Shown here piece after piece: positions 1-64,000 of a DNA stretch of 64,000 bases. Under the pieces are notes generated by a model. That model had not been told where the DNA came from and did not search any database. It worked only from the letters and a program-made list of their open reading frames with translations. Every line of letters starts with the position of its first letter. Position 1 is the first letter of the stretch. A program made the translations under genes and the position numbers. Source of the DNA: Bosea sp. 29B. Its GTDB lineage: Bacteria; Pseudomonadota; Alphaproteobacteria; Rhizobiales; Beijerinckiaceae. The stretch spans positions 2,325,408-2,389,407 of the forward strand of contig NZ_LR733817.1 of assembly GCF_902506165.1 (NCBI RefSeq), in the 5' to 3' direction.

Positions 1-2
1 AG

Positions 3-482
3 GCGTTCCGGGGCCGGCTCAACGGCGGCCATCTGCTGCGCGCCCTGGCGCATGAGATCAATGCCGGCCTGAGCTATGCCGTGCGCTTCGACGAGGGGAC
101 CCAGCATCCGCTCGACACGCTGCGGGCGGGGGCGGGATCCTGCCGCGACTTCGCCTGGCTGTTCATCGAACTGGCGCGCCGTCTCGGCTTCGCGGCGCGC
201 TTCGTCACCGGCTATATCCATGATCGCTCGCCGCAGGGCGGGGCGATGACCTCCGTGGCCGGGTTGACCCACGCTTGGGCCGACGTCTTCATCCCCAATG
301 ATGGCTGGGTCGAGTTCGATCCGACCAACGACCTCGTCGCTGACCGGCAATTGCTGCGGGTCGCGGTCGCGCGGGTGCCGCAGGACGCGTCGCCAGTGTC
401 GGGGAGCTATGTCGGGCCGACCGGCGCCTTCCTCGGACTCAGCGTCGGCGTCGAGATCACGCCGGTCGACAAGCTGGGCTGA
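3..482 (+). CDS. Transglutaminase-like protein, C-terminal part (5' end outside window)
   Basis: The frame is open from the left edge, so only the last 159 codons are present. The core of a transglutaminase-like domain is visible: the Cys in GSCRDFAWL (codon at 141), the His in THAWADVF (codon at 270) and the Asp in EFDPTND (codon at 318), in the order and spacing of a Cys-His-Asp triad. Bacterial members of this family are often small intracellular proteins of unproven role, next to alpha-E and ATP-grasp genes. Any such neighbours would lie to the left of the window. The last 76 bases overlap the 3' end of the convergent kinase gene. A GTG at 81 is only an internal codon of this frame. Confidence 0.8.
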   Translation, partial: AFRGRLNGGHLLRALAHEINAGLSYAVRFDEGTQHPLDTLRAGAGSCRDFAWLFIELARRLGFAARFVTGYIHDRSPQGGAMTSVAGLTHAWADVFIPNDGWVEFDPTNDLVADRQLLRVAVARVPQDASPVSGSYVGPTGAFLGLSVGVEITPVDKLG

Positions 483-2137
483 GCCGCATCGTTTCGGCGC
501 GGAGCGCCGTGGCTCAGGCGCCAGATGCCGAGGCTGCGACCCTGCGGCGGGCTGATCTCGACGGCTTCGATCTGCATCAGCAATCCCGCGAACAGGCGCG
601 GCGGCGCGATCTGGATGGTGTCGCGGTCGGCGATGATGGCGATGTCGATGATGCCGTCGCCGGCCGCGGTCACGGCGAGTTCGAGGCCGATGCCCGGAGC
701 TGTGCGCAGCACCCGGCTGACCACGTCGACGATCAGGAAGCCGAGCGGGATGATCCGGTCGATCGGCAGCGCGGCCTGCGTCTCGATGCGGCTCTCCAGC
801 CGCTGACTGCGGGCGAGGATCAGGCTGGAGACCATCGCCACGACGTCGTCGAGGAAGAGATCGATGCGCACCGGCTGCATCTCGCCGTCGGCGAGCGTGA
901 AGCGATAGGCGGCCGAAAGCACATGGACGCGGCACTCCGCATCCGAGAGCGCCATCCGCGCCTCGCCCCGATGGTCGCGCTTGGTCAGGCCGATATAGCT
1001 CTGCACCACCTGGAGGCTGTTCTTGACCCGATGGTGCAGCTCGCGGACCAGGAAGCGGTTGTCGTCGAGCGCGAGCCTGAGCTTGCTCTGGCGCACCTCC
1101 TGCTCGTCGACCATCGCATTGAAGGCCTCGGCGACGCTGCGGATGTCGCGCGGCATCTCGTCGGAGAGCGGGACGCGGGCACTGGCCGAGCTCGACCTCG
1201 CCCGGGCCGTCGCCTCGATGCCGCGCAGCCAGCGCACGCAATGCTGGTCGATAGCCTTCATATAGACCAGGCCGAGTAGAGTCAGCGTCAGCAGGGGGGC
1301 GAGCAGCAGGATGTAGAACTGTGTCCTCGCGGCTTGCTCTGCCGTGCCGTCGAAACTCACCACGACATAGAGATCCGGTTCGGCCACCATGCGGGCGGCG
1401 TAGGTCCGGCTTGGTCCGGCCCGGCTCGGAGCAGCCCAATGTGCGGTCGGCTCGGGTACGGTCTCGGCCTTCGGAAGCCAGGATGCGTCGGCTTGCGCGC
1501 CGCCGCGCGCGACCACAACGTCGCCGCCGCGTCGGAGCAGCGCCGCCATCATGCCTTTGTCGCTGCTGCCGAGGTCGAAGGTGTCGTCGAGCGGATCCGG
1601 CTTGGTGAGCAGGAGCGCATCGCCCCCATCGAACTCGCTGTAGATGGCAAGATAGGAGCGGCCGGCGATCGTGACCTGATCATAGCGGGCCTTGGTGAAC
1701 TCGGTGCCGCCCCAGAGCTTGATGGGAAGGCGCGTGGCAAGCTGGTTCGCCACGGCTGTGAGCTCGGTGCGTGGGATGCTGCCGTCGAGCCCGCCGATAC
1801 AGTCCGGCTGGCCGGAGACCCGCAGCAGCAGTGACTCGTAGCCGGAGACCGCGGCGATTGCCTTCTCGGCGATGCGTTCGCAACTGTCTGCGGGCGGCGC
1901 TGCCGCCCGGATCGCGGTTGAACTGGCGACGAGCGAGCGCAGTGCGCCGCGATACCAGACGCGGGCGCGCACGGCGAAATCATCCGCTGTGCGCGCCTGC
2001 GACGCCTCGATCGCCTCGAACACGGTCCGGTAGGTCGCGACTGCCGCCGCTGCCGTCAGGCAGGCGATGGGCAGGACGATCGCGACCATCAGTGCCAGCA
2101 GGCGGCCGCGGACCGTCCTGAACAGCGAGAGGGCCAT
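407..2137 (-). CDS. HisKA_2/HWE-type membrane sensor kinase with degenerate ATPase domain, next to the PhyR locus
   Basis: This 576-residue protein has a membrane helix near residues 9-34, a periplasmic sensor region to about 273, a second helix near 274-294, a HAMP-like linker, and a HisKA_2 dimerisation domain with the phosphoacceptor motif ELHHRVKNS (His369 by family pattern). The following HATPase region is abnormal. Where an N-box such as NELVTNAIKH is expected there is GFLIVDVVSRVL, and the DxGxG box is missing. Position after nepR-ecfG and facing phyR suggests it acts on PhyR, as PhyK or PhyP do in other Alphaproteobacteria. I infer that it may be a phosphatase or pseudokinase rather than a kinase. 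The last 25 or so residues are encoded antisense to the transglutaminase gene and look unconserved. Confidence 0.8.
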   Translation of the reverse strand: MALSLFRTVRGRLLALMVAIVLPIACLTAAAAVATYRTVFEAIEASQARTADDFAVRARVWYRGALRSLVASSTAIRAAAPPADSCERIAEKAIAAVSGYESLLLRVSGQPDCIGGLDGSIPRTELTAVANQLATRLPIKLWGGTEFTKARYDQVTIAGRSYLAIYSEFDGGDALLLTKPDPLDDTFDLGSSDKGMMAALLRRGGDVVVARGGAQADASWLPKAETVPEPTAHWAAPSRAGPSRTYAARMVAEPDLYVVVSFDGTAEQAARTQFYILLLAPLLTLTLLGLVYMKAIDQHCVRWLRGIEATARARSSSASARVPLSDEMPRDIRSVAEAFNAMVDEQEVRQSKLRLALDDNRFLVRELHHRVKNSLQVVQSYIGLTKRDHRGEARMALSDAECRVHVLSAAYRFTLADGEMQPVRIDLFLDDVVAMVSSLILARSQRLESRIETQAALPIDRIIPLGFLIVDVVSRVLRTAPGIGLELAVTAAGDGIIDIAIIADRDTIQIAPPRLFAGLLMQIEAVEISPPQGRSLGIWRLSHGAPRRNDAAQPSLSTGVISTPTLSPRKAPVGPT

Positions 2138-2146
2138 CAGATCACG

Positions 2147-2177
2147 ATGATTTTGGATCGAATCGATCCAAAATCAT
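2147..2177. repeat. Perfect 15-bp inverted repeat between ecfG and the kinase gene
   Basis: ATGATTTTGGATCGA and its exact reverse complement are separated by one base. It lies 10 bases upstream of the kinase start codon (minus strand) and downstream of the ecfG stop. It could be a hairpin attenuating read-through from ecfG into the kinase gene, or a regulator-binding site. The sequence does not decide between these. Confidence 0.75.
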
Positions 2178-2202
2178 AAAACGTGATCGATTCTAAGAGT
2201 TT

Positions 2203-2253
2203 AGAGCAGGATCTCTGCGAAAAACCGGTTCCCACTTTTTCGCATCCTGCTCT
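2203..2253. repeat. REP-like palindrome overlapping the ecfG stop codon
   Basis: Outer arms AGAGCAGGAT (2203-2212) and ATCCTGCTCT (2244-2253) enclose inner arms GCGAAAAA (2217-2224) and TTTTTCGC (2236-2243). This two-level palindrome resembles a family of extragenic palindromes widespread in Hyphomicrobiales. Its TAG supplies the stop codon of ecfG. A related element is at 49706-49752. Confidence 0.7.
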
Positions 2254-2812
2254 AGCTGCCGACGGTTTCAGGTCCCGCGCGCTGGACGGCCGCGGTGATC
2301 CGGCGATCGGGGCCGAGATCGTCGACGCCGCCGATGGACAAAAGCTCCGCCAGCTTGGCGCGTGCCCGGTTGACGCGGCTCTTGATCGTGCCGATCGCGA
2401 CGCCGCAGATCTCGGCGGTCTCCTCATAGGACAGCCCGGTGGCGCCGACCATGATCAGCACCTCGCGCTGCTCCTCGGGGAGCTTGGCCAGCGCCTTGCG
2501 GAAATCGGCGAGGTCGAGATGGCTCTCCTGGTTGCCGTGGGTTGCCAGCCTGTCGGCATAGGTGCCTTCGCTGTCCTGCACCTCGCGCCCGCGCTTGCGG
2601 TAGAGCGAGTAATAGGTGTTGCGCAGGATGGTGAAGAGCCAGGCCCGCAGGCTGGTGCCGGGTTGGAACTTCTCGGCATTGCCCCAGGCCTTGAGCAGCG
2701 TGTCCTGGACCAGGTCGTCGGCGAGCTGCATCGAGCCCGAAAGCGACGCTGCGAAAGCGCGCAGATTCGGAATCTCGGCGATCAGCCCGTCCTTGAAGTC
2801 AGCTGCGCTCAT
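2252..2812 (-). CDS. ecfG: ECF sigma factor EcfG of the general stress response
   Basis: The 186-residue protein has sigma-70 region 2 (around AASLSGSMQLADDLVQDTLLKAW) and region 4 with the helix-turn-helix LSYEETAEICGVAIGTIKSRVNRAR. This is the ECF15/EcfG pattern. Released from NepR, it directs RNA polymerase to GGAAC-N16/17-CGTT promoters. I chose the ATG at 2812, which has GAGGG about 8 bases upstream. A GTG at 2821 lies too close to that site. The start overlaps the end of nepR by 14 bases, so the two are translationally coupled, as is usual for anti-sigma/sigma pairs. A matching promoter lies upstream of nepR, implying autoregulation. Confidence 0.93.
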   Translation of the reverse strand: MSAADFKDGLIAEIPNLRAFAASLSGSMQLADDLVQDTLLKAWGNAEKFQPGTSLRAWLFTILRNTYYSLYRKRGREVQDSEGTYADRLATHGNQESHLDLADFRKALAKLPEEQREVLIMVGATGLSYEETAEICGVAIGTIKSRVNRARAKLAELLSIGGVDDLGPDRRITAAVQRAGPETVGS

Positions 2813-3023
2813 CTGAGCCACCCTCGGCCTTCAGGCGCCGTTCGGTGTCCTCGAGCTGGGCCAGCAGCACCAGAAACCGGTCCGGAACCGGCGCATTGAT
2901 CAGGTCGTCATAATGCGCCTTGAGGGATCGGCCGATCGATTCCTGCACCCGCGGGTCGAGCACCATCTCGTCGTCCGGCTCGGCTCGGGCCGCTTCGGGC
3001 GGATCGGCATTCATCAGATTCAT
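2799..3023 (-). CDS. nepR: Anti-sigma factor NepR
   Basis: This is a 74-residue protein with the conserved NepR helix region (VQESIGRSLKAHYDDLINAPVP, then RFLVLLAQLE). NepR binds EcfG in unstressed cells. Phosphorylated PhyR, through its sigma-like domain, takes NepR away. The frame extends upstream to 3167, but the start at 3023 is preferred because GGAGCTAGGG stands a few bases before it and the family is normally 60-75 residues. A second ATG three codons in is possible. The gene is transcribed leftward with ecfG from the predicted EcfG promoter at 3141-3165, and is divergent from phyR. Confidence 0.9.
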   Translation of the reverse strand: MNLMNADPPEAARAEPDDEMVLDPRVQESIGRSLKAHYDDLINAPVPDRFLVLLAQLEDTERRLKAEGGSDERS

Positions 3024-3356
3024 GATCCCTAGCTCCATTGGCATGCCGACATGTCCGCCGATCATACCCAACCACGCCACGCACGCTCGTCGACACGCCT
3101 GCGCGCAACCGCCCCGAAACGCACCTTCATTCGGCCCAATAACGAGGCCGAAAGCAAAAGGTTCCATTCCGAACGAAAAATAATTTTCTTGTCATAACAG
3201 GGACTTGAGTGCTCTTCTCCAGCAACTTTGGTTGGAGCCGGATCTCGCTTGGTCGGAAGTCCGGTCGGTGATTCCGACTCTCAATTCTGGATAGTTCCCG
3301 ACCCGATCAGCTTGCATCGAAAGCCGATCGGGCCGGACTTCGTGGGGGATAGCAAG
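3024..3356. other. Divergent nepR/phyR intergenic region
   Basis: This 333-base region holds the EcfG-type promoter reading toward nepR (3141-3165) and an AT-richer stretch around 3165-3205 that is a plausible promoter region for phyR. I see no clear second EcfG promoter facing phyR and no gene. Confidence 0.6.
3141..3165 (-). promoter_or_regulatory. Predicted EcfG promoter of nepR-ecfG
   Basis: On the minus strand, GGAAC (3165-3161) is followed by a 16-base spacer and CGTT (3144-3141). This matches the alphaproteobacterial EcfG consensus. It implies positive feedback on the sigma/anti-sigma operon. Confidence 0.85.
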
Positions 3357-4151
3357 ATGTCGATCGCCACTGAAATCGCGCCGCATTTGCCGTATCTGCG
3401 CCGCTTCGCCCGGGCGCTGAGCGGAACGCAGGCCAGCGGCGACGCCTATGTCGTTGCGACGCTGGAAGCGCTGATCGCCGACCCCGGCACCTTTCCGCGC
3501 GAGCTCGGCGCGCGGGTCGGCCTCTACCGGCTGTTCCTGCAGATGTGGTCGTCCGTGGGACTCAACACCCAGGCATCGGCGCCGGAGGCGGAGCGTTCCG
3601 CCGCGGAGCGCAATCTCGACGCGCTGACGCCGCGCTCGCGCCAGGCCTTCCTGCTGCGGACGGTCGAAGGTTTCTCCATCGAGGAGGTCGCGCAGGTCAT
3701 GAACATCGCCCCAAGCAACGCCGCAGCCCTCGTCCAGACGGCCGGCCAGGAGATCGCCGAGCAGGTCGCCACCGACGTGCTGATCATCGAGGACGAGCCG
3801 ATCATCGCCCTCGACATTGAGACCATGGTCGAGGAGCTCGGGCACAAGGTCACCGGCGTCGCCCGGACACATCGCGAGGCCATCGCGCTCGTCGCCAAGA
3901 AGCGGCCGGGCCTGGTGCTGGCCGACATCCAACTGGCCGACGGCAGCTCCGGCCTCGAGGCGGTCAACGAAATCCTCGCCGCCATCGAGGTGCCGGTGAT
4001 CTTCATCACCGCCTATCCGGAGCGTCTGCTCACCGGCGACCGCCCGGAGCCGGCCTTCCTGATCACCAAGCCGTTCCAGCCGGAGGCGGTGAAGGCCGCG
4101 ATCAGCCAGGCGCTGTTCTTCGATCGCCGCGCCGGCCGCAAGGCGGCCTGA
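3357..4151 (+). CDS. phyR: Anti-anti-sigma response regulator PhyR
   Basis: This 264-residue protein has the PhyR architecture. Residues 1 to about 130 form an EcfG-like sigma domain (LTPRSRQAFLLRTVEGFSIEEVAQVM), followed by a C-terminal receiver. Receiver landmarks are the acidic pair in IIEDEP, phosphoacceptor Asp190 in LVLADIQLADG, Thr218 and Lys238 in ITKPF. On phosphorylation the sigma-like domain is exposed and binds NepR, freeing EcfG. The frame opens further upstream, but the ATG at 3357 has GTGGGGG just before it and gives the family's usual N-terminus. The likely phosphodonor is a HisKA_2/HWE kinase; the one at 407-2137 is the nearest candidate. Confidence 0.95.
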   Translation: MSIATEIAPHLPYLRRFARALSGTQASGDAYVVATLEALIADPGTFPRELGARVGLYRLFLQMWSSVGLNTQASAPEAERSAAERNLDALTPRSRQAFLLRTVEGFSIEEVAQVMNIAPSNAAALVQTAGQEIAEQVATDVLIIEDEPIIALDIETMVEELGHKVTGVARTHREAIALVAKKRPGLVLADIQLADGSSGLEAVNEILAAIEVPVIFITAYPERLLTGDRPEPAFLITKPFQPEAVKAAISQALFFDRRAGRKAA

Positions 4152-4171
4152 CGCACCGATCGAGGTGACCG

Positions 4172-4197
4172 GGAACAAATCAGCCATCCCTCGCGTT
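4172..4197 (+). promoter_or_regulatory. Predicted EcfG promoter downstream of phyR
   Basis: GGAAC (4172-4176), a 17-base spacer and CGTT (4194-4197) precede the 23-codon reading frame at 4231 and the extensin-like gene. The predicted transcription start is near 4207. Confidence 0.8.
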
Positions 4198-4230
4198 GCC
4201 CCGGCCCGGGCGATGCGAAGGAGATCGGTC

Positions 4231-4302
4231 ATGTCCATGGCTCTGCTGGCGGCGCTGATCGTTGCGGCCTCGATCACGGTCCTGTTCACGGCCGTCGGCT
4301 GA
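4231..4302 (+). CDS. 23-residue hydrophobic peptide, putative EcfG-dependent small membrane protein
   Basis: ATG at 4231 has a good ribosome site (AAGGAG, 6-11 bases upstream) and opens a 23-codon frame, MSMALLAALIVAASITVLFT and AVG, ending in TGA at 4300. Almost the whole peptide could span the membrane once. It lies about 25 bases after the predicted start of an EcfG transcript and 4 bases before the start of the next gene, so it could be a true small stress protein or a leader whose translation feeds the downstream cistron. I know no family for it. Confidence 0.55.
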   Translation: MSMALLAALIVAASITVLFTAVG

Positions 4303-4306
4303 CCGC

Positions 4307-5092
4307 ATGTGTCGGCGCAGGCCCATCTGGTGGAGTTGCTTGGTGGTCGTCATCGCCGCCGCCGGATTGGTCGAGGCCGATTGGGCCTGGGGCCAGGAAG
4401 CGAAGCCGACGAACGCTCCACGGCCCCCGCCGCGGCCTGCCTCCCTGCAGAAACCCGCTTCGGCTCCAGCGATCATCTCGCCGGAGGACAAGCCGATCTC
4501 TGCGACAGAAGGCAGTGCCTGTGTGCGGATGCTCGCAGGTGTCCCCGGGAACAAGGTTCGCCCGATCGCGCTGGCCGCGAAGCCGGAGGCGGAGGGCTGC
4601 CGCGTGGTCGATCCGGTCGTGGTCGAGGCGCTGGCGGTTCGTGCCGCTTCGGGGCCAGGGCAGGTCAGGCTGGTACCGCCGCCGACGGTGAGCTGTGAGC
4701 TGGCACGGGCGGTCTCGCTTTGGCTCGACACTGGCCTTCAGCCTCTGGCACGCGGGGCGTTCGGTCGCGAGCTGACGGCGTTGCGTGTTGGTGGCGGGCA
4801 CGAATGCCGCCGGCGCAATCGTCAGGCGTCAGGCGCGCTGAGCGAGCACGCCACGGGGCAGGCGCTCGACATCTTCGCTTTCGAGCTGGGCGAGGAGAAA
4901 CAGGGCGGAGCGGTGGTGGTGGTCGAGCGGCCGAGGGGCCTGGAGCAGACGCGCTTCCTGGACGGTGTGCGCCAATCGGCCTGCGGTGCCTTCATGACCG
5001 TCCTTGGTCCGGGCGCGGACGCCGCCCACGCCAACCATCTTCATGTCGATATTCAACAGCGCCGGGCGGCCTCGAGCCGCTTCTGTCAATGA
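4307..5092 (+). CDS. Extensin-like C-terminal domain protein, exported
   Basis: This is a 261-residue protein with a signal peptide (basic start, then CLVVVIAAAGLVEADWAWGQ), a proline-rich linker to about residue 70, and an extensin-like C-terminal (peptidase M15-related) domain. Motifs include GGHECR, SEHATGQALDIF and the closing HANHLHVDI, whose His and Asp residues match metal ligands in M15-type folds. In this family the domain probably acts on cell-wall material in the periplasm, but no reaction is proven. ATG at 4307 is preferred over an upstream TTG at 4262 because it gives a clean signal peptide and follows the small peptide gene. The predicted EcfG promoter at 4172 makes it a likely general-stress gene. 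Confidence 0.8.
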   Translation: MCRRRPIWWSCLVVVIAAAGLVEADWAWGQEAKPTNAPRPPPRPASLQKPASAPAIISPEDKPISATEGSACVRMLAGVPGNKVRPIALAAKPEAEGCRVVDPVVVEALAVRAASGPGQVRLVPPPTVSCELARAVSLWLDTGLQPLARGAFGRELTALRVGGGHECRRRNRQASGALSEHATGQALDIFAFELGEEKQGGAVVVVERPRGLEQTRFLDGVRQSACGAFMTVLGPGADAAHANHLHVDIQQRRAASSRFCQ

Positions 5093-5105
5093 TCCCGGCG
5101 AAATC

Positions 5106-5336
5106 CTATGACGCGATCGTGAAGACGCCGTCGGGCGTGTCGGACTGCGCCGCGGCCGGCGGCGGACGCCTTCCGCTCGACCAGCTCTCGCGCCGACGAG
5201 CAAGCTCGGCCAGCGCCGAATCATGGTCAAAACCCTCGCGCAGAAGTTGTTCAAGGTCCCAGAATGGCGGAAGATCGCGCGCCAGTTTGGGAGTAGGGAA
5301 CATCTGCACCGGGCTGGTCCGTCCTTGCTTTGGCAT
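5106..5336 (-). CDS. Small hypothetical protein, putative EcfG-regulated
   Basis: This open frame of 76 codons encodes a soluble, charged peptide (…DLEQLLREGFDHDSALAELARRRESW…) with a predicted amphipathic helix and a Pro/Ala-rich tail. I do not recognise a family. It is convergent with the extensin-like gene, 13 bases away. The main argument that it is real is a well-spaced EcfG promoter match immediately upstream (5364-5388). The start is uncertain: GTG at 5348, ATG at 5336 and ATG at 5303 are all possible, and none has a strong ribosome site. Confidence 0.5.
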   Translation of the reverse strand: MPKQGRTSPVQMFPTPKLARDLPPFWDLEQLLREGFDHDSALAELARRRESWSSGRRPPPAAAQSDTPDGVFTIAS

Positions 5337-5363
5337 TTGCGCGTCCACTGGTCAGTTCCCGTC

Positions 5364-5388
5364 AACGCAAGCACCGGATTGAGGTTCC
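5364..5388 (-). promoter_or_regulatory. Predicted EcfG promoter of the small gene 5106-5336
   Basis: On the minus strand, GGAAC (5388-5384), a 16-base spacer and CGTT (5367-5364). The predicted start near 5356 lies about 20 bases before the ATG at 5336. Confidence 0.7.
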
Positions 5389-5513
5389 GGATTATTTGGG
5401 AACTATGGAGTGATTGCGGCGCTTTGGTGCGGTTTCGAGGCGCAGCGGACGATTCGGCGAAGCTGGCCTCGTGTCGGTGCGGTGCATTCGGAGTAGGGCG
5501 CAGGAGAAGGTGA

Positions 5514-5975
5514 ATGAGACGTCTTATCGCAATGCTCGCTTTGGCGGCCGGTGCCAGCCTGTCCGCAGCTCCGGCCCTGGCGCAGAGCACCGCGCCAGCC
5601 GGGCGCCTGACCTGCACGATCGGTACCGGCCTCGCCCAGGCCGTCGCCACGCAGAAGCCGCTCGAATGCCGCTTCCGGCCGCGGCGCGGGCCGCTGCAAA
5701 ATTACACCGGCGTGATCCGCGGCTTCGCGCTCGACGCCAAGACTGTAGGGCGCAGCCTGCTCGCCTGGCGGGTCTACGGCCCCTATGCGCGCGCGCCTCT
5801 CGGCGTCCTCTACGGACCCTATGCCCGCAAGCAGGGCGAGGTCGCGCTGACCGGCAGCCATGATGGCGATGTCCGGTTGGTGCCGCGGTCCCTGCCCATC
5901 CAGCGCGGTGCCAATGTCGCCATCGGCGTCACCGCCTTCGAGCTCAATCTCGTCCGCGCGCCGCGCCGGCGCTGA
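5514..5975 (+). CDS. DUF992 family exported protein
   Basis: This 153-residue protein has a signal peptide ending at ALAQS and the DUF992 pattern: LTCTIGTG near the start, ECRFRPRRGPLQNYTGVIRGFALD, then two Gly-Tyr-rich segments with YGPYAR. DUF992 proteins are small periplasmic proteins of unknown function, common in Hyphomicrobiales. A strong ribosome site (AGGAGAAGG) precedes the ATG. It stands alone, 150 bases before the response regulator. No EcfG motif is visible upstream. Confidence 0.8.
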   Translation: MRRLIAMLALAAGASLSAAPALAQSTAPAGRLTCTIGTGLAQAVATQKPLECRFRPRRGPLQNYTGVIRGFALDAKTVGRSLLAWRVYGPYARAPLGVLYGPYARKQGEVALTGSHDGDVRLVPRSLPIQRGANVAIGVTAFELNLVRAPRRR

Positions 5976-6060
5976 GCGTCGATACTTACGCTTTCCTAAC
6001 CATATCCAACCAATTTGAGTTGAATTTGAAGGGTTCGAGGCGGACAATCCGGCTCAGAAC

Positions 6061-6086
6061 GGAACAAGGCCGACCAAGCAGGCGTT
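6061..6086 (+). promoter_or_regulatory. Predicted EcfG promoter of the single-domain response regulator
   Basis: GGAAC (6061-6065), a 17-base spacer and CGTT (6083-6086), 40 bases before the GTG start at 6126. Confidence 0.8.
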
Positions 6087-6125
6087 CATGAAGCTCACAA
6101 GCAGGAAGCAGCTTGGGGTTTAGTC

Positions 6126-6512
6126 GTGAAGTTGGAAGGTGATCTGGGTCTCATGGCCGGTATTCGGGTCCTCATCGTCGAGGACGACCCCTTCATTGCG
6201 ATGGATATCGAGAGCGCCGTGAGCGAGGAGCTCGGCGGCGACGCCGAGCTGATCGTGGTCGACTCGATATCGCAGGCGCGGCGGGTAGCCGATCAGCCGC
6301 TCGATTGCGCCTTGCTCGACATCGACGTCGTCGGCGGGAAGACCTTCGCCATCGCCGCCAGCCTGCGCGCCAGGGGCACCCCGCTGGTGTTCGTCTCCGG
6401 CTCCGCCCCGAGCGAGGTTCCGCCCGAATTGCGCGACGTGCGCTTCGTGCGCAAGCCCTTCTCGGCCGACGAGCTCGGCCGCTTCGTCTCCAAGGCCGTG
6501 AACAAGGGCTGA
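6126..6512 (+). CDS. Single-domain response regulator (receiver only)
   Basis: This is a 128-residue receiver domain with no output domain. The acidic pocket is VEDDPF, the phosphoacceptor is Asp65 in ALLDIDV, Ser91 takes the usual Thr/Ser place, and Lys110 is in VRKPF. Such proteins act as phosphate relays or sinks; SdrG-like ones tune PhyR signalling in other Alphaproteobacteria. The predicted EcfG promoter upstream and the CHASE3 kinase convergent with it (8 bases between stops) suggest the same here. The start may instead be the ATG at 6153, which also has a Shine-Dalgarno-like GGAAGG upstream. Confidence 0.85.
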   Translation: MKLEGDLGLMAGIRVLIVEDDPFIAMDIESAVSEELGGDAELIVVDSISQARRVADQPLDCALLDIDVVGGKTFAIAASLRARGTPLVFVSGSAPSEVPPELRDVRFVRKPFSADELGRFVSKAVNKG

Positions 6513-6520
6513 GGAACGGC

Positions 6521-7909
6521 CTATGCTGCCGCGTCCTCCTCGGCCGGCTGCTCCCGTTTCGGGAAAGTGACGGCGACACGGGTGCCGGGCCGCGCGGCGC
6601 CGGGCGAGAGCGGCGCAACTTCCATTTCCGCCCGCATGCTGCGCAGCAGGGCGTTGATCACCGACTTGCCGAGCCCGGCGGTCTGCTGGTCCTCCGGCAT
6701 CCCGACGCCGTCATCTTCCACCGAGAGCACGAGGCTTTCCTCGGGCGTGCGCGCCAGCCGGATCGTGATCTTGCCGGCGGCGCCGTCGGTAAAGGCGTGC
6801 TTGATCGCGTTGGTCACAAGCTCGTTGATGACGACGACGAAGGAGACGGCGTCGCGGCCGGGCAGGCGGATCGCGTCCATCGCCAGCCCGATCTCGATCG
6901 GCTTGCCTTCCGCCGCCTTGCCGATCTCGGCCAGCAGGTCCTCCAGATAAGGCCGGGCCTCGATCTCGTCGGCCTCGATGTCGAGCCGCAGGCGGCGCTG
7001 GCCGGCGGCGATCGCCTGGATGCGCGATTGCGCCTGGGCCAGCGCCTGCTTGACTGCCGGCTCGCGCGTCTGCCGGCTCTGGACGTTGAGCAGCGCCGAG
7101 ACCATCGCCAGATTGTTGCCGACGCGATGGTTGACGTCGCGCAGCAGCGCCTCGATGCGCAAACGCTCATTCTCGAGCTGGAGCGTGCGCTCGCCGACCT
7201 TCCGTTCGAGCTCGGCATTCGAGCTCGAGAGCGTGACGGCGCGTCGATGCCGCACCCGCAATTGCAGCCAGGCGGCGAGGCACAGGCCGGCGAGCGCGAT
7301 CAGGATGCCGGCGCTGGCCAGAACGCGTCGACGCGCCTCGCGGCGGGTGCTGGCGGTGAGTCGAAGGTTTTCCTCCAGCTGGATCGCGCCGACGATGTCG
7401 CGCAGCTCCTGGGTGAGACGATTGCCGGTGCCACGGCCCACCAGGGCGGTAGCCTCGCTGCGCTTGCCGGCGCGCATCAGCGCGACGGTCTCGGCCATCT
7501 CGCTGAGCTTGCGGGTGGTGACGGCGCGGGCGCGCTCCACGCGCTCGATCTGGGTCGGGCTGTAGGCGACGAGGCGCTCGATCTGGCCCAGGCTCGGCAG
7601 CAGCTCGGCATGGCTGTCGTTGTAGGGCTCGAGATACTGCTCGTCGCCGGTGAGCAGGAAGCCGCGCTGCCCCGTCTCGGTATCGAGCACGTTGCTGAGG
7701 AAGCGTTCGCTGCGTTCGCGGATGTCGATCGAGCGCGAGACCAGCTTCGAGGCTTCGTCGGCCTGTATGTTGATCCAGCCGGCGATCAGCACGGCTGCCG
7801 CGACCACGACGATCGCGATCGCCGCCGAGGAGGCGGTGTAGCGGCGCGTACCGAGCAAGGGCAGTACCGGCGACAGCCAGCGTGGACGGAGCTTCAGCTG
7901 GGCATTCAT
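6521..7909 (-). CDS. CHASE3-domain HWE/HisKA_2 sensor histidine kinase
   Basis: The 462-residue protein has a membrane helix at about 28-46, a CHASE3-type extracytoplasmic domain to about 195 (with DTETGQRGFLLTG), a second helix near 197-216, a coiled-coil linker, the HisKA_2 phosphoacceptor His261 in DVNHRVGNNLAMV, and an intact ATPase domain with N-box INELVTNAIKHAF and DDGVGMP. In contrast to the kinase at 407-2137, all ATP-binding boxes are present. It is convergent with the receiver protein and is a plausible donor for that receiver or for PhyR. The ligand is unknown. Confidence 0.88.
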   Translation of the reverse strand: MNAQLKLRPRWLSPVLPLLGTRRYTASSAAIAIVVVAAAVLIAGWINIQADEASKLVSRSIDIRERSERFLSNVLDTETGQRGFLLTGDEQYLEPYNDSHAELLPSLGQIERLVAYSPTQIERVERARAVTTRKLSEMAETVALMRAGKRSEATALVGRGTGNRLTQELRDIVGAIQLEENLRLTASTRREARRRVLASAGILIALAGLCLAAWLQLRVRHRRAVTLSSSNAELERKVGERTLQLENERLRIEALLRDVNHRVGNNLAMVSALLNVQSRQTREPAVKQALAQAQSRIQAIAAGQRRLRLDIEADEIEARPYLEDLLAEIGKAAEGKPIEIGLAMDAIRLPGRDAVSFVVVINELVTNAIKHAFTDGAAGKITIRLARTPEESLVLSVEDDGVGMPEDQQTAGLGKSVINALLRSMRAEMEVAPLSPGAARPGTRVAVTFPKREQPAEEDAAA

Positions 7910-8010
7910 CGCTGCCTTGAATAGACGCTGAAATCCGATCGCCCAAGGTAAAAAGACACATCACCGCAAGCCGGCTGCGGAAAAGGCAGTCGATTCAAGG
8001 TCGTTGCGTC

Positions 8011-8430
8011 TTATTTTTCAGCGTCGTCATCGCCTTGCGCGAACTGCCGCCCGAGGATGAGCCCGAGCAGCACGACGCCGCCGACCAGCCCGGTGCGCCA
8101 GCCGAGTTTGCGATTGCCGACCAGCGTGGCCGCGATCGGGGCGGCGGCGACCGCGGCGGCGAGGCGCCGGTCCGGCCGCGGCCGGCTTTTCACATAGAGC
8201 GCGATGCCGAGCATCAGCAGCGACGCAAACAGCAGTCCCCCCGCGATCGACAGGCTGGCGGTGATCGCTCCGTAATGCAGCGCCAGCACCGTATGCAGCG
8301 CATTGAGCGCGTAGCCCACCGCGCCGGCCGCCAGCACGCCGGCCAGCAGATAGAGCACGATGACCGTGACGTTGCGGCGCACGATGCCGCCGATCTCGCG
8401 CGTGACCAGGCCGGTCAGCCCCCCAAGCAT
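8011..8430 (-). CDS. Small membrane protein with three predicted helices
   Basis: This 139-residue protein has hydrophobic segments at about 22-42, 57-80 and 112-128 and a short acidic tail (GDDDAEK). Small proteins of this shape next to DUF883 proteins are frequent in stress regulons of Alphaproteobacteria and are sometimes annotated as holin-like; function is unknown. It starts three bases after the stop of the upstream DUF883-like gene, so the two form an operon under the predicted EcfG promoter at 8857-8881. Confidence 0.7.
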   Translation of the reverse strand: MLGGLTGLVTREIGGIVRRNVTVIVLYLLAGVLAAGAVGYALNALHTVLALHYGAITASLSIAGGLLFASLLMLGIALYVKSRPRPDRRLAAAVAAAPIAATLVGNRKLGWRTGLVGGVVLLGLILGRQFAQGDDDAEK

Positions 8431-8433
8431 GGC

Positions 8434-8796
8434 TCAGCGCGCCGAGAGGAAGCCGACGAACAGCCCGACCGCGGCCGCAAGGCCAAGCGCCCGCAGGGGC
8501 CGCTCGCGGATCTCGCGGATGATCAGCTCTTCCAGGTCGCCGGCCTGTTCGCGCGCGACCGCGGCCATACGGTCGGTATCGACGCCGACCGACCTCAGCT
8601 TCTCGCTGACGGTGGCGGCAAGATCCTCGGCGCCGCGCGCCAGGCTGGCCTCGATCTCGTCAGCCTCGTCCTTGACGCGGCGGCCGGTGCGGCGGGCGCG
8701 CTCGGCCGTGTCCGAGGCGGCATCGGCCACCTCGTCCTTGGCACGTTTGACCGAGGCCGCGGCCTGTCGCTTTGCGGTAGAGCTGGTTGCGGCCAT
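8434..8796 (-). CDS. DUF883/ElaB-YqjD-like inner-membrane stress protein
   Basis: This is a 120-residue protein. A charged helical region (residues 10-95, rich in Lys, Glu, Asp and Ala) is followed by the typical C-terminal anchor ERPLRALGLAAAVGLFVGFL. ElaB/YqjD proteins anchor by this tail and bind ribosomes in stationary phase in Escherichia coli; that activity is not shown for this branch. The ATG at 8796 has AGGAGG eight bases upstream. It is the first gene of a two-gene operon with a predicted EcfG promoter, consistent with stationary-phase or stress expression. Confidence 0.8.
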   Translation of the reverse strand: MAATSSTAKRQAAASVKRAKDEVADAASDTAERARRTGRRVKDEADEIEASLARGAEDLAATVSEKLRSVGVDTDRMAAVAREQAGDLEELIIREIRERPLRALGLAAAVGLFVGFLSAR

Positions 8797-8856
8797 CAAA
8801 CGCCTCCTGGGTGCCGGCAATGAACGATGCCATGCGGAACGCATGGCGCAAAGCTC

Positions 8857-8881
8857 AACGCCTCAGCAATGGGACGGTTCC
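8857..8881 (-). promoter_or_regulatory. Predicted EcfG promoter of the DUF883-like operon
   Basis: On the minus strand, GGAAC (8881-8877), a 16-base spacer and CGTT (8860-8857). It lies in the short gap between the polA stop codon and the DUF883-like gene, giving a leader of about 50 bases. Confidence 0.82.
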
Positions 8882-8892
8882 CGACCGTAAGG

Positions 8893-11800
8893 TTAGTGCG
8901 CCTCGTCCCAGTTGTCGGCGGCGCGCGCGTCGACAACGAGCGGTACCTTGAGCGCGACCGCTGGCTGCGGTGCCTCGACCATGACCTTGCGGATCACCGG
9001 CAACGCCGCCTCGACCTGACCCTCCGGCACTTCGAAGACGAGTTCGTCATGCACCTGCAGCAGCATGCGCGCATCGAGCTTGGCCGCGGCGAGCGCGTCC
9101 TCCATGCGGATCATGGCGCGGCGGATGATGTCGGAGGCCGAGCCTTGGATCGGCGCGTTGATCGCCTGGCGCTCGACGAAGGCCCGCTCGGACGGGTTCT
9201 TCGAGGCGACCGCCGGGAAATGGCAGACGCGGCCGAAGATCGTCTCGACCGCGCCCTTGGCGCGCACGGTGGTGCGGGCCTGGTCCATGTAGTCGCGGAT
9301 GCCGGGGAAGCGCTCGAAGTATTTGCGGATATAGGCGCTGGCCTCCTCGCGGGAAATGCCGAGCTGGTTGGCGAGGCCGAAGGCCGAGATGCCGTAGATG
9401 ATGCCGAAATTGATCGCCTTGGCGCGCCGGCGCACCTCGCTCGGCATGCCTTCGACCGGCACGCCGAACATCTCGGACGCCGTCATCGCATGGATGTCGA
9501 CACCATCGGCGAAGGCCTGCCTGAGCTGCGGGATCTCGGCGATATGGGCGAGGATGCGCAGTTCGATCTGGCTGTAGTCGGCCGAGACCAGCTTGTGGCC
9601 CTTCTCGGCGACGAAGGCGGTCCTGATCTTGCGGCCGGCCTCGGTGCGGATCGGAATGTTCTGCAGGTTCGGCTCGGAGGAGGAGAGCCGGCCGGTGGTG
9701 GTCGCAGCCAAGGCGTAGGACGTATGGACCCGGTGCGTCTGCGGGTTCACATAGGTCGGCAGCGAGTCGGTATAGGTCGATTTCAGCTTGGCGAGCTGGC
9801 GCCAGTCGAGGATGCGCGCCGGCAGCTCATTGCCCTGCTCGGCGAGGTCCTCGAGCACGCCGGCGCCGGTCGCCCATTGCCCGGTCGCGGTCTTCTTGGC
9901 GCCGGGCAGGCCCATCTTGCCGAACAGGATGTCGCCGAGCTGCTTGGGGCTGCCGATCGTGAACTTCTCGCCGGCGAGCGTGTGGATCTCGTCCTCCAGC
10001 CGCGCCAGCGACTGGGCGAACTCGCCCGAGAGGCGTGACAGGATCTGCCGGTCGATCGAGATGCCGCGCCGCTCCATCCGCACCAGAACCGGCACGAGCG
10101 GGCGCTCCATCGTCTCGTAGACCGTGGTCTTGCGCTCCGGCACGAGCCGCGGCTTCAGCGCCAGCCAGAGCCGGAGCGTGACATCGGCGTCCTCGGCGGC
10201 ATAGGCGGTCGCCTTGTCGAGCGGCACCTTGTCGAAGGTGACCTGGCTCTTGCCGGTGCCGGCGACCTCCGAATAGGGGATCGGCTTGTGGCCGAGATGG
10301 ATTTCCGAGAGCCGGTCCATGCCCTGTCCGCCATTGCCGGCATCGAGGGCGTAGGAGATCAGCATGGTGTCGTCGATCGGGCCGACCTCGACGCCGTGCC
10401 GGTTGAATACGGCGATGTCGTATTTGAGGTTCTGGCCGATCTTCAGCACGCCGGGATCGGCGAGCAGCGGCTTCAGTTCGGCCAGCGCCTGGTCGAGCGG
10501 GATCTGGCCCTCGAGCAGGCCTGAATCGAACAGCCCGTCACCGGCGCGGTGCTGCAGCGGGATATAGCAGGCCTTGCCCGGCGCGACCGCGAGCGAGATG
10601 CCGATCAGGTCGGCCTGCATCACGTCGAGCGAGTTGGTCTCGGTGTCGAGCGCGATCTGGCCGGCCTCATAGGCCCAGCCGATCCAGCGCGAGAGATCGG
10701 CGATGGTGCGCACGCATTCGTAGGCTGCGTGGTCGATCTTGACCGCGATCGCCGCGTCCTTGCGCGCGGCGGCAAGATCGGCCGGCCGCAGCCAGCCATC
10801 GGCGGCAGGCGCAGCCTTGCCTTCCACCACCGCGGCGGCGACCACCGTCGTCTCGCCATCGCTCGCGACCGCGACGGCCGCTCCCACGGCCGGCAGGTCG
10901 GTCTCGGCATAGAGCGCCTTGAGCGCGGCGGCGCGGGCACCGCCCGGCGCGAGATCGGGATCCGCGTCGATCGCGCCGACATCGGCCTCATAGGCCTCGG
11001 CAGCGCGCTTGGTGATGGTGGTGAATTCCATCGCCTTGAGGAAGGCGATGAGTTTTGCCGGATCGGGCTGGTTCAAGGTGAGGTCGCCGAGCGGCGTCTC
11101 GACCTTCACGTCGTCGACCAGGGTGACGAGCTTGTGCGAGATTCGGACCTTCTCGATCACCTCGGGATTGGTCAGCGTCTCCCGGCGCTTGGGCTGCTTG
11201 ATCTCGCCGGCGCGCTTCAAGAGCGTTTCCAGGTCGCCATACTCGCCGATCAACTGCGCGGCGGTCTTGATGCCGATGCCGGGCGCGCCCGGGACATTGT
11301 CGGTCGCGTCGCCGGCCAGCGCCTGGACGTCGGTGACCTTGTCGGGCGTGACGCCGAAATATTCGACCACCTCGGGCTCGCCGATACGCCGCTCCGGCCT
11401 GAACCCCGCGCCCTTCTTGGCGTCGCCGGAGGCAGGGTCGTACATGGCGACGCCCGGCCGCACCAGCTGCATCAGATCCTTGTCGGCCGAGACGATCAGC
11501 ACGTCGGCGCCGGCCTCGCGCGCCTGCTTGGCGTAGGTCGCGATCAGGTCGTCGGCCTCGTAGACGTCCTGCTCAACCGGGATCAGGCCGAAGGCGCGCA
11601 CGGCATCGCGCATCAGCGGGAATTGCGGGATCAGGTCCGGCGGCGGATCGGAGCGGTTGCCCTTGTAGGCCGGGTAGATCTCCTTGCGGAAGGAGTTCTC
11701 GCTCTTGTCGAAGACGATGGCGAGATGGGTCGGCTTAACCCCGAGCACGCCCTCGCGCACGAACTGGAACAGCTTTGTCGCGAACAAGCGAACCGCGCCG

Positions 11801-11937
11801 GAGGGCAGCCCGTCGGAGCGGGCATTGTATTTCCGGTCCTGGTTGATCGACTGGAAATAGGCGCGGAAGATGAAGTTCGAGCCATCGACCAGGAAGAGGT
11901 GGTCGCCGGGCTTGAGCTGGGAGCTGTCGTTCGTCAT
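8893..11937 (-). CDS. polA: DNA polymerase I
   Basis: This protein of about 1014 residues has all three Pol I domains. The N-terminal 5' nuclease is residues 10 to about 300 ([22 protein letters not shown]). The 3'-5' exonuclease is intact, with [11 protein letters not shown], the Asn-Leu-Lys-Tyr-Asp motif, and [10 protein letters not shown]. The polymerase domain carries motif A ([14 protein letters not shown]), motif B ([14 protein letters not shown]) and motif C ([10 protein letters not shown]). It fills gaps in excision repair and replaces RNA primers. The extra length relative to E. coli lies between the nuclease and exonuclease. The start is ATG 11937 or ATG 11949; neither has a clear ribosome site. 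Confidence 0.97.
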
Positions 11938-12018
11938 GGCCGGGACCATAGGGCTGCGCGCCGGGATGGTCTATTGTGCAAGCAGCAGTGCCCGCAAGAA
12001 GCTGTCAGGAGGAAATCG

Positions 12019-12684
12019 ATGAACGCCTATGTCACCATGTCGCTCGCCTTCCAGGGGCTGCCCGAGGAGGAGATGAAGGCGCAGGCGCTCAAGTTCATGG
12101 AGACGATGCGCAGGCGCCGCACGGTGCGCGACTATTCCGACCGGCCGGTGCCGCGCGAGATCATCGAGGCGGCTGTCGCGACGGCCGGCACCGCTCCGTC
12201 CGGTGCCAACCAGCAGCCCTGGACCTTCGTCTGCATTTCCGATCCCGAGATCAAAATGAAAATCCGCGAGGGCGCCGAGGAAGAGGAGCGTGCCTTCTAT
12301 GCCGGCCGCGCCGGCGAGGAATGGCTCGATGCGCTCGAGCATCTCGGCACCGACGAGCACAAGCCCTTCCTCGACACGGCGCCCTGGCTGATCGCCATCT
12401 TCGCCCAGCGCTGGGGTTATGATGCTGATGGCCGCAAGGTGAAGCACTATTACGTGCCGGAGTCGGTCGGCATTGCCGCCGGCTTCCTGATCGCCTCGCT
12501 GCATCAGGCGGGCCTCGCCACGCTGACGCATACGCCGGCGCCGATGAATTTCCTCAACGAGCTCTGCGGCCGGCCGGACAATGAGAAGGCGCTGATCCTG
12601 CTGGTGGTCGGCTATCCCGCCGAGGGTTGCGTCGTGCCGGCGATCGGCAAGAAGCCGCTGGAGGAGATCGCCAGCTTCCTCTGA
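12019..12684 (+). CDS. Nitroreductase-family flavoprotein of the iodotyrosine deiodinase type
   Basis: The 221-residue protein belongs to the FMN nitroreductase fold, with [15 protein letters not shown] at the N-terminus for flavin phosphate binding. From memory of the family, it is closest to iodotyrosine deiodinase: [17 protein letters not shown], the EEEERAFY segment of the substrate lid, [21 protein letters not shown] and the GYPAEGC region line up with the mammalian enzyme. Bacterial homologues reductively dehalogenate halotyrosines in vitro, but their role in cells is unknown. AGGAGG precedes the ATG. It is divergent from polA and upstream of murU, without clear operon membership. Confidence 0.85.
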
Positions 12685-12762
12685 TCTGCCCGCCGCTCTT
12701 GAGCAATCGCGCCGGCCATGGCTGATGTAGCAGTCTTGGCCGGCAGGAGATTCGCTGAGATC

Positions 12763-13497
12763 ATGCAGACCGGTTCGTCGCCGATCCGCCGGGCCATGGT
12801 GCTCGCCGCCGGGCTCGGCAAGCGCATGCGCCCGATCACCGACACCATGCCGAAGCCGCTGGTCGCGATCGCCGGCAAGACCATGCTCGATCATGCGCTC
12901 GATCGCCTCGCCGAGGCCGGCATCGCGGACGCGGTCGTGAATGTCCATTACCTCGCCGAGCAGATCGAGGCGCGCGTCGCCGGCCGCTCCAGCCCGAAAA
13001 TCGCCATCTCCGACGAGCGCGACCTGCTGCTCGAAACCGGCGGTGGCGTGAAGAAGGCGCTGCCGCTGCTCGGCGGTGAGCCGTTCTTCCACATCAACTC
13101 CGATTCGCTCTGGAGCGAGCGCGGAGCATCGAACATTTCCGCCATGGCCGCCGCCTGGGATGCGGAGCGCATGGACATGCTGCTCCTGCTCGCCGAGCGG
13201 CAGAGCAGCGTCGGCTTCGACGGCGCCGGCGATTTCTTCCGGGACGAGGCCGGCCGACTGGCACGGCGCGGACAGGCCGCAAACGCCCCTTACGTCTATG
13301 CCGGCGTCGCGATCATCAAGCCGGAGCTCTTCGCCGATACGCCGGAGGGGCCGTTCTCGCTGAACCTGCTGTTCGACCGCTGCATCGCCGCAGGCACCCT
13401 TTTCGGCCATCTGCTCGACGGGCGCTGGCTGCATGTCGGCACGCCCGAGGCGATCCCGCTGGCGGAGCAGGCCTACGCCGCCCATCAGGCGAGTTGA
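12763..13497 (+). CDS. murU: Nucleotidyltransferase, MurU-like (N-acetylmuramate 1-phosphate uridylyltransferase)
   Basis: This 244-residue protein is a single nucleotidyltransferase domain. The signature LAAGLGKRMRPITDTMPKPL binds the nucleotide, HINSD is the metal-binding Asp motif, and the protein ends without the left-handed helix found in larger sugar-nucleotide synthases, as in MurU. MurU makes UDP-MurNAc from recycled MurNAc 1-phosphate. In many Hyphomicrobiales it follows tsaE and the kinase amgK and precedes addB-addA. Here addB-addA follow, but the kinase is not adjacent. The start at 12763 was chosen because AGGAGA is upstream; an ATG at 12718 lacks such a site. Confidence 0.72.
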   Translation: MQTGSSPIRRAMVLAAGLGKRMRPITDTMPKPLVAIAGKTMLDHALDRLAEAGIADAVVNVHYLAEQIEARVAGRSSPKIAISDERDLLLETGGGVKKALPLLGGEPFFHINSDSLWSERGASNISAMAAAWDAERMDMLLLLAERQSSVGFDGAGDFFRDEAGRLARRGQAANAPYVYAGVAIIKPELFADTPEGPFSLNLLFDRCIAAGTLFGHLLDGRWLHVGTPEAIPLAEQAYAAHQAS

Positions 13498-13504
13498 GGC
13501 CGCG

Positions 13505-16500
13505 ATGGCCGGGCTCAACCTGTTCAGCATCCCGGCCGGCGCGCCCTTCCTCTCCGTGTTGGCGCAGGCGCTGATCGCAGGCCGCTTCGGCCGGGCGTTC
13601 GACCCCGGCGATCCTGCCGCCCTCTCACGCACCACGCTCTATCTGCCGACGCAGCGCGCGGCGCGGGCCTTCGGCACGATCCTGTCGGAAAAACTCGGCG
13701 GCCGGCCATTGCTCCTGCCGCGCATCGTCCCGCTCGGTGATGTCGATGAAGCCGAGACGGCGCTGATCGCCGGCGCGGGCGATGCGCTGGCGCTTGGGCG
13801 GGTCGCGCCGATCGATCCGCTCCGCCGTCGCTTCATCCTGACGACGCTGATCTCGGCCTGGGGCCGCACCGCCAACCGGCAGCATCTCAAGCTCGATCCG
13901 GCCGAGCCCTCGCTGATGCCGGCAACATTGGCCGAGGCCTGGGGCCTCGCCGGCGACCTCGCCCATCTCCTCGACCAGCTGCAGACCGAAGGCGTCTCGC
14001 CGGCGCGGTTGAAGGGGCTCGACGCCGCCCGCTTCGACGAGATCTGGCAGTTCAACGCCCGCTTCCTCGACATCATCGCCGAAGCCTGGCCGGCGCTTCT
14101 TGAGCAGCGCGGCGAGTGCGATCCGGCCGAGTTCCGCAACCGCATGCTGGCGGCCGAGCGCGAGCGCCTGCTCGCCGGCGATTTCCACGGGCCGGTGATC
14201 GCGGCGGGCTCGACCGGCACGGTGCCGGCTACGGCGCGCTTGCTCGCCGCGCTCGCCCGCGCTCCGAACGGCGCCGTCGTGCTGCCCGATCTCGACGAGG
14301 CGCTGTCGGAGCAGGGCTGGCGCGCCATTGTCCAGGAACCGGCGCCCTCGCATCCGCAGGCGGCGCTGCATCGCCTGCTCGACGAGATCGGCGCGAGCCG
14401 GGACGAGGTCATCACGCTCGTCGAGCCGCTGTCGGGGCTGGAAGCGCGCCGCGACTTGCTGCGCCGCGCTTTGCTGCCGGCCTCGATCACCGATGACTGG
14501 GCCGGCGCTGCCCCCCTTGCACCCGGGGCGCTCGACGGCCTGCGCATTGTCGAAGCTGCCGATGAGCGCGAGGAGGCGCTGGTCGCAGCCTTGGCCTTGC
14601 GCGAAGCGTTGGAGCAGCCCGGAACCCGGGTCGCGCTTATCACGCCGGATCGTGGCCTCGCCGAGCGCGTCGCGGTCGAACTCAGGCGCTGGGGCGTCGA
14701 GGCCGATGATTCCGCCGGAATGCAGCTCGGGCGCTGGCCGGCTGGCGCTTTGCTCCGGCTGGCGCTCGATGCGGTCGAGGGCGAGCTTTCGCCGGCGAGC
14801 CTCGTGGCGCTGCTGGCGCATCCGCTTTGCCGACTCGGTTTGACGGAAGCCCGCCTGCGCCAGGGCGCGGCGGCGCTGGAGATCGGCTGCTGGCGCGGCG
14901 AAGCGATCGGCCCGGGTTTCCCGGGCCTGCGCCGCGCCTTCGAGGCGATGCCGGAGTTGCGCAAGGCGACCTATGCGCCACGCCCGCGCCGCAAACTCAC
15001 CGACGACGATACCGGCGCGGCCGAAGAGGTACTGACGGCGCTGGAAGATGCGCTCGTCCCGCTCGTCGCCGCCTTGGCCGGCCCCGCACCCGAACTGCGC
15101 GAGATCGCGGCGCAGGCCCGCCGCGCCGTCGAAAAGCTGAGCGGCGACGAGGCCGGCGCGGTCCTCGCATGGCGCGGCCCGGATGGCGAGGCGCTCGCCG
15201 CGCTCTTCGACGATCTCGACGCCGCCTTGGAAGAGGCGCCCGGCGAAGGCCGCGCCCGCGATTGGATCGCCATTCTCGACGGCCTGATTGGCGAGCGCGT
15301 CGTGCAGCGCCGCGACCCCGGCCATCCCCGCGTCAAGATCTGGGGCTTGCTCGAAGCCCGACTGCTCGAAGCGGAGCACATCGTGCTGGGCGGCTTGATC
15401 GAGAGCGTCTGGCCGCCGGCGACCGAGACCGATTCCTTCATCAACCGGCCGATGCGGGCCGAGCTCGGACTCTCGCCACCGGAGCGCCGCATCGGCCAGA
15501 CCGCGCATGACTTCGTCGCGGCCGCGCTCGCCGGCAAGGTGACGCTGACCCGCGCCCGCAAGGCCGGCGAGGCCGAGACCATTCCCTCGCGCTTCTGGCA
15601 GCGGCTCAAGGCGGTGGCGCCGGCTGAAGCCTGGGCAGCGGCCGAAGCACACGGACGCGAGCTGGTGGCCTGGGCCGGGTTGCTCGGCAAGCCCGCCGAT
15701 CTCCTGCCGGTGCCGCGGCCAAAACCCTATCCCGCGCCGCATCTGCAGCCGAAGCGGTTCAGCGTCACCGAGGTCGAGACGCTCTATCGCGATCCCTATG
15801 CGGTCTATGCCCGCAAGATCCTCAGGCTCGACGCACTTCCTGAGCTGGTCGAGGATCCCGGCGCGACCGATCGCGGCTCGCTGCTGCACGACATCGTCGG
15901 CAGCTTCGCCGAAACCTATCCGGAGCACATTCCTGCCGGCGCGCTTGGCAGCCTGATCGAGATCGGCGAGCGCTTCTTCCGCGCTTATGAGGAGACGCCC
16001 GAGGTGCGCGCCTTCTGGTGGCCGCGCTTCCTGCTGATAGCGCAGAACTTCCTCGGCTGGGAGGAACGGCGCCGGCCTGGCCTCGCCCGCATCGCGGTCG
16101 AGCGCGATACGCAAGGCGAATTTCCGCTGGCGGATGGCTCCTCGATCCTGCTGACCGGCCGGGCCGACCGCGTCGAGATCACGCGCGAGGGCACCCTGCG
16201 CATCATCGACTTCAAGACCGGAGCGCCGCCGAGCGACGAGCAGGTCCGCCTCGGCTTCGCCCCGCAATTGACGCTGGAGGCCGAGCTCGCTTTGCGCCAC
16301 GGTTTTTCGCCCGACATCCTGCCCGGGCCGGTCGAGGCGCTGCTCTATCTCCGCCTCAACCACGATCCCAAGAGCTGGGAGAAGGACAAGAAGCTATCGT
16401 TCAAGGACGAGGCGCAGGCCGACGTCACCGCCCGCCATCTCATCCAATTGCTTGACCATCTTGCGTCGCTGCGTGCCGGCCGCGAGCCCTGGCTCTCCCG

Positions 16501-16609
16501 CCGTGCGCCGGCCTACATCAAATATGCCAGCCCCTATGACCAGCTCGCCCGGGTCAAGGAATGGTCGGCGGCGCCCGATCTCGGCGGCGATGCCGGAGAC
16601 GAGGCATGA
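13505..16609 (+). CDS. addB: Double-strand break repair protein AddB (alphaproteobacterial type)
   Basis: This is a 1034-residue protein. Its N-terminus has a helicase-like fold with a degenerate P-loop region (TLYLPTQRAARAF), as in the alphaproteobacterial AddB family. The C-terminal PD-(D/E)XK nuclease region has DRGSLLHDIVGSF, ILLTGRADRVEI and LRIIDFKTG. With AddA it forms the helicase-nuclease that processes broken ends and loads RecA. It begins seven bases after murU and overlaps addA by the ATGA at 16606-16609, so the three are probably one transcript. Confidence 0.95.
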   Translation: MAGLNLFSIPAGAPFLSVLAQALIAGRFGRAFDPGDPAALSRTTLYLPTQRAARAFGTILSEKLGGRPLLLPRIVPLGDVDEAETALIAGAGDALALGRVAPIDPLRRRFILTTLISAWGRTANRQHLKLDPAEPSLMPATLAEAWGLAGDLAHLLDQLQTEGVSPARLKGLDAARFDEIWQFNARFLDIIAEAWPALLEQRGECDPAEFRNRMLAAERERLLAGDFHGPVIAAGSTGTVPATARLLAALARAPNGAVVLPDLDEALSEQGWRAIVQEPAPSHPQAALHRLLDEIGASRDEVITLVEPLSGLEARRDLLRRALLPASITDDWAGAAPLAPGALDGLRIVEAADEREEALVAALALREALEQPGTRVALITPDRGLAERVAVELRRWGVEADDSAGMQLGRWPAGALLRLALDAVEGELSPASLVALLAHPLCRLGLTEARLRQGAAALEIGCWRGEAIGPGFPGLRRAFEAMPELRKATYAPRPRRKLTDDDTGAAEEVLTALEDALVPLVAALAGPAPELREIAAQARRAVEKLSGDEAGAVLAWRGPDGEALAALFDDLDAALEEAPGEGRARDWIAILDGLIGERVVQRRDPGHPRVKIWGLLEARLLEAEHIVLGGLIESVWPPATETDSFINRPMRAELGLSPPERRIGQTAHDFVAAALAGKVTLTRARKAGEAETIPSRFWQRLKAVAPAEAWAAAEAHGRELVAWAGLLGKPADLLPVPRPKPYPAPHLQPKRFSVTEVETLYRDPYAVYARKILRLDALPELVEDPGATDRGSLLHDIVGSFAETYPEHIPAGALGSLIEIGERFFRAYEETPEVRAFWWPRFLLIAQNFLGWEERRRPGLARIAVERDTQGEFPLADGSSILLTGRADRVEITREGTLRIIDFKTGAPPSDEQVRLGFAPQLTLEAELALRHGFSPDILPGPVEALLYLRLNHDPKSWEKDKKLSFKDEAQADVTARHLIQLLDHLASLRAGREPWLSRRAPAYIKYASPYDQLARVKEWSAAPDLGGDAGDEA

Positions 16610-19600
16610 CCCCCGCCGGCTGGACCATTCCCGAGCAGACGCGCCGCAATCAGGCGTTGGCGGCCGAGCCCGATCTCAGCGCCTGGGTTTCGGCCAATGC
16701 CGGCTCGGGCAAGACGCATGTGCTGGTCAACCGCGTGCTCAGGCTGCTGCTCGACGGCGTCGCGCCCGGCCGGATGCTCTGCATCACCTATACCAAGGCC
16801 GCTGCTGCCAACATGTCGAACCGGGTGTTCCGGGCGCTCTCGGTCTGGGCGGTGGCGTCCGACTCGGTGCTTTGGGCGGCCTTGTCGGCGCTGACCGGCC
16901 GGCTGCCGGCGGCGAGCGACATCAGCCGGGCGCGGCGCCTGTTCGCGCAGGCGCTGGAGACGCCGGGCGGGCTCAAGATCGAGACGATCCACGCCTTCTG
17001 CACCCGCGTGCTGCAGAGCGCGCCCTTCGAGGCCAATGTCCCGCCGCGCTTCGAGGTCGCCGACGACCTCGCCCAGGACGAATTGATGCGCGACGCGCGG
17101 CGCGATCTGCTCGCGGCCGCCCAAGCCGATCCTGAGGGGCCACAGGCCAGGGCGCTGCGCTTCATGGCCGAGCATGCGGCGCAGGACACCTTCGACCAGA
17201 TCATGCGCGAGGCGTTGCACCAGCGCGCCGTGTTCAGCGATGTGGAAGGGCGGGCGCGCAAGCCGGAGGAGATCGTCACAGGACTCAGCGCCTTCCTCGG
17301 CATCGCGCCGGAGCTGACGGCGGAGACCGTACGCGAGCGCTTCCAGCGCGAATTGACCGCCGTGCCCGATCTCGAGCGGCTCGTCGCCGCCTTCGAGGCC
17401 GGCAGCGCGACGCGCGCCAAGGCGGCGGCTGCGATTCGGCTTGCCCTCTCGGACACGCCCGGCACCGATCCGGTCGCCGCCTGCCGAGCCGGGCTGCTGA
17501 CCGCCGAAGGCAATGTCGCCCAGCATGTCCGCGGCAAGGGCAACAGCGCCCTGCCGGCTGATCTCGACACGGCGCTCGATGCGCTCGCCGCCTGCCTGAC
17601 CGGAGCGATCGAGCAGCTTAACGCCATCGCCGTGCGCGGGCGCAGCGCGGCGCTCGCCGTGCTGGTGACGTATATCCTCGCCGCCTATCGCCGCTTGAAG
17701 GCGCAGCGCTCCCTGCTCGACTATGACGACCTGATCGCCAAGGCGCGCTCGCTGCTCGACCGGGTCGATCCGGCCTGGGCGCTCTACAAGCTCGACGCCG
17801 GCATCGACCACATCCTGCTCGACGAAGCCCAGGACACCAGCGAGGCGCAATGGGCGATCCTGCGCCGCCTCGCCGAGGAGTTCTCGGCCGGCGAAGGCGC
17901 GCGCGAACTGGTCCGGCCGCGCACCGTCTTCGTGGTTGGCGACGAGAAGCAGTCGATCTACGGCTTTCAGGGCGCGGCGCCCGCCCATTTCAGCGAGGAG
18001 CGGCGTTTGCTCGGCCGGCGCCTCGAGGAGGCCGGCCAGCGCTTCGAGCCGATCAGCCTCACCACCTCGTTCCGCTCGGCCCCCGACATCATGCGCGCCG
18101 TCGATGCGGTGTTCGCGCCGAAGGAGCATTGGCGCGGCCTCGTCTTCGACGGCGGCGCCGGGCCCGAGCGTCACGATACGGTCAGGCGCGCTTCGGTCGG
18201 CGCGGTCGATCTCTGGCCGGTCTCGGCCGATGATGCCGGCGACAAGCCCGATGCCTGGACCACACCGGTCGATGCGCCCGAGCGGCGCTCTGGCCTGGTC
18301 AAGCTCGCGGCCCGCATCGCCGATGTGCTGAAGCGCTGGAGCGAGGCCGGCCGCGACGATATCGGCCGGCCGTTCAAGCCGGGCGACGTGATGATCCTGT
18401 TGCGCCAGCGCGGTGCGCTGTTCGAGGCGATCGTCAAGGCGCTGAAGGATCGCGGCGTCCCCGTCGCCGGTCGCGATCGCCTGACGCTCGCCGATCATCC
18501 GGCGGTCGAGGATCTCGTCGCGCTCGGGCGCGCGATCCTGTTGCCGCAGGACGACCTCTCGCTGGCGATCACGCTGAAGACGCCGCTCTTCGGCCTCGAC
18601 GACGACGACCTGATGCGCCTGGCGCCGGAGCGGAAGGGCTCGCTGCGCGAAGCTTTCCGCGCGGCGGCGCAGACCGAACCGCGCTACGCTGCGATCGAGG
18701 CGCGATTAGTCGATCTCGCCGAGGAGGCTGCGCGTCATGGCCCGTTCCGCTTCTTCGCCGGCCTGCTCGGTCCCGGCGGTGGCCGCAATCTTGCCCTCGC
18801 CCGGCTCGGCCCCGAAGCGGGCGATGCACTCGACGCCTTCCTCAGCGCCGCGCTTGATCACGAGCGGCGCTACGGCCCCTCACTCGCCGGCTTCCTGCAC
18901 CATATCGGCGCGGTGGCGACGCAGGTGAAGCGCGATCTCTCGGCCAGCGCCGGCGAGGTCCGGGTCATGACTGTGCACGGCTCGAAGGGGCTGGAGGCGC
19001 CGGTCGTCATCCTCGCCGATCTCGGCATCGCGCCGGGCGAACGGCGCCTGCCGAAGCTGATGGCGGTCGAGCCGCCGCGCGGCGCGCAGGTGCCGGTCTG
19101 GCCGAGCAGGCGCGCCGACGATCCAGCCGCGATGCGGCGCGCCAAGGATGCCATCGTCGCGCAGATGGTCGAGGAGCATCACCGCCTGCTCTATGTCGCG
19201 CTGACGCGGGCCGAGGAGCGCTTGATCCTCTGCGGCGTGCAGGCCAAAGGCGAGGCGCCGGAAGGTTCCTGGTACGCCATGGCCGCGCTCGGTCTCGCCG
19301 GCTCCGAGCCCTGGCTGCGCGATGTGTCGGCGCCCGATGGCGACGGCGAGGTCCGCCGCTTCATGGTCTCGCAGCCGGGAGAGGGGGCAGTCGAAGAAGG
19401 CGTTGCAGCACGGGTTGCGGCGCCGCCGCCGGATTGGCTGACGCGCGCAGCCCCTGCCGAGGCCGAGCCGGCGCCGCCCTTGCGGCCGTCGAGTGCGCTG
19501 TCTGCCGCCGATGCGCAGGAGCGCCCGCATGACGGGCCCTTCCTCGCCAATGCCGCCGCGGCCGGCCGGCTGGCGCATCTCTTGTTGCAGGTCCTTCCTG

Positions 19601-20082
19601 AAGTACCGCCGGAGCGCCGCGCCAGCACGGCTCGCGCACTGGCGGAGGCACGTGGCGGTTCGCTCGCCGAGGAACGTCGCAGCAAGATCGTCGAGGATAC
19701 GCTCGCGCTGATCGCTGCGCCGGAATTCGGTGGGCTGTTCGGCTCGGGCAGCCTCGCCGAGGTGCCGCTCGCCGGGGAGATCATCCTGTCCGACGGCGAC
19801 AAAAGGCCGGTACAGGGCCGGATCGACCGGCTCGCGGTCGGCGACGACGAGGTGCTGATCGCGGATTTCAAGACGGCTGCTCGGGCGCCGCAGGATGCCG
19901 CCGCTCTGCCGGTCTCGACGCTGGCGCAGCTCGCGGTCTATCGCCGGCTGGTCGGCGAGATCTATCCGGGCCGGCGCGTCCGGGCGGTCGCGATCTACAC
20001 GGCGAGCCTGAAGCCGCTGGAGCCATCAGCCGAGCTGCTCGATGCGGCCCTGGCGAAGATGACGTCTCCCTCCCCGCACTGA
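16606..20082 (+). CDS. addA: Double-strand break repair helicase-nuclease AddA
   Basis: The 1158-residue protein is a UvrD-like superfamily 1 helicase. Walker A is SANAGSGKTHVL, motif II is LLDEAQDTSEAQW, motif III is VVGDEKQSIYGFQGA, motif V is MTVHGSKGLEAPVV and motif VI is LLYVALTRAEERL. The C-terminal RecB-like nuclease is marked by VQGRIDRL and LIADFKTA. All catalytic motifs are present, so the AddAB complex should have 3'-5' helicase and nuclease activity. It is translationally coupled to addB. Confidence 0.96.
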   Translation: MTPAGWTIPEQTRRNQALAAEPDLSAWVSANAGSGKTHVLVNRVLRLLLDGVAPGRMLCITYTKAAAANMSNRVFRALSVWAVASDSVLWAALSALTGRLPAASDISRARRLFAQALETPGGLKIETIHAFCTRVLQSAPFEANVPPRFEVADDLAQDELMRDARRDLLAAAQADPEGPQARALRFMAEHAAQDTFDQIMREALHQRAVFSDVEGRARKPEEIVTGLSAFLGIAPELTAETVRERFQRELTAVPDLERLVAAFEAGSATRAKAAAAIRLALSDTPGTDPVAACRAGLLTAEGNVAQHVRGKGNSALPADLDTALDALAACLTGAIEQLNAIAVRGRSAALAVLVTYILAAYRRLKAQRSLLDYDDLIAKARSLLDRVDPAWALYKLDAGIDHILLDEAQDTSEAQWAILRRLAEEFSAGEGARELVRPRTVFVVGDEKQSIYGFQGAAPAHFSEERRLLGRRLEEAGQRFEPISLTTSFRSAPDIMRAVDAVFAPKEHWRGLVFDGGAGPERHDTVRRASVGAVDLWPVSADDAGDKPDAWTTPVDAPERRSGLVKLAARIADVLKRWSEAGRDDIGRPFKPGDVMILLRQRGALFEAIVKALKDRGVPVAGRDRLTLADHPAVEDLVALGRAILLPQDDLSLAITLKTPLFGLDDDDLMRLAPERKGSLREAFRAAAQTEPRYAAIEARLVDLAEEAARHGPFRFFAGLLGPGGGRNLALARLGPEAGDALDAFLSAALDHERRYGPSLAGFLHHIGAVATQVKRDLSASAGEVRVMTVHGSKGLEAPVVILADLGIAPGERRLPKLMAVEPPRGAQVPVWPSRRADDPAAMRRAKDAIVAQMVEEHHRLLYVALTRAEERLILCGVQAKGEAPEGSWYAMAALGLAGSEPWLRDVSAPDGDGEVRRFMVSQPGEGAVEEGVAARVAAPPPDWLTRAAPAEAEPAPPLRPSSALSAADAQERPHDGPFLANAAAAGRLAHLLLQVLPEVPPERRASTARALAEARGGSLAEERRSKIVEDTLALIAAPEFGGLFGSGSLAEVPLAGEIILSDGDKRPVQGRIDRLAVGDDEVLIADFKTAARAPQDAAALPVSTLAQLAVYRRLVGEIYPGRRVRAVAIYTASLKPLEPSAELLDAALAKMTSPSPH

Positions 20083-20086
20083 CGGA

Positions 20087-20494
20087 TCAGCCGATCGCGG
20101 CGACGCATTCGATCTCGATGTCGAAGGGCAGGGGCCAGGGCCGGATCGCCGCACTGGTCCGGGCCGGGAAGCCGTCAGTGAAATAGGTCCGGTAGACCGC
20201 ATTGACCCCGGCCATCAGCGCGGGATCGGTGACGAAGATCGTTGCCTTGATGACCGCGTCGAGCGAGGCGCCGCCATGGCGGAGGGTCATGGCCAGCGCT
20301 TCCATCGCGGCACGGGTCTGCGTCTCGATATCGCCGCTGACGATCTCGCCGGTGGTGACGTCGATTGGCGGCATGCCGCAGGTGAAGAGCAGGTCGCCGG
20401 CGCGCGCCAGCGCCGAGGTCGGCGCGCCGAGCCGGCGGATCGCCTCGGAGATGACGGGGACTTCGATGATCTCGCGGCGCATGATGTGATCCAC
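20087..20494 (-). CDS. RidA family (YjgF/YER057c/UK114) protein
   Basis: This 135-residue protein has the RidA trimer fold pattern: LLFTCGMPPID, the helix with a run ending LDAVIKATIFV, and PARTSAAI, whose Arg aligns with the imine-binding Arg of active RidA. RidA proteins hydrolyse reactive 2-aminoacrylate and related imines; this subgroup may instead serve a catabolic pathway. It lies four bases from the convergent addA stop and 20 bases after the tetR-type gene in the same direction, so it may be co-transcribed with that regulator. The start is GTG 20494 or ATG 20482. Confidence 0.85.
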   Translation of the reverse strand: MDHIMRREIIEVPVISEAIRRLGAPTSALARAGDLLFTCGMPPIDVTTGEIVSGDIETQTRAAMEALAMTLRHGGASLDAVIKATIFVTDPALMAGVNAVYRTYFTDGFPARTSAAIRPWPLPFDIEIECVAAIG

Positions 20495-20514
20495 TTTTCC
20501 TTGGATAAGCCGGC

Positions 20515-21159
20515 TCAGCGGCCCCGCAGCAGGCCGTCGATGCCGGCGGCGCAGAAGTCGGTCAGGCGCTGCAGCAATTGCTCGGCATTCTCCACGACCG
20601 GGACAGCCTCGCGCGGCTGGTCGAGCCGCGCCGCGCGGTCGCCCGCGGCCATGGTCATGACGAGCGCGCCGACCATGAAGAGGTAGGCGTCGACCAGGGC
20701 GCCCTCCGGTGCCTGCGGATAGGCCTTGCCCAGCGCCGCGACGAACTGCCGTGCGGTTGGATCGAAATGCTCGGCGACGACGCCGCGCGCCGCCTCGCGC
20801 GGGTCGACCGCTTCGCGGGCGGTCATCACGGCGAAGGCCGCGCCCTGCACGCCTTCGCTGAAGCGCTGGCGCACCGAGGGGCCGATCAAGGCGGCGACGA
20901 CCTCGCCGACATCGAGCGCCGGCCGGGCCATGGCCTCGCCCAGCGCCTGCGCGCGCGCCAGCGCCAGAGCGTGGGCCCGGCGGGCGAAGACGGCGCGATA
21001 GAGCGCCTCCTTCGAGCCGAAATGATAGCTGAGCTGCGAGAGCCGCACGCCGGCCGCGGCTGCAAGGTCGCGCATCGAGGCGCCGTCGGCGCCGCCGCGC
21101 TCGGCAAAGAGCCGCTCGGCAGCGTCGAGAATGCGGTCGCGCGTCGGCATCGCGGACAT
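20515..21159 (-). CDS. TetR/AcrR family transcriptional regulator
   Basis: The 214-residue protein has an N-terminal TetR helix-turn-helix ([17 protein letters not shown]…[31 protein letters not shown]) and a C-terminal ligand and dimer domain resembling the CerR-type C-terminal region. It is transcribed divergently from the cyclase/BKACE/SMP-30 operon, with a palindrome in the shared 120-base region. By the usual logic of such pairs it represses that operon and itself until a pathway compound binds. GGAGGGG stands just before the ATG. Confidence 0.88.
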
Positions 21160-21221
21160 CGGGCCCCTCCAGAATCCAGCGATTCCCCTCTTACCAGAAA
21201 CGTGACGTCCTGCTATAGGTC

Positions 21222-21233
21222 GGACGTTCGTCC
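21222..21233. promoter_or_regulatory. Candidate TetR operator
   Basis: GGACG-TT-CGTCC is a perfect inverted repeat midway between the divergent tetR-type gene and the cyclase operon, a few bases downstream of a TATAGG that could be a -10 element. Placement and symmetry suggest the operator. Binding is inferred. Confidence 0.55.
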
Positions 21234-21279
21234 AAATTCGAACCACAGAGAACACAGCCTCCAGGGAGGACATACCGGC

Positions 21280-22059
21280 ATGCTGCCAGGCCGCCTCGTC
21301 GATCTGTCGATTCCGCTCGAGAACGACGTTCCTGCCGATCCGCCCTTCCAGAAGGTCAGAATCGACTACCGCACGCATGCGGCGACGGCGAACGACATCG
21401 CCGCGGCCTTTCCGGGTCTCAGGCCCGAGCAGCTTCCGGACGGCATGGGCTGGGCGGTCGAGCTCGCGACGATCTCGACCCATAACGGCACCCATGTCGA
21501 CGCGCCCTGGCATTACCACCCGACGCAGGATGGCGGCGCGCCGGCGCTCCGGATCGACGAATGTCCGCTCGACTGGTTCCTGCAACCCGGCGTGAAGCTC
21601 GACTTCCGCCATCTGCCGGATGGGCATGTCGTCACCCCCGACGAGATCGACGCCGAACTGGCGCGGATCGACCATAAGCTCAGCCCGCTGGAGATCGTCA
21701 TCGCCAATACGCGGGCTGGCGCCCGCTATGGCCAGGCCGATTATGTCGATTCCGGCTGCGGTTTCGGCCGCGAGGCGACGCTGCATCTGGTCCGGCAGGG
21801 CATCAAGGTGGTCGGCACCGATGGCTGGAGCTGGGATGCGCCGTTCAGCCACACTGCCCGCCGTTTCGCCGAGACCGGCGACGCCTCGCTGATCTGGGAG
21901 GGCCATAAGGCCGGGCGCGAGGCGGGCTACTGCCAGATCGAGAAGCTGCACAATCTCGAAGCGCTGCCGGCGACCGGCTTCACGATCAGCTGCCTGCCAG
22001 TGAAGGTCCGCAACGGCTCGGCCGGCTGGACCCGCGCCGTGGCGATCCTGCCGGACTAG
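21280..22059 (+). CDS. Cyclase family protein (metal-dependent hydrolase, kynurenine formamidase fold)
   Basis: This is a 259-residue protein of the cyclase family (PF04199). The metal-binding signature [13 protein letters not shown] and the downstream [10 protein letters not shown] are present. Relatives hydrolyse amide or ester bonds in ring compounds and N-formylkynurenine, or open or close small rings, with Mn or Zn. It is the first gene of a TetR-controlled operon with BKACE, SMP-30 lactonase and a binding protein, so it probably takes a catabolic step. The substrate is not deducible. AGGGAGGA precedes the ATG. The stop codon TAG is embedded in a REP-like palindrome. Confidence 0.85.
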
Positions 22060-22105
22060 AGCATTTTCAAGCGAAGTGGACACCGGTTCGCGTGAAGAAA
22101 ATGCG
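22057..22105. repeat. REP-like palindrome between cyclase and BKACE genes
   Basis: Arms GCATTTTC (22061-22068) and GAAAATGC (22097-22104) enclose GCGAAGTGG…CCGGTTCGC. This resembles extragenic palindromes common in Hyphomicrobiales. It begins with the stop codon of the cyclase gene and lies inside an operon, where it may reduce or stabilise the downstream message. Confidence 0.6.
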
Positions 22106-22144
22106 GCAAATCAAAAAGTTGCCGGAACGACGAAGGAGAATGCG

Positions 22145-23071
22145 ATGAGCAAGGTCATCATCACCTGCGCCGTCACCGGCGGCATCCATACCCCGACCAT
22201 GTCGGACCATCTGCCGATCACGCCGGACGAGATCGCCAGCCAGGCGATCGCGGCGGCAGAAGCCGGCGCGGCGATCCTGCATCTGCATGCCCGCGATCCC
22301 CGGGACGGCCGCCCGACGCCGGACCCGGCCGTGTTTATGGAGTTCCTGCCGCGGATCAAGCAGGCGACCGATGCCGTCGTGAACATCACCACCGGCGGTG
22401 GCCTGACCATGACGGTCGAGGAGCGCCTCGCCGCGCCGCTCAAGGCCGCGCCGGAGATGTGCTCGCTCAATATGGGCTCGATGAATTTCGCGCTGCACCC
22501 GCTGGCGGAGAAGTACAGCGACTGGAAGCATCCCTGGGAGCAGCCTTACCTCGCCAACACCAAGGACTTCATTTTCCGCAACACCTTCGGCGACATCGAG
22601 CGCATCTACAAGCTGCTCGGCGAAGGCCACGGCACCAAGTTCGAGCACGAATGCTACGATGTCGGCCACCTCTACAATCTCGCCCATTGCCTCGATCGCG
22701 GCTGGTTCCGGCCGCCGGTCTTCCTGCAATTGATCTTCGGCATCCTGGGCGGCATCGGCGCCGATCTCGACAACCTGATGTTCATGAAGCGCACCGCCGA
22801 CAAGCTCTTCGGCAAGGACTACCACTGGTCCGTGCTCGCCGCCGGGCGCCATCAGATGGCTTTCTGCACGCAGGCCGCGATGCTGGGCGGCAATGTCCGT
22901 GTCGGGCTGGAGGACAGCCTGTTCATCGGCAGGGGCAAGCTCGCCACCTCCAATGCCGAGCAGGTCGCCAAAATCCGCCGCATCGTCGAGGAACTCGGCT
23001 ACGAGGTCGCGACGCCCGAGGAGGCCCGCGCCACGCTCGGCCTCAAGGGCGGCGACCGCGTGAACTTCTAG
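22145..23071 (+). CDS. BKACE (DUF849) beta-keto acid cleavage enzyme
   Basis: The 308-residue protein is a full-length DUF849 member. Metal and substrate motifs seen are ITCAVTGG near the start, LHLHARDPRDGRP, VNITTGGG, NMGSMNF and VGLEDSLFIGRG. BKACE enzymes, such as the lysine-fermentation Kce, condense a beta-keto acid with acetyl-CoA and cleave it to acetoacetate plus a CoA ester. Substrate classes vary widely (carnitine-derived dehydrocarnitine, ketoaminohexanoate and others), and I cannot assign one. GAAGGAGAATGCG precedes the ATG at 22145. Confidence 0.92.
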   Translation: MSKVIITCAVTGGIHTPTMSDHLPITPDEIASQAIAAAEAGAAILHLHARDPRDGRPTPDPAVFMEFLPRIKQATDAVVNITTGGGLTMTVEERLAAPLKAAPEMCSLNMGSMNFALHPLAEKYSDWKHPWEQPYLANTKDFIFRNTFGDIERIYKLLGEGHGTKFEHECYDVGHLYNLAHCLDRGWFRPPVFLQLIFGILGGIGADLDNLMFMKRTADKLFGKDYHWSVLAAGRHQMAFCTQAAMLGGNVRVGLEDSLFIGRGKLATSNAEQVAKIRRIVEELGYEVATPEEARATLGLKGGDRVNF

Positions 23072-23079
23072 GGGCCGCC

Positions 23080-24108
23080 ATGTCGCCCCGCCCCAACCCA
23101 CTCGACGGCTTCGTCATCGATCCCGCGGCGATCACCTATGTCGGCGAGGGCCTGCAGCGGCCGGAATGCATCCTCGCCGAGCGCGACGGCTCGCTCTGGA
23201 GCGCCGATGCGCGCGGCGGCGTCGTCCATATCCGGCCGGACGGCTCGCAAGCGCTGATCACGCAGACCGCGAGCCGCGGCTTCGCCGAGGCGGCCGACGA
23301 GGAGGCGCGCTTCGTCTCCGGCACCTTGCCGAACGGCCTCGCCTTCGCCCGCAACGGCGACGTGCTGATCTCGAATTTCGGCACCGACCGGCTGGAGGTG
23401 ATGACGCGCTCGGGCGAGACGCGCGTGCTGGTCGACAGCATCGACGGGCAGGCGATCGGCAAGGTCAATTTCGTGCTGCGCGACAGCAAGGACCGGATCT
23501 GGCTGACGATCTCGACGCGGACGACAAACTGGATGCGGGCGATGAGCCCCAATGTTCGCGACGGCTATGTCGCGCTGTATGATGGCGGGCGCCTGCGCAT
23601 CGTCGCCGACGGCTTCGCCTTCACCAACGAGATCCGGCTCGATGCCAATGAGGAATGGCTCTACGTCGCCGAGACCTGCGCTTGCCGGGTGACGCGTTTA
23701 CGGGTTGGGGCCGATGGCAGCCTGACCGATCGCGAGATTTTCGGCCCGAGCGACCACGGCGCTTTCATCGACGGCATCGCCTTCGACGCCCATGGCAATC
23801 TCTGGGGCACGCATGTGATGCTCGACCGGATCTTCGCGATCACGCCGGAAGGCGAGTTGCGCATCCTGCTCGACGACGACCACGGGAGCGCGGCGGGCAA
23901 GGCGCTGATGGCCGCTTTCGCCCGCGACGAGGCGACGCCCGAGCTGATGCTCGCTTGCGGCGGCACGATCGCCCCCTGGTTCGCCAGCATCACCTTCGGC
24001 GGGCCTGACCTTCGTACCGCCTATATCGGCAGCCTGCGCGGCAGCCGCATCCCCTCATTCAGATCACCGGTCGCCGGCCTGCCGATGGCGCACTGGCACG
24101 ACCGCTAG
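23080..24108 (+). CDS. SMP-30/gluconolactonase/LRE family protein
   Basis: This 342-residue protein has a six-bladed propeller pattern with repeated GNL/GDV strands: RPECILAERDGSLWSADARGG, LPNGLAFARNGDVLISN, FTNEIRLDANEEWLYVAET and IDGIAFDAHGNLWGTHV. The Glu, Asn and Asp positions typical of the lactonase metal site are present in these segments. Members hydrolyse lactones of sugars or other acids. It begins eight bases after the BKACE gene, in the same operon, so a lactone intermediate is implied for the pathway. Confidence 0.87.
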   Translation: MSPRPNPLDGFVIDPAAITYVGEGLQRPECILAERDGSLWSADARGGVVHIRPDGSQALITQTASRGFAEAADEEARFVSGTLPNGLAFARNGDVLISNFGTDRLEVMTRSGETRVLVDSIDGQAIGKVNFVLRDSKDRIWLTISTRTTNWMRAMSPNVRDGYVALYDGGRLRIVADGFAFTNEIRLDANEEWLYVAETCACRVTRLRVGADGSLTDREIFGPSDHGAFIDGIAFDAHGNLWGTHVMLDRIFAITPEGELRILLDDDHGSAAGKALMAAFARDEATPELMLACGGTIAPWFASITFGGPDLRTAYIGSLRGSRIPSFRSPVAGLPMAHWHDR

Positions 24109-24140
24109 CAACGATGAAAAACACCATGGGAGGAATTAAC

Positions 24141-25349
24141 ATGAAGGGTCTGGCCTCGGCGCTCGCTCTTACCACCGCATTGCTCGGCGCCCTGCCCGCC
24201 GCAGCCGAGATCTCGGACGGCGCCGTCAAGATCGGCGTGCTGACCGACATGTCCGGCGTCTATTCCGACATCACCGGTAAGGGCTCGATCACCGCTGCCC
24301 GCATGGCGGTCGAGGACTGCCTGAAGGCCGAATGCCAGGGCATGAAGATCGAGGTCGTTTCGGCCGACCACCAGAACAAGGCCGATGTCGGCTCGGCGAT
24401 CACCCGCGAATGGATCGACCGGCAGGGCGTCGACGTCCTCGCCGACATGTCGAACGCCTCGCTGCAGCTCGCCATCCCGCCGCTGCTGAAGGACAAGAAC
24501 CGGGTCGGCCTGTTCCCCGGTGGCACCGCGCGCCTGACCGGCGACGCCTGCCAGCCCGACCATGTCGTCCAGTGGATGTGGGACACCTATGTCCAGGTCG
24601 CAGGGATCGCCAACCACCTGACCAAGCCTGGCACCAAATGGTACCTGGTCACCGCCGACTACGCGCTCGGCCACCAGCTCGAAGCCGACGCCAAGACCCT
24701 CGTCACCGCCAAGGGCGGCACCTATGTCGGCTCGGTCCGGCACGCCTTCCCGGCGGTCGATCTCTCCTCGCAGCTTTTGACGGCGCAGGGCTCGGGCGCC
24801 GACCTGATCGCGCTCGCCAATGCCGGCGGCGACACCGTCGCCGGGATCAAGACGGCGCGCGATTTCGGCATCGGCCAGGACAAGCAGAAGCTGGTCGCCT
24901 TCTTCCTGACTGCGATGGACGTCAAGAGCGTGGGCCTCGCCTCGGCGCAGGGCACGATCCTGACCGAGGGCTTCTACTGGGATATCGACGAGCGCACCCG
25001 CGCCTTCTCCGAACGCTTCAAGGCGGCGCATGGCGCGGTGCCCTCGGCGATCCAGGCCGGCGTCTATTCCTCGGTCCGGCACTATCTCAAGGCGGTCGTC
25101 GCGGCGAAGTCGGACGAGGCCAAGACGGTGATCGCCAAGATGCGCGAGCTGCCGATCGAGGACGAGGTCGTGCGCAACGCCAAACTGCGTGAGGACGGGC
25201 GCATGGTCCACGACTTCTACGTCTTCCAGGTCAAGAAGCCGGCGGAGTCGAAGGGCGAATGGGACCTCTACGACCTCGTCGCCACCATCCCCGGCGATCA
25301 GGCCTTCCGCCCGCTCGCCCAGAGCGCCTGCCCGGCGATCAAGAAGTAG
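24141..25349 (+). CDS. ABC transporter substrate-binding protein, branched-chain amino acid (LivK) type
   Basis: This is a 402-residue type I periplasmic binding protein with a signal peptide ending at LPAAAE and the Peripla_BP_6 pattern (IGVLTDMSGVYSDITGKGSITAARMAVEDC, then GADLIALANAGGDTVAGIKTARDFG). GGGAGGAATTAAC precedes the ATG at 24141. It is the last gene of the TetR-controlled operon. No permease or ATPase genes of the Liv type follow; the next transporter genes are of a different family and on the other strand. It must therefore pair with a transporter encoded elsewhere or act in sensing. Confidence 0.88.
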   Translation: MKGLASALALTTALLGALPAAAEISDGAVKIGVLTDMSGVYSDITGKGSITAARMAVEDCLKAECQGMKIEVVSADHQNKADVGSAITREWIDRQGVDVLADMSNASLQLAIPPLLKDKNRVGLFPGGTARLTGDACQPDHVVQWMWDTYVQVAGIANHLTKPGTKWYLVTADYALGHQLEADAKTLVTAKGGTYVGSVRHAFPAVDLSSQLLTAQGSGADLIALANAGGDTVAGIKTARDFGIGQDKQKLVAFFLTAMDVKSVGLASAQGTILTEGFYWDIDERTRAFSERFKAAHGAVPSAIQAGVYSSVRHYLKAVVAAKSDEAKTVIAKMRELPIEDEVVRNAKLREDGRMVHDFYVFQVKKPAESKGEWDLYDLVATIPGDQAFRPLAQSACPAIKK

Positions 25350-25358
25350 CCGCGCGCT

Positions 25359-26108
25359 TCAGGCGACGCGGCGCAGCTCCTCCTGGGTCACGCCGAGGCT
25401 GCTCAGCAGCTCGCTGCGGACCTCGGCGAAGCGCCGCTGCCGCGGTCCCGCCTCGGAAGGCAGGTCGACCTTGAGGTCGACGACGAAGCGGCCCTGATCG
25501 AGCACCAGCACGCGCTGGGCGAGATGGATCGCCTCGTCGACGTCATGGGTGACGAGCAGCACGGCCGGGCGATGGCGGGCGCAGAGATCGAGCAGAAGCG
25601 CCTGCATGCGCAGGCGGGTCAGCGCATCGAGCGCGCCGAAGGGCTCGTCGAGCAGCAGGAGTTCGGGCTCGCGCACCAGCGAACGGGCCAGCGCTGCGCG
25701 CTGCTGCTCGCCGCCTGAGAGCTGCATCGGCCAGGCCCGCGCCCGCGCCGTCAGCTCGACCTCGGCGAGCGCATGCAGGGCGCGCTCGCGCGGCGTCTGC
25801 CCCTTCAGTCCGAGCGAGACATTGTCGACGACCGTCTTCCAGGGCAGCAGCCGCGCATCCTGGAAGACGACCGAGACCGCGTCCGGCGTGCCGAGCCGGC
25901 CGGAGCCGGGCACGCCATGGTCGAGCCCGGCCAGCGCCCGCAGGAAGGTGCTCTTGCCGGAGCCGGAGCGGCCGAGCAAAGCGACGAACTCGCCGCGGCC
26001 GATGTCGAGATCGACACCGTCGATGATGGTGCGCTCGCCATAGCGGCGGGTGAGGCCGCGCACCGCGACGACGGGCGGCTGGGTCAGTCGGCCAGAATCT
26101 TGCGCCAT
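25359..26108 (-). CDS. ABC transporter ATP-binding protein, SsuB/TauB type
   Basis: The 249-residue protein is a single ABC ATPase domain: Walker A GRSGSGKST, Q-loop FQDARLLPW, signature LSGGEQQRAALARSL, Walker B LLLLDEPFGALD and the switch His in THDVDEA. FQDARLLPW and the DEPFGALD form are typical of the nitrate/sulfonate/taurine group. It overlaps the end of the permease gene by 25 bases and completes an operon of monooxygenase, binding protein, permease and ATPase. Confidence 0.92.
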   Translation of the reverse strand: MAQDSGRLTQPPVVAVRGLTRRYGERTIIDGVDLDIGRGEFVALLGRSGSGKSTFLRALAGLDHGVPGSGRLGTPDAVSVVFQDARLLPWKTVVDNVSLGLKGQTPRERALHALAEVELTARARAWPMQLSGGEQQRAALARSLVREPELLLLDEPFGALDALTRLRMQALLLDLCARHRPAVLLVTHDVDEAIHLAQRVLVLDQGRFVVDLKVDLPSEAGPRQRRFAEVRSELLSSLGVTQEELRRVA

Positions 26109-26968
26109 GGCAAAGCCTTTCGGGTGATGAAGCGGACGAGCCAGTCCGAGCTCAGGCCGAGCGCGGCATAGACGGCAAGGCACAGGATGATGACCTCGGT
26201 CTGGCCATAGGTGCGGGCGAGGTTGATCATGTAGCCGAGGCCGGAGGTGGCATTGACCTGCTCGACCACGACGAGGGCGAGCCAGGAATAGGTGACGCCG
26301 AAGCGCAAGCCGAGCAGGAAGCCGGGAAGCGCCGCCGGCAGCACGACATGGCGCAGGAACTGGCCGTTGGAGAGATCGAGCGTCTCGGCCAATTCGATGA
26401 AGCGGGCATCGGTCGAGCGCAGCCCGTCATGGGTCTGGATGTAGATCGGTGCGAAGGTGATCAGCGCGATGGTCAGCACCTTCATGCCCTCGCCAATGCC
26501 GAACCAGAGCATCAGCAGCGGGATCAGCGCCAGGGCGGGGATGGCGCGCTTGATCTGGATCGGGCCGTCGACGAGGTATTCGCCGATACGGCTGAGGCCC
26601 GCGATGACGCCGAGCGAGGCGCCGGCGACGATGCCCCAGAACAGCCCCCAGAAGGAGCGCTGGAACGAGGTCCAGAGGTTCTCCTGCAGGCGCCCGTCCT
26701 GTATCAGCTCCCAGCCGGTGGTCGCCACCGTCCAGGGCGCCGAGAGGATGCGGTCGTCGATGAAGCCGGTCGCCGAGCCGATGCTCCAGAGGATCAGCAG
26801 CAGGGCAGGCCCGAGCGCTGCGCCATAGGGAATCGGCCGGCCCGGGCCGAGCTTGCGCCGGCGGCGCGGCGTTTCGACGGTGGTAGCAGGCTGGCTGCGG
26901 GCGAGCTTGAGCCAGACGGGATCGACGGCGCTCTGTCCGCCGGTGAGCGAGAGATCGGCCATGCTCAT
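26084..26968 (-). CDS. ABC transporter permease, SsuC/TauC type
   Basis: This is a 294-residue inner-membrane protein with about six hydrophobic segments and the BPD_transp_1 EAA-like region (AETLDLSNGQFLRHVVLPAALPGFLLGLRFG). It has an unusually long hydrophilic N-terminus of about 45 residues before the first helix. It starts by ATGA overlap with the binding-protein stop (26965-26968) and is coupled to the ATPase. It probably imports an organosulfur or similar anion. Confidence 0.92.
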   Translation of the reverse strand: MSMADLSLTGGQSAVDPVWLKLARSQPATTVETPRRRRKLGPGRPIPYGAALGPALLLILWSIGSATGFIDDRILSAPWTVATTGWELIQDGRLQENLWTSFQRSFWGLFWGIVAGASLGVIAGLSRIGEYLVDGPIQIKRAIPALALIPLLMLWFGIGEGMKVLTIALITFAPIYIQTHDGLRSTDARFIELAETLDLSNGQFLRHVVLPAALPGFLLGLRFGVTYSWLALVVVEQVNATSGLGYMINLARTYGQTEVIILCLAVYAALGLSSDWLVRFITRKALPWRKILAD

Positions 26969-27978
26969 TCTCCCTGATAGGCCGCGCCGGCGACCTGTTC
27001 GAAGCGCCGGTCGAACAGCGTCGCCGCCTTGAGCACGGGCTTCTTCAGTTCGGCGGCGAGGAGGTCGATGGTTTCCTGCTGGCGCTCGATCGCCCCGTTC
27101 CAGTCGAGCGGAACATCGGGATCGCCGTTGGATTCGACCAGGAAGCGGCCGGAATCGGCCTTCAGGCCCTGATCCCTAACGTAATAGCCCTTAATCCACT
27201 CCTCGGGATGGGTCTCGATCCATTTTGCGGCACGGCCCCAGGCCTGGACATAGGCGCGGATCGCCGCCGCCTTGCCGGGATCCTCCAGCGAGCTCTTCAC
27301 CACATAGAGATAGGCCGGATCGTCGCGCAGGCCGTGCGGCAGCGCCTTGGCGCCGTCCCGCGCATAATTCTGGACGAAGCGCTGCTTGTTCGCTTCCGCG
27401 ATCGGCGCGGCGTCGACGAGCTTGCTGGCGAGTGCGTTGACATAGGCGTCGCCGACGCTCGGCAGTTCGACGAGCTGGACCTCGTCATGTCGGAGGTTCA
27501 GCTTCTTCAGCACGCGCAACACCAGCGCGCCTTGGGCCTGGCCGGGGCTGAAGGCGATCTTGCGGCCCTTGATGTCCTCGAGCTTCGCAATGCCCGAGCC
27601 CGGCGCCGTGGCGATCACATAGATCGGATGCCCGACCGGATCGCGTCGGAACTTGGCGCCGACGATCCTGACTTCAAGCCCGGTCCATTGCGCATGAATC
27701 GGCGGGATGTCCGCGACCGAGCCGATGTCCAGCGCCTTGGCCCGGAAGGCCTCGATCGTCTGCGGGCCGCCGGAGATGTTGGCCCACTCGACCTTGAAGG
27801 GCAGCTTGGCGAGTTCGCCCGACAGAGTGAGCGCGACCCTGGTTTGCGGATCGCCGATCACCAGGGTCGTCCCCGGAGGGACGCGCTCGGGAATGGGGGC
27901 GGTCTCCGCCAAGGGTTGGGCGATAGCGGGGCTGGCCAACAGCGCGGCTGCAAGGGGCAGGAGGTAAGTCAGCTTCAT
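26965..27978 (-). CDS. ABC transporter substrate-binding protein, SsuA type
   Basis: The 337-residue periplasmic protein has a signal peptide (MKLTYLLPLAAALLASPAIA) and the NMT1/SsuA-like binding fold: LVIGDPQTRVAL, IEAFRAKALDIGSVADIPPI and a hinge region with GSGIAKLEDIKGRKIAFSPG. GAGGACATCAA precedes the ATG. It lies between the flavin monooxygenase gene and the permease. The context points to alkanesulfonates or another compound cleaved by an FMN-dependent monooxygenase. The ligand is inferred only from context. Confidence 0.9.
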   Translation of the reverse strand: MKLTYLLPLAAALLASPAIAQPLAETAPIPERVPPGTTLVIGDPQTRVALTLSGELAKLPFKVEWANISGGPQTIEAFRAKALDIGSVADIPPIHAQWTGLEVRIVGAKFRRDPVGHPIYVIATAPGSGIAKLEDIKGRKIAFSPGQAQGALVLRVLKKLNLRHDEVQLVELPSVGDAYVNALASKLVDAAPIAEANKQRFVQNYARDGAKALPHGLRDDPAYLYVVKSSLEDPGKAAAIRAYVQAWGRAAKWIETHPEEWIKGYYVRDQGLKADSGRFLVESNGDPDVPLDWNGAIERQQETIDLLAAELKKPVLKAATLFDRRFEQVAGAAYQGE

Positions 27979-28070
27979 TTGATGTCCTCGATAGGCATGC
28001 GTCATCGCCCGGCGGGAAGCACCCGCACGACGTCACGCATGGGGAAGGGTGGTTGGCGCCGCAGGGCGCC

Positions 28071-29417
28071 TCAGGCGCTCTGGCGCTGCTCCGTAGCGAA
28101 GAGGCTCTCCGGCCGCGGCAGCCCGTAATGGTCGCGCAGCGTCGTGCCGGAGTATTCCTGCCTGAACAGGCCGCGCTTGCGCAGGATCGGCACGACCTCG
28201 GAGACGAAGCTGTCGAAGCCGCCGGTCAGCCAAGGCGGCATGACGTTGAAGCCGTCGGCCGCGCCCTGCTCGAACCAGGTCTGAATCTCGTTCGCGACAT
28301 GCTCGGGCGTGCCGACGACGACACGATGGCCGCGCGCGCCGGCAAGGCGCCGGATCAGCTGGCGGATCGTCGGATTCTCGCGGTCGACGATGTCGACGAC
28401 GAGCTGGAAGCGGCTCGCCAGCCCCTTCGGCCCGCTGGTGTCGATGATGTGGCGCGGCACGGGCCCGTCGAGATCATAGCCGCCGAGGTCGACGCCGATC
28501 ATGCGCTTGAGCTGGTCGAGCGAGGCGGCCGGCTGGATCAGATCGTCGATCTCCTCCTCCAGCCGCTTCGCCTCGGCCTGCGTCGAGCCGAGGAACGGGC
28601 TGATCCCCGGCAGGACGCGCAGGTGATCCGGCCGGCGTCCGAGCGCCACCGCACGGGTCTTGATGTCGGAATAGAACTCCTGCGCGCTGGCAAGCGTCTG
28701 GTGAGCGGTGAAGATCGCCTCGGCGAACTGGGCCGCGAAGGAGCGGCCATCTTCTGAAGAGCCGGCCTGGACATAGACCGGCCGACCCTGCGGCGAGCGC
28801 GAGACGTTGAGCGGCCCGCGGACGCGGTAATGCTTGCCGACATGGTCGATGCGATGGACCTTGTCGGCATCCGCAAAGACGCCGCTCTGCGGATCGGCGA
28901 CGAGGGCGTCGTCCTCCCAGCTATCCCAGAGCCTGGTGACGACATTCAGGAACTCGCGGGCCATTTCGTAGCGCTCGCCATGTGGCGGATGCTCCGGCAG
29001 CCCGAAATTATGAGCGGCCCCGGCATCGCTGGTGGTGACGATGTTCCAGCCGGCGCGGCCGCCGCTGATATGGTCGAGCGAGGCGAACAGGCGTGCGAGA
29101 TTGTAAGGCTCGTTATAGGTCGTCGAGGCCGTGCCGATCAGGCCGATCTTCTCGGTGGCCGCGGCGATCGCGGTCAGCCAGGTGATCGGCTCGAAGCGAA
29201 CGCGCGAGGAGTAGCGCACATTCTCCGGCAGCGACGGCCCGTCGGCGAAGAAGATCGCGTCGAACTTCGCGGCCTCCGCCTTCTGCGCCAGCTCCTGATA
29301 GTAGCGGATGTCGAGCACGCGCTCCGGCGCGGAATCCTTGTAGCGCCAGGCCGCCTCATGGTGGCCGCCGGGATAGATGAACAGGTTGAGCGTGAGTTGG
29401 CGGCCGGCATTGGACAT
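28071..29417 (-). CDS. LLM-class flavin-dependent monooxygenase, NtaA/SnaA/DszA family
   Basis: This 448-residue protein is a bacterial luciferase-like monooxygenase of the nitrilotriacetate/dibenzothiophene-sulfone group. It shows NLFIYPGGHHEAAWR, KAEAAKFDAIFFADG, the WNIVTTSDAGAAHNFG segment that contacts the substrate, and a GSSEDGRSFAAQFAEAIF segment. It uses FMNH2 from a separate reductase and O2 to cleave C-S or C-N bonds. No reductase gene is adjacent. It is first in a four-gene operon with an SsuABC-like importer, consistent with sulfur or carbon scavenging. The start is ATG 29417 with GAGGTG upstream. Confidence 0.9.
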   Translation of the reverse strand: MSNAGRQLTLNLFIYPGGHHEAAWRYKDSAPERVLDIRYYQELAQKAEAAKFDAIFFADGPSLPENVRYSSRVRFEPITWLTAIAAATEKIGLIGTASTTYNEPYNLARLFASLDHISGGRAGWNIVTTSDAGAAHNFGLPEHPPHGERYEMAREFLNVVTRLWDSWEDDALVADPQSGVFADADKVHRIDHVGKHYRVRGPLNVSRSPQGRPVYVQAGSSEDGRSFAAQFAEAIFTAHQTLASAQEFYSDIKTRAVALGRRPDHLRVLPGISPFLGSTQAEAKRLEEEIDDLIQPAASLDQLKRMIGVDLGGYDLDGPVPRHIIDTSGPKGLASRFQLVVDIVDRENPTIRQLIRRLAGARGHRVVVGTPEHVANEIQTWFEQGAADGFNVMPPWLTGGFDSFVSEVVPILRKRGLFRQEYSGTTLRDHYGLPRPESLFATEQRQSA

Positions 29418-29933
29418 CGCGCACCTCGCATGAAGCAAATGGTCTGACGGGATACGAAGCTTGCGCCCCTGTCATTTACGATGACGGCCAGCAGAGCGGC
29501 TGGTCAAGAGAAGTGTTTTTTAAAAAGAACGGTTTGTTCGGGAGATTATTACTCGACTGAAGTCACATCATTCTAGCGGATCAATGGGATTATTGAAATA
29601 AATAGGCTGAATTCCACCCTGTTTTTGGGATTATTATCGTTCGTTACGCTCAAGATTCAAAAGGATCTTCCCATTTCGAGCCTGCACGCGTCCTGAACGC
29701 AGGGCGCACGCGGTCCGGCCTGCCGGCTGTCCGAGGAGATGGATAGTGCTCGTGCCGCCGCGCGAGGCATGCGTGCCCCGAGCTCGGCGGCCTCCTCGGA
29801 ACCACGATACGGTTTCCAGTCCTGCGCAGTTCCTCACCGAACCCGTTGATCGACGCCATCAGGGCAAAGTCGCGTCGCAGCACGTGACTTCGCGCGAGCA
29901 TCCCGGCAGGATCGCGCCGGTAAGGAGTTCTCG
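29418..29933. other. Intergenic region with AT-rich core, upstream of the monooxygenase operon
   Basis: The stretch from 29510 to 29645 is clearly poorer in G+C than its surroundings. It contains GAAC-GGTTT-GTTC (29527-29539) and two copies of GGGATTATT (29586-29594 and 29627-29635), with a related GGAGATTATT at 29541. It probably carries the operon promoter and activator sites. Short open frames at 29634-29940 have no ribosome site or recognisable product, and I do not call them. Confidence 0.5.
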
Positions 29934-30134
29934 ATGACAAAGCTCTTCGCGGCCGCGTGCTGCCTGTTGCTGGCCGGTTGCACCGCTACCGGCATGTCCG
30001 TGGGCATCGATCCGATGCAAAGCGATGGAACGACCTATGTGCCGGCGGATGTCGCGGCGACCTACGCGCCGTCAGCCGACGAGCGTCCTGTCTCGACCTG
30101 TGCCATGCGCGGGCAGAGCGTCTTGTGTCGCTGA
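29934..30134 (+). CDS. Small putative lipoprotein
   Basis: This 66-residue protein starts with a lipoprotein signal (MTKLFAAACCLLLAGC), with the lipobox LLAGC, so Cys16 is the predicted lipidated residue. The mature part is only 51 residues, with no recognised domain and two further Cys residues near the end. TAAGGAG precedes the ATG. Single-gene unit between the monooxygenase promoter region and the tRNA gene. Confidence 0.65.
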   Translation: MTKLFAAACCLLLAGCTATGMSVGIDPMQSDGTTYVPADVAATYAPSADERPVSTCAMRGQSVLCR

Positions 30135-30249
30135 GCCGCAGGTGCACCTGTGCCGACCGCCTCGGTGAAGGATGTTGCCAGCCTGGATGAGCGCCACGCC
30201 CTCCTCCGAGAGCTTCATGACGATCGAGCCAGGCGCAGGTCGGCGCAAT

Positions 30250-30285
30250 GACAAAACAGAAAGCCGGCCTCAGTCAGAGCCGGCT
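30250..30285 (-). terminator. Rho-independent terminator after tRNA-Ala
   Basis: Arms AGCCGGC (30262-30268) and GCCGGCT (30279-30285) with a 10-base loop, followed on the minus strand by TTTCTGTTTTGT. It is 34 bases beyond the tRNA 3' end. Confidence 0.75.
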
Positions 30286-30318
30286 CCGGTCGTCCGCAAA
30301 TGTCGGTTAGGAGAGATT

Positions 30319-30394
<76 letters not shown>

Positions 30395-30400
30395 ACTTTG

Positions 30401-30424
30401 CCGGCCTTCTTGGGGAAAGGCCGG
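30401..30424. repeat. Hairpin in the tRNA-Ala leader
   Basis: CCGGCCTT (30401-30408) and AAGGCCGG (30417-30424) form a stem-loop six bases upstream of the mature tRNA 5' end on the minus strand. It may be a processing element of the precursor. Confidence 0.5.
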
Positions 30425-30489
30425 GAAATCGTCGCTGACCGAGGGCTCTTTCGAGGCGGTCCGCGTTCGTCGCCGCAGCGACGAAGCGC

Positions 30490-30518
30490 TCTATAGGCAA
30501 GCTTGCGCCAAGACACAA
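30490..30518 (-). promoter_or_regulatory. Sigma-70-type promoter of tRNA-Ala
   Basis: On the minus strand, TTGTGT (30518-30513), a 17-base spacer and TATAGA (30495-30490). It lies about 96 bases before the mature tRNA 5' end. Confidence 0.55.
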
Positions 30519-30583
30519 GCACTGATGTCACGTTATCGTCGCGCTTTTTTCCGGAGCGCGATTTGACGCGATCCTGGCGCTGA

Positions 30584-30991
30584 TCAGGCGTCTTCGTCGC
30601 CTTCGATGTCGCCATCGATCAGGTCGGAGACGTCGTCGTCGCCTTCCTCGTCCTCTTCCAGGAAGGTGTCGTCGTCGTCGCTGGCGTCGGCGTCATCCTC
30701 GATCTCGATGTCGTCGTCGCTGGTGACCACTGGCTCCTTCTCGGCAGCCTCGGCATCGGCGTCGTCGAGCGAGACGAGCTCGACCGCGCCGTCGGCGGCC
30801 TCCGTCTCATCCTCGTCGTCCGCCGGCTTGGCCGCCGGAACCGCTGCCGCCGCCTTGGCCTGTGGCTCGAACAGCGAGCGCGGATAGGACTGGCCGGTAT
30901 AGGGCGAGACGATCGGATCCTTGTCGAGATCGTAGAATTTGCGGCCCGTGACCGGGCAAACGCGCTTGGTACCAAGTTCCGGTTTCGCCAC
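30584..30991 (-). CDS. FYDLN-acid family protein (TIGR02300)
   Basis: The 135-residue protein has the conserved N-terminus (PELGTKRVCPVTGRKFYDLDKDPIVSPYTG) with two Cys-like positions reduced to one visible Cys, followed by a very acidic, low-complexity tail of about 85 residues rich in Asp and Glu. This is the alphaproteobacterial TIGR02300 family of unknown function; the N-terminus suggests a small metal-binding or nucleic-acid-associated fold. The start is GTG at 30991 with GAAGGT upstream. In many relatives aroA and cmk follow; here only cmk does, divergently. Confidence 0.9.
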   Translation of the reverse strand: MAKPELGTKRVCPVTGRKFYDLDKDPIVSPYTGQSYPRSLFEPQAKAAAAVPAAKPADDEDETEAADGAVELVSLDDADAEAAEKEPVVTSDDDIEIEDDADASDDDDTFLEEDEEGDDDVSDLIDGDIEGDEDA

Positions 30992-31184
30992 GGCGTCGGA
31001 CCTTCAAGTTCGTACAGGGTTCGTAAAAAGCAGGGGCGTCCGTTAGTCGGGCAAAGCGTCTCTGTCAAATATTGATTTGGCTGCGGCGCAAGCCGGTGAA
31101 GCCCGGCGCAAAACCGCTTCGCATCGGCGCGCCCCGTGCTTTAGAACTCTGCCTTCATTAGAGCACTGACGAAAGATAGGAATC

Positions 31185-31859
31185 GTGCCCGCGACCCAGC
31201 CCTCCGCCTCTCCGATCCAGCAGGCCGACCGGCTGGTCATCGCCGTCGATGGGCCGGCAGCCTCCGGCAAGGGCACCTTGGCGCGCCGGCTCGCCACTCA
31301 TTACGGCCTGCCCTATCTCGACACCGGCCTGCTCTACCGCATGGTCGCCCGCACCATGCTCGATGCCGGCGAGCCGCTCGACGATGCGCAGGCCGCAGCG
31401 GCGAGCGCCCTGGGCTTCGACGATGCGACGATCGACGAATCGCGGCTGCGTGGCCGCGAGATCGGCGAGGCCGCCTCGGTGGTGGCGGCGATCCCCGCTG
31501 TCCGGCATGCGCTGATCGACCGGCAGCGCCGCTTTGCCGCGGCCGCTTCCGGGGCCGTGCTCGACGGGCGCGATATCGGCACGGTGATCTGCCCTGAGGC
31601 GACGGTGAAGCTCTTCGTCACCGCGACCCCCGAGGTCCGTGCCGCGCGCCGGCACAAGGAACTGGCGGGGCGGGGCGAGGCCGCTACGCTCGACGGCATC
31701 CTGGCTGATATCCGCCGGCGCGATGCCAGGGATTCAGGCCGGGGCGACGCGCCGCTGAAGGCGGCGGAGGATGCGGTGCAGCTCGACACCTCGGCGCTCG
31801 GCGTCGAGGAGGCCTTCCAGGCGGCGCTCGCCATCGTCGAGGATCGCCGGCGCGGATAA
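31185..31859 (+). CDS. cmk: Cytidylate kinase
   Basis: This 224-residue protein has the CMP kinase P-loop [18 protein letters not shown], the substrate segment [30 protein letters not shown] for CMP recognition, and the lid Arg-rich segment [15 protein letters not shown]. It phosphorylates CMP and dCMP. The start is GTG at 31185. In many Hyphomicrobiales cmk lies between aroA and rpsA; neither is here. Confidence 0.95.
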
Positions 31860-32042
31860 TCCTTTCAGGGTGTCGGTTTGTGCAGGCCGATGCTCATTTT
31901 TCCGGCTTGCACTCGCGTTTTCGTGCTTTGCGCGAATCGAAACCAAGCGCAGACTTCGACGACATTCGTTTGAAGCCTGCCTTCGCCCGAAACCCGTCCT
32001 TCTTTCGGCGTCACGCTTCGACGACAGATGACGGAGGTTTCG

Positions 32043-32861
32043 ATGCGGCGTTGGCTGTTCGGTCTCTTTTGTCTCGCCGCCGCCGGAGCCTGGCCCGCAT
32101 CGGCGCCCGATGCGCAGCAGGCGAGCACGCCGCCCGAGGAGGTCGATGTCGCTCTCGTCCTGGCAGTCGACGTCTCCTATTCCATGGACCTCGACGAACT
32201 CGCTCTGCAGCGCAACGGCTATATCGAGGCCTTTCGCTCGAAGTTGTTGCACGAGGCCATCGCGAAGGGGGCGATCGGCAAGATCGCCGTCACCTATTTC
32301 GAATGGGCGGGCGGCGACTTCCAGCACATCGTCAGGCCCTGGACGGTCATCGAGACCCCGCAATCGGCGATCGCCTTCGCCGAGGAGCTCGGCGAGGCGC
32401 CGACCCGGCGCGGCCGGCGCACCTCGATCTCCGGCGCGATCGATCTCGCCGTATCCCTGCTCGAGAAGAGCAATGTCACGCCGCTGCGCCGCGTCATCGA
32501 CATCTCCGGCGACGGCGCCAACAATGACGGGCGCCCCGTGACCGCGGCCCGCGACGCCGCGCGCGACAAGGGCATCTCCATCAACGGCCTGCCGGTGATG
32601 CTGAAGCAGGCGAGCTATTTCGACATCGACAATCTCGACGTCTACTACGAGGACTGCGTCGTCACCGGCGTCGGCGCCTTCGTCATCCCGATTCGCGAGC
32701 GCCACCAGTTCGTCGATGCGACGCGGACCAAGCTGGTGCGCGAGATCGCCGAGCTGCCGGCCTCGGGGCCCGACGCGCTGATCCAGAAGGCGCAGGCCAA
32801 GCCGCCGCGCATCTCCTGCATGCAGGGCGAGCGGCAATGGCGCGACCGGATGGGGAACTGA
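32043..32861 (+). CDS. DUF1194 family exported VWA-like protein
   Basis: The 272-residue protein has a signal peptide (MRRWLFGLFCLAAAGAWPASA) and a von Willebrand A-like domain with a MIDAS-type metal motif, LVLAVDVSYSMD, a later Thr region (RRTSISGAID) and VIDISGDGANN. This matches DUF1194, a family of periplasmic proteins in Alphaproteobacteria with unknown partner. GGAGG precedes the ATG. It is a single gene, convergent with the efflux transporter three bases away. Confidence 0.87.
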   Translation: MRRWLFGLFCLAAAGAWPASAPDAQQASTPPEEVDVALVLAVDVSYSMDLDELALQRNGYIEAFRSKLLHEAIAKGAIGKIAVTYFEWAGGDFQHIVRPWTVIETPQSAIAFAEELGEAPTRRGRRTSISGAIDLAVSLLEKSNVTPLRRVIDISGDGANNDGRPVTAARDAARDKGISINGLPVMLKQASYFDIDNLDVYYEDCVVTGVGAFVIPIRERHQFVDATRTKLVREIAELPASGPDALIQKAQAKPPRISCMQGERQWRDRMGN

Positions 32862-32864
32862 CGC

Positions 32865-34061
32865 TCAGGTCTTGCCCTTGCGGGTCGCGGCACTGGCGCG
32901 GAAGACGATCAGCGTCGCCACCCCGATCACCGACATCACGGCAGGCATCGGCAGCGCGCTGCCCTTGAGCAGATGGCCGACGAGCAGGCCGACGCAGGCT
33001 GCGAGCAGCATCTGGCAGAGGCCGGTCAGCGAGGAGGCCGCGCCGGCCCGGTCCGGGAATGGCATCATCGCCGATGCCTGCGCCTGCGGCATGACGAGGC
33101 CGACGCCGCAGGCATAGAGCGCCATCGGCGCGACGACCCCGAACGGCCCGCCGAAGCCGGTGGCGACGCCGGCCAGCATCGCGAGCCCGCCGGCGGCGAG
33201 GCAGACGACGCCGAGCCCGATCACGCCGTCGAGGCCGCGGCGGCCGACCAGGCGCTGCGCGATGATCGTGCCCAGGATGAAGCCGAGCACGGCGCAGCCG
33301 AAGGACAGGCCATAGGCGGGCGCCGTCAGTCCGTAGACTCCCATCAGCACATAGGACGAGCCGGAGATGAAGGCGAAGAGGCCGGCATAGGCCAGCGAGG
33401 TCAGGGCGACATAGACCCGGTAGGCCGGGTTGCCCAGCAGCAGCCTGTAACCGCGGAAGATCGCCGGTAGCGACAGGCCGTCGGGCGAGCGCCGGCGCAG
33501 CGTCTCCGGCATGATCGTCACGATGATGGCGAGCATGGTGAGTGCGAAGACGAGCGAGGCCAGGAAGGTCGAGCGCCAGCCGAAGGCGTTCTGCAGCAAG
33601 CCGCCGAGCACGGGAGCGATCGCCGGGACGAGGCCCATGATCATGCCCATCCGGGCGAGCTCGCGGCCGGCCCTGGGTCCCTCGTAGAGATCGCGGACCA
33701 TGGCGCGGCCGAGCACGATCGGACCGGAGGCCCCGACCGCCTGGGCGAAGCGGGCGCCGATCAGTGCCTCGATCGAGGGTGCGAAGGCGCAGGCGAGCGT
33801 GGTGGCGATGAAGAGGCCGAGGCCGATCATCAGCACCGGCCGGCGGCCGAGCCGGTCCGAGAGCGGCCCCCAGATGATCTGGCCGGCGGCATAGCCGAAC
33901 AGGAAGGCCGAGAGCGTCGCCTGCGCACCGGCGAAATCCGTGCCCATCACCCGCGCGATCTCGGGGAGCGAGGGCAGATAGAAATCGGTCGAGAGCGGGC
34001 CGAGCGCCGTCAGCATGGCGAGGACGGCGGTCATCGCCAGCGTGTCGGGGCGCAGGGGCAT
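32865..34061 (-). CDS. MFS multidrug efflux transporter, Bcr/CflA family
   Basis: This is a 398-residue protein with 12 predicted membrane helices. The N-terminal signature PLSTDFYLPSLPEIARVMG and the loop motif GPLSDRLGRRPVLMIG identify the Bcr/CflA (DHA1) drug:H+ antiporters. The Asp in STDFYLP is the conserved one for this group. It probably exports drugs or metabolites such as sulfonamides, bicyclomycin or cysteine. No regulator is adjacent. Confidence 0.92.
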   Translation of the reverse strand: MPLRPDTLAMTAVLAMLTALGPLSTDFYLPSLPEIARVMGTDFAGAQATLSAFLFGYAAGQIIWGPLSDRLGRRPVLMIGLGLFIATTLACAFAPSIEALIGARFAQAVGASGPIVLGRAMVRDLYEGPRAGRELARMGMIMGLVPAIAPVLGGLLQNAFGWRSTFLASLVFALTMLAIIVTIMPETLRRRSPDGLSLPAIFRGYRLLLGNPAYRVYVALTSLAYAGLFAFISGSSYVLMGVYGLTAPAYGLSFGCAVLGFILGTIIAQRLVGRRGLDGVIGLGVVCLAAGGLAMLAGVATGFGGPFGVVAPMALYACGVGLVMPQAQASAMMPFPDRAGAASSLTGLCQMLLAACVGLLVGHLLKGSALPMPAVMSVIGVATLIVFRASAATRKGKT

Positions 34062-34240
34062 GGTAGGGCGGTTATCCTTTGGCGAGGCGGGTTTAGGCCG
34101 GCCGGGTGAAACTGTCGAGGCGATCGCAATCAGGCCGGCCTGCCACGAGCGGAAATGCGAGGCGAAAGCGAGTGGCGATTGCCGGCGGCGCTCCGCACTC
34201 GCTAATCTCGGCCGACGACATCGGGCACGGGAACGGACGA

Positions 34241-34741
34241 ATGGCGATTTCGGAAGCTGCCGGCGTCATCGTCTATCGCGAGCATCTCTCCCTTGGAGCC
34301 CGGATCTTCATTGGCCTGCTCGGCGCTGTCCTGGCGGTGCTCGGCCCGGCCGCCATGATCTCCATCGCAGTGCCGCAATGGAGCCTGTCCTTCGTCCTGA
34401 CGGTTTTCATCGGGCTCGCGCTGCTGACGTTCGGCGTGTTCGCCTTGGCCGCCGCCCTCGGCAGCGTGAGGACGCTGGAGTTCGGCCTTGCCAAGCGTGT
34501 GCTGGTGGTCTCGACCCGCGGACCGCTTGCCCGCGGCCGCGCCGAATATGCGTTCGCCGCGTTAGGTGAGCCCTCCCTCGAGATGCGCGAGGCTGAGGAC
34601 GGCCCCTATCCGGTGCTCGGCCTCGCATTGCCCGGCGAGAGGCGTCGGTTGGAGATGACGAACTTCGCAGACACCGACGAGGCGGCCCGCTGGCAGAAGC
34701 GCCTGGCAGGCGCGCTGAGGAACCCGTCCTCGAGCGGTTGA
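34241..34741 (+). CDS. Hypothetical membrane protein, two predicted helices
   Basis: This 166-residue protein has hydrophobic segments near residues 20-42 and 50-75 followed by a soluble region of about 85 residues (TLEFGLAKRVLVVSTRGPLARGR…). This 'two helices then PH-like strand-rich tail' shape is seen in bacterial PH-domain-like membrane proteins, but I cannot assign a family. The start at 34241 is preferred because GGGAACGGACG precedes it; the frame opens earlier. Confidence 0.6.
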   Translation: MAISEAAGVIVYREHLSLGARIFIGLLGAVLAVLGPAAMISIAVPQWSLSFVLTVFIGLALLTFGVFALAAALGSVRTLEFGLAKRVLVVSTRGPLARGRAEYAFAALGEPSLEMREAEDGPYPVLGLALPGERRRLEMTNFADTDEAARWQKRLAGALRNPSSSG

Positions 34742-34770
34742 TCAGGCGTGGTGCTCGATCAGAGCGTCTT

Positions 34771-36183
34771 CTAGCGGAAGAAGATCAGCGTCTGCAGCAC
34801 GAAGAGCGGGATCAGGATCGCGCCCGACCAGAGCATGTAGCCGAAGAAGCTCGGCATCGCGACCTTCCGGTCCTTGGCGATGGCATAGACCATGAAGTTG
34901 GGGGCGTTGCCGATATAGGAGTTGGCGCCCATGAAGACCGCGCCGGCCGAGATCGCGGTCAGCGTCAGCGCCCCGGTCGTCATCAGCACCTTGGGATCGC
35001 CGCCGGCGAGCTCGAAGAAGACGAGATAGGTCGGAGCGTTGTCGAGGAACGAAGAAAGCGCGCCGGTCAGCCAGAAATAGGCGGTGTTGTTGGCGCTGCC
35101 ATCGGCATTGCTGACGAGGGCGACGAGCGGCGCGAAGGCGCCGTTGCGGCCTGCCTGCAGCATCGCCAGCACCGGGATGATGCAGGCGAAGATGCCGGCA
35201 AAGAGCTTGGCGACCTCCTTGATCGGTCCCCAGCTGAATTCGTTACCGGCCCGCACCGGCTTCGGTGTCAATGCCAGCGAGAGGCCTGCCAGCACCAGCA
35301 GGATGAGGTCGCGCGCCAGATTCTGCCATTCGACGGCGACGCCGTGGATGGTGAAGGCGACGCCCGGCTTCCAGCTCGCCGACATCAGGATGGCGAGGAT
35401 GACGCCGCCGAGAAGCAGGATGTTGATTTTGCCGAACAGCTTGATGGCGCGGTCCGGCGTCGGGTCGCGCAGCGGCGGGAAATTCTCCTCCTTGCGGAAG
35501 AACCAGCTGTCGAGCGCGTAGAACAGAGCGAGCAGGACGACGACCGCGAACACGGTCTCCGGCAGCAGATGCGTCGTCGTCCAGAAGAAGGAGACGCCGC
35601 GCAGGAAGCCGAGGAAGAGCGGCGGGTCGCCGAGCGGCGTCAATGATCCCCCGATATTGGAGACCAGGAAGATGAAGAAGACGACGACATGGACGTTGAA
35701 GCGCCGGTCGTCGTTCGCTCGCAGCACCGGACGGATCATGATGATCGAGGCGCCGGTGGTGCCGACGAAGCTCGCCAGCAGCGTGCCGATCGCGAGCAGG
35801 GCTGTGTTGGTCGCCGGTGTGCCGTGCAGGTTGCCGGTAATCAGGATGCCGCCGGCGATGGTGAACAGCGCAAAGAGCAGGATGATGAAGGGGATGTAGT
35901 CGAGCAGCGCAGTGTGCAGGATTGCGCCGAGCGCCGGGTCGACGCCGCGGAACAGGACGAGCGGCACCACCACAAGCACAGCCCAGAAGGCAGCAAACTT
36001 GCCGTAGTTCAACTCCCAGAGATGCGGGAACAGCACGGGCCCGAGCGCGATCGAGAGCAGCATGCCGGCGAAGGGCAGGGCCCAGGCGACGCCCATGGTG
36101 GCGCCGCCGATATCGCCGGCAGCGAAGGCAGCTTCAGGAAAAAGGGCGAACAGGAGCGCCGCGCCGGCAAGCTTCGTCAGCAT
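34771..36183 (-). CDS. Sodium:proton antiporter / citrate-transporter-like membrane protein
   Basis: This is a 470-residue, highly hydrophobic protein with about 12 helices. Family marks of the NhaD/CitMHS-like ion transporters are FVGTTGASIIMIRPVLRAN, VSNIGGSLTPLGDPPLFLGFLRG and FLDNAPTYLVFFELAGG. The TGAS and DNAP segments form the ion-binding re-entrant regions in relatives. It probably exchanges Na+ for H+, though organic anion transport cannot be excluded. ATG 36183 gives a signal-like first helix (MLTKLAGAALLFALF); an ATG at 36231 adds 16 polar residues. Confidence 0.87.
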   Translation of the reverse strand: MLTKLAGAALLFALFPEAAFAAGDIGGATMGVAWALPFAGMLLSIALGPVLFPHLWELNYGKFAAFWAVLVVVPLVLFRGVDPALGAILHTALLDYIPFIILLFALFTIAGGILITGNLHGTPATNTALLAIGTLLASFVGTTGASIIMIRPVLRANDDRRFNVHVVVFFIFLVSNIGGSLTPLGDPPLFLGFLRGVSFFWTTTHLLPETVFAVVVLLALFYALDSWFFRKEENFPPLRDPTPDRAIKLFGKINILLLGGVILAILMSASWKPGVAFTIHGVAVEWQNLARDLILLVLAGLSLALTPKPVRAGNEFSWGPIKEVAKLFAGIFACIIPVLAMLQAGRNGAFAPLVALVSNADGSANNTAYFWLTGALSSFLDNAPTYLVFFELAGGDPKVLMTTGALTLTAISAGAVFMGANSYIGNAPNFMVYAIAKDRKVAMPSFFGYMLWSGAILIPLFVLQTLIFFR

Positions 36184-36338
36184 CAGAAACGGCCCTTCCC
36201 CCGCCCGCTTGCCGCGGGACGTCGTCGTCACCCCATCGCTGCGACGGTTATATCAAGGCTAGACGGCTCGCAATCGGCGGGTCGCGTGCCTGCCTGACGG
36301 GCGAGCCCGAGAGGCCAGCAGCTCTGCTGCAATCGTGT

Positions 36339-36842
36339 TCAGGCGCAGCGTGCCAGGTTGGCTCTGACCACAAGATGATGAAAAGGCCTGATCAGGTTGA
36401 GATAGGTGAAGCCCAAAGCATTATGGGTCCGCACGACGGTTGTCGCGATGAGCGACGCGCCTGTCGGAGAATGACGCCGAAGCAGCGACAGCCGGAAGTC
36501 GAGGTGCCGGTCGTCCGTACCGAGCACGATCTCGTCCTTGCCCTCCCAGTGCACCGGAAAGAAATCCACCCGATCAAGGCTGTCCTGGGACGTCCTGACC
36601 GTATCGGAGGTCTTGATGCCAAAGGGTGTAACCATGGCGTCGCGCAGCGCGATCAATGCCTTTTGCCAAGCGGGTGGATTGACGAGCGCCCGCGTCGCCA
36701 GCTCGCGTATGCTCGCCTGCTCCGATGCGCTCAAGTCGATGCTGTAGCTATCGAGCAAATTGGCTTTCTCATACCAGCTCGCAACGACACTTTCCGATGG
36801 CGGCGGCGTCCGAAGGACCTGCGGTTTGCGATCCGAGCCCAT
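36339..36842 (-). CDS. DUF2867 family protein
   Basis: This 167-residue soluble protein shows the DUF2867 pattern: [49 protein letters not shown] and a conserved end [24 protein letters not shown]. The fold is thought to be START/SRPBCC-like, but the function is unknown. Neighbours give no hint, and the surrounding bases are somewhat lower in G+C than average here. Confidence 0.8.
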
Positions 36843-37162
36843 GCTGGAAGCTCCATCAATGCAGTCTTCGCGACCGCTGGCCAGCCGATCGCGCGAGTGC
36901 CGAACAAGCTATTTGTCCGACAAGGAACACGCTGCGATAGAGCCATTATCGTCGCACTCTCGAGTGGCGCGGTCGCAGGCCAACATCGGCGCGCGCGATT
37001 TCGAGTATGGGTTCTTGACCCTTGTAGGTCGCGCTCGTCTTTGGCGCTTGATCTTAAGTCAGGCTTTGAACCTGGCATGGAGATGATTCATTATGCCGGC
37101 GTTCATTCTCGTGGAATAATCTTCTCCTGCGGCGTCCCGCCCGCACCTGATTCGGGACCACC
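36843..37162. other. Intergenic region, no gene seen
   Basis: These 320 bases between the divergent DUF2867 and amidotransferase genes are lower in G+C than the flanks. They hold no open frame with a ribosome site, no convincing palindrome and no remnant I can recognise. They presumably contain both promoters. Confidence 0.4.
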
Positions 37163-37951
37163 ATGTGCCGTTTCCTCGCCTATGCCGGCGCCCCGGTCTT
37201 CCTCGAGGACTTCATCGCCTCGCCCTGCCATTCGCTGATCCACCAGTCGCTGCATGCCGAGGAGGCCAAGACCGGCACCAATGGCGACGGCTTCGGCGTC
37301 GGCTGGTATGGCGAGCGGGCCGAGCCCGGCCAGTATCGCGAGATCAGGCCGGCCTGGTCGGATGAGAACCTGCTCTCGATCGCACGGCTGGTGCGCTCGC
37401 ATCTGTTCTTCGCCCATGTGCGTGCCGCGACCGGCACGGCGACGACGCGGGCGAACTGCCACCCCTTCGTCCATGGCCGGCATCTGTTCATGCATAATGG
37501 CCAGATCGGCGGCTACGCCCTGATCAGGCGCAGGCTCGAGAGCCTGATCCCCGATGGGCTCTACGGCGCGCGTGTCGGTACGACCGATTCCGAGGCGCTG
37601 TTCCTGCTGGCACTGGCCCGCATTGCCGAAGGTGCGGCGCCCGGCGATGCCTTGGCGGGCGCGCTCGGCGATGCGCTCGCGCTGATGCAGGAGGCCGGCG
37701 TGCGCGAGCCATTGCGCTGCGCCGCCGCGCTCGCCGATGGCGAGACGATCCATGCCGTACGCTGGTCGTCCGATCCGAAGCCGCCGACGCTCTATCTTTG
37801 CGATCGCGGCGACGCTGTGGTGATCGCCTCCGAGCCGGTCGATGCCGCCCGCGACTGCTGGCAGGCGCTACCCTGCAACACGCTGGTCTCGGTGAAGGCC
37901 GGCGCGGTCAGCATGACGCCGTTCGAGGTCGGATTGCGGCAGGCAGCCTGA
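37163..37951 (+). CDS. Class II glutamine amidotransferase, EgtC/YafJ-like
   Basis: The 262-residue protein is a stand-alone N-terminal nucleophile amidotransferase domain. Cys2 (MCRFLAYAG) becomes the nucleophile after Met removal. HAEEAKTGTNGDGFGVGWYG, FFAHVRAATGT, HPFVHGRHLFMHNGQI and GTTDSEALF match the glutamine pocket and oxyanion residues. EgtC cleaves gamma-glutamyl groups in ergothioneine synthesis; YafJ-type proteins have unknown substrates. No egtB or egtD is nearby, so a general assignment is safer. Confidence 0.88.
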   Translation: MCRFLAYAGAPVFLEDFIASPCHSLIHQSLHAEEAKTGTNGDGFGVGWYGERAEPGQYREIRPAWSDENLLSIARLVRSHLFFAHVRAATGTATTRANCHPFVHGRHLFMHNGQIGGYALIRRRLESLIPDGLYGARVGTTDSEALFLLALARIAEGAAPGDALAGALGDALALMQEAGVREPLRCAAALADGETIHAVRWSSDPKPPTLYLCDRGDAVVIASEPVDAARDCWQALPCNTLVSVKAGAVSMTPFEVGLRQAA

Positions 37952-37994
37952 GTCGGCTTGCGCAGCCGCTCCGCCTGCGCCACATCGCAGGCGC

Positions 37995-40505
37995 ATGCGC
38001 GCCTTCGACACAGCCCTCCCGATCGACGCGGTTCTCGGCGCTCTCGCCGCTTCGCTGCGCGAGAAGCCGAACGCCGTGCTCGTCGCCCCGCCCGGCGCCG
38101 GCAAGACGACGCGCGTGCCGCTCGCGCTGCTCGACGAGCCCTGGGCGCAAGAGGGCAGCAAAGGCGGCAAGCTGATTGTGCTGGAGCCGCGGCGGCTGGC
38201 GGCGCGCGGCGCGGCCAATCGCATGGCGCAGACGCTTGGCGAGCGCGTCGGCGAGACGGTCGGTCTGCGCGTCCGGCTCGGCTCGAAGATCGGCCCGAAG
38301 ACGCGGATCGAGGTTGTCACCGAAGGCGTCTTCGCCCGGATGATCCTCGACGATCCGGCGCTCGACGGCATCGCGGCCGTGCTGTTCGACGAATTCCACG
38401 AGCGCTCGCTCGACGCCGATTTCGGGCTGGCGCTGGCGCTCGATGCGCAGACCGGTTTGCGCGAGGACCTGCGTATCCTTGTGATGTCGGCGACGCTGGA
38501 CGGCGCGCGGGTCGCCAAACTGCTCGGCGATGCCGCGGTGGTCGAGAGCGAAGGCCGCGCCTATCCGGTCGAGACGCGCTATCTCGGCCGCGACCCGCTG
38601 AAGCGGATCGAGGATCAGGTCACCGAGGCCGTGCTGCAGGCGCTGAACGAGCAGAGCGGTTCGCTGCTCGTCTTCCTGCCCGGCCAGGGTGAGATCCGGC
38701 GCGTCGAGGAGCGGCTGCGCGAGAAAATCCGCGATCCCGCTATCGAGATCGCACCGCTCTATGGCGCACTCGACCAGTCCGAGCAGGACCGGGCCGTACT
38801 GCCGGCGCCGAAGGGCAGACGCAAGGTCGTGCTCGCGACATCGATCGCCGAGACCTCGCTGACGATCGAGGGCGTGCGGGTCGTGATCGATTCCGGCCTC
38901 GCCCGCGTGCCGCTCTATGAGCCCGATATCGGCGTCACCCGCCTCGTCACCCAGCGCGCCAGCCGGGCAGCCTGCGACCAGCGCCGCGGCCGCGCCGGCC
39001 GCACCGAGCCCGGCATCTGCTACCGGCTCTGGGAGGAGGCGGGCAACGGCGCGCTCGAAGCCTTCGCTCGCCCCGAAGTCCTCTCGGCCGATCTCGCGCC
39101 GCTCCTGCTCGACTGCGCCGCCTGGGGCGTCTCCGATCCGACCACGCTTTCCTTCCTCGATCCGCCGCCGGCGCCGGCGCTGAAGGAAGCGCGGACGCTC
39201 CTCAACGACCTCGACGCGTTGGATCCGGACGGACGCATCACCGATGACGGCAAGGCGCTGCAGAGCCTGCCGCTGCCACCGAGGTTGGCGCATATGGTCG
39301 TCGGTGCCGCGCATCATCGTCAGGCCGAACCGGCCGCCTTGCTGGCGGCCCTTCTGGTCGAGCGCGGGCTAGGCGGCGATGCGATCGACCTCAGCGAGCG
39401 GCTGGAGCGCTTCGGCCGCGAGCGTGGCGGCCGCGCCGCCGATATGCGCCGCCTCGCCGAGGGCTGGGCCAGGCAGGCGGCGGGCAAGGTGACGGCGGGC
39501 GCAGAGCAGCCGCTCTCGCCCGGTTTCCTGCTCGGTCTCGCCTTCCCCGACCGCGTCGCCAAGGCACGCCAGCCCGGCTCCGGGCAATATCTGCTCGCCA
39601 ATGGCCGGGGTGCGGCGCTCGAACCCGGCAAGAGGCTGGCGCGCGAGCCTTATCTCGTCGTCGGCGAGATGACCGGCTCGGCGCAGCAGGCCCGCATCCT
39701 CAGCGCCGTCGCGATCAGCGAGGCCGAGATCGCCGCGCTCGCCGCCTCCGGCTTGATCCGGATCGGATTGTCGGAGCGCAACGAGACGGTGTTCGACCGG
39801 CAGGCGCGGGCGTTGCGGGCCCGAGCCGCCCGCAAATACGGTTCGTTGGTGCTGGCCGAGCGGCCCTTGCCGGTCGAAGCCTCGCCGGAGAATGCCGAGG
39901 TGCTGGCAAAGGGTATCGCCACCATCGGCATCGAGACGCTGCCCTGGAGCAAGGCGCAGGCGCAATTGCGCGAGCGCGTCGTTTTTTTGCGCGCGGCGGA
40001 AGGAGAGGATGCCGGCTGGCCTGATCTGTCCTATGCCGGCCTCGCCGGGCCGGCCGCGGACTGGCTCGCGCCCCATATCGTCGGTCGGAGCTCGCTGTCC
40101 GCGATCACCCCGGGCGATCTCGATGCCGCGCTGTCGACCCTCCTGCCCTGGGAGCTGAAGCGGCGGCTCGACGCCGAGGCGCCGACGCATTTTGCCGCGC
40201 CGACCGGCTCGCAGCTCGCGGTCGACTATGGCGCCGAGGCCGGGCCGACGATCTCGGTCCGGGTGCAGGAGCTCTATGGGCTGGCACAGCATCCTTCGCT
40301 CGCCGGCGGGCGGGTTCCGCTGGTGCTGGAGCTGCTCTCACCCGGACACCGGCCGATCCAGATCACCCGCGACCTGCCGGGCTTCTGGCGCGGCTCCTGG
40401 GCTGCAGTGAAGAGCGAGATGAAAGGTCGCTATCCGCGCCATCCCTGGCCGGACGATCCCGCAGCGGCCGCGCCGACGACGCGGGCCAAGCCGCGCGGGA
40501 CGTAA
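37995..40505 (+). CDS. hrpB: ATP-dependent helicase HrpB
   Basis: This 836-residue DEAH-box protein has Walker A APPGAGKTTRVPLAL, the DEFH box LFDEFHERSLDADFGL, SAT in VMSATLDG, the C-terminal helicase motif QRRGRAGRTEPG, then an HA2-like region and the HrpB-specific C-terminal domain (LPWELKRRLDAEAPTHFAAPTGS and LELLSPGHRPIQITRDLPGFWRG). It is full length. HrpB is a presumed RNA helicase of undefined substrate in bacteria. It begins 43 bases after the amidotransferase gene, possibly co-transcribed. Confidence 0.95.
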   Translation: MRAFDTALPIDAVLGALAASLREKPNAVLVAPPGAGKTTRVPLALLDEPWAQEGSKGGKLIVLEPRRLAARGAANRMAQTLGERVGETVGLRVRLGSKIGPKTRIEVVTEGVFARMILDDPALDGIAAVLFDEFHERSLDADFGLALALDAQTGLREDLRILVMSATLDGARVAKLLGDAAVVESEGRAYPVETRYLGRDPLKRIEDQVTEAVLQALNEQSGSLLVFLPGQGEIRRVEERLREKIRDPAIEIAPLYGALDQSEQDRAVLPAPKGRRKVVLATSIAETSLTIEGVRVVIDSGLARVPLYEPDIGVTRLVTQRASRAACDQRRGRAGRTEPGICYRLWEEAGNGALEAFARPEVLSADLAPLLLDCAAWGVSDPTTLSFLDPPPAPALKEARTLLNDLDALDPDGRITDDGKALQSLPLPPRLAHMVVGAAHHRQAEPAALLAALLVERGLGGDAIDLSERLERFGRERGGRAADMRRLAEGWARQAAGKVTAGAEQPLSPGFLLGLAFPDRVAKARQPGSGQYLLANGRGAALEPGKRLAREPYLVVGEMTGSAQQARILSAVAISEAEIAALAASGLIRIGLSERNETVFDRQARALRARAARKYGSLVLAERPLPVEASPENAEVLAKGIATIGIETLPWSKAQAQLRERVVFLRAAEGEDAGWPDLSYAGLAGPAADWLAPHIVGRSSLSAITPGDLDAALSTLLPWELKRRLDAEAPTHFAAPTGSQLAVDYGAEAGPTISVRVQELYGLAQHPSLAGGRVPLVLELLSPGHRPIQITRDLPGFWRGSWAAVKSEMKGRYPRHPWPDDPAAAAPTTRAKPRGT

Positions 40506-40509
40506 GGCG

Positions 40510-42660
40510 TCAGCCGCCGAACAGGCGCTCGAGGAAGTTCTTCTCCTGCGGAGCCGGCGGCGTCCAGGCACGATCGCTCGAAGCGGCAGGCTGCGTCCGC
40601 GGCGAGGGCGCGACGCCAGCGACCGGCTCGCCGCCATCGAAGATCGACTTCGGCGCCGACTGCCAGAGCCCGCCCGGCAGCTGTATCGGTTGCTGGCCGG
40701 CATGGGCCGTCTTCATGTACTTGCCCCAGATCTCGGCCGGCAGGCCGGCGCCGGTGACGCGCTTCATCGTCGAGTTGTCGTCATTGCCGACCCAGACGGC
40801 CGTGACGAGGCGGCCAGTGAAGCCGACGAACCAGGCGTCGCGATAATCCTGCGTCGTGCCCGACTTGCCGCCGACTTCCCAGCCGGGAATGTTGACCTTG
40901 CTGCCGGTGCCGCCCGTCATCACCGCGTGGAACATCGAATTCATCATCGAGAGCGTCTGCGGCTGGATCACCGGGCCGAAATTATTGGCTTTGCGAGCGT
41001 AGACGACCTTGCCGCTGGTCGATTTGACCTCACGGATCACATAGGGAAGCACCGACTGGCCGCCATTGGCGAAGCTGGCATAGGCGGCGGTCATCTCCAG
41101 CGGCGTCACCTCCGAGGTGCCGAGCGACAGCGACGGATTGGCCTGCAGGGACGAGTTGATGCCGAGGCGCTGGGCCGTGCGCACGACCTCGCGCGGCGTC
41201 ACCTCCTGGATCAGGCGCGCCACGACCGTGTTCAGCGAATGGGCGAAGGCGGTCTGCAGCGTCACCGGGCCGCGGAAGGTGCGCGAGTAGTTCTCCGGCT
41301 CCCAGCCCTTGATCGAGACCGGGGAATCGTCGCGGATCGTATCCGGCGTCATGCCCTTCTCGAGCGCGGTGAGGTAGACGAAGGGCTTGAAGGACGAGCC
41401 CGGCTGGCGATGGGCGGCTGTGGCGCGGTTGAACTGGCTCTTGGTGTAGTCGCGCCCGCCGATCAGGGCGCGGATCGCCCCGTCCGGCGCCAGCGAGACC
41501 ACCGCGCCCTGCGAGGCGTTGAGCTTGGCGCCCTGCGCCGAAAGCGCCTCGACCAGGATCGTCTCGGCAGAGCTCTGCAGCTTGGTGTCGACCGTGGTCA
41601 GCACGGTGACGTCACCTTCGATCGCGCCGATGAAGTCGTCGAGTACGTCCATGACATAGTCGGCGGCGTAGTTGACCGAGCCGGCGCCGACGCGCTCTGG
41701 CACCTCGGCCGGCGCGCCGAGCGCGGTCTTGGCTGAGGCCTGCGAGATCAGCCCCTGCTCGGCCATCGCCGAAATCACCAGCTGGGCGCGCTTCTCGGCG
41801 GCTTCCGGGTTGCGGTTTGGCGCGAGGCGTGAGGGTGCCTGGACGAGGCCGGCGAGCATCGCGGCTTCGGCAACCGAGACCGAACGCGCCGACTTGTTGA
41901 AATAGCGCTGCGCCGCCGCCTCGACGCCATAGGCGCCCGAGCCGAAATAGACGCGGTTGAGATAGAGCTCGAGGATCTGGTCCTTGGTGTAGGTCCGCTC
42001 CAGCCAGAGCGAGAGGATCGCTTCCTGGATCTTGCGCGCCGCCGTGCGTTCCTGGGTCAGGAACAGGTTCTTGGCGAGCTGCTGGGTCAGGGTCGAGCCG
42101 CCCTGGACGCCGCCGCGCTTGGTCAGGTTGTTGACGATGGCGCGGCCGAGCCCGATCGGGTCGATGCCGAAATGGTCGTAGAAGCGCCGGTCCTCGATCG
42201 CGACGAAGGCCTTCGGCAGATAGGGCGGGACTTCTCCGATCGTGATGGTGCGCCCGCCGGTCTCGCCGCGATTGGCGAGCAGCGTGCCATCGGCCGCGAG
42301 GATCGCGATGTTCGGCGGCCGCTTCGGCACGGTGAGCTGGTCGATCGGCGGCAATTGCGCGGCGTGATAGGCGACGACGCCACCGACGGCGAGCACCGCC
42401 CAGAGCCCCATGACGACGCCCCAATAGAAGATGCGGCCAAGGAAGGAGCCGCGCTTGCGGCGCGGTTTGCGGCCGCCCTTGCTGCGCTCGTTCTGCGGGC
42501 GGCGCGGTTGCTGGCGCGGTGCCACCGAATTCTTTCCTCCGCGATAGGGGCGGTCCTCGGCCGACAGGCGCAGATCGCCGTCGTCGCGCTCGTAATCGTC
42601 GCGCGCACGCTCGAAGGACGGCTCGCGCCGCTCACCGCCTCGTTTCGACCGATCGTTCAT
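40510..42660 (-). CDS. mrcA: Penicillin-binding protein 1A (bifunctional transglycosylase-transpeptidase)
   Basis: This is a 716-residue class A PBP. A charged, disordered cytoplasmic tail of about 70 residues precedes one membrane helix (IFYWGVVMGLWAVLAVGGVVAY). The GT51 transglycosylase has the catalytic Glu in FVAIEDRRFYDHFG and the QGGSTLTQQLAKNLF motif. The transpeptidase has the Ser-X-X-Lys motif in PGSSFKPF, SLN in AHSLNTV and KSGTT. It builds and crosslinks peptidoglycan. ATG 42660 has a GGGGCGGG site; the frame opens at 42684. Confidence 0.94.
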   Translation of the reverse strand: MNDRSKRGGERREPSFERARDDYERDDGDLRLSAEDRPYRGGKNSVAPRQQPRRPQNERSKGGRKPRRKRGSFLGRIFYWGVVMGLWAVLAVGGVVAYHAAQLPPIDQLTVPKRPPNIAILAADGTLLANRGETGGRTITIGEVPPYLPKAFVAIEDRRFYDHFGIDPIGLGRAIVNNLTKRGGVQGGSTLTQQLAKNLFLTQERTAARKIQEAILSLWLERTYTKDQILELYLNRVYFGSGAYGVEAAAQRYFNKSARSVSVAEAAMLAGLVQAPSRLAPNRNPEAAEKRAQLVISAMAEQGLISQASAKTALGAPAEVPERVGAGSVNYAADYVMDVLDDFIGAIEGDVTVLTTVDTKLQSSAETILVEALSAQGAKLNASQGAVVSLAPDGAIRALIGGRDYTKSQFNRATAAHRQPGSSFKPFVYLTALEKGMTPDTIRDDSPVSIKGWEPENYSRTFRGPVTLQTAFAHSLNTVVARLIQEVTPREVVRTAQRLGINSSLQANPSLSLGTSEVTPLEMTAAYASFANGGQSVLPYVIREVKSTSGKVVYARKANNFGPVIQPQTLSMMNSMFHAVMTGGTGSKVNIPGWEVGGKSGTTQDYRDAWFVGFTGRLVTAVWVGNDDNSTMKRVTGAGLPAEIWGKYMKTAHAGQQPIQLPGGLWQSAPKSIFDGGEPVAGVAPSPRTQPAASSDRAWTPPAPQEKNFLERLFGG

Positions 42661-42970
42661 CCCGCCCCGTTCAGGCCCCACCACCGTGCTGCGATCCGCA
42701 GCTCGGCATTTTCCAGACAGGATTCAAACATGGCGCTTTTAAGGGGTGGTTAAGCCCGATTTCGGCGAAGTTTCCGCAATGGTGAACGAAGCCGCCGCTG
42801 TTGCGGATTTGCCGCTCGGTGATTTTGCTGCACTGCAAACGAAAACGTGACTTGATCGATCTTCTTTGCATGGGGACAAGCGCGAGGCGGTGAGGAAGAC
42901 TTCTTCGCCAGCAAACCCAATCACTTAGCAAATTAGTCCAATTTGAAACCGGACGGAAGGCAACCCGCCC
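42661..42970. other. Divergent PBP1A/doxX intergenic region
   Basis: These 310 bases contain both promoters and an inverted repeat near the doxX start (42929-42945). No open frame with a ribosome site is visible. Confidence 0.5.
42929..42945. promoter_or_regulatory. Candidate operator upstream of the DoxX gene
   Basis: CAAATT-AGTCC-AATTTG is a perfect inverted repeat with a 5-base centre, 25 bases before the DoxX ATG. That position overlaps where a promoter -10 region or transcription start would lie, so a repressor or activator site is likely. No regulator gene is adjacent. Confidence 0.5.
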
Positions 42971-43366
42971 ATGCAGGCTCTCAACTCCTTGAATCGCTAC
43001 GCGCCCCATGCGCTCGCATTGCTGCGCATCGTCACGGCGCTGACCTTGCTGACGCACGGCACCCAGAAGCTGTTCGGCTTTCCGCAACCGCCATCCTGGG
43101 GCATGCCGGCCGCCTTCGCACTGACCTGGTATGCCGCCATCCTCGAAGTCGTCGGCGGCGCCCTGCTCGCCATCGGCCTCCTGAGCCGGCCGGTCGCCTT
43201 CATCCTTTCGGGGCTGATGGCTTTCGCCTATTGGATCGGGCACGCGCCGAAGGGCTTCTATCCGCTCCTGAACGGCGGCGAGCCGGCGCTACTGTTCTGC
43301 TTCATCTTCTTCTATCTGTTCTTCGCCGGCCCCGGCTCCTTCGCGCTCGACAACCGCGCGAAGTGA
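42971..43366 (+). CDS. DoxX family membrane protein
   Basis: This 131-residue protein has four predicted membrane helices. The DoxX marks are LLRIVTALTLLTHGTQKLFGF and the FALTWYAAILEVVGGALLAIGLLSRP segment. DoxX proteins are small inner-membrane proteins linked to redox and oxidative-stress handling; no reaction is established. GGAAGG lies upstream of the ATG. A strong terminator follows at 43391. Confidence 0.9.
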   Translation: MQALNSLNRYAPHALALLRIVTALTLLTHGTQKLFGFPQPPSWGMPAAFALTWYAAILEVVGGALLAIGLLSRPVAFILSGLMAFAYWIGHAPKGFYPLLNGGEPALLFCFIFFYLFFAGPGSFALDNRAK

Positions 43367-43390
43367 CAAGGACGATAGGCTGAAACGAGG

Positions 43391-43419
43391 AAGGCCCGCC
43401 CTCGATGAGGGCGGGCCTT
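43391..43419. terminator. Bidirectional terminator between doxX and trxA
   Basis: AAGGCCCGCCCTC and its exact complement form a 13-bp stem with a 3-base loop between two convergent genes. The downstream bases are only weakly T-rich on either side, but position and stem strength support a shared terminator. Confidence 0.8.
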
Positions 43420-43446
43420 CCTTAATGTCACGGGCTTCCCGAAGGA

Positions 43447-43767
43447 TCAGACCGCAGCCGAGATCCAGCGCGACAGGTCGCTCTTGGGAGCGGCGCCGAC
43501 CTTCTGCGAGGCCAGCTTGCCGTCCTTGAACAGCATCAGCGTCGGAATCGAGCGGATGCCGAACTGAGCCGGAATCTGCTGGTTCTCGTCGACGTTCATC
43601 TTGACGATCTTGACCTTGCCGTCGAGCTCGCCGGCGATCTCCTCGAGCGCCGGGCCGATCATCCGGCAGGGGCCGCACCACTCGGCCCAGAAATCCACCA
43701 CCACCGGCTCGCTCGACTTCAGCACGTCGGCCTCGAAGCTCGCATCGGTCACTTTGATCGTCGCCAT
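43447..43767 (-). CDS. trxA: Thioredoxin
   Basis: The 106-residue protein is a full thioredoxin with the active site [13 protein letters not shown], the buried Asp in VVVDFWAEW, and the cis-Pro in [13 protein letters not shown]. It reduces disulfides in cytoplasmic enzymes using thioredoxin reductase. In many Hyphomicrobiales trxA follows addA; here the two are 23 kb apart and trxA stands alone between doxX and an amidohydrolase. Confidence 0.96.
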
Positions 43768-43928
43768 GGCTCATCGCCTTTCGATTCGCTTGCGGCAACA
43801 ACGCCGCTATTCACCGTCAAAGCTATGAACGGGCGGCCGCAGGGTCAAGGCTGGCTCACCTTCCGGTGATGCGGGTCAGCCGTGCTTCCACCGGTGATGG
43901 ATGGTCGCCTCGGGGAGCAACCGCTGAT

Positions 43929-45173
43929 TCAGCGATCGGCTCGCGCCACCACCGTGTGCAGCAGCACGTTGAGGCCGGGCTCGAGATCATCCGGCGTGCA
44001 GAGTTCCTGGTTGTTGTGGGTGATGCCGCCCTTGCAGGGCGAAAAGATCATCGTCGTCGGGGCGTGGCGGGCGACGAAATAGGCATCGTGGCCGGCCTGG
44101 CTCAGGATATCGCGCGTGCGGTAGCCGAGGGCTTGCGAGGTCGCCCGGACCTGCTCGATCAATTCGTCGGCGAAGACCTTGCCGCCCCAATTCCAGATAT
44201 CGAGGATCTCGGCGGTGCAATCGGCCCGCGCCGCCGCTTCGTACACCGCGCGGCGCACGCGCTCGGCCATCACGGCTGCGGTTTCCGGGTCGGCATGGCG
44301 GACATCGCAGGTCGCCTGCGCCCAGTCGGAGAGGATGCCCGGCTTGTTCGGCCAGGCCACCAGCCTGGAGGCCGTCGCCTTGCCGCCGCTGCCGGCATGC
44401 TCCCAGCCGAGATCGTCGACCGCGACCAGGAGGCGCGCGCCGGCGATCAGCGCGTTCTTGCGCCGCTCCATCGGCCAGGGGCCGGTATGGGCGGTCTCGC
44501 CTGTGAATTCGACCAGCATCCCGGTGCTGGCATAGCCGCCGGTCACGACGCCGACCTGCATGCCCTCGCGGTCGAGGATCGGCCCTTGCTCGATATGGAA
44601 CTCGACATAGGCGTCGAAGGGGTGGGGCGCCGCCTCCATCTCACCGCGATAGCCGATCCGGTCGAGCTCCTCGCCGATCGTTCGGCCGTCGTCGTCGCGC
44701 CGGCCCAGCGCCCAGTCGAGCGTATAGGCGCCGGTGAAGCAGCCCGAGCCGACCATGGGCGGCGAGAAGCGCCCGCCCTCCTCATTGGTCCAGTTGACGA
44801 CCTCGATCGGCCGCTTCGTGCGATGGCCGAGCTGGTCGAGCGTCCGGCAGACCTCCAGTCCGCCGAGAACGCCGGCGATGCCGTCGAAGCGCCCGCCATT
44901 CACCTGCGTGTCGAGATGGCTGCCCATCACCACCGGCGGCAGGCTGTCGTCCTCACCGGCCCGGCGCGCGAAGATGTTGCCGATGCCGTCGATGCGGACG
45001 GCGAGGCCCGCCTCCCGGCACCAGGCGATGAAGACGTCGCGCACCTCCCGGTCGGCATCGCCGAGCGCCAGCCGCGACAGTCCGCCCGGCCGGCCGACCC
45101 CGATCTCGGCCGAGCGCTCGATCGTCGTCCAGAAGCGCCCGATATCGATGCGCGCGGTCGCTGGCAGGCCCAT
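43929..45173 (-). CDS. M20-family Zn-dependent amidohydrolase (N-carbamoyl-amino-acid hydrolase/allantoate amidohydrolase type)
   Basis: This 414-residue protein has the M20 metal ligands and surrounding motifs: MGSHLDTQVNGGRFDG, WTNEEGGRF, AYVEFHIEQGPIL and the C-terminal SQAGHDAYFV. The VNGGRFDG and HIEQGP forms are those of L-carbamoylases, allantoate amidohydrolases and ureidopropionases, which release ammonia and CO2 from N-carbamoyl groups. The substrate cannot be fixed. It is divergent from the sugar-type ABC operon across a 393-base gap. Confidence 0.9.
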   Translation of the reverse strand: MGLPATARIDIGRFWTTIERSAEIGVGRPGGLSRLALGDADREVRDVFIAWCREAGLAVRIDGIGNIFARRAGEDDSLPPVVMGSHLDTQVNGGRFDGIAGVLGGLEVCRTLDQLGHRTKRPIEVVNWTNEEGGRFSPPMVGSGCFTGAYTLDWALGRRDDDGRTIGEELDRIGYRGEMEAAPHPFDAYVEFHIEQGPILDREGMQVGVVTGGYASTGMLVEFTGETAHTGPWPMERRKNALIAGARLLVAVDDLGWEHAGSGGKATASRLVAWPNKPGILSDWAQATCDVRHADPETAAVMAERVRRAVYEAAARADCTAEILDIWNWGGKVFADELIEQVRATSQALGYRTRDILSQAGHDAYFVARHAPTTMIFSPCKGGITHNNQELCTPDDLEPGLNVLLHTVVARADR

Positions 45174-45566
45174 GAAATTCCCCCGATCCCGGGCGCTGAG
45201 CGCGCCGCTTCAAGTGCCAACAATCGAGGCGCCGGCCCACTCCTGGCAAATCGATATTGGTGATGGGTTTCTCCGGTCCGGGTGGAGCGGGCAGGCACAC
45301 GCTCCGGTATGTCATCGGCGCAGAAGGCGCTTGACAGCTGCGCATGAGCGATGGAATGATTGTTCCATTGAATATTGAAAACGGTTTTTTTGTTTCGTTT
45401 TGAATGAAGCGCAGAGTCGGCGGTCGCGCCTGGCGCGCCCTCCCATCTTCGCCATCCCAGGCTGTCCGCGACGCTTCGCGGCCCGCCAAATCGCCCGAAA
45501 ACCGGCCGATCGCGCCCGATCGGACCGATAACGAAAGCGGGGGACATCCCCGCAAGGGAGGATGAG
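45174..45566. other. Divergent amidohydrolase/ABC-operon intergenic region
   Basis: These 393 bases include the AT-rich segment 45345-45415 with a sigma-70-like promoter and overlapping palindrome (45331-45368). The rest appears non-coding. The leader of the ABC operon would be about 200 bases long. Confidence 0.5.
45331..45368 (+). promoter_or_regulatory. Sigma-70 promoter overlapped by palindromic operator
   Basis: TTGACA (45331-45336) and, 18 bases on, AATGAT (45355-45360) form a promoter-like pair. The inverted repeat ATGGAA-TGATTG-TTCCAT (45351-45368) covers the -10 position, which is the classical arrangement for a repressor site. No regulator gene is adjacent. Confidence 0.6.
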
Positions 45567-46502
45567 ATGAAGCGTTTTCTCGCAGGGATGATTGCTGCCG
45601 CCGCCATCGCGGTCGCAGGAGCGACGCCGAGCATCGCGCAGCAGACCAGGATCATCGTCGTCAGCCATGGCCAGGCCGCGGACCCGTTCTGGTCGGTGGT
45701 CAAGAACGGCGTCGCCAAGGCGGCGGCCGATCTTAAGGTCGCCGTCGATTATCGCGCACCCGAGACCTTCGACATGGTGGCGATGAGCCAATTGATCGAC
45801 GCCGCGGTGAACCAGAAGCCGGCCGGCCTCGTCGTCTCGATCCCCGACGCCTCGGCGCTCGGCCCGTCGATCCAGAAGGCGGTCGCCGCCGGCATCCCGG
45901 TGATCTCGATGAATTCCGGCTCCGATGTCTCGAAGAAGCTCGGCGCCCTCTTGCATGTCGGCCAGGACGAGTTCGACGCCGGCAAGGCCGCCGGCGAGAA
46001 GCTCGCCAGCATGGGCGGCAAGGTCGGCGTCTGCGTCAACCACGAGGTCGGTAATGTCGCGCTCGACCTGCGCTGCAAGGGCTTCGCCGAGGGCTTCAAG
46101 GGCAAGGTCACGGTGCTGCCGGTCTCGAACGATCCCTCCGAGATCCGCTCCAAGGTCAAGGCGGCGCTCTCCGACGCCAGCGTCGATACGGTGATGGCGC
46201 TGAGCGCCTCGCTCGGCGGCGAGCCGACCCTGGCGGGCGTCAAGGAAGCCGGCAAGATCGCCAGCGTCCGCGTCGCCACCTTCGATCTCTCGGCCAACTT
46301 CCTCAAGGCGATCGCGGCGGGCGAAGCCGCCTTCGGCATCGACCAGCAGCAGTTCCTGCAGGGCTACCTGCCGGTCGCCTTCCTGGCGCTGAACGCCGAA
46401 TACGGCCTCGTCCCCGGCGGCAATGTCCCCTCCGGTCCCAACCTCGTCACCAAGGAGAAGGCGGCCCAGGTCGTCGACCTCTCGGCCAAGGGCATCCGCT
46501 GA
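45567..46502 (+). CDS. Sugar-type ABC transporter substrate-binding protein
   Basis: This 311-residue periplasmic protein has a signal peptide ending at PSIAQ and the Peripla_BP_4 (RbsB-like) fold: RIIVVSHGQAADPFWSVVKNGVAKAA, LVVSIPDASALGPSIQKAVAAGIPVISMNSG and ATFDLSANFLKAIAAGEAAFGIDQQQFLQGYLPV. This resembles binding proteins for monosaccharides or polyols. It heads an operon with permease, ATPase and oxidoreductase, and AAGGGAGGATGAG precedes the ATG. Confidence 0.9.
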   Translation: MKRFLAGMIAAAAIAVAGATPSIAQQTRIIVVSHGQAADPFWSVVKNGVAKAAADLKVAVDYRAPETFDMVAMSQLIDAAVNQKPAGLVVSIPDASALGPSIQKAVAAGIPVISMNSGSDVSKKLGALLHVGQDEFDAGKAAGEKLASMGGKVGVCVNHEVGNVALDLRCKGFAEGFKGKVTVLPVSNDPSEIRSKVKAALSDASVDTVMALSASLGGEPTLAGVKEAGKIASVRVATFDLSANFLKAIAAGEAAFGIDQQQFLQGYLPVAFLALNAEYGLVPGGNVPSGPNLVTKEKAAQVVDLSAKGIR

Positions 46503-46575
46503 AGCGCAAGGCGGCGCCGGTCCGTCCGGCGCCGCCTGTCCTTCCCGGACGGTTCAGAAACCAACGAGGCGCGCC

Positions 46576-47724
46576 ATGGCCACATCGACCGCCGATCTCG
46601 CCGCGGGCCCGCCCCGTTCCACCGACCCGGCCGCAGAGGCCCGCGACGAGCGCTTGCGCCGCGTCTCGCTGATCGCCCGATTGATGCGCCGGCCTGAGCT
46701 TGGCGCGGTCGCCGGCCTCGTCCTGGTCACCCTCTTCTTCGGCCTGACCGCCAACCCGGCCATGTTCACGCTCGCCGGGTTGATGACCGTGCTCTCGCCG
46801 GCATCGCAGCTCGGCATCCTCGCCATCGCGGCGGCGCTGCTGATGATTGGCGGCGAGTTCGACCTCTCGATCGGCTCGATGATCGCCTTTTCCGGCCTCG
46901 TCTTCGGCGCGCTGATCGTCGTCGGCGACCTGCCGCTGCTGGCGGCGATCGTCGCGACCTTCGTCTTTGCCGGGTTGATGGGCGCGGTGAACGGGCAGAT
47001 CGTCATCCGCACCCGGCTGCCCTCCTTCATCGTCACGCTCGCCTTCCTCTTCATCCTGCGCGGGCTCTCGCTGGTCGGGCTGAAATGGGCGACCGGTGGC
47101 TCGACCCAGTTGCGCGGGATCGGTGACAAGGCGGGCGCAGGCATCGTGCGCGAGCTGTTCTCCGGCCAGGCGCTGGAGGGGCTGTTCGCCTGGCTGGCGC
47201 AGGCCAACTGGATCGCCAAGTTCCCGAACGGCACACCGACCGTGACCGGCGTCCCCGTCGGGGTCCTCTGGTTCCTCGCCATCGCGGCGCTCGCGACCTA
47301 TGTCCTGCTGCGCACCCGCTTCGGCAACTGGATCTTCGCTGCCGGCGGCGATCCCAATGCGGCTCGCAATTCCGGCGTGCCGGTGAACATGGTCAAGACG
47401 ACCCTGTTCGTGCTGACCGCCTGCGCCGCCACGCTCGTCGCCATCCTGACCGTGCTCGACGCCGGCTCGACCGATGCCCGCCGCGGCTTCCAGAAGGAGT
47501 TCGAGGCGATCATCGCCGCGGTGATCGGCGGCTGCCTGCTCACCGGCGGCTACGGCTCGGCGATCGGCGCCTTCTTCGGCGCGATCATCTTCGGCATGGT
47601 CTCGATCGGCCTGACCTACACCAGCTTCGACAGCGACTGGTTCCAGGTCTTCCTCGGCGGGATGCTGCTGCTCGCCGTGCTGTTCAACAACTTCATCCGC
47701 CGCAAGGCGACAGGGGAGCGCTGA
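46576..47724 (+). CDS. Sugar-type ABC transporter permease (RbsC/FrcC family)
   Basis: This is a 382-residue inner-membrane protein with about ten helices. The BPD_transp_2 family marks are [35 protein letters not shown] and [25 protein letters not shown]. It starts 73 bases after the binding-protein gene and ends two bases before the ATPase start, so it is coupled to the ATPase. Confidence 0.92.
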
Positions 47725-47726
47725 CC

Positions 47727-48521
<795 letters not shown>

Positions 48522-48571
48522 CGGCTGGCGATCATCCGGTCCTTCCTTCCTCTTCGCTACGGAGATTGCTC

Positions 48572-49684
48572 ATGCGCGCGCTCGGCGTCGGCCTGATCGG
48601 CACCGGCTATATGGGCAAGTGCCATGCCCTGGCCTGGAATGCGGTCGCGCCGGTCTTCGGCGACGTGTCGCGACCCAAGCTCGCGGTGCTCTGCGAGGTC
48701 GACGAAGTGCTGGCAGCCCAGCGGGCGGGCGAGTTCGGCTTCAGTGAGTCGACCGCCGACTGGAAGGCGCTCATCGCCCATCCCGATGTCGACGTCGTCT
48801 CGATCACCACGCCGAACACCTTCCATGCTGAGATGGCGATCGCGGCGTTGAAAGCCGGCAAGCATGTCTGGTGCGAGAAGCCGATGGCGACCAGCCTCGC
48901 CGATGCCGAGGCGATGCTGGCAGCGGCGAAGGCGGCCGGCACGGTTGCCGCCCTCGGCTACAACTACATTCAGAACCCGGCGATCCGGCTGGCGCAGCGC
49001 CTGATCGCCGATGGTGCGATCGGGCCGGTCAACCATGTCCGCATCGAGATGGACGAGGATTTCATGGCCGATGCCGGCGCGCTGTTCTCCTGGAAGAGCG
49101 AGGCAGCGTCGGGCCATGGCGCGCTCGACGATTTCGGCGTCCATGCCTTCTCGCTGATCAAGGTGCTGATCGGCGAGGTCGAGTCCGTCATGGCCGATAT
49201 GGCAAAGCCTTATGCCGAGCGGCCGCTCGCCGCCGGCGGCCAGCGTGCGGTCGAGACCCACGATATCGCCACGCTGCTGTTGCGCCTGTCGTCCGGCGCG
49301 TCCGGGCTCGTCGCGCTCAACCGTTCGGCCTGGGGCCGCAAAGGCCGGATCGCGCTGCAGGTCTTCGGCGCGAAGGGTACGATCGCCTATGATCAGGAGC
49401 GGATGAACGAGATCGAGCTTTACACCGCCGAGGGGAAAGCTGACGTCCAGGGCTTCCGCCGCATCCTCACCGCCCCGGCGCACGAGCCCTATGGCCGCTT
49501 CATTCCGGCGCCCGGCCATGGCCTCGGCTTCAACGAGCTCAAGATCATCGAATGCCGCGAATTGCTGCGCGCCATCGCCGGCGAGCCCGCGCATCTCCTC
49601 GACTTCGAGGCCGGCCTGCGCATCGAGCGCACGGTCGAGGCGGCAGCGAGGAGTTTCCGCGATGGGCGCTGGACGACAGTCTGA
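48572..49684 (+). CDS. Gfo/Idh/MocA family NAD(P)-dependent oxidoreductase
   Basis: This 370-residue protein has an N-terminal Rossmann fold (VGLIGTGYMGKCHALAW), the family's EKPMA motif with catalytic Lys (WCEKPMATSLADAEAML), and GHGALDDFGVHAFSLI, the substrate segment with catalytic Asp and His. It probably oxidises a sugar or polyol brought in by the ABC transporter of the same operon, for example an inositol- or glucose-type ring. It starts 50 bases after the ATPase gene with GGAGATTGCTC before the ATG. Confidence 0.9.
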   Translation: MRALGVGLIGTGYMGKCHALAWNAVAPVFGDVSRPKLAVLCEVDEVLAAQRAGEFGFSESTADWKALIAHPDVDVVSITTPNTFHAEMAIAALKAGKHVWCEKPMATSLADAEAMLAAAKAAGTVAALGYNYIQNPAIRLAQRLIADGAIGPVNHVRIEMDEDFMADAGALFSWKSEAASGHGALDDFGVHAFSLIKVLIGEVESVMADMAKPYAERPLAAGGQRAVETHDIATLLLRLSSGASGLVALNRSAWGRKGRIALQVFGAKGTIAYDQERMNEIELYTAEGKADVQGFRRILTAPAHEPYGRFIPAPGHGLGFNELKIIECRELLRAIAGEPAHLLDFEAGLRIERTVEAAARSFRDGRWTTV

Positions 49685-49705
49685 GGAGCTGCTTGGCTGG
49701 AACAG

Positions 49706-49752
49706 GTCCTGATCGCAAAAGTGGTTCCCACTTTTGCCGGACATGCTCTAGA
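49706..49752. repeat. REP-like palindrome upstream of marR-type gene
   Basis: AAAAGTGG (49717-49724) and CCACTTTT (49728-49735) form the core of an element ending in GACATGCTCTAGA. It is related in sequence to the element at 2203-2253. It separates the oxidoreductase stop from the marR-type promoter. Confidence 0.55.
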
Positions 49753-49757
49753 AATAT

Positions 49758-49773
49758 CGTTCGTATACGAACG
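49758..49773. promoter_or_regulatory. Perfect 16-bp palindrome, candidate MarR operator
   Basis: CGTTCGTATACGAACG is its own reverse complement and ends 10 bases before the marR-type ATG. Its core TTCGTATACGAA resembles the TTTGTATGCAAA and TTTGTACACAAA sites in the 53.3-53.65 kb promoter region. Autoregulation is likely. Confidence 0.75.
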
Positions 49774-49783
49774 AGGATCAGCG

Positions 49784-50239
49784 ATGGCGCGACCGAGCAG
49801 TGCGGCCGAGACGCCCGAACCCGCCGACGAGAGCTATGATCTCGCCGAGCAGGTCGGCTTCATAATGCGCCAGGCGGCGCAGCGCCATGTCTCGATCTTC
49901 AACGAGATCATGGGCAGCGACCTGACGCCGACGCAATGGGCAGTGCTGGCGCGGCTCTATCAGGATGGCGGCTCCTCGCAGAACCTGCTCGGACGCCAGA
50001 CCGCGATGGACGCTGCCACGATCAAGGGCGTGGTCGACCGTCTTCTCAAGCGCAAGCTGGTCCAGACCAAGCCCGACCCGGAGGATGGCCGCCGGCTCAT
50101 CGTCGAGCTCAGCCCGGCCGGCGTCGACTATACCCGCGAATTGCTGCCCAAGGCGGAGACGGTGACCAAGGTCACGCTCGCCCCGCTCGCGACCAACCAG
50201 CGGGCGACGCTGATCGCCTTGCTGAAGCAGCTGCGCTGA
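49784..50239 (+). CDS. MarR family transcriptional regulator
   Basis: This 151-residue protein has a winged helix-turn-helix of the MarR type: LTPTQWAVLARLYQDGGSSQNLLGRQTAMDAATIKGVVDRLLKRKLV, then the wing with DPEDGRRLIVELS. MarR proteins usually repress nearby catabolic genes and release DNA on binding an aromatic or acidic ligand. It lies beside the pyridine-type cluster, and its own upstream palindrome resembles those of that cluster, which makes it the candidate regulator. Confidence 0.9.
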   Translation: MARPSSAAETPEPADESYDLAEQVGFIMRQAAQRHVSIFNEIMGSDLTPTQWAVLARLYQDGGSSQNLLGRQTAMDAATIKGVVDRLLKRKLVQTKPDPEDGRRLIVELSPAGVDYTRELLPKAETVTKVTLAPLATNQRATLIALLKQLR

Positions 50240-50269
50240 ACCTCTTCAGGTCAATCCACACAAACGCTG

Positions 50270-50378
50270 GTCATCCCGGGCGACCGAAGGGAGACCCGGG
50301 ATCCATGCCTGAGCCTTTCCGATAAAGTTCAGGCATGGATCCCGGCTCTGCGCCGCTGCGCGGCTTGACCGGGATGAC
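50270..50378. repeat. Long intergenic inverted repeat between convergent genes
   Basis: CCGGGATCCATGCCTGA (50296-50312) and its exact complement (50329-50345) form a 17-bp stem with a 16-base loop. Outer partly matching arms GTCATCCCGG… and …CCGGGATGAC (50270 and 50378) extend the structure. This repeat type, built on GTCATCCCGG, is common in Hyphomicrobiales genomes and may terminate both convergent transcripts. Confidence 0.75.
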
Positions 50379-50403
50379 TCGCGTTTCGATTTTCGCGACG
50401 CGG

Positions 50404-52446
50404 CTAGCCGATCACGTAGCAGTCGCAACTCTCAGCCATCGCCTTCGCTTCATCGAGATCGCTCGAGGCGCTGGCGTGGATCGCGAAAAGCGGATCGCCC
50501 ACGGCAACTGCATCGCCGACATGGCGGCGCAAATCGATGCCCGCCGCCTTGTCGAAGGGCGCTCCGGCGCGCCTTGCAATACCGGCGACCGCCCAGCCGT
50601 CGATCTCCGTGACCGTGCCGGCGGTGGGCGAGCGTACGGTATGGACCAGCAGCCCTGGCGCCACCGGCGGCTCGCGCCGCCCCTGCGCATCGATGATCCG
50701 CTCGAAGGCGGCGCGCGCCGCGCCGGAGCGCAGCAATCCTTCAGCCCGCTCTCGCCCGGCCGCGGCCGAGCCGAGCGCCGGATCCCAGGCGAGGATGCGG
50801 CTGGCGAAGAACAGCGCCTTCTCGACCAGGTCGGCCGGCGCCTGCGGGTCGTTGTCGAGCACCCAGCCGACATCGCGGCATTCGAGTGCAGGGCCGATGC
50901 CGCGCCCGATCGGGCGGCTCCCATCGGTCGGAAAGGCGTTGACGACGAGGCCGAGCCCGGCGCCGACCGTCTCGAACAACTGCGCCAGCTCGGCGGCTTC
51001 CGCTTCGCTCTTCAGCTTGGCGCGCGGGCCATAGGGCAGGTCGACGATGACATGGGTCGAGCCGGCCGTGAGCTTCTTCGACAGGATCGAGGCGACCGAC
51101 CAGCGGTTCGAATCGATGCCGAGCGGCCGCGTGATCGCGTTCATCACGTCGTCGACGACGGAATGGTTGAGTCGCCCGTTCCAGGCGATGCAGCCGCGCG
51201 CCTTCTCCACGCAGGCGCGCAACTCGGCCGGGTTGAGCTCGACGCGGGCGAGCGCCTCCATCGCGTCTGCCGTGCCCGCCGCCGAGGTGATGGCGCGCGA
51301 CGAGGTCTTGGGCATCAGGAAGGCGCCATGCGCCGCGACGATCGGCACAACGATCAGCGTGATCCGGCTGCCGGGAATGCCGCCCATCGAATGCTTGTCG
51401 ACGACAATCCTGTCCGGCCAGGTGATTGTCTGGGCGAAGCGGCTGCGCACCCGCGCCAGCGCGACGACCTCGTCGTCCGTGAGCTTCTGCGTTGCCGCGA
51501 CCAGGAAGGCCGCGACCTCGCCATCGGGATAGCGGGCTTCGACGATGTCGCGGATCAGCGTGTGGTATTGCTCTTCGGTGAGCTCGCCACCCTGGATCTT
51601 GCGGGTCAGCGCTGCCCGGCTCTCGGGCGAGGGCGTACGCCGGAGCGTGACCTCGCTGCCTTCTGGCAGGCCGAGCTCGTCGAAAGCCTCGGCCGACAGG
51701 CCGATCTCGTCGCCGGCGAGCAGCGAGGGCAGGTCGATCACCTGCACATCCGAGCGGGTGCTGGCTGTGGCTCCCGAAATCTCCACCCGGCCTGGTCCGA
51801 GATAGTCGAAGCCGTTGACGATCTCGCCCTTGGCCGGGAGGTAGGCGCAGTGCGCCCGTCCCGCGAAGAGCGGCAGCCGGCGCAGGCGCATCGTGTTGGC
51901 CGCGGCCTCGACCGCGGCGATGAAGCGCTCGATGCCGATCTCGACGCTCTGGTCGTTGCAGATCGTCGCCGCCCGGATGCCTTCCGGGCGCGGCTCGACC
52001 GTGCGCGACAATCGCTTCTCGATCGCCTCGCCGCTCTCGCGTCCGCGCCCGGCGATGCGGGCTGCGAGCACTTCGGGCGGCGCCGTCACCTCGACCACGA
52101 CGAAACGCGGCAGGCGGCCAGCGAGCGCCGCGATCGTGGCACGCGAGCCATTGGCGATGACGTTGCGACCGGCCTCGACCAGGCGTTTCAGCTCGGCCGG
52201 CAAGCCGTAGCGCAGGCCGTGGGCGCCCCAGGTGATCAGGAAATCGCCCTTGGCCTCGCGTGCGTCGAAGGCCTCGTCCGTCGCCGCCTCATGGTCCTCC
52301 CCCGGCGATCCGGCCGGGCGGGTGACGACACGGCGCGCGAAGACATAGCGACCGGTCGGCTCCAGCAGGGCGCGGGCGCCGTCGATCAGCGAGTCCTTGC
52401 CGGCCCCGCTCGGGCCGACGATCAGGAAGAAGGTACCGGGCCGCAT
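50404..52446 (-). CDS. Fusion of ribose 1,5-bisphosphokinase (PhnN) and AMP-phosphorylase-type enzyme
   Basis: This is one uninterrupted frame of 680 residues. Residues 1-184 are a complete PhnN-like kinase (P-loop GPSGAGKDS, then FARRVVTRPAG); PhnN converts ribose 1,5-bisphosphate plus ATP to PRPP. Residues 186-680 are a complete thymidine-phosphorylase-superfamily enzyme of the archaeal AMP phosphorylase type, with DKHSMGGIPGSRITL (350-364), PKTSSRAITS (379-388) and GTADAMEAL (391-399). AMP phosphorylase releases ribose 1,5-bisphosphate from a nucleoside monophosphate. The two halves therefore catalyse consecutive steps: NMP to base plus PRPP. Met186 could also start a separate phosphorylase. 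It lies six bases after the nadC-like gene in the same operon. Confidence 0.85.
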   Translation of the reverse strand: MRPGTFFLIVGPSGAGKDSLIDGARALLEPTGRYVFARRVVTRPAGSPGEDHEAATDEAFDAREAKGDFLITWGAHGLRYGLPAELKRLVEAGRNVIANGSRATIAALAGRLPRFVVVEVTAPPEVLAARIAGRGRESGEAIEKRLSRTVEPRPEGIRAATICNDQSVEIGIERFIAAVEAAANTMRLRRLPLFAGRAHCAYLPAKGEIVNGFDYLGPGRVEISGATASTRSDVQVIDLPSLLAGDEIGLSAEAFDELGLPEGSEVTLRRTPSPESRAALTRKIQGGELTEEQYHTLIRDIVEARYPDGEVAAFLVAATQKLTDDEVVALARVRSRFAQTITWPDRIVVDKHSMGGIPGSRITLIVVPIVAAHGAFLMPKTSSRAITSAAGTADAMEALARVELNPAELRACVEKARGCIAWNGRLNHSVVDDVMNAITRPLGIDSNRWSVASILSKKLTAGSTHVIVDLPYGPRAKLKSEAEAAELAQLFETVGAGLGLVVNAFPTDGSRPIGRGIGPALECRDVGWVLDNDPQAPADLVEKALFFASRILAWDPALGSAAAGRERAEGLLRSGAARAAFERIIDAQGRREPPVAPGLLVHTVRSPTAGTVTEIDGWAVAGIARRAGAPFDKAAGIDLRRHVGDAVAVGDPLFAIHASASSDLDEAKAMAESCDCYVIG

Positions 52447-52452
52447 CTTTGC

Positions 52453-53286
52453 TCAGGCTTCGTCGAGGCCGATATCCACCGCCGGCGCCGACTGGGTGAT
52501 CTTGCTGGTCGAGATGTAGTCGACACCGGTCCTGGAGATCGGGCCGATCGTGTCGATGTTGATGCCGCCGGAGGCCTCGACCTTGGCGCGGCCGGCGATC
52601 AGTTCGACCGCCTTGGTCATGTCGGCGACCGACATGTTGTCGAGCATGATCACGTCGGCGCCGGCCTTGGCGGCCTCTTCGACCTGCTCCAGCCGATCGC
52701 ACTCGACCTCGAGCTTGGTCAGCACCGGCAGCTTCTTGCGGGCGCGTTCGACGGCGGCGGTGATGCTGCCGCAGACGGCGATGTGGTTGTCTTTGATCAT
52801 CACGCCATTGTCGAGGCCGAGGCGGTGGTTGAGGCCGCCGCCGCAGGTCACGGCGTGCTTCTCCATCATGCGCAAGCCGGGCGTGGTCTTGCGGGTGTCG
52901 ATCAGGCGCGCCTTGCTGCCGGCCATGGCGGCGGCGTAGCGGGCGGTCTCGTTGGCGATGCCGGAAAGGCGCTGGGCGATGTTGAGCGCGGTGCGCTCGG
53001 CAGTGAGCACGCTGCGGGCAGAGCCCTCGATCTCGACCAGGATCGCGCCCTTCTCGACCTTGTCGCCGTCCTTGACGCGCAGGGTCACCTTGAGCTCGGG
53101 GTCGTAGCGCTTGAACACGCGGGCCGCGACCTCGACGCCGGCGACGATCATCGGCTCGCGGGCGTTCATGTGGAACTTGCCGGTCTCATTCGGCTCGATC
53201 ATCACCTGGACGGTGAGGTCGCAGGCGCCGATATCCTCGACAAGCCAGTGGTCGATCAGGCGGTCCGTGGCGAAGACGTCATACAT
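52453..53286 (-). CDS. nadC: Nicotinate-nucleotide diphosphorylase (carboxylating), NadC family
   Basis: The 277-residue protein is a full-length type II phosphoribosyltransferase of the quinolinate group: TALNIAQRLSGIA, RLIDTRKTTPGLR, KHAVTCGGGLNHRLGLDNGVMIKDNH and LEVECDRLEQ. It would join quinolinate to PRPP and release CO2, giving nicotinate mononucleotide. nadC normally sits with nadA and nadB; here it opens an operon with the PRPP-forming fusion gene, under a palindromic operator. It may be a catabolic paralogue with altered specificity. ATG 53286 has GGGAGAGAGGG upstream. Confidence 0.88.
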   Translation of the reverse strand: MYDVFATDRLIDHWLVEDIGACDLTVQVMIEPNETGKFHMNAREPMIVAGVEVAARVFKRYDPELKVTLRVKDGDKVEKGAILVEIEGSARSVLTAERTALNIAQRLSGIANETARYAAAMAGSKARLIDTRKTTPGLRMMEKHAVTCGGGLNHRLGLDNGVMIKDNHIAVCGSITAAVERARKKLPVLTKLEVECDRLEQVEEAAKAGADVIMLDNMSVADMTKAVELIAGRAKVEASGGINIDTIGPISRTGVDYISTSKITQSAPAVDIGLDEA

Positions 53287-53325
53287 GGCAGGGCCCTCTC
53301 TCCCGCGGCGATGCCGCTCCAAACA

Positions 53326-53341
53326 TGTTTGTATGCAAACA
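53326..53341. promoter_or_regulatory. Candidate operator near the nadC-like start
   Basis: TGTTTG-TATG-CAAACA, a 6-bp inverted repeat 40 bases upstream of the nadC-like ATG. It shares the TTGTAYRCAA core with the other two sites in this region. Confidence 0.65.
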
Positions 53342-53459
53342 ATAGCAGCGGGAAAATTTGGCTGTCAATGCGCCATTGATGCCGTGCGTGCAACCAGCAA
53401 TCACGTCATCCAGAGGTCATCTCCGCCGGGTAGAAATCCTGCCTGATGGCGCCACAAAT

Positions 53460-53477
53460 AATCTTGTATGCAAGATT
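53460..53477. promoter_or_regulatory. Candidate operator, middle of the divergent region
   Basis: AATCTTG-TATG-CAAGATT has 7-bp arms. The core TTGTATGCAA is identical to that of the site at 53326-53341. Confidence 0.65.
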
Positions 53478-53627
53478 GGGCGGCCGTACCTCCTCTTTGC
53501 CGACGAATCAGCGCGAGCGCGGCCCAGGCGGCTGAGGTCGTGGGCCAATCCCGGAATCGGGCGTAGAGTGGGCGCTGTCTCACGCCTCGCCGCTGTCTTG
53601 ACTTGGTCTAAGAGGCGCGCCAGTATC

Positions 53628-53641
53628 GTTTGTACACAAAC
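53628..53641. promoter_or_regulatory. Candidate operator near the reductase-like start
   Basis: GTTTG-TACA-CAAAC, 37 bases before the ATG at 53678. It keeps the TTGTAYRCAA core as TTGTACACAA. Confidence 0.65.
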
Positions 53642-53677
53642 AAAATCCTTAAGACCCGCTCTGCGGGAGGATCAAGC

Positions 53678-55162
53678 ATGGCGCTGGACGAAGCGAGCCC
53701 GGTCGCGGACGACAAGATCCGCTGCGATGCCTGCCCGGTGATGTGCTTCATCAAGCCGGGCGCCGTCGGCGCCTGCGACCGCTACGGCAATGTCGACGGC
53801 GAGCTGGTGCGGATGGAGCCGCATATCGTGCTCGAGCGCACGCTGGAGCATGGCGGCGAAATCGTTCCCTTCGCCGGATCGCGCGAGTGGGACGGCGAGA
53901 TCGTGCACCAGCAGGGTACCTTCATCACCGCGATCGGCGCCGGCACAACCTATCCCGACTACAAGCCGGCCCCGTTCATCGTCTCCTCGCAGGTTGACGG
54001 CGTCGACATGGTCACCGTCGTGACCGAGGGCATCTTCAGCTATTGCGGCGTCAAGGTGAAGATCGACACCGACCGCTTCCTCGGCCCGGAACAGGCGACG
54101 GTGCGCGTCGAGGGTGAGGCGATCGGCCACGTCACCACCGGCGAATACGGCTCGCAGATGCTTTCGCTCGGCGGCGTCCACCACCTCACCGGCGGCTCGA
54201 AGAAGGAGGGCCGCGTCACCTGCGACGCGCTGCTCCAGCTCAGCAACGGCAAGGCGGTCGAGCTCACCATCGACGAGGGCGAGACTGTCATCGTGCAGGC
54301 CGGCAAGCCGCCGATCGTCAACGGCATCCAGGAGAGCCGGATGCGCGTCGGCTGCGGCTCGGCGACGATCGGCATCTTCGCCAAGCAATGGCATGGCAAG
54401 GTCGACGAGGTCGTCGTCGTCGACGACCACATCACCGGCGTGCTCTCCGAGCATCAGGCCGGCAAGCTGCTCGGCATGGCCGGCACCGGCATCAAGATGA
54501 AGGGCCGTCGCTCGACGCCCGGCCGCTATTTCCAGGTGGCGCAGCCCGGCACCGGCTGGGGCGGCACCAATATCAGCGATCCGCTGACCATTCTCGGTCC
54601 GTTCGATCCCAAGGTCGCCTATCCCGGCCTGCGTCTGCTGATGGTCTCGACCACCGGCGAGCACGCCGCCTATTACGAGCTCGACGAGAACCTTCAGCCC
54701 GTCGAGACGCAGATGCCGCAGCCGCTGGTCGAACCGGTCGAGCGCATCGCCGAGAATTGCGAGCCGGCGCTCTCGACCGTGCTGTTCATCGGCGGCGCCG
54801 GCGGCTCGCTGCGTGCCGGCGTCACCGAGAATCCGGTCCGCCTGACCCGCTCGGTCAAGGATGCGCTGACCTATGTCACCTGCGGCGGCGCGCCGGTCTA
54901 TATCTGGCCGGGCGGCGGCATCACCTTCATGGTCGACGTCACCCGCCTGCCCGAGAACGCCTTCGGCTATGTGCCGACGCCGGCGCTGGTCGCGCCGCTC
55001 GAATTCACCATGAGCCTGACCGATTACGAGGCGCTTGGCGGCCATATGGACGCGATCCAGCCGCTGGCTTCGCTCAAGGGCGGCAGCCGCCTGCGCTTGC
55101 CGCAGCGCCCGGACAATCCCTGGCCGTTGGCGCCGGAGCAGCCGCGCCGCTCGCTCGGCTAG
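53678..55162 (+). CDS. 6-hydroxynicotinate reductase-like protein
   Basis: The 494-residue protein begins with a four-Cys motif typical of an Fe-S cluster, Cys16-x2-Cys19-x3-Cys23-x9-Cys33 (CDACPVMCFIKPGAVGAC), followed by a long region with several Gly-rich segments (LFIGGAGGSLRAGVTENP, YIWPGGGITFMVDVT). It matches what I recall as the 6-hydroxynicotinate reductase family, first known from anaerobic nicotinate fermentation, where the pyridine ring is partly reduced. Its occurrence in an aerobic-type alphaproteobacterium suggests another ring substrate or role. GGGAGGATCAAGC precedes the ATG. The UPF0280 gene starts four bases after its stop. Confidence 0.75.
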   Translation: MALDEASPVADDKIRCDACPVMCFIKPGAVGACDRYGNVDGELVRMEPHIVLERTLEHGGEIVPFAGSREWDGEIVHQQGTFITAIGAGTTYPDYKPAPFIVSSQVDGVDMVTVVTEGIFSYCGVKVKIDTDRFLGPEQATVRVEGEAIGHVTTGEYGSQMLSLGGVHHLTGGSKKEGRVTCDALLQLSNGKAVELTIDEGETVIVQAGKPPIVNGIQESRMRVGCGSATIGIFAKQWHGKVDEVVVVDDHITGVLSEHQAGKLLGMAGTGIKMKGRRSTPGRYFQVAQPGTGWGGTNISDPLTILGPFDPKVAYPGLRLLMVSTTGEHAAYYELDENLQPVETQMPQPLVEPVERIAENCEPALSTVLFIGGAGGSLRAGVTENPVRLTRSVKDALTYVTCGGAPVYIWPGGGITFMVDVTRLPENAFGYVPTPALVAPLEFTMSLTDYEALGGHMDAIQPLASLKGGSRLRLPQRPDNPWPLAPEQPRRSLG

Positions 55163-55166
55163 GCCG

Positions 55167-56054
55167 ATGTGGGAGAAGCCCTCCGCGCGGATTCTGCCGG
55201 ATGGCAGGCGCCTGCTCCTGCAGCAGGGGCCGATCGATCTCGTTATCGAGGCGGTTGGCGAGCAAAGCGCGGTCAAGGCCGCGCATGAGGCGGCCATCCT
55301 GCGCTTCGACGGTCTGCTTGCCGAACTCTGCGACGAGTTGAAGCTGCTGCGCACCGCCGTCAGCAGGACGAGCCCGCTGCCGCTCGGCCCAGTCGCCAGG
55401 CGCATGCATGCGGCGGTAGCTCCCTTCGCTGAGACCGGCTTCATCACGCCGATGGCGGCCGTCGCCGCCTCGGTCGCGCAGGAAATCCTCGGCGTGATGT
55501 GCCAGGCCGCGCCGCTCTCCCGCGCCTATGTCAACAATGGCGGCGATATCGCCCTCTATCTCGCTTCCGGCGAGCAGTTCCGTATCGGGCTGGTGAAGCG
55601 GCCCGATCGGCCGGAGTTCTTCGCCACCGCGACGATCCGGCCCGAGGACGGCGTCGCCGGCATCGCCACATCCGGCTATCCCGGCCGCAGCTTCTCATTG
55701 GGGATCGCCGAGGCGGTGACCGTGCTGGCGCCCACCGCGGCCATGGCCGATGCCGCCGCGACAGTGATCGCCAATGCGATCGATTTACCGGGCCATGCCG
55801 CAGTCGAGCGCCAGCCAGCCAGTTCCATCCAGAGCGACAGCGACCTTGGCGAGCGACTAGTCACCCGCCATGTCGGCCCGCTTGCCACCGGCGAGATCGA
55901 GACCGCGCTCGCCGCCGGCGTCGCTGAGGCGGAGCGCCTGCGCGCCACAGGCCTGATCGTCTCGGCCGCCATGCATCTTCAGGGCGTGAGCCGCACGCTT
56001 CCCACGCCTATGATCGTTCAAGAAGACCCCGAGAGGAGACTTGCCCGTGCCTGA
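55167..56054 (+). CDS. UPF0280 family protein (ApbE-like fold)
   Basis: This 295-residue protein has the UPF0280 pattern: DLVIEAVGE, PMAAVAASVAQEIL, AYVNNGGDIALYL, GIATSGYPGRSFSLGIAEAVTVLA and AAAATVIANAI. The family is related in fold to the flavin transferase ApbE, and the NNGGDIAL and AxAxATxIANAI segments resemble ApbE's FAD- and metal-binding regions. A role in attaching or handling flavin for the upstream reductase-like protein is a reasonable inference, unproven. It overlaps the first DUF1185 gene by eight bases. Confidence 0.82.
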   Translation: MWEKPSARILPDGRRLLLQQGPIDLVIEAVGEQSAVKAAHEAAILRFDGLLAELCDELKLLRTAVSRTSPLPLGPVARRMHAAVAPFAETGFITPMAAVAASVAQEILGVMCQAAPLSRAYVNNGGDIALYLASGEQFRIGLVKRPDRPEFFATATIRPEDGVAGIATSGYPGRSFSLGIAEAVTVLAPTAAMADAAATVIANAIDLPGHAAVERQPASSIQSDSDLGERLVTRHVGPLATGEIETALAAGVAEAERLRATGLIVSAAMHLQGVSRTLPTPMIVQEDPERRLARA

Positions 56055-56631
56055 GATCGCCGTCCGCAAATACGCCGTGACCGTCGAGGAGATCCATCAC
56101 GAGGGCGGCCCGGCCGCTGCGGTTCCGCTGAAGCGCGGCGCGGCGCTGGCCGTGATCGCCAACCCCTACGCCGGCCGCTATGTCGAGGACATCCAGGGCT
56201 TCATGGATGATCTGAAACCCTTCGGTCTCGCCATGGCGCAGCGCCTGCTCGCCGCGATGGGCGGCGATGCCAAGGCGATCCAGGGCTATGGCAAGGGCGC
56301 CATCGTCGGCGCCGCCGGCGAGCTCGAGCACGGCGCGCTCTGGCATGTACCGGGCGGCTACGCCATGCGCGAACTGCTGGGCGATGCCAAGGCGATCGTG
56401 CCTTCGACCAAGAAGGTCGGCGGCCCCGGCACGCGCCTCGACATCCCCGTCACCCACGTCAACGCGTCCTATGTCCGCAGCCATTTCGACTCCTTCGAGA
56501 TCGGCATCACCGACGCTCCCCGCGCCGACGAACTGCTGTTTGCGCTGGTGATGACGACCGGGCCGCGCATCCACGCCCGCGTCGGCGGGCTCAAGGCGAG
56601 CGAGATCAAGGGCGAGGACGGCCTGCGATGA
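56047..56631 (+). CDS. DUF1185 ('amino acid synthesis') family protein, first copy
   Basis: This 194-residue protein has the DUF1185 pattern AVIANPYAGRYVEDIQGFM, KAIQGYGKGAIVGAAGELEHGALWH, NASYVRSHFDSFEIGITDAPRADE and the end GEDGLR. The family name is historical; no activity is known to me. The start is probably GTG 56047, with GAGAGGAGAC upstream, rather than TTG 56041. It overlaps the second copy by ATGA at 56628-56631. The conserved Asn, Gly-Lys and His residues suggest an enzyme. Confidence 0.82.
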   Translation: MPEIAVRKYAVTVEEIHHEGGPAAAVPLKRGAALAVIANPYAGRYVEDIQGFMDDLKPFGLAMAQRLLAAMGGDAKAIQGYGKGAIVGAAGELEHGALWHVPGGYAMRELLGDAKAIVPSTKKVGGPGTRLDIPVTHVNASYVRSHFDSFEIGITDAPRADELLFALVMTTGPRIHARVGGLKASEIKGEDGLR

Positions 56632-57212
56632 AAGCCAGGATCCGCAAGATCGTCACCGTCCTCGACGAGACCCATAGCGAGCTTGGCCGTGCCGTCTCGC
56701 CGCCGATCAAGCGCGCTGCCGCCGTCGCGGTGATCGCCAATCCCTTCGCCGGCACCTATCAGGATGACCTCTCCGAGCTGATCGATATCGGCGAGGAGCT
56801 CGGCGACCTGCTCGGCCGCCATGCGCTGGCGGCGCTCGGCATCGAGGGCGAGGCGGTCCAGGGCTATGGCAAGGCCGCCGCCGTCGGCGAGGACGGCGAA
56901 CTGGAGCATGCCGCCGCGATCCTGCATCCCAAGCTCGGCGCGCCCCTGCGCAAGCTGCTCGGCAAGGCGCCGGCCCTGATCCCGTCCTCGAAGAAGCGAG
57001 GCTCGCTCGGTGTCGTCCTCGACGTGCCGCTCGGCCACAAGGCCGCGGCCTATGTCCGCAGTCATTTCGACGGCATGGAAGTGCGCATTCCCGACGCGCC
57101 GCGCGCCGGCGAGATCGTCGTCGCGGTCGCCCTGACTAGCGGCGGCCGGCCCTTGCCGCGCGTCGGCGGGCTCACCCATGCCGAGGCGAAGGGCGAGGAC
57201 GGTTTGCGGTAG
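56628..57212 (+). CDS. DUF1185 ('amino acid synthesis') family protein, second copy
   Basis: This 194-residue paralogue is exactly the same length as the first copy. Shared blocks are AVIANPFAGTYQDD, VQGYGKAA, GELEHAAA, AYVRSHFDGMEV, DAPRAGEI and GEDGLR, while the regions between differ widely, so the duplication is old. Tandem retention with coupled translation suggests a hetero-oligomer whose subunits both keep the pocket residues. It is the last gene of the operon. Confidence 0.82.
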   Translation: MKARIRKIVTVLDETHSELGRAVSPPIKRAAAVAVIANPFAGTYQDDLSELIDIGEELGDLLGRHALAALGIEGEAVQGYGKAAAVGEDGELEHAAAILHPKLGAPLRKLLGKAPALIPSSKKRGSLGVVLDVPLGHKAAAYVRSHFDGMEVRIPDAPRAGEIVVAVALTSGGRPLPRVGGLTHAEAKGEDGLR

Positions 57213-57319
57213 TTCACTTCCTTCTTCTCGGAGCGTCTTGCGAATAGCACGAAAGGCGGCGAAGCTGAAGGCGAGGAGCCTGCATTCATCATGGCTCAAT
57301 CTTGTGCATGGGCTGAGCC

Positions 57320-57766
57320 ATGAAGCTCTATTCGTTCGCCTCCGATAACCTGACGAATATCTGGGCAGGAATAGGTGCTGGGCTATGGGCAGTTGGGGAG
57401 AGCGACGATTCGACGTTTGTCAAAGGGCGTATAACGAAGGCTGATCGTATGCCAATTGGCGCTTTTGGCATTCTCTATTGTAATGAGACTCGTAGCCTTA
57501 CCGTTCCATTCGTCGTTTACTCCAAAGCCGACCCTGAACGAACCGAGTCGCAGGTATGGTCGAAGTCTTGGGTTCTTCCGTTTTTAATTAAACCGTTGGG
57601 CACGCCGCGTCGGCAATTGTCCCGAGATCGCGCGCGAGAGATTTTGCTGTCGTTATCCGGCAAGCGGTTCGAAAGTCTTTTTCTCGTTCAAGGCCAGTTT
57701 GCATTTCAAGCAACCGACGTGGCAGACGAGGATTGGGCAGTTCTTATCCGGGAGCTCGCCGAATAA
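57320..57766 (+). CDS. Hypothetical protein, possibly PUA/EVE-like, of lower G+C
   Basis: This is a 148-residue soluble protein (MKLYSFASDNLTNIWAGIGAGLWAVGES…). The alternation of Trp, Gly and short hydrophobic strands (GAFGILYCN, VPFVVYSKA, SWVLPFLIKPLG) is reminiscent of the EVE/PUA-like fold that binds modified bases, but no signature is decisive. Its codons and base composition are clearly poorer in G+C than those of its neighbours, which suggests recent acquisition. It stands alone between the DUF1185 operon and the convergent xylose transporter. Confidence 0.6.
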   Translation: MKLYSFASDNLTNIWAGIGAGLWAVGESDDSTFVKGRITKADRMPIGAFGILYCNETRSLTVPFVVYSKADPERTESQVWSKSWVLPFLIKPLGTPRRQLSRDRAREILLSLSGKRFESLFLVQGQFAFQATDVADEDWAVLIRELAE

Positions 57767-57792
57767 GGCAACGCGCGCTTTCGCGAACAGCG

Positions 57793-58572
57793 CTAGCTGC
57801 GTAGCGCGCCCGGCCCGGCCACAGCGCCGGGCGGGCATTTGCCGGAAATAATCATGCCCAGCACTTCGTCCTGCGTGACGTCGCGGACATGGGCGGTGCC
57901 GACGACCTTGCCGTTCTTCATCACGCTGACGCGGTCGGCGAGGTCGAAGACATCGTGCAAATCATGGCTGATCAGGAAGATGCCGATGCCCTGCTTCTTC
58001 AGCTCGAGGATGAGGTCGGCGACCTGCTTGGTCTCGGCCGGGCCGAGCGCTGCGGTCGGCTCGTCCATGATCAGCACCCGCGCGTCGAAATAGATCGCGC
58101 GGGCGATCGCGACCGACTGGCGCTGGCCGCCGGAAAGCGCCTTCACCGGCTCCTTGAAGCGGCGGAAATGCGGGTTGAGCCGGCCCATCACCTTGCGGGT
58201 CTCGGCCTCCATCGCGCTGTCGTCGAGCGTGCCCCAGGAGGTCAGGAGCTCGCGACCGAGGAAGATGTTAGCAGCGGCGTCGACATTATCCGCCAGAGCG
58301 AGCGTCTGGTAGATCGTCTCGATGCCGTGGCGCTTGGCGTCGCGTGGGCTGGAGATCGCGACAGGCTCGCCGGCGATCCTGATCTCGCCGGCATCGGCGC
58401 GATAGGCCCCCGACAGGATCTTGATCAGCGTCGACTTGCCGGCGCCGTTATGGCCGAGCAGGCCGACGACCTCGCCGGCATGGAGATCGACGCTCGCATG
58501 GTCGACGGCCTTGATGCCGCCGAAGGCGATCGAGATCTCGCGCATCTCGACGAGGGGCGTAGTTGCGTCCAT
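57793..58572 (-). CDS. xylG: ABC transporter ATP-binding protein, XylG-like (single domain)
   Basis: This 259-residue protein is one ABC domain with Walker [10 protein letters not shown], signature [15 protein letters not shown], Walker [12 protein letters not shown] and switch His in SHDLHDV. It is the single-domain form; E. coli XylG is a double-domain protein of about 510 residues. It is downstream of xylH and xylF in the same direction, with an 11-base gap. Confidence 0.88.
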
Positions 58573-58583
58573 GGCGCCCTCCT

Positions 58584-59888
58584 TCAGCCCAGCCGCTTGC
58601 GATAGAGCCCGTCGAGCCAGACGGCGAGGACGAGCACGATGCCGACGACGATGTTCTGCAGCGGAGTGTCGACGCCGATCAGCACCATGCCCGACTGCAG
58701 CGACTGCATCACCAGGGCGCCCAGCATCGCGCCGGCGATGGTGCCGACGCCGCCGGCGAGCGAGGTGCCGCCGATCACCGCCGCGGCGATGACATAGAGC
58801 TCGTCGAGCTGGCCGGCCGAATTGGTCGCGGCATTGAGGCGGGCGGTCGAGATGCAGGCGGCGATGCCGACCAGCATGCCCATCAGCCCGTAGACCAGCA
58901 TCAGCACTTTGCGCGTATTGACGCCGGAGAGCTGGGCTGCCTCGGGATTGCCGCCGATCGAGAAGACATAGCGGCCGAAGCGCAGGCGCCGCGCCAGGAA
59001 GCTCATGGCGACGCCGACCGCGAGCGCCAGCAGCACCGGCACGGCAAGGCCATGGCCGATCACGAGCCCGCCCTCGGGCCAGCTTCCGCCCTTCGCCTCG
59101 ACGAGGCGGCGGGCGACACCGGCCGGCAGGGCATAGGCATTGGCGATCGCGACCGCGCCGATCACCGTGCCGCAGGCGAGCGCGGCGAGCACGATCTCGG
59201 CCCAGAGCGGGCGCAGGGCGAAGCCATAACGCTTGCGCCGGCGCCGCGCGAAGCCGATGCCGGCAACGATCAGGGCGCAGATGACGAGGCCGATCGCCCA
59301 GGAGGCGGTGGTGCCGATCGCCCCCTCGATGCCGCCGCCGAGCGGGCGGAAGCGCGAATCCATCGGCGCGATGGTCTGGCCCTGCGTCACCCACCAGGCG
59401 CCGCCGCGCCAGACCAGGAGCCCACCGAGCGTGACGATGAAGGAGGGGATGGCGAGATAGGCGATCAGCGCGCCCTGGAACAGGCCGATCAGCCCGCCGA
59501 GCGCGACCGCCGCCGCGATCGAGATCAGCCAGGTCGCCGGATGCTCGAAGCCGATCAGATCGGGCAGCAAGCGGGCCTGGATGAGGCCGGTGACCATGCC
59601 GACGAAGCCGAGCATCGAGCCGACTGAGAGGTCGATATTGCGGGTGACGATGACCAGAACCATGCCGCAGGCCATCACCGCAACCGAAGCGGTCTGGACC
59701 GAAAGGTTCCAGAGATTGCGCGGCGTCAGGAAGGCGCCGCCCGAGAGCCAGTTGAAGCCGAGCCAGATGGCTGCCAGCGCGGCGATCATGCCGACCATCC
59801 GCGCGTCGAACTCGATCGCGCGCAGATGATCGGCGAACGTCTTCACATCCTGCGACGGCGCTGCCGGCGCGGGTGCAGCTTCAGTCAC
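58584..59888 (-). CDS. xylH: ABC transporter permease, XylH-like
   Basis: This 434-residue inner-membrane protein has about 12 hydrophobic segments. The sugar-permease marks are [57 protein letters not shown] and [21 protein letters not shown]. The long form with an extra central loop is typical of XylH. It overlaps the end of xylF by eight bases. Confidence 0.88.
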
Positions 59889-60930
59889 AGGCCTTGACCT
59901 TGCCGGCGGCGACGCCCTGGCAGACGGCGGCCTTCGGCGCCCAGCCGGCGTCGATCACCACGCCGAGATTGTCCTTGGTCACCGGAACCGGCTTCAGGAA
60001 CAGCGCGGTCATCTTGGCCTTGCTCGGGCCCTGGTCCCAGCTGGTCGTGCCGGCGATATCGGTCAGCTTGGCGCCGCCGGCGAGTTTGATTGCGATCTCG
60101 CCGGCATTGCGCCCGAGCTCGCGCGCATCCTTCCAGATCGTCACTGTCTGAGTGCCGAGTGCGATACGGTTCAACGCGGCGCGGTCGGCATCCTGGCCGG
60201 TGACCGGGACCGAGCCGGCGAGCCCCTGGGCGGTCAATGCCGCGATCGCGCCACCGGCCGTCCCGTCATTGGCGGCAACGACGACATCGACCTTGTTGGC
60301 GTTGCGCGTCAGGATCTGCTCCATATTGCGCTGGGCATTCGCCGGCAGCCAGTTGTCGGTGAAGGCCTCGCCGATGTTCTTGATCTTGCCTGCGTCGATG
60401 GCGGGCTTCAGGATTTCGATCGAACCATTGAAAAAGAAGGCGGCGTTGGGATCGGCGCTCGAGCCCTTGATGAAGGCGTAGTTGCCCTCTGGCTTCGCCT
60501 TCAGGATCTCGCGCGCCATCATCCGGCCGACTTCGACATTGTCGAAGGTCAGGTAGAAAGCCTGCGGGATCTCGATCAGCCGGTCGTACCCGACCACCGG
60601 AATGCCCTCGTCGACCGCCTTCTGCACCGCCGGGCGGATCGCCTGCGCATCCTGCGCCAGCACGATGATCGCCTTGGCGCCGCGGGCGATCAGGCTCTCG
60701 ACATCGGTGAGCTGCTTGGCCGGCGAGGATTGGGCGTCGGCCGAGAGATAGGTGCCGCCGACCTTCTCGATCGCGGCCTTGATTGCCGCCTCGTCGGTCT
60801 TCCAGCGCTCCTCCTGGAAGTTCGACCAGCTGACCCCGATCACCGGGCCCTTGCTCTGGGCGAAAGCGGGGAATGCGCTGCCGAAGGCCGCGAGCGCGAA
60901 GCCCGCGGCGAGAAAATGGCGTCTCAACAC
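59881..60930 (-). CDS. xylF: D-xylose-type ABC transporter substrate-binding protein XylF
   Basis: The 349-residue periplasmic protein has a signal peptide ([25 protein letters not shown]) and the XylF pattern: [71 protein letters not shown] and [14 protein letters not shown]. The ERW, GYDRLI and GQDAD segments carry the D-xylose ligands in known XylF proteins. It heads the xylFHG operon. No xylose isomerase, kinase or regulator gene is adjacent in the window. Confidence 0.92.
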
Positions 60931-61151
60931 GGCGTTTCTCCCTCGTTTGCGGCCGCGCGCTTTCGTGCGGCGCGTCGGATTGGAGGGAAGGTGATCTGAT
61001 CAGCCCGGACCCGTCAAGCTCACATTGAAGGCAGTGTCGATTGCACGCAGGACGCGCATGTAATCGATTTCGCCTGCGGACGAGCGATTGGTTCCGGATG
61101 GGATTTCATGTGACGGCACGTGGCGTCATTCGCCGGCAAGACCCAAGGGGG

Positions 61152-62384
61152 CTAGCGACAGAGCGTGGCACGCAGGTTCGGCAGGCGCAGCACCTCAGCG
61201 GCAGTCCCGGTGCGCTGCCAGCTGGCAGGGCTGCTGTCCTCGGCCGGTGGGTCGACACGCAGGAAGACGGCGCTCCGATCAGTAAGTCGGCAAATGAACT
61301 CGCGCTGAATCTCGGCCGTCATCGGCCCCTCGGGTGCAGAGCCGTCCTCGTTCGACGCGACGATCAGCGGGCTCCCAGGCAGGGTTATCGTGACGGTCCG
61401 CAAGCGTGTCGGAAGCGCTGCCTGGCCGATGAAGAGCTGAAACTGCAGGGCGGCCGTCTGCTGGTACCGACCCTCTCCGACCGACAGCGCCAATCGCAGG
61501 ATGCTGCCGCGATGCGGGCCGAGCTCGACCGAGCCGATCGGGGTAGCCGGCGCGACCAGCGTTGCCGGCAGCACTGGTGCCGCGCCTAGGTTGGCAGGTC
61601 CGGTCGAGCCTCGCAGGGACCTGGAGGTCGAGAAGGCGAGCGAAGCCGGCCCGACTTCCGTCGCGATCGTGGTCGCCTGCATCTCGTCGGGCTTGAGGTA
61701 GCGCATCGTGTCGGCGGGCGTGGACACGGTCACCTCGAGGAAGGAGCGGTCGAGCCCCATCGCTTCGAGATAGCGCCTCATCTTGGCGTCGATTTCGCCG
61801 GTCGCCTGCTCCTGCTTGACCGTCCGTGTTTCCGTTCTCTCGTCGACCAGTTCCTTGCGCCCGCGCACGATCTTGTAGTCGCGCACCGTCGTGGTTTCGG
61901 TCTCGACGATGGTCTGCTGGTGCACGCCGATGCGCGATTGCGGCGGGATGATCCGGCGTTGCCCTCCGGCAAGGAGAAGCGTGCAGGCCGAGGCGCAGAG
62001 CGGACTGCGCTCGTCGATCGTGCCGAGCGCCGGGTCGCGCTGGCTGAAGACGGTGCGGGCGACGGCGATGTCGAGGCCGCTCTTGCGGACGAGCTCGCCC
62101 ATGGCGATCGCCGTCTCGACCGTGCCGCCGGTCGAGTAGACCAGCAGCGGCAGCTTGCGCCCGTTCAGCTCGGCGAGCGCCCGGCGCAGTTCGGCGAGCG
62201 TGTCCTTGCCGATCGCGCCCTGGGCGGCGAGCCATTCGCGGCAATCGGGTTCGCAGGGCTCGGCGCTGCGCGTCAGCACGATGCGCATCGGCTCCGGCGG
62301 AGGTGCCGCAGCAGGCTTGTCCTGCGCCACAGCCGGCAAGGCGGCTAGGCACAGGGCGAACGCCAGGAGACGGGCGATGCGCAT
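61152..62384 (-). CDS. Exported ClpP/crotonase-fold protein (COG3904-like)
   Basis: This 410-residue protein has a signal peptide (MRIARLLAFALCLAALPAVAQ) and, in residues 60-190, a ClpP-like fold. YSTGGTVETAIAMGELVRKSGLDIAV is the substrate strand and helix, CASACTLLLAGGQRRIIPP holds the Ser at the nucleophile position, and SRIGVHQ holds the His. The middle (residues 165-195) is charged and likely coiled, and the C-terminal 150 residues form an unrecognised strand-rich domain. Relatives are periplasmic proteins of unknown function. ATG 62384 is preferred over an upstream ATG that would mask the signal peptide. Confidence 0.75.
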   Translation of the reverse strand: MRIARLLAFALCLAALPAVAQDKPAAAPPPEPMRIVLTRSAEPCEPDCREWLAAQGAIGKDTLAELRRALAELNGRKLPLLVYSTGGTVETAIAMGELVRKSGLDIAVARTVFSQRDPALGTIDERSPLCASACTLLLAGGQRRIIPPQSRIGVHQQTIVETETTTVRDYKIVRGRKELVDERTETRTVKQEQATGEIDAKMRRYLEAMGLDRSFLEVTVSTPADTMRYLKPDEMQATTIATEVGPASLAFSTSRSLRGSTGPANLGAAPVLPATLVAPATPIGSVELGPHRGSILRLALSVGEGRYQQTAALQFQLFIGQAALPTRLRTVTITLPGSPLIVASNEDGSAPEGPMTAEIQREFICRLTDRSAVFLRVDPPAEDSSPASWQRTGTAAEVLRLPNLRATLCR

Positions 62385-62537
62385 CACGGAGTCGGCGGCC
62401 TCAACTGCAATTGCGCAAGGGAAACCCAGGCGCGGGGATTTGACAACAGTCTCCCTGCCCCGTCGCATGGACAGTGAGACAGCGTAAACGCTTTCGCTTG
62501 GCGGTTGGGCTTCTTTGAGGCGCTCTCGCGGCCGATT

Positions 62538-63476
62538 TCAGCGCGTGATCGCGTCGATCTCGGCGAGCTCCTCCGGGGTCAGCACCCAGTCCGCCGCCTT
62601 GACGTTGGCTGCAACCTGCTCCGGCTTCGTCGCACCGGCGATGACGCTGGAGACGACTGGCTGAGCCGCGAGCCAGGAGAAGGCGAGCTCCAGCAGCGTT
62701 TTTCCGCGTGCGTCGCAGAAGGCGGCGAGCTTCTCGGTCCTGGCCCAGTTCGTTTCGGTCAGCACCTCGCCGGCGCGCTGCGCCTCGCGGGTCATGCGCG
62801 CACCCACCGGCATCGGGGCGCCGCGCTGGTACTTGCCGGTGAGCAGGCCGTTGGCGAGCGGGAAATAGGGCAGAAGCCCCATGCCGAAATGGCTGATGGC
62901 CGGGATCAGCTCCTTCTCGGCGCCGCGCACCAGCAGGCTGTACTCGTCCTGGGCCGAAGCGAAGCCTTCAAGGCCGAGCGTCTTGGCCGTCCAATGTGCG
63001 TCGGCGACCTGCCAGGACGGCAAGTTCGAGCAGCCGATATAGCGGACCTTGCCCTGGCGGATCAGGTCGTCGAGGGCGCGCAGCGTTTCCTCGATCGGAG
63101 TCAGCGGGTCGGGCCGGTGCAACTGGTAGAGATCGATCCAGTCGGTCTTCATCCGCTTCAGCGAGGCCTCGACCGCCTCGATGATGTAGCGCCGCGAGCC
63201 GCCCTTCTTCACGCCCTCCTCGTCCATGTTCATGCCGAACTTGCTGGCGAGCACGATGTCCTTGCGGCGGGCGCCGAGCAGTTCGCCGAGCGCCAGCTCC
63301 GAACCGCCGCGATTGCCGTACATGTCGGCGGTGTCGAACAGGGTGATGCCCTGCTCGATCGCGGCGTCGACCACCTTGCGCGCCGCCTCGAGGTCGATCC
63401 GGCCGCCGAAATTGTTGCAGCCGAGGCCGACGAGCGAGACGCGCAGGCCGGAGCGGCCGAGATTGCGGAACTGCAT
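62538..63476 (-). CDS. Aldo/keto reductase
   Basis: This is a 312-residue TIM-barrel protein of the AKR superfamily: GLGCNNFGG near the start, LFDTADMYGNRGGSE with catalytic Asp and Tyr, VLASKFGM with catalytic Lys, DWIDLYQLHRPD with catalytic His, and the C-terminal NADPH segment SVIAGATKPEQVAANV. The tetrad Asp-Tyr-Lys-His is intact. It probably reduces aldehydes or ketones, and the physiological substrate is unknown. ATG 63476 has GGGGAAGGATG upstream. Confidence 0.93.
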   Translation of the reverse strand: MQFRNLGRSGLRVSLVGLGCNNFGGRIDLEAARKVVDAAIEQGITLFDTADMYGNRGGSELALGELLGARRKDIVLASKFGMNMDEEGVKKGGSRRYIIEAVEASLKRMKTDWIDLYQLHRPDPLTPIEETLRALDDLIRQGKVRYIGCSNLPSWQVADAHWTAKTLGLEGFASAQDEYSLLVRGAEKELIPAISHFGMGLLPYFPLANGLLTGKYQRGAPMPVGARMTREAQRAGEVLTETNWARTEKLAAFCDARGKTLLELAFSWLAAQPVVSSVIAGATKPEQVAANVKAADWVLTPEELAEIDAITR

Positions 63477-63596
63477 GGTGACATCCTTCCCCTTTGAGCG
63501 GAGCGCAAGGGAGCAGAGCTGAAAGCGGGAGACAATCGCACCTGTTGCAAGGCAGGCCCGCAATGGCTGAGCAGCCCGACCTCGTTAGCCCAAGCT

Positions 63597-64000
63597 TTAC
63601 AGCCAACCGGCCTTGCTGAGCACGTCACGGGCCAGCTCGGGCGGAGTGCGGCCGTCGGTATCGATTATGACGAAACCGTCCGGCGCCTCGCCTGCCATCC
63701 GGCTGGCCTGCCGCAACGAGCGTTCGATCTGGGCCTCACGCCCCGCGCCCGTCTCCCGGCGGTCGAGACGCTCGAGCAACGCCTCGTCGCCGGCGCGCAG
63801 CCGCACCACGGTGATGCGGGCGTCGGGAATGGCGGCGAGGATCCAGCTTTTGTCGAAACCGACATGCAGCATCACGCCCGACATGATCAAGCGGGTATGG
63901 CCGAGCGCGCGATAGGTGCCCCAGAGAGCGGCGAGATTGAGCTGGCTGAGGTCGCGGGCGCCGGGCGCAAGGGGAGCGAGTTCCTCCGCACCGGGCTTGG
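63597..64000 (-). CDS. P-loop-kinase-like protein, C-terminal part (5' end outside window)
   Basis: The frame is open to the right edge, with 133 codons inside the window. Visible motifs are TRLIMSGVMLHVG, ARITVVRLRAGDEALLERLDRRETGAGRE and FVIIDTDGRTPPELARDVL. The 'RL..RE.G..R' lid-like stretch and the final helix resemble small AAA/NMP-kinase-like P-loop proteins. The P-loop itself would be beyond the edge, so the family is uncertain. An internal TTG at 63890 should not be taken as the start, because the frame continues upstream with plausible coding sequence. Confidence 0.6.
   Translation of the reverse strand, partial: KPGAEELAPLAPGARDLSQLNLAALWGTYRALGHTRLIMSGVMLHVGFDKSWILAAIPDARITVVRLRAGDEALLERLDRRETGAGREAQIERSLRQASRMAGEAPDGFVIIDTDGRTPPELARDVLSKAGWL

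Follow-up and report, generated by a model that had tools for sequence, protein, structure and literature searches.

The locus analyzed here raises the question of why a gene for quinolinate phosphoribosyltransferase (nadC) is paired with a gene for a PhnN/nucleotide-phosphorylase fusion and lies divergent from a gene for a 6-hydroxynicotinate reductase-like (Hnr-like) protein. With a probability of roughly 0.8, we consider the locus to encode the initial steps, and some of the intermediate ones, of a quinolinate breakdown route. The gene set probably turns quinolinate into nicotinate via a ribose phosphate handle, ahead of nicotinate degradation. The window (the whole stretch of DNA that was analyzed, 64 kb, from a Bosea-like soil bacterium) holds the following features. 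All genes named in a preliminary description (marR, nadC, fusion, Hnr-like, UPF0280 and two DUF1185 genes) were found at the places given there, based on model scores or, for the Hnr-like gene, on the names of relatives.

49784-50239, + strand: MarR-family regulator gene (above the cut-offs of PF12802, with 47.3 bits, and PF01047, with 42.8 bits)
50404-52446, - strand: PhnN/nucleotide-phosphorylase fusion gene (680 aa)
51907-52446, - strand: PhnN-like half of the fusion, residues 1-180 (TIGR02322, 184.7 bits, cut-off 156)
50407-51891, - strand: phosphorylase half of the fusion, residues 186-680 (NF003338, 593.7 bits, cut-off 434; TIGR02645, 455.4 bits, cut-off 434.6)
52453-53286, - strand: nadC (quinolinate phosphoribosyltransferase; 277 aa if translated from the ATG; TIGR00078, 326.3 bits, cut-off 198.4)
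53326-53341, no strand: near-palindrome 1, operator-like, upstream of nadC
53461-53476, no strand: near-palindrome 2, operator-like, in the middle of the promoter region
53628-53641, no strand: near-palindrome 3, operator-like, upstream of the Hnr-like gene
53678-55162, + strand: Hnr-like gene (494 aa; named from relatives and from gene clusters in relatives)
55167-56054, + strand: UPF0280 gene (NF003322, 387 bits, cut-off 290)
56041-56631, + strand: DUF1185 gene 1 (PF06684, 241.2 bits, cut-off 27; PDB 3byq, E 2.2e-60)
56628-57212, + strand: DUF1185 gene 2 (PF06684, 236.4 bits, cut-off 27)

A predicted cycle with PRPP as carrier

NadC would convert quinolinate and PRPP into nicotinate mononucleotide, CO2 and pyrophosphate. 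The phosphorylase half of the fusion would cleave nicotinate mononucleotide with phosphate, yielding nicotinate and ribose 1,5-bisphosphate, and the PhnN half would use one ATP to convert the latter into PRPP again. The net reaction would be quinolinate + ATP + phosphate to nicotinate + CO2 + ADP + pyrophosphate, PRPP serving as a carrier that is recycled. All reactions, and above all the phosphorolysis of nicotinate mononucleotide, are predicted from sequence. Every enzyme family of the route is already known, while no description of the route itself was found. The preliminary description knew of none, and a PRPP-recycling quinolinate cycle was not encountered in searches of an open-access library with few subscription papers, although nadC beside phnN has been reported before (PMC11452294).

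(NadC) The protein also carries PF01729 and PF02749 and matches PDB 1x1o (E 1.9e-66). Its start methionine is conserved in 42 of 45 fusion-linked rows; an alternative start is a TTG at 53322. Residues R110, R144, K145, H166, R167, K177, E207 and D228, which we take to be the active-site residues for quinolinate and PRPP, are found in at least 95% of the 45 fusion-linked rows and in at least 90% of 12 other NadC rows. In the NadC tree, 41 of 44 fusion-linked rows group together in a single clade that is distinct from nadAB-linked NadC and spans alpha-, beta- and gammaproteobacteria (locus L192, a very long branch, was included in the tree and excluded from the residue comparison). The nadC of the window is located at 2.38 Mb and is not linked to nadA-nadB, which are far off (C1:3.82 Mb). 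The preliminary description had suggested looking in this genome for another nadC with nadAB; nadA and nadB are both present, and a search of the genome for a second nadC found none. Because of this, the nadC of the window probably has a second role in NAD synthesis in its own genome. That it is an ordinary NAD gene only was rejected in view of its clade, its pairing with the fusion gene and the second nadC copies in other genomes. As evidence against the cycle, the preliminary description had named a sole nadC together with blocks that are not neighbors elsewhere; the gene is indeed the only nadC found, but the blocks are neighbors in other genomes (see below).

(Fusion protein) The PhnN half has an intact P-loop (GPSGAGKDS at residue 11), the G, K and D of which are invariant across the 24 rows of alignment A1. 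We predict that it is a ribose 1,5-bisphosphate kinase, forming PRPP. The phosphorylase half matches PDB 4ga5 (E 3.5e-80) and contains PKTSSRAITSAAGTAD, presumably its phosphate-binding motif, which is mostly invariant in alignment A1. In the preliminary description, the gene was called a PhnN/AMP-phosphorylase fusion. PhnN is retained from this name, but not AMP phosphorylase: as the cut-off of TIGR03327 ("AMP phosphorylase") is not reached (385.5 versus 535 bits), the safe name is phosphorylase of the AMP/thymidine family. This half is predicted to free the base, proposed to be nicotinate, from a mononucleotide, leaving ribose 1,5-bisphosphate. Its substrate is not readable from the sequence alone. 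The fusion-type phosphorylase half consistently differs at 16 positions from 53 stand-alone relatives (locus L069, a fusion piece at a contig end from the genome of L037, was excluded from both sets), and some of these positions are, judging from structures, presumably located at the base pocket.

Proposed steps from nicotinate to ring opening

The next step for the nicotinate released would be hydroxylation by a molybdenum enzyme; Hnr would then reduce the product to 1,4,5,6-tetrahydro-6-oxonicotinate, the ring of which would be opened by an enamidase. In the preliminary description, it was suggested that the base could then be reduced by the Hnr-like protein, and no hydroxylase step was included. 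The reduction by Hnr is kept, but a direct feed is not, because Hnr-type enzymes act on 6-hydroxynicotinate, according to PMC3511419 and PMC9304392; a hydroxylase is thus needed between the cycle and Hnr. These papers also describe nicotinate breakdown via 6-hydroxynicotinate and 1,4,5,6-tetrahydro-6-oxonicotinate in Eubacterium barkeri, Azorhizobium and strain SG-6C. That route resembles the one proposed here in that relatives of our locus cluster the Hnr-like protein with an enamidase (a relative of PDB 2vun) and a molybdenum hydroxylase. It differs in its start, which is nicotinate, whereas here the nadC-fusion pair is placed in front and quinolinate is the proposed start.

(Hydroxylase and enamidase) An enamidase gene and a molybdenum hydroxylase pair are encoded in the same genome, about 40 kb from the locus, and are candidates for these steps. 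The enamidase matches PDB 2vun (E 2.4e-107, residues 43-422). It is followed by a [2Fe-2S] subunit and then by a 1174-aa Mo/cytochrome c subunit. The latter matches nicotinate dehydrogenase (3hrd_B) with E 6.5e-25, and aldehyde dehydrogenase subunits score higher. In general, the best solved relatives of these molybdenum hydroxylases are aldehyde-oxidizing enzymes, with the 3hrd nicotinate dehydrogenase lower; nicotinate is proposed as substrate because of the gene neighbors.

(Hnr-like protein) None of the Pfam or NCBIfam models matched this protein. All 8000 scored candidates are relatives, and among the 120 of these that were listed, many are named "6-hydroxynicotinate reductase" and others "hypothetical protein". 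In clusters of relatives, the gene occurs alongside molybdenum hydroxylase and enamidase genes. We predict that it codes for 6-hydroxynicotinate reductase. Its structure model has a pLDDT of 41.

(UPF0280 and DUF1185) UPF0280 adjoins hnr in all 30 hnr loci that were read and may mature Hnr. Its score against PF02424 (ApbE flavin transferase) is 20.8 bits, under the cut-off of 25.6. The structure model (pLDDT 91) indicates an ApbE-like fold: the top Foldseek match is 2o34, itself UPF0280-like, followed by FmnB/ApbE flavin transferases (best E 2e-5, TM about 0.3-0.5). We speculate that UPF0280 might serve Hnr as a flavin transferase or in maturation, the flavin-transferase idea being taken from fold resemblance alone. 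The 6-hydroxynicotinate reductase of E. barkeri reportedly has a covalently bound flavin. The DUF1185 proteins had been considered as a substitute for the enamidase; this was dropped, as relatives hold both in one cluster and an enamidase is encoded in this genome.

Co-occurrence in other genomes

A search for co-occurrence, suggested in the preliminary description, had a positive outcome: a dedicated nadC and genes for nicotinate breakdown accompany the fusion, and in some relatives all of these share a single cluster. Among the 61 genomes of the genus sample, 28 contain the fusion (matches were ordered by E-value, and full-length fusions are at the top among the matches listed), and nadC adjoins it in each of them. 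The remaining seven of the 35 nadC loci in this sample (five of the 35 were assigned from coordinates) are all nadB-linked. In a set of 34 fusion loci, nadC adjoins the fusion in 33, and the 34th ends at a contig edge. In 54 of 55 loci, nadC and the fusion are separated by 1-49 bp (6 bases in the window); in the remaining locus the gap is 1010 bp. Since six of the 55 loci repeat a genome, this corresponds to 48 of 49 distinct loci.

Hnr is present in 27 of the 28 fusion genomes versus 8 of the 33 others (Fisher p 3e-9, not corrected for kinship). The one fusion genome devoid of Hnr, G031, is 92% complete. Hnr does not require the fusion, as eight genomes have Hnr but no fusion. Of the 28 fusion genomes, only three have nadA, and 16 have neither nadA nor 3-hydroxyanthranilate dioxygenase. 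Two Bosea relatives (L197 and L198, picked with prior knowledge that hnr lies nearby) have, within 13.5-15 kb, the fusion, nadC, an enamidase, a molybdenum hydroxylase pair, two DUF1185 genes, UPF0280 and Hnr. Other arrangements, each an uninterrupted row of genes, are the end of an enamidase gene, a NicB-like gene, two DUF1185 genes, UPF0280, hnr, nadC, fusion and marR (L004) and molybdenum hydroxylase, hnr, UPF0280, nadC and fusion (L011, L012). For 8 of the 26 unselected fusion loci, the fetched stretch contains hnr, an enamidase or a closely related molybdenum hydroxylase. In the control, the loci of stand-alone phosphorylases, hnr, UPF0280 or DUF1185 were found in none of 53 (in the stretch covered). 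TctC matches occur in 8 of the 34 fusion loci (one is weak, 26%); in Bordetella, the TctC proteins Bug27 and Bug69 bind quinolinate (PMC11452294, 2024).

As read from sequence, the observed gene content, conservation and linkage strongly favor the proposed cycle. It is likely that the nadC-fusion cassette of alpha-, beta- and gammaproteobacteria encodes a catabolic cycle that uses PRPP as a recycled carrier for decarboxylation and feeds nicotinate breakdown, often together with carboxylate importers.

Alternative explanations

(NAD salvage) Imported quinolinate might be used by NadC for NAD synthesis in cells devoid of nadA, with the fusion degrading AMP and other nucleotides and remaking PRPP for NadC. 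We consider this unlikely, even though most fusion genomes lack nadA: it is absent from 25 of the 28 in the genus sample and from 17 of 26 fusion genomes outside the genus sample. The match of the phosphorylase half to PDB 4ga5 also fits this explanation, as archaeal relatives act on AMP. A further point in its favor is Bordetella, where NadC serves quinolinate salvage (PMC11452294). In Variovorax and Jezberella, according to the same source, bug27 has nadC and phnN as neighbors. The grouping of nadC, phnN and a TctC binding protein is thus shared with our loci, but it is taken there as NAD synthesis; in the searched text of PMC11452294, "phosphorylase" and "catabol"-words occur 0 times. Against NAD salvage, two nadC copies are present in 9 of the 26 genomes outside the genus sample (the other copy adjoins nadA in six), and 7 of the 26 have nadA together with two nadC, so that the extra nadC is dispensable for NAD. 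Nicotinate phosphoribosyltransferase is encoded in 27 of the 28 genus-sample genomes that have the fusion. Salvage also leaves the clustering with molybdenum hydroxylase, Hnr and enamidase unexplained. Finally, consistent positions distinguish the fusion type from the stand-alone phosphorylases; of the 53 loci of the latter, 49 have a relative of PRPP synthetase nearby.

(A relative of quinolinate) The same cycle might act on a compound such as 6-hydroxyquinolinate, in which case the released base would be 6-hydroxynicotinate and would feed Hnr directly. This would agree with the window, which has no hydroxylase gene between the cycle genes and Hnr, and with the 36 positions listed as different between fusion-type and other NadC, some of which are near active-site motifs. 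It is quite improbable, however, because the presumed carboxylate- and PRPP-binding residues are identical in both NadC groups and because molybdenum hydroxylase genes are within the cluster in L004, L011, L012, L197 and L198.

(Accidental adjacency) That nadC-fusion and the Hnr block are adjacent by accident or via a shared regulator, the fusion serving general nucleotide salvage, is highly improbable: 18 of the 26 unselected fusion loci have no recognized nicotinate gene in the fetched stretch and many Bosea fusions are far from hnr, but the co-occurrence with Hnr given above (with kinship uncorrected), several distinct contiguous arrangements (L004, L011, L012, L024, L048, L197, L198) and the operator-like sites common to both arms argue against it.

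Relation to known systems

The quinolinate breakdown route shares the NadC reaction (quinolinate and PRPP to nicotinate mononucleotide) with the de novo NadA-NadB-NadC pathway. Unlike NadC of that pathway, the fusion-linked proteins for the most part group in a separate clade and occur mostly without nadA, and fusion-linked and nadA-linked nadC coexist in six genomes. The archaeal AMP phosphorylase route (Thermococcus) has a related phosphorylase (PDB 4ga5), and ribose 1,5-bisphosphate would be formed in both cases. It goes to RuBisCO in archaea, whereas here it would be converted to PRPP by PhnN; the missed TIGR03327 cut-off is a further difference. In phosphonate breakdown by C-P lyase, the substrate is cleaved while carried on ribose phosphate, and PhnN remakes PRPP. 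Carriage on ribose phosphate and recharging to PRPP by PhnN are likewise proposed here, but chemistry and genes are different, the neighbors of the fusion being nadC and marR. The stand-alone "thymidine phosphorylase family" genes belong to the same family as the fusion (42-48% identity) and are also paired with a PRPP-making enzyme, a relative of ribose-phosphate diphosphokinase. In contrast to the fusion, they lack a PhnN half, have nadC nearby in only 1 of 53 loci, and show the consistent differences in the phosphorylase domain.

If the proposed route is true, the use of quinolinate (a tryptophan breakdown product and neurotoxin) by bacteria gains a genetic basis. NadC would have a role outside NAD synthesis, and nadC alone would therefore be no evidence of NAD synthesis. 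The fusion proteins, currently filed as "phosphonate metabolism protein PhnN", would gain a function and would be a rare case, beside C-P lyase, of ribose phosphate as a recycled handle in breakdown. The role of UPF0280 would become testable.

Regulation

Shared palindromes had been noticed in the preliminary description, and there are indeed three near-palindromes in the nadC-hnr promoter region. Their cores are TTGTATGCAA (twice) and TTGTACACAA, and the core 10-mers have no further exact copy in the 64 kb window. Of the 11 Bosea genomes that share this gene arrangement, nine have all three sites, one has one site, and one has none with the search pattern used. Both divergent arms are perhaps switched jointly by the MarR-type regulator via these three sites. 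Sugar-type ABC transporters flank the locus on both sides; no support was seen for including them. MarR relatives (36-51% identity) directly adjoin nadC or hnr in loci L108, L112 and L135 and are at most about 5 kb away in L011 and L018. In the window, the MarR gene, for which there is an alternative longer frame from GTG 49721, is convergent with the fusion gene.

A candidate pyridine cycle with PRPP recycling

The genome to which the window (C1:2325408-2389407) belongs is Bosea-like and almost complete, with 6.33 Mb in 7 contigs and a completeness of 100; named relatives of the fusion are mostly from Bosea. The genes and shared palindromes named in the preliminary description were confirmed:

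49784-50239, MarR gene, converging on the fusion
50404-52446, minus strand, PhnN-phosphorylase fusion (680 aa), directly after nadC
52453-53286, minus strand, nadC, 6 bases before the fusion
53678-55162, Hnr-like (6-hydroxynicotinate-reductase-like) gene, divergent from nadC
55167-56054, UPF0280 gene, same direction as the Hnr-like gene
up to 57212, two DUF1185 genes, same direction, after UPF0280

The PhnN half of the fusion scores above the TIGR02322 cut-off and the phosphorylase half above those of NF003338 and TIGR02645; the latter misses the cut-off of the AMP-phosphorylase model TIGR03327. Judged by sequence, both halves look intact. The promoter region common to the nadC and hnr arms has three near-palindromes, whose exact 10-base cores have no further copy within the window. 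Among 11 Bosea genomes of the same arrangement, nine have all three, one has a single one, and in one the search pattern matched none. Sugar-type ABC transporter sets flank the locus (window 45567-49684 and 57793-60930), the best models for their binding proteins being rhizopine and xylose.

The earlier reading of the locus as a PRPP-recycling pyridine cycle is supported, with corrections. NadC would convert PRPP and quinolinate to nicotinate mononucleotide, PPi and CO2. The phosphorylase half would split the mononucleotide with phosphate into nicotinate and ribose 1,5-bisphosphate, from which the PhnN half would remake PRPP, converting ATP to ADP. Cleavage of a charged pyridinium riboside is expected to be favourable.

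The enzyme families and the downstream nicotinate breakdown are known. The proposed front end is counted as new because searches of an open-access library turned up no account of such a cycle. In principle it comes closest to C-P lyase, in whose route PhnN likewise remakes PRPP from a ribose carrier. According to Sorci and colleagues (PMC11452294), Bordetella TctC proteins bind quinolinate (dissociation constant ~0.1 uM), which supports quinolinate as an imported substrate. They also note that, in Variovorax and Jezberella, bug27 adjoins nadC and phnN, so that the nadC-phnN adjacency was already known; it was interpreted as NAD synthesis, and the words "phosphorylase" and "catabol..." are absent from the main text of that paper.

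Conservation of the nadC-fusion pair

One genome per species was scanned with an alignment of 24 fusions, and the best 80 loci of a longer list were used. Among these, the 26 fusion loci have nadC on the 5' side of the fusion wherever the contig permits. The 53 loci with a stand-alone phosphorylase (lacking the PhnN half) have nadC in the stretch examined only once (L036), and hnr, UPF0280 and DUF1185 in none of these stretches. Adding five Bosea stretches and three plasmid loci, nadC is present in 33 of 34 fusion loci; the exception (L015) starts 139 bases from a contig end. The gap between nadC and fusion was measurable in 55 of 63 loci (the other eight are L015 and seven with a nadB-linked nadC); it is 1-49 bases in 54 and 1010 in one, or 1-49 bases in 48 of 49 distinct loci once six genome repeats are removed. 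In two plasmid records the unit is accompanied by importers (nadC-fusion-TctC in Variovorax sp. SRS16, TRAP-nadC-fusion in Pacificitalea manganoxidans).

An FRG-domain protein (one representative scanned, one annotated) is encoded near nadC-fusion in L006, L010, L018, L019, L020, L057 and L203. The fusion occurs in two builds: those of L017, L019-L024, L048, L054 and L057, all or mostly betaproteobacterial, lack a match to about residues 186-272, before the phosphorylase core, a region kept in the alphaproteobacterial ones.

A genus sample of 61 genomes, including that of the window, has nadC above cut-off in 35. Thirty of these loci were fetched (23 adjoin a fusion, seven nadB), and coordinates placed the other five beside a fusion. 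The search for co-occurrence suggested in the preliminary description gave a positive result: nadC adjoins the fusion in 28/28 fusion genomes (only a contig-end piece in G059), and Hnr is found in 27/28 versus 8/33 others (Fisher p 3e-9, kinship ignored), being absent from one 92% complete fusion genome (G031). NadA is encoded in 10/61 genomes, namely the seven nadB-linked ones and three fusion genomes (that of the window, G008 and G049), and 3-hydroxyanthranilate dioxygenase is above cut-off in 28/61, including 11 of the 28 fusion genomes. Both are missing in 16/28 fusion genomes, which thus lack either quinolinate source sought. Nicotinate phosphoribosyltransferase is present in 59/61 (27/28 fusion genomes), so that NAD synthesis is possible without NadC. 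With 51/61 genomes lacking nadA and 26/61 any nadC above cut-off, most of the sample seems to need pyridines from outside to make NAD.

A mostly dedicated nadC copy

The whole genomes of the 26 fusion loci from the scan (among the best 80) were also examined; at least three of them belong to the genus sample as well. Nine of the 26 have nadA, and nine have two nadC above cut-off, the second adjoining nadA in six; in one Pseudomonas with two copies, nadA is on a different contig. G084 has two partial nadC pieces, probably one gene divided between contigs. In a NadC tree (n=57), one clade (95/92) unites 41 of the 44 fusion-linked rows and spans alpha-, beta- and gammaproteobacteria; all nine nadAB-linked rows with three of four others form a separate branch (95/92). 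L171, L182 and L185 are the fusion-linked rows outside, and the branch leading to L192 is very long. Given the second copies and this clade, the fusion-linked nadC is mostly a dedicated copy. The preliminary description suggested checking whether the genome of the window has another nadC with nadAB. The window nadC is the sole copy found there and a nadA-nadB pair is located elsewhere, so that this nadC likely has a double role.

Link to nicotinate breakdown

The nadC-fusion pair and the Hnr/UPF0280/DUF1185 block are indeed neighbours in some other genomes. L004 has, in a row, an enamidase end, a large hydroxylase gene, two DUF1185 genes, UPF0280, hnr, nadC, fusion and marR. Mo-hydroxylase, hnr, UPF0280, nadC and fusion are contiguous in two alphaproteobacterial MAGs (L011, L012), and two betaproteobacterial loci (L024, L048) combine nadC-fusion with an enamidase-like gene, hnr, UPF0280, DUF1185 and a TctC gene. 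L197 and L198 (Bosea relatives G022 and G029), chosen because hnr was known to lie 10-12 kb from the fusion, hold fusion, nadC, enamidase, small and large Mo-hydroxylase genes, two DUF1185 genes, UPF0280 and hnr within 13.5 and 15 kb. Among the 26 unselected fusion loci of the best 80, eight (L004, L005, L011, L012, L024, L044, L048, L057) have one or more of hnr, enamidase and a Mo-hydroxylase of >50% identity, and 18 have none of these.

At 40.6 kb from hnr, the genome of the window has an enamidase gene (C1:2421197-2422480; PDB 2vun, E 2e-107), directly followed by genes for two hydroxylase subunits: one of [2Fe-2S] type and one of 1174 aa, which has Mo domains and three CXXCH motifs. The pair presumably resembles Pseudomonas NicAB. 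Among solved structures, subunits of aldehyde dehydrogenases match it best and nicotinate dehydrogenase (3hrd) scores lower, so that nicotinate as its proposed substrate is based on the neighbouring genes. Several further Mo-hydroxylases (20 match pieces) are encoded in this genome.

UPF0280 adjoins hnr in 30/30 hnr loci read (35 found), and its predicted structure has a fold like that of ApbE flavin transferases; our guess is that it may load flavin onto Hnr. A chorismate-mutase-like fold is described for DUF1185 (PMC2954203).

In some Bosea genomes (L136; G004, G006, G011, G024), Hnr lies within an unbroken frame of 1506-1769 codons. That of L136 also holds a Mo-hydroxylase end, which suggests a putative hydroxylase-Hnr fusion protein. 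A gene resembling ferredoxin-NADP reductase by eye (L165:11969-12742 and L197:6057-6830, both minus strand) is found near the enamidase gene and might supply electrons to Hnr.

Substrate of the cycle

The NadC residues regarded as catalytic are the same in fusion-linked and nadAB-linked enzymes, which favours quinolinate itself as the probable substrate; fusion-linked and other NadC differ at 36 other positions. Among the best 80 loci, the 26 fusion-type and 53 stand-alone phosphorylase domains differ consistently at 16 positions, including N423 (G in the stand-alone type), H428 (L), N436 (I) and W449 (Q; L at this position in three fusions). In an alignment, archaeal AMP phosphorylase has G, L and I opposite the first three, as in the stand-alone type. 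N436 is aligned to a tyrosine of pyrimidine-nucleoside phosphorylase, which we take to be a base-pocket residue. This fits a phosphorylase half that would take a changed base, the identity of which these positions do not name.

Outside the window, at C1:2749099-2750556 (plus strand), the genome encodes another phosphorylase of this family, which is stand-alone and shares 41% identity with the fusion half. In 49/53 loci with stand-alone bacterial phosphorylases (L025-L083; among the best 80), a ribose-phosphate diphosphokinase relative (one representative scanned, NF005537) is found within 3.5 kb, hinting at a separate PRPP-making pair.
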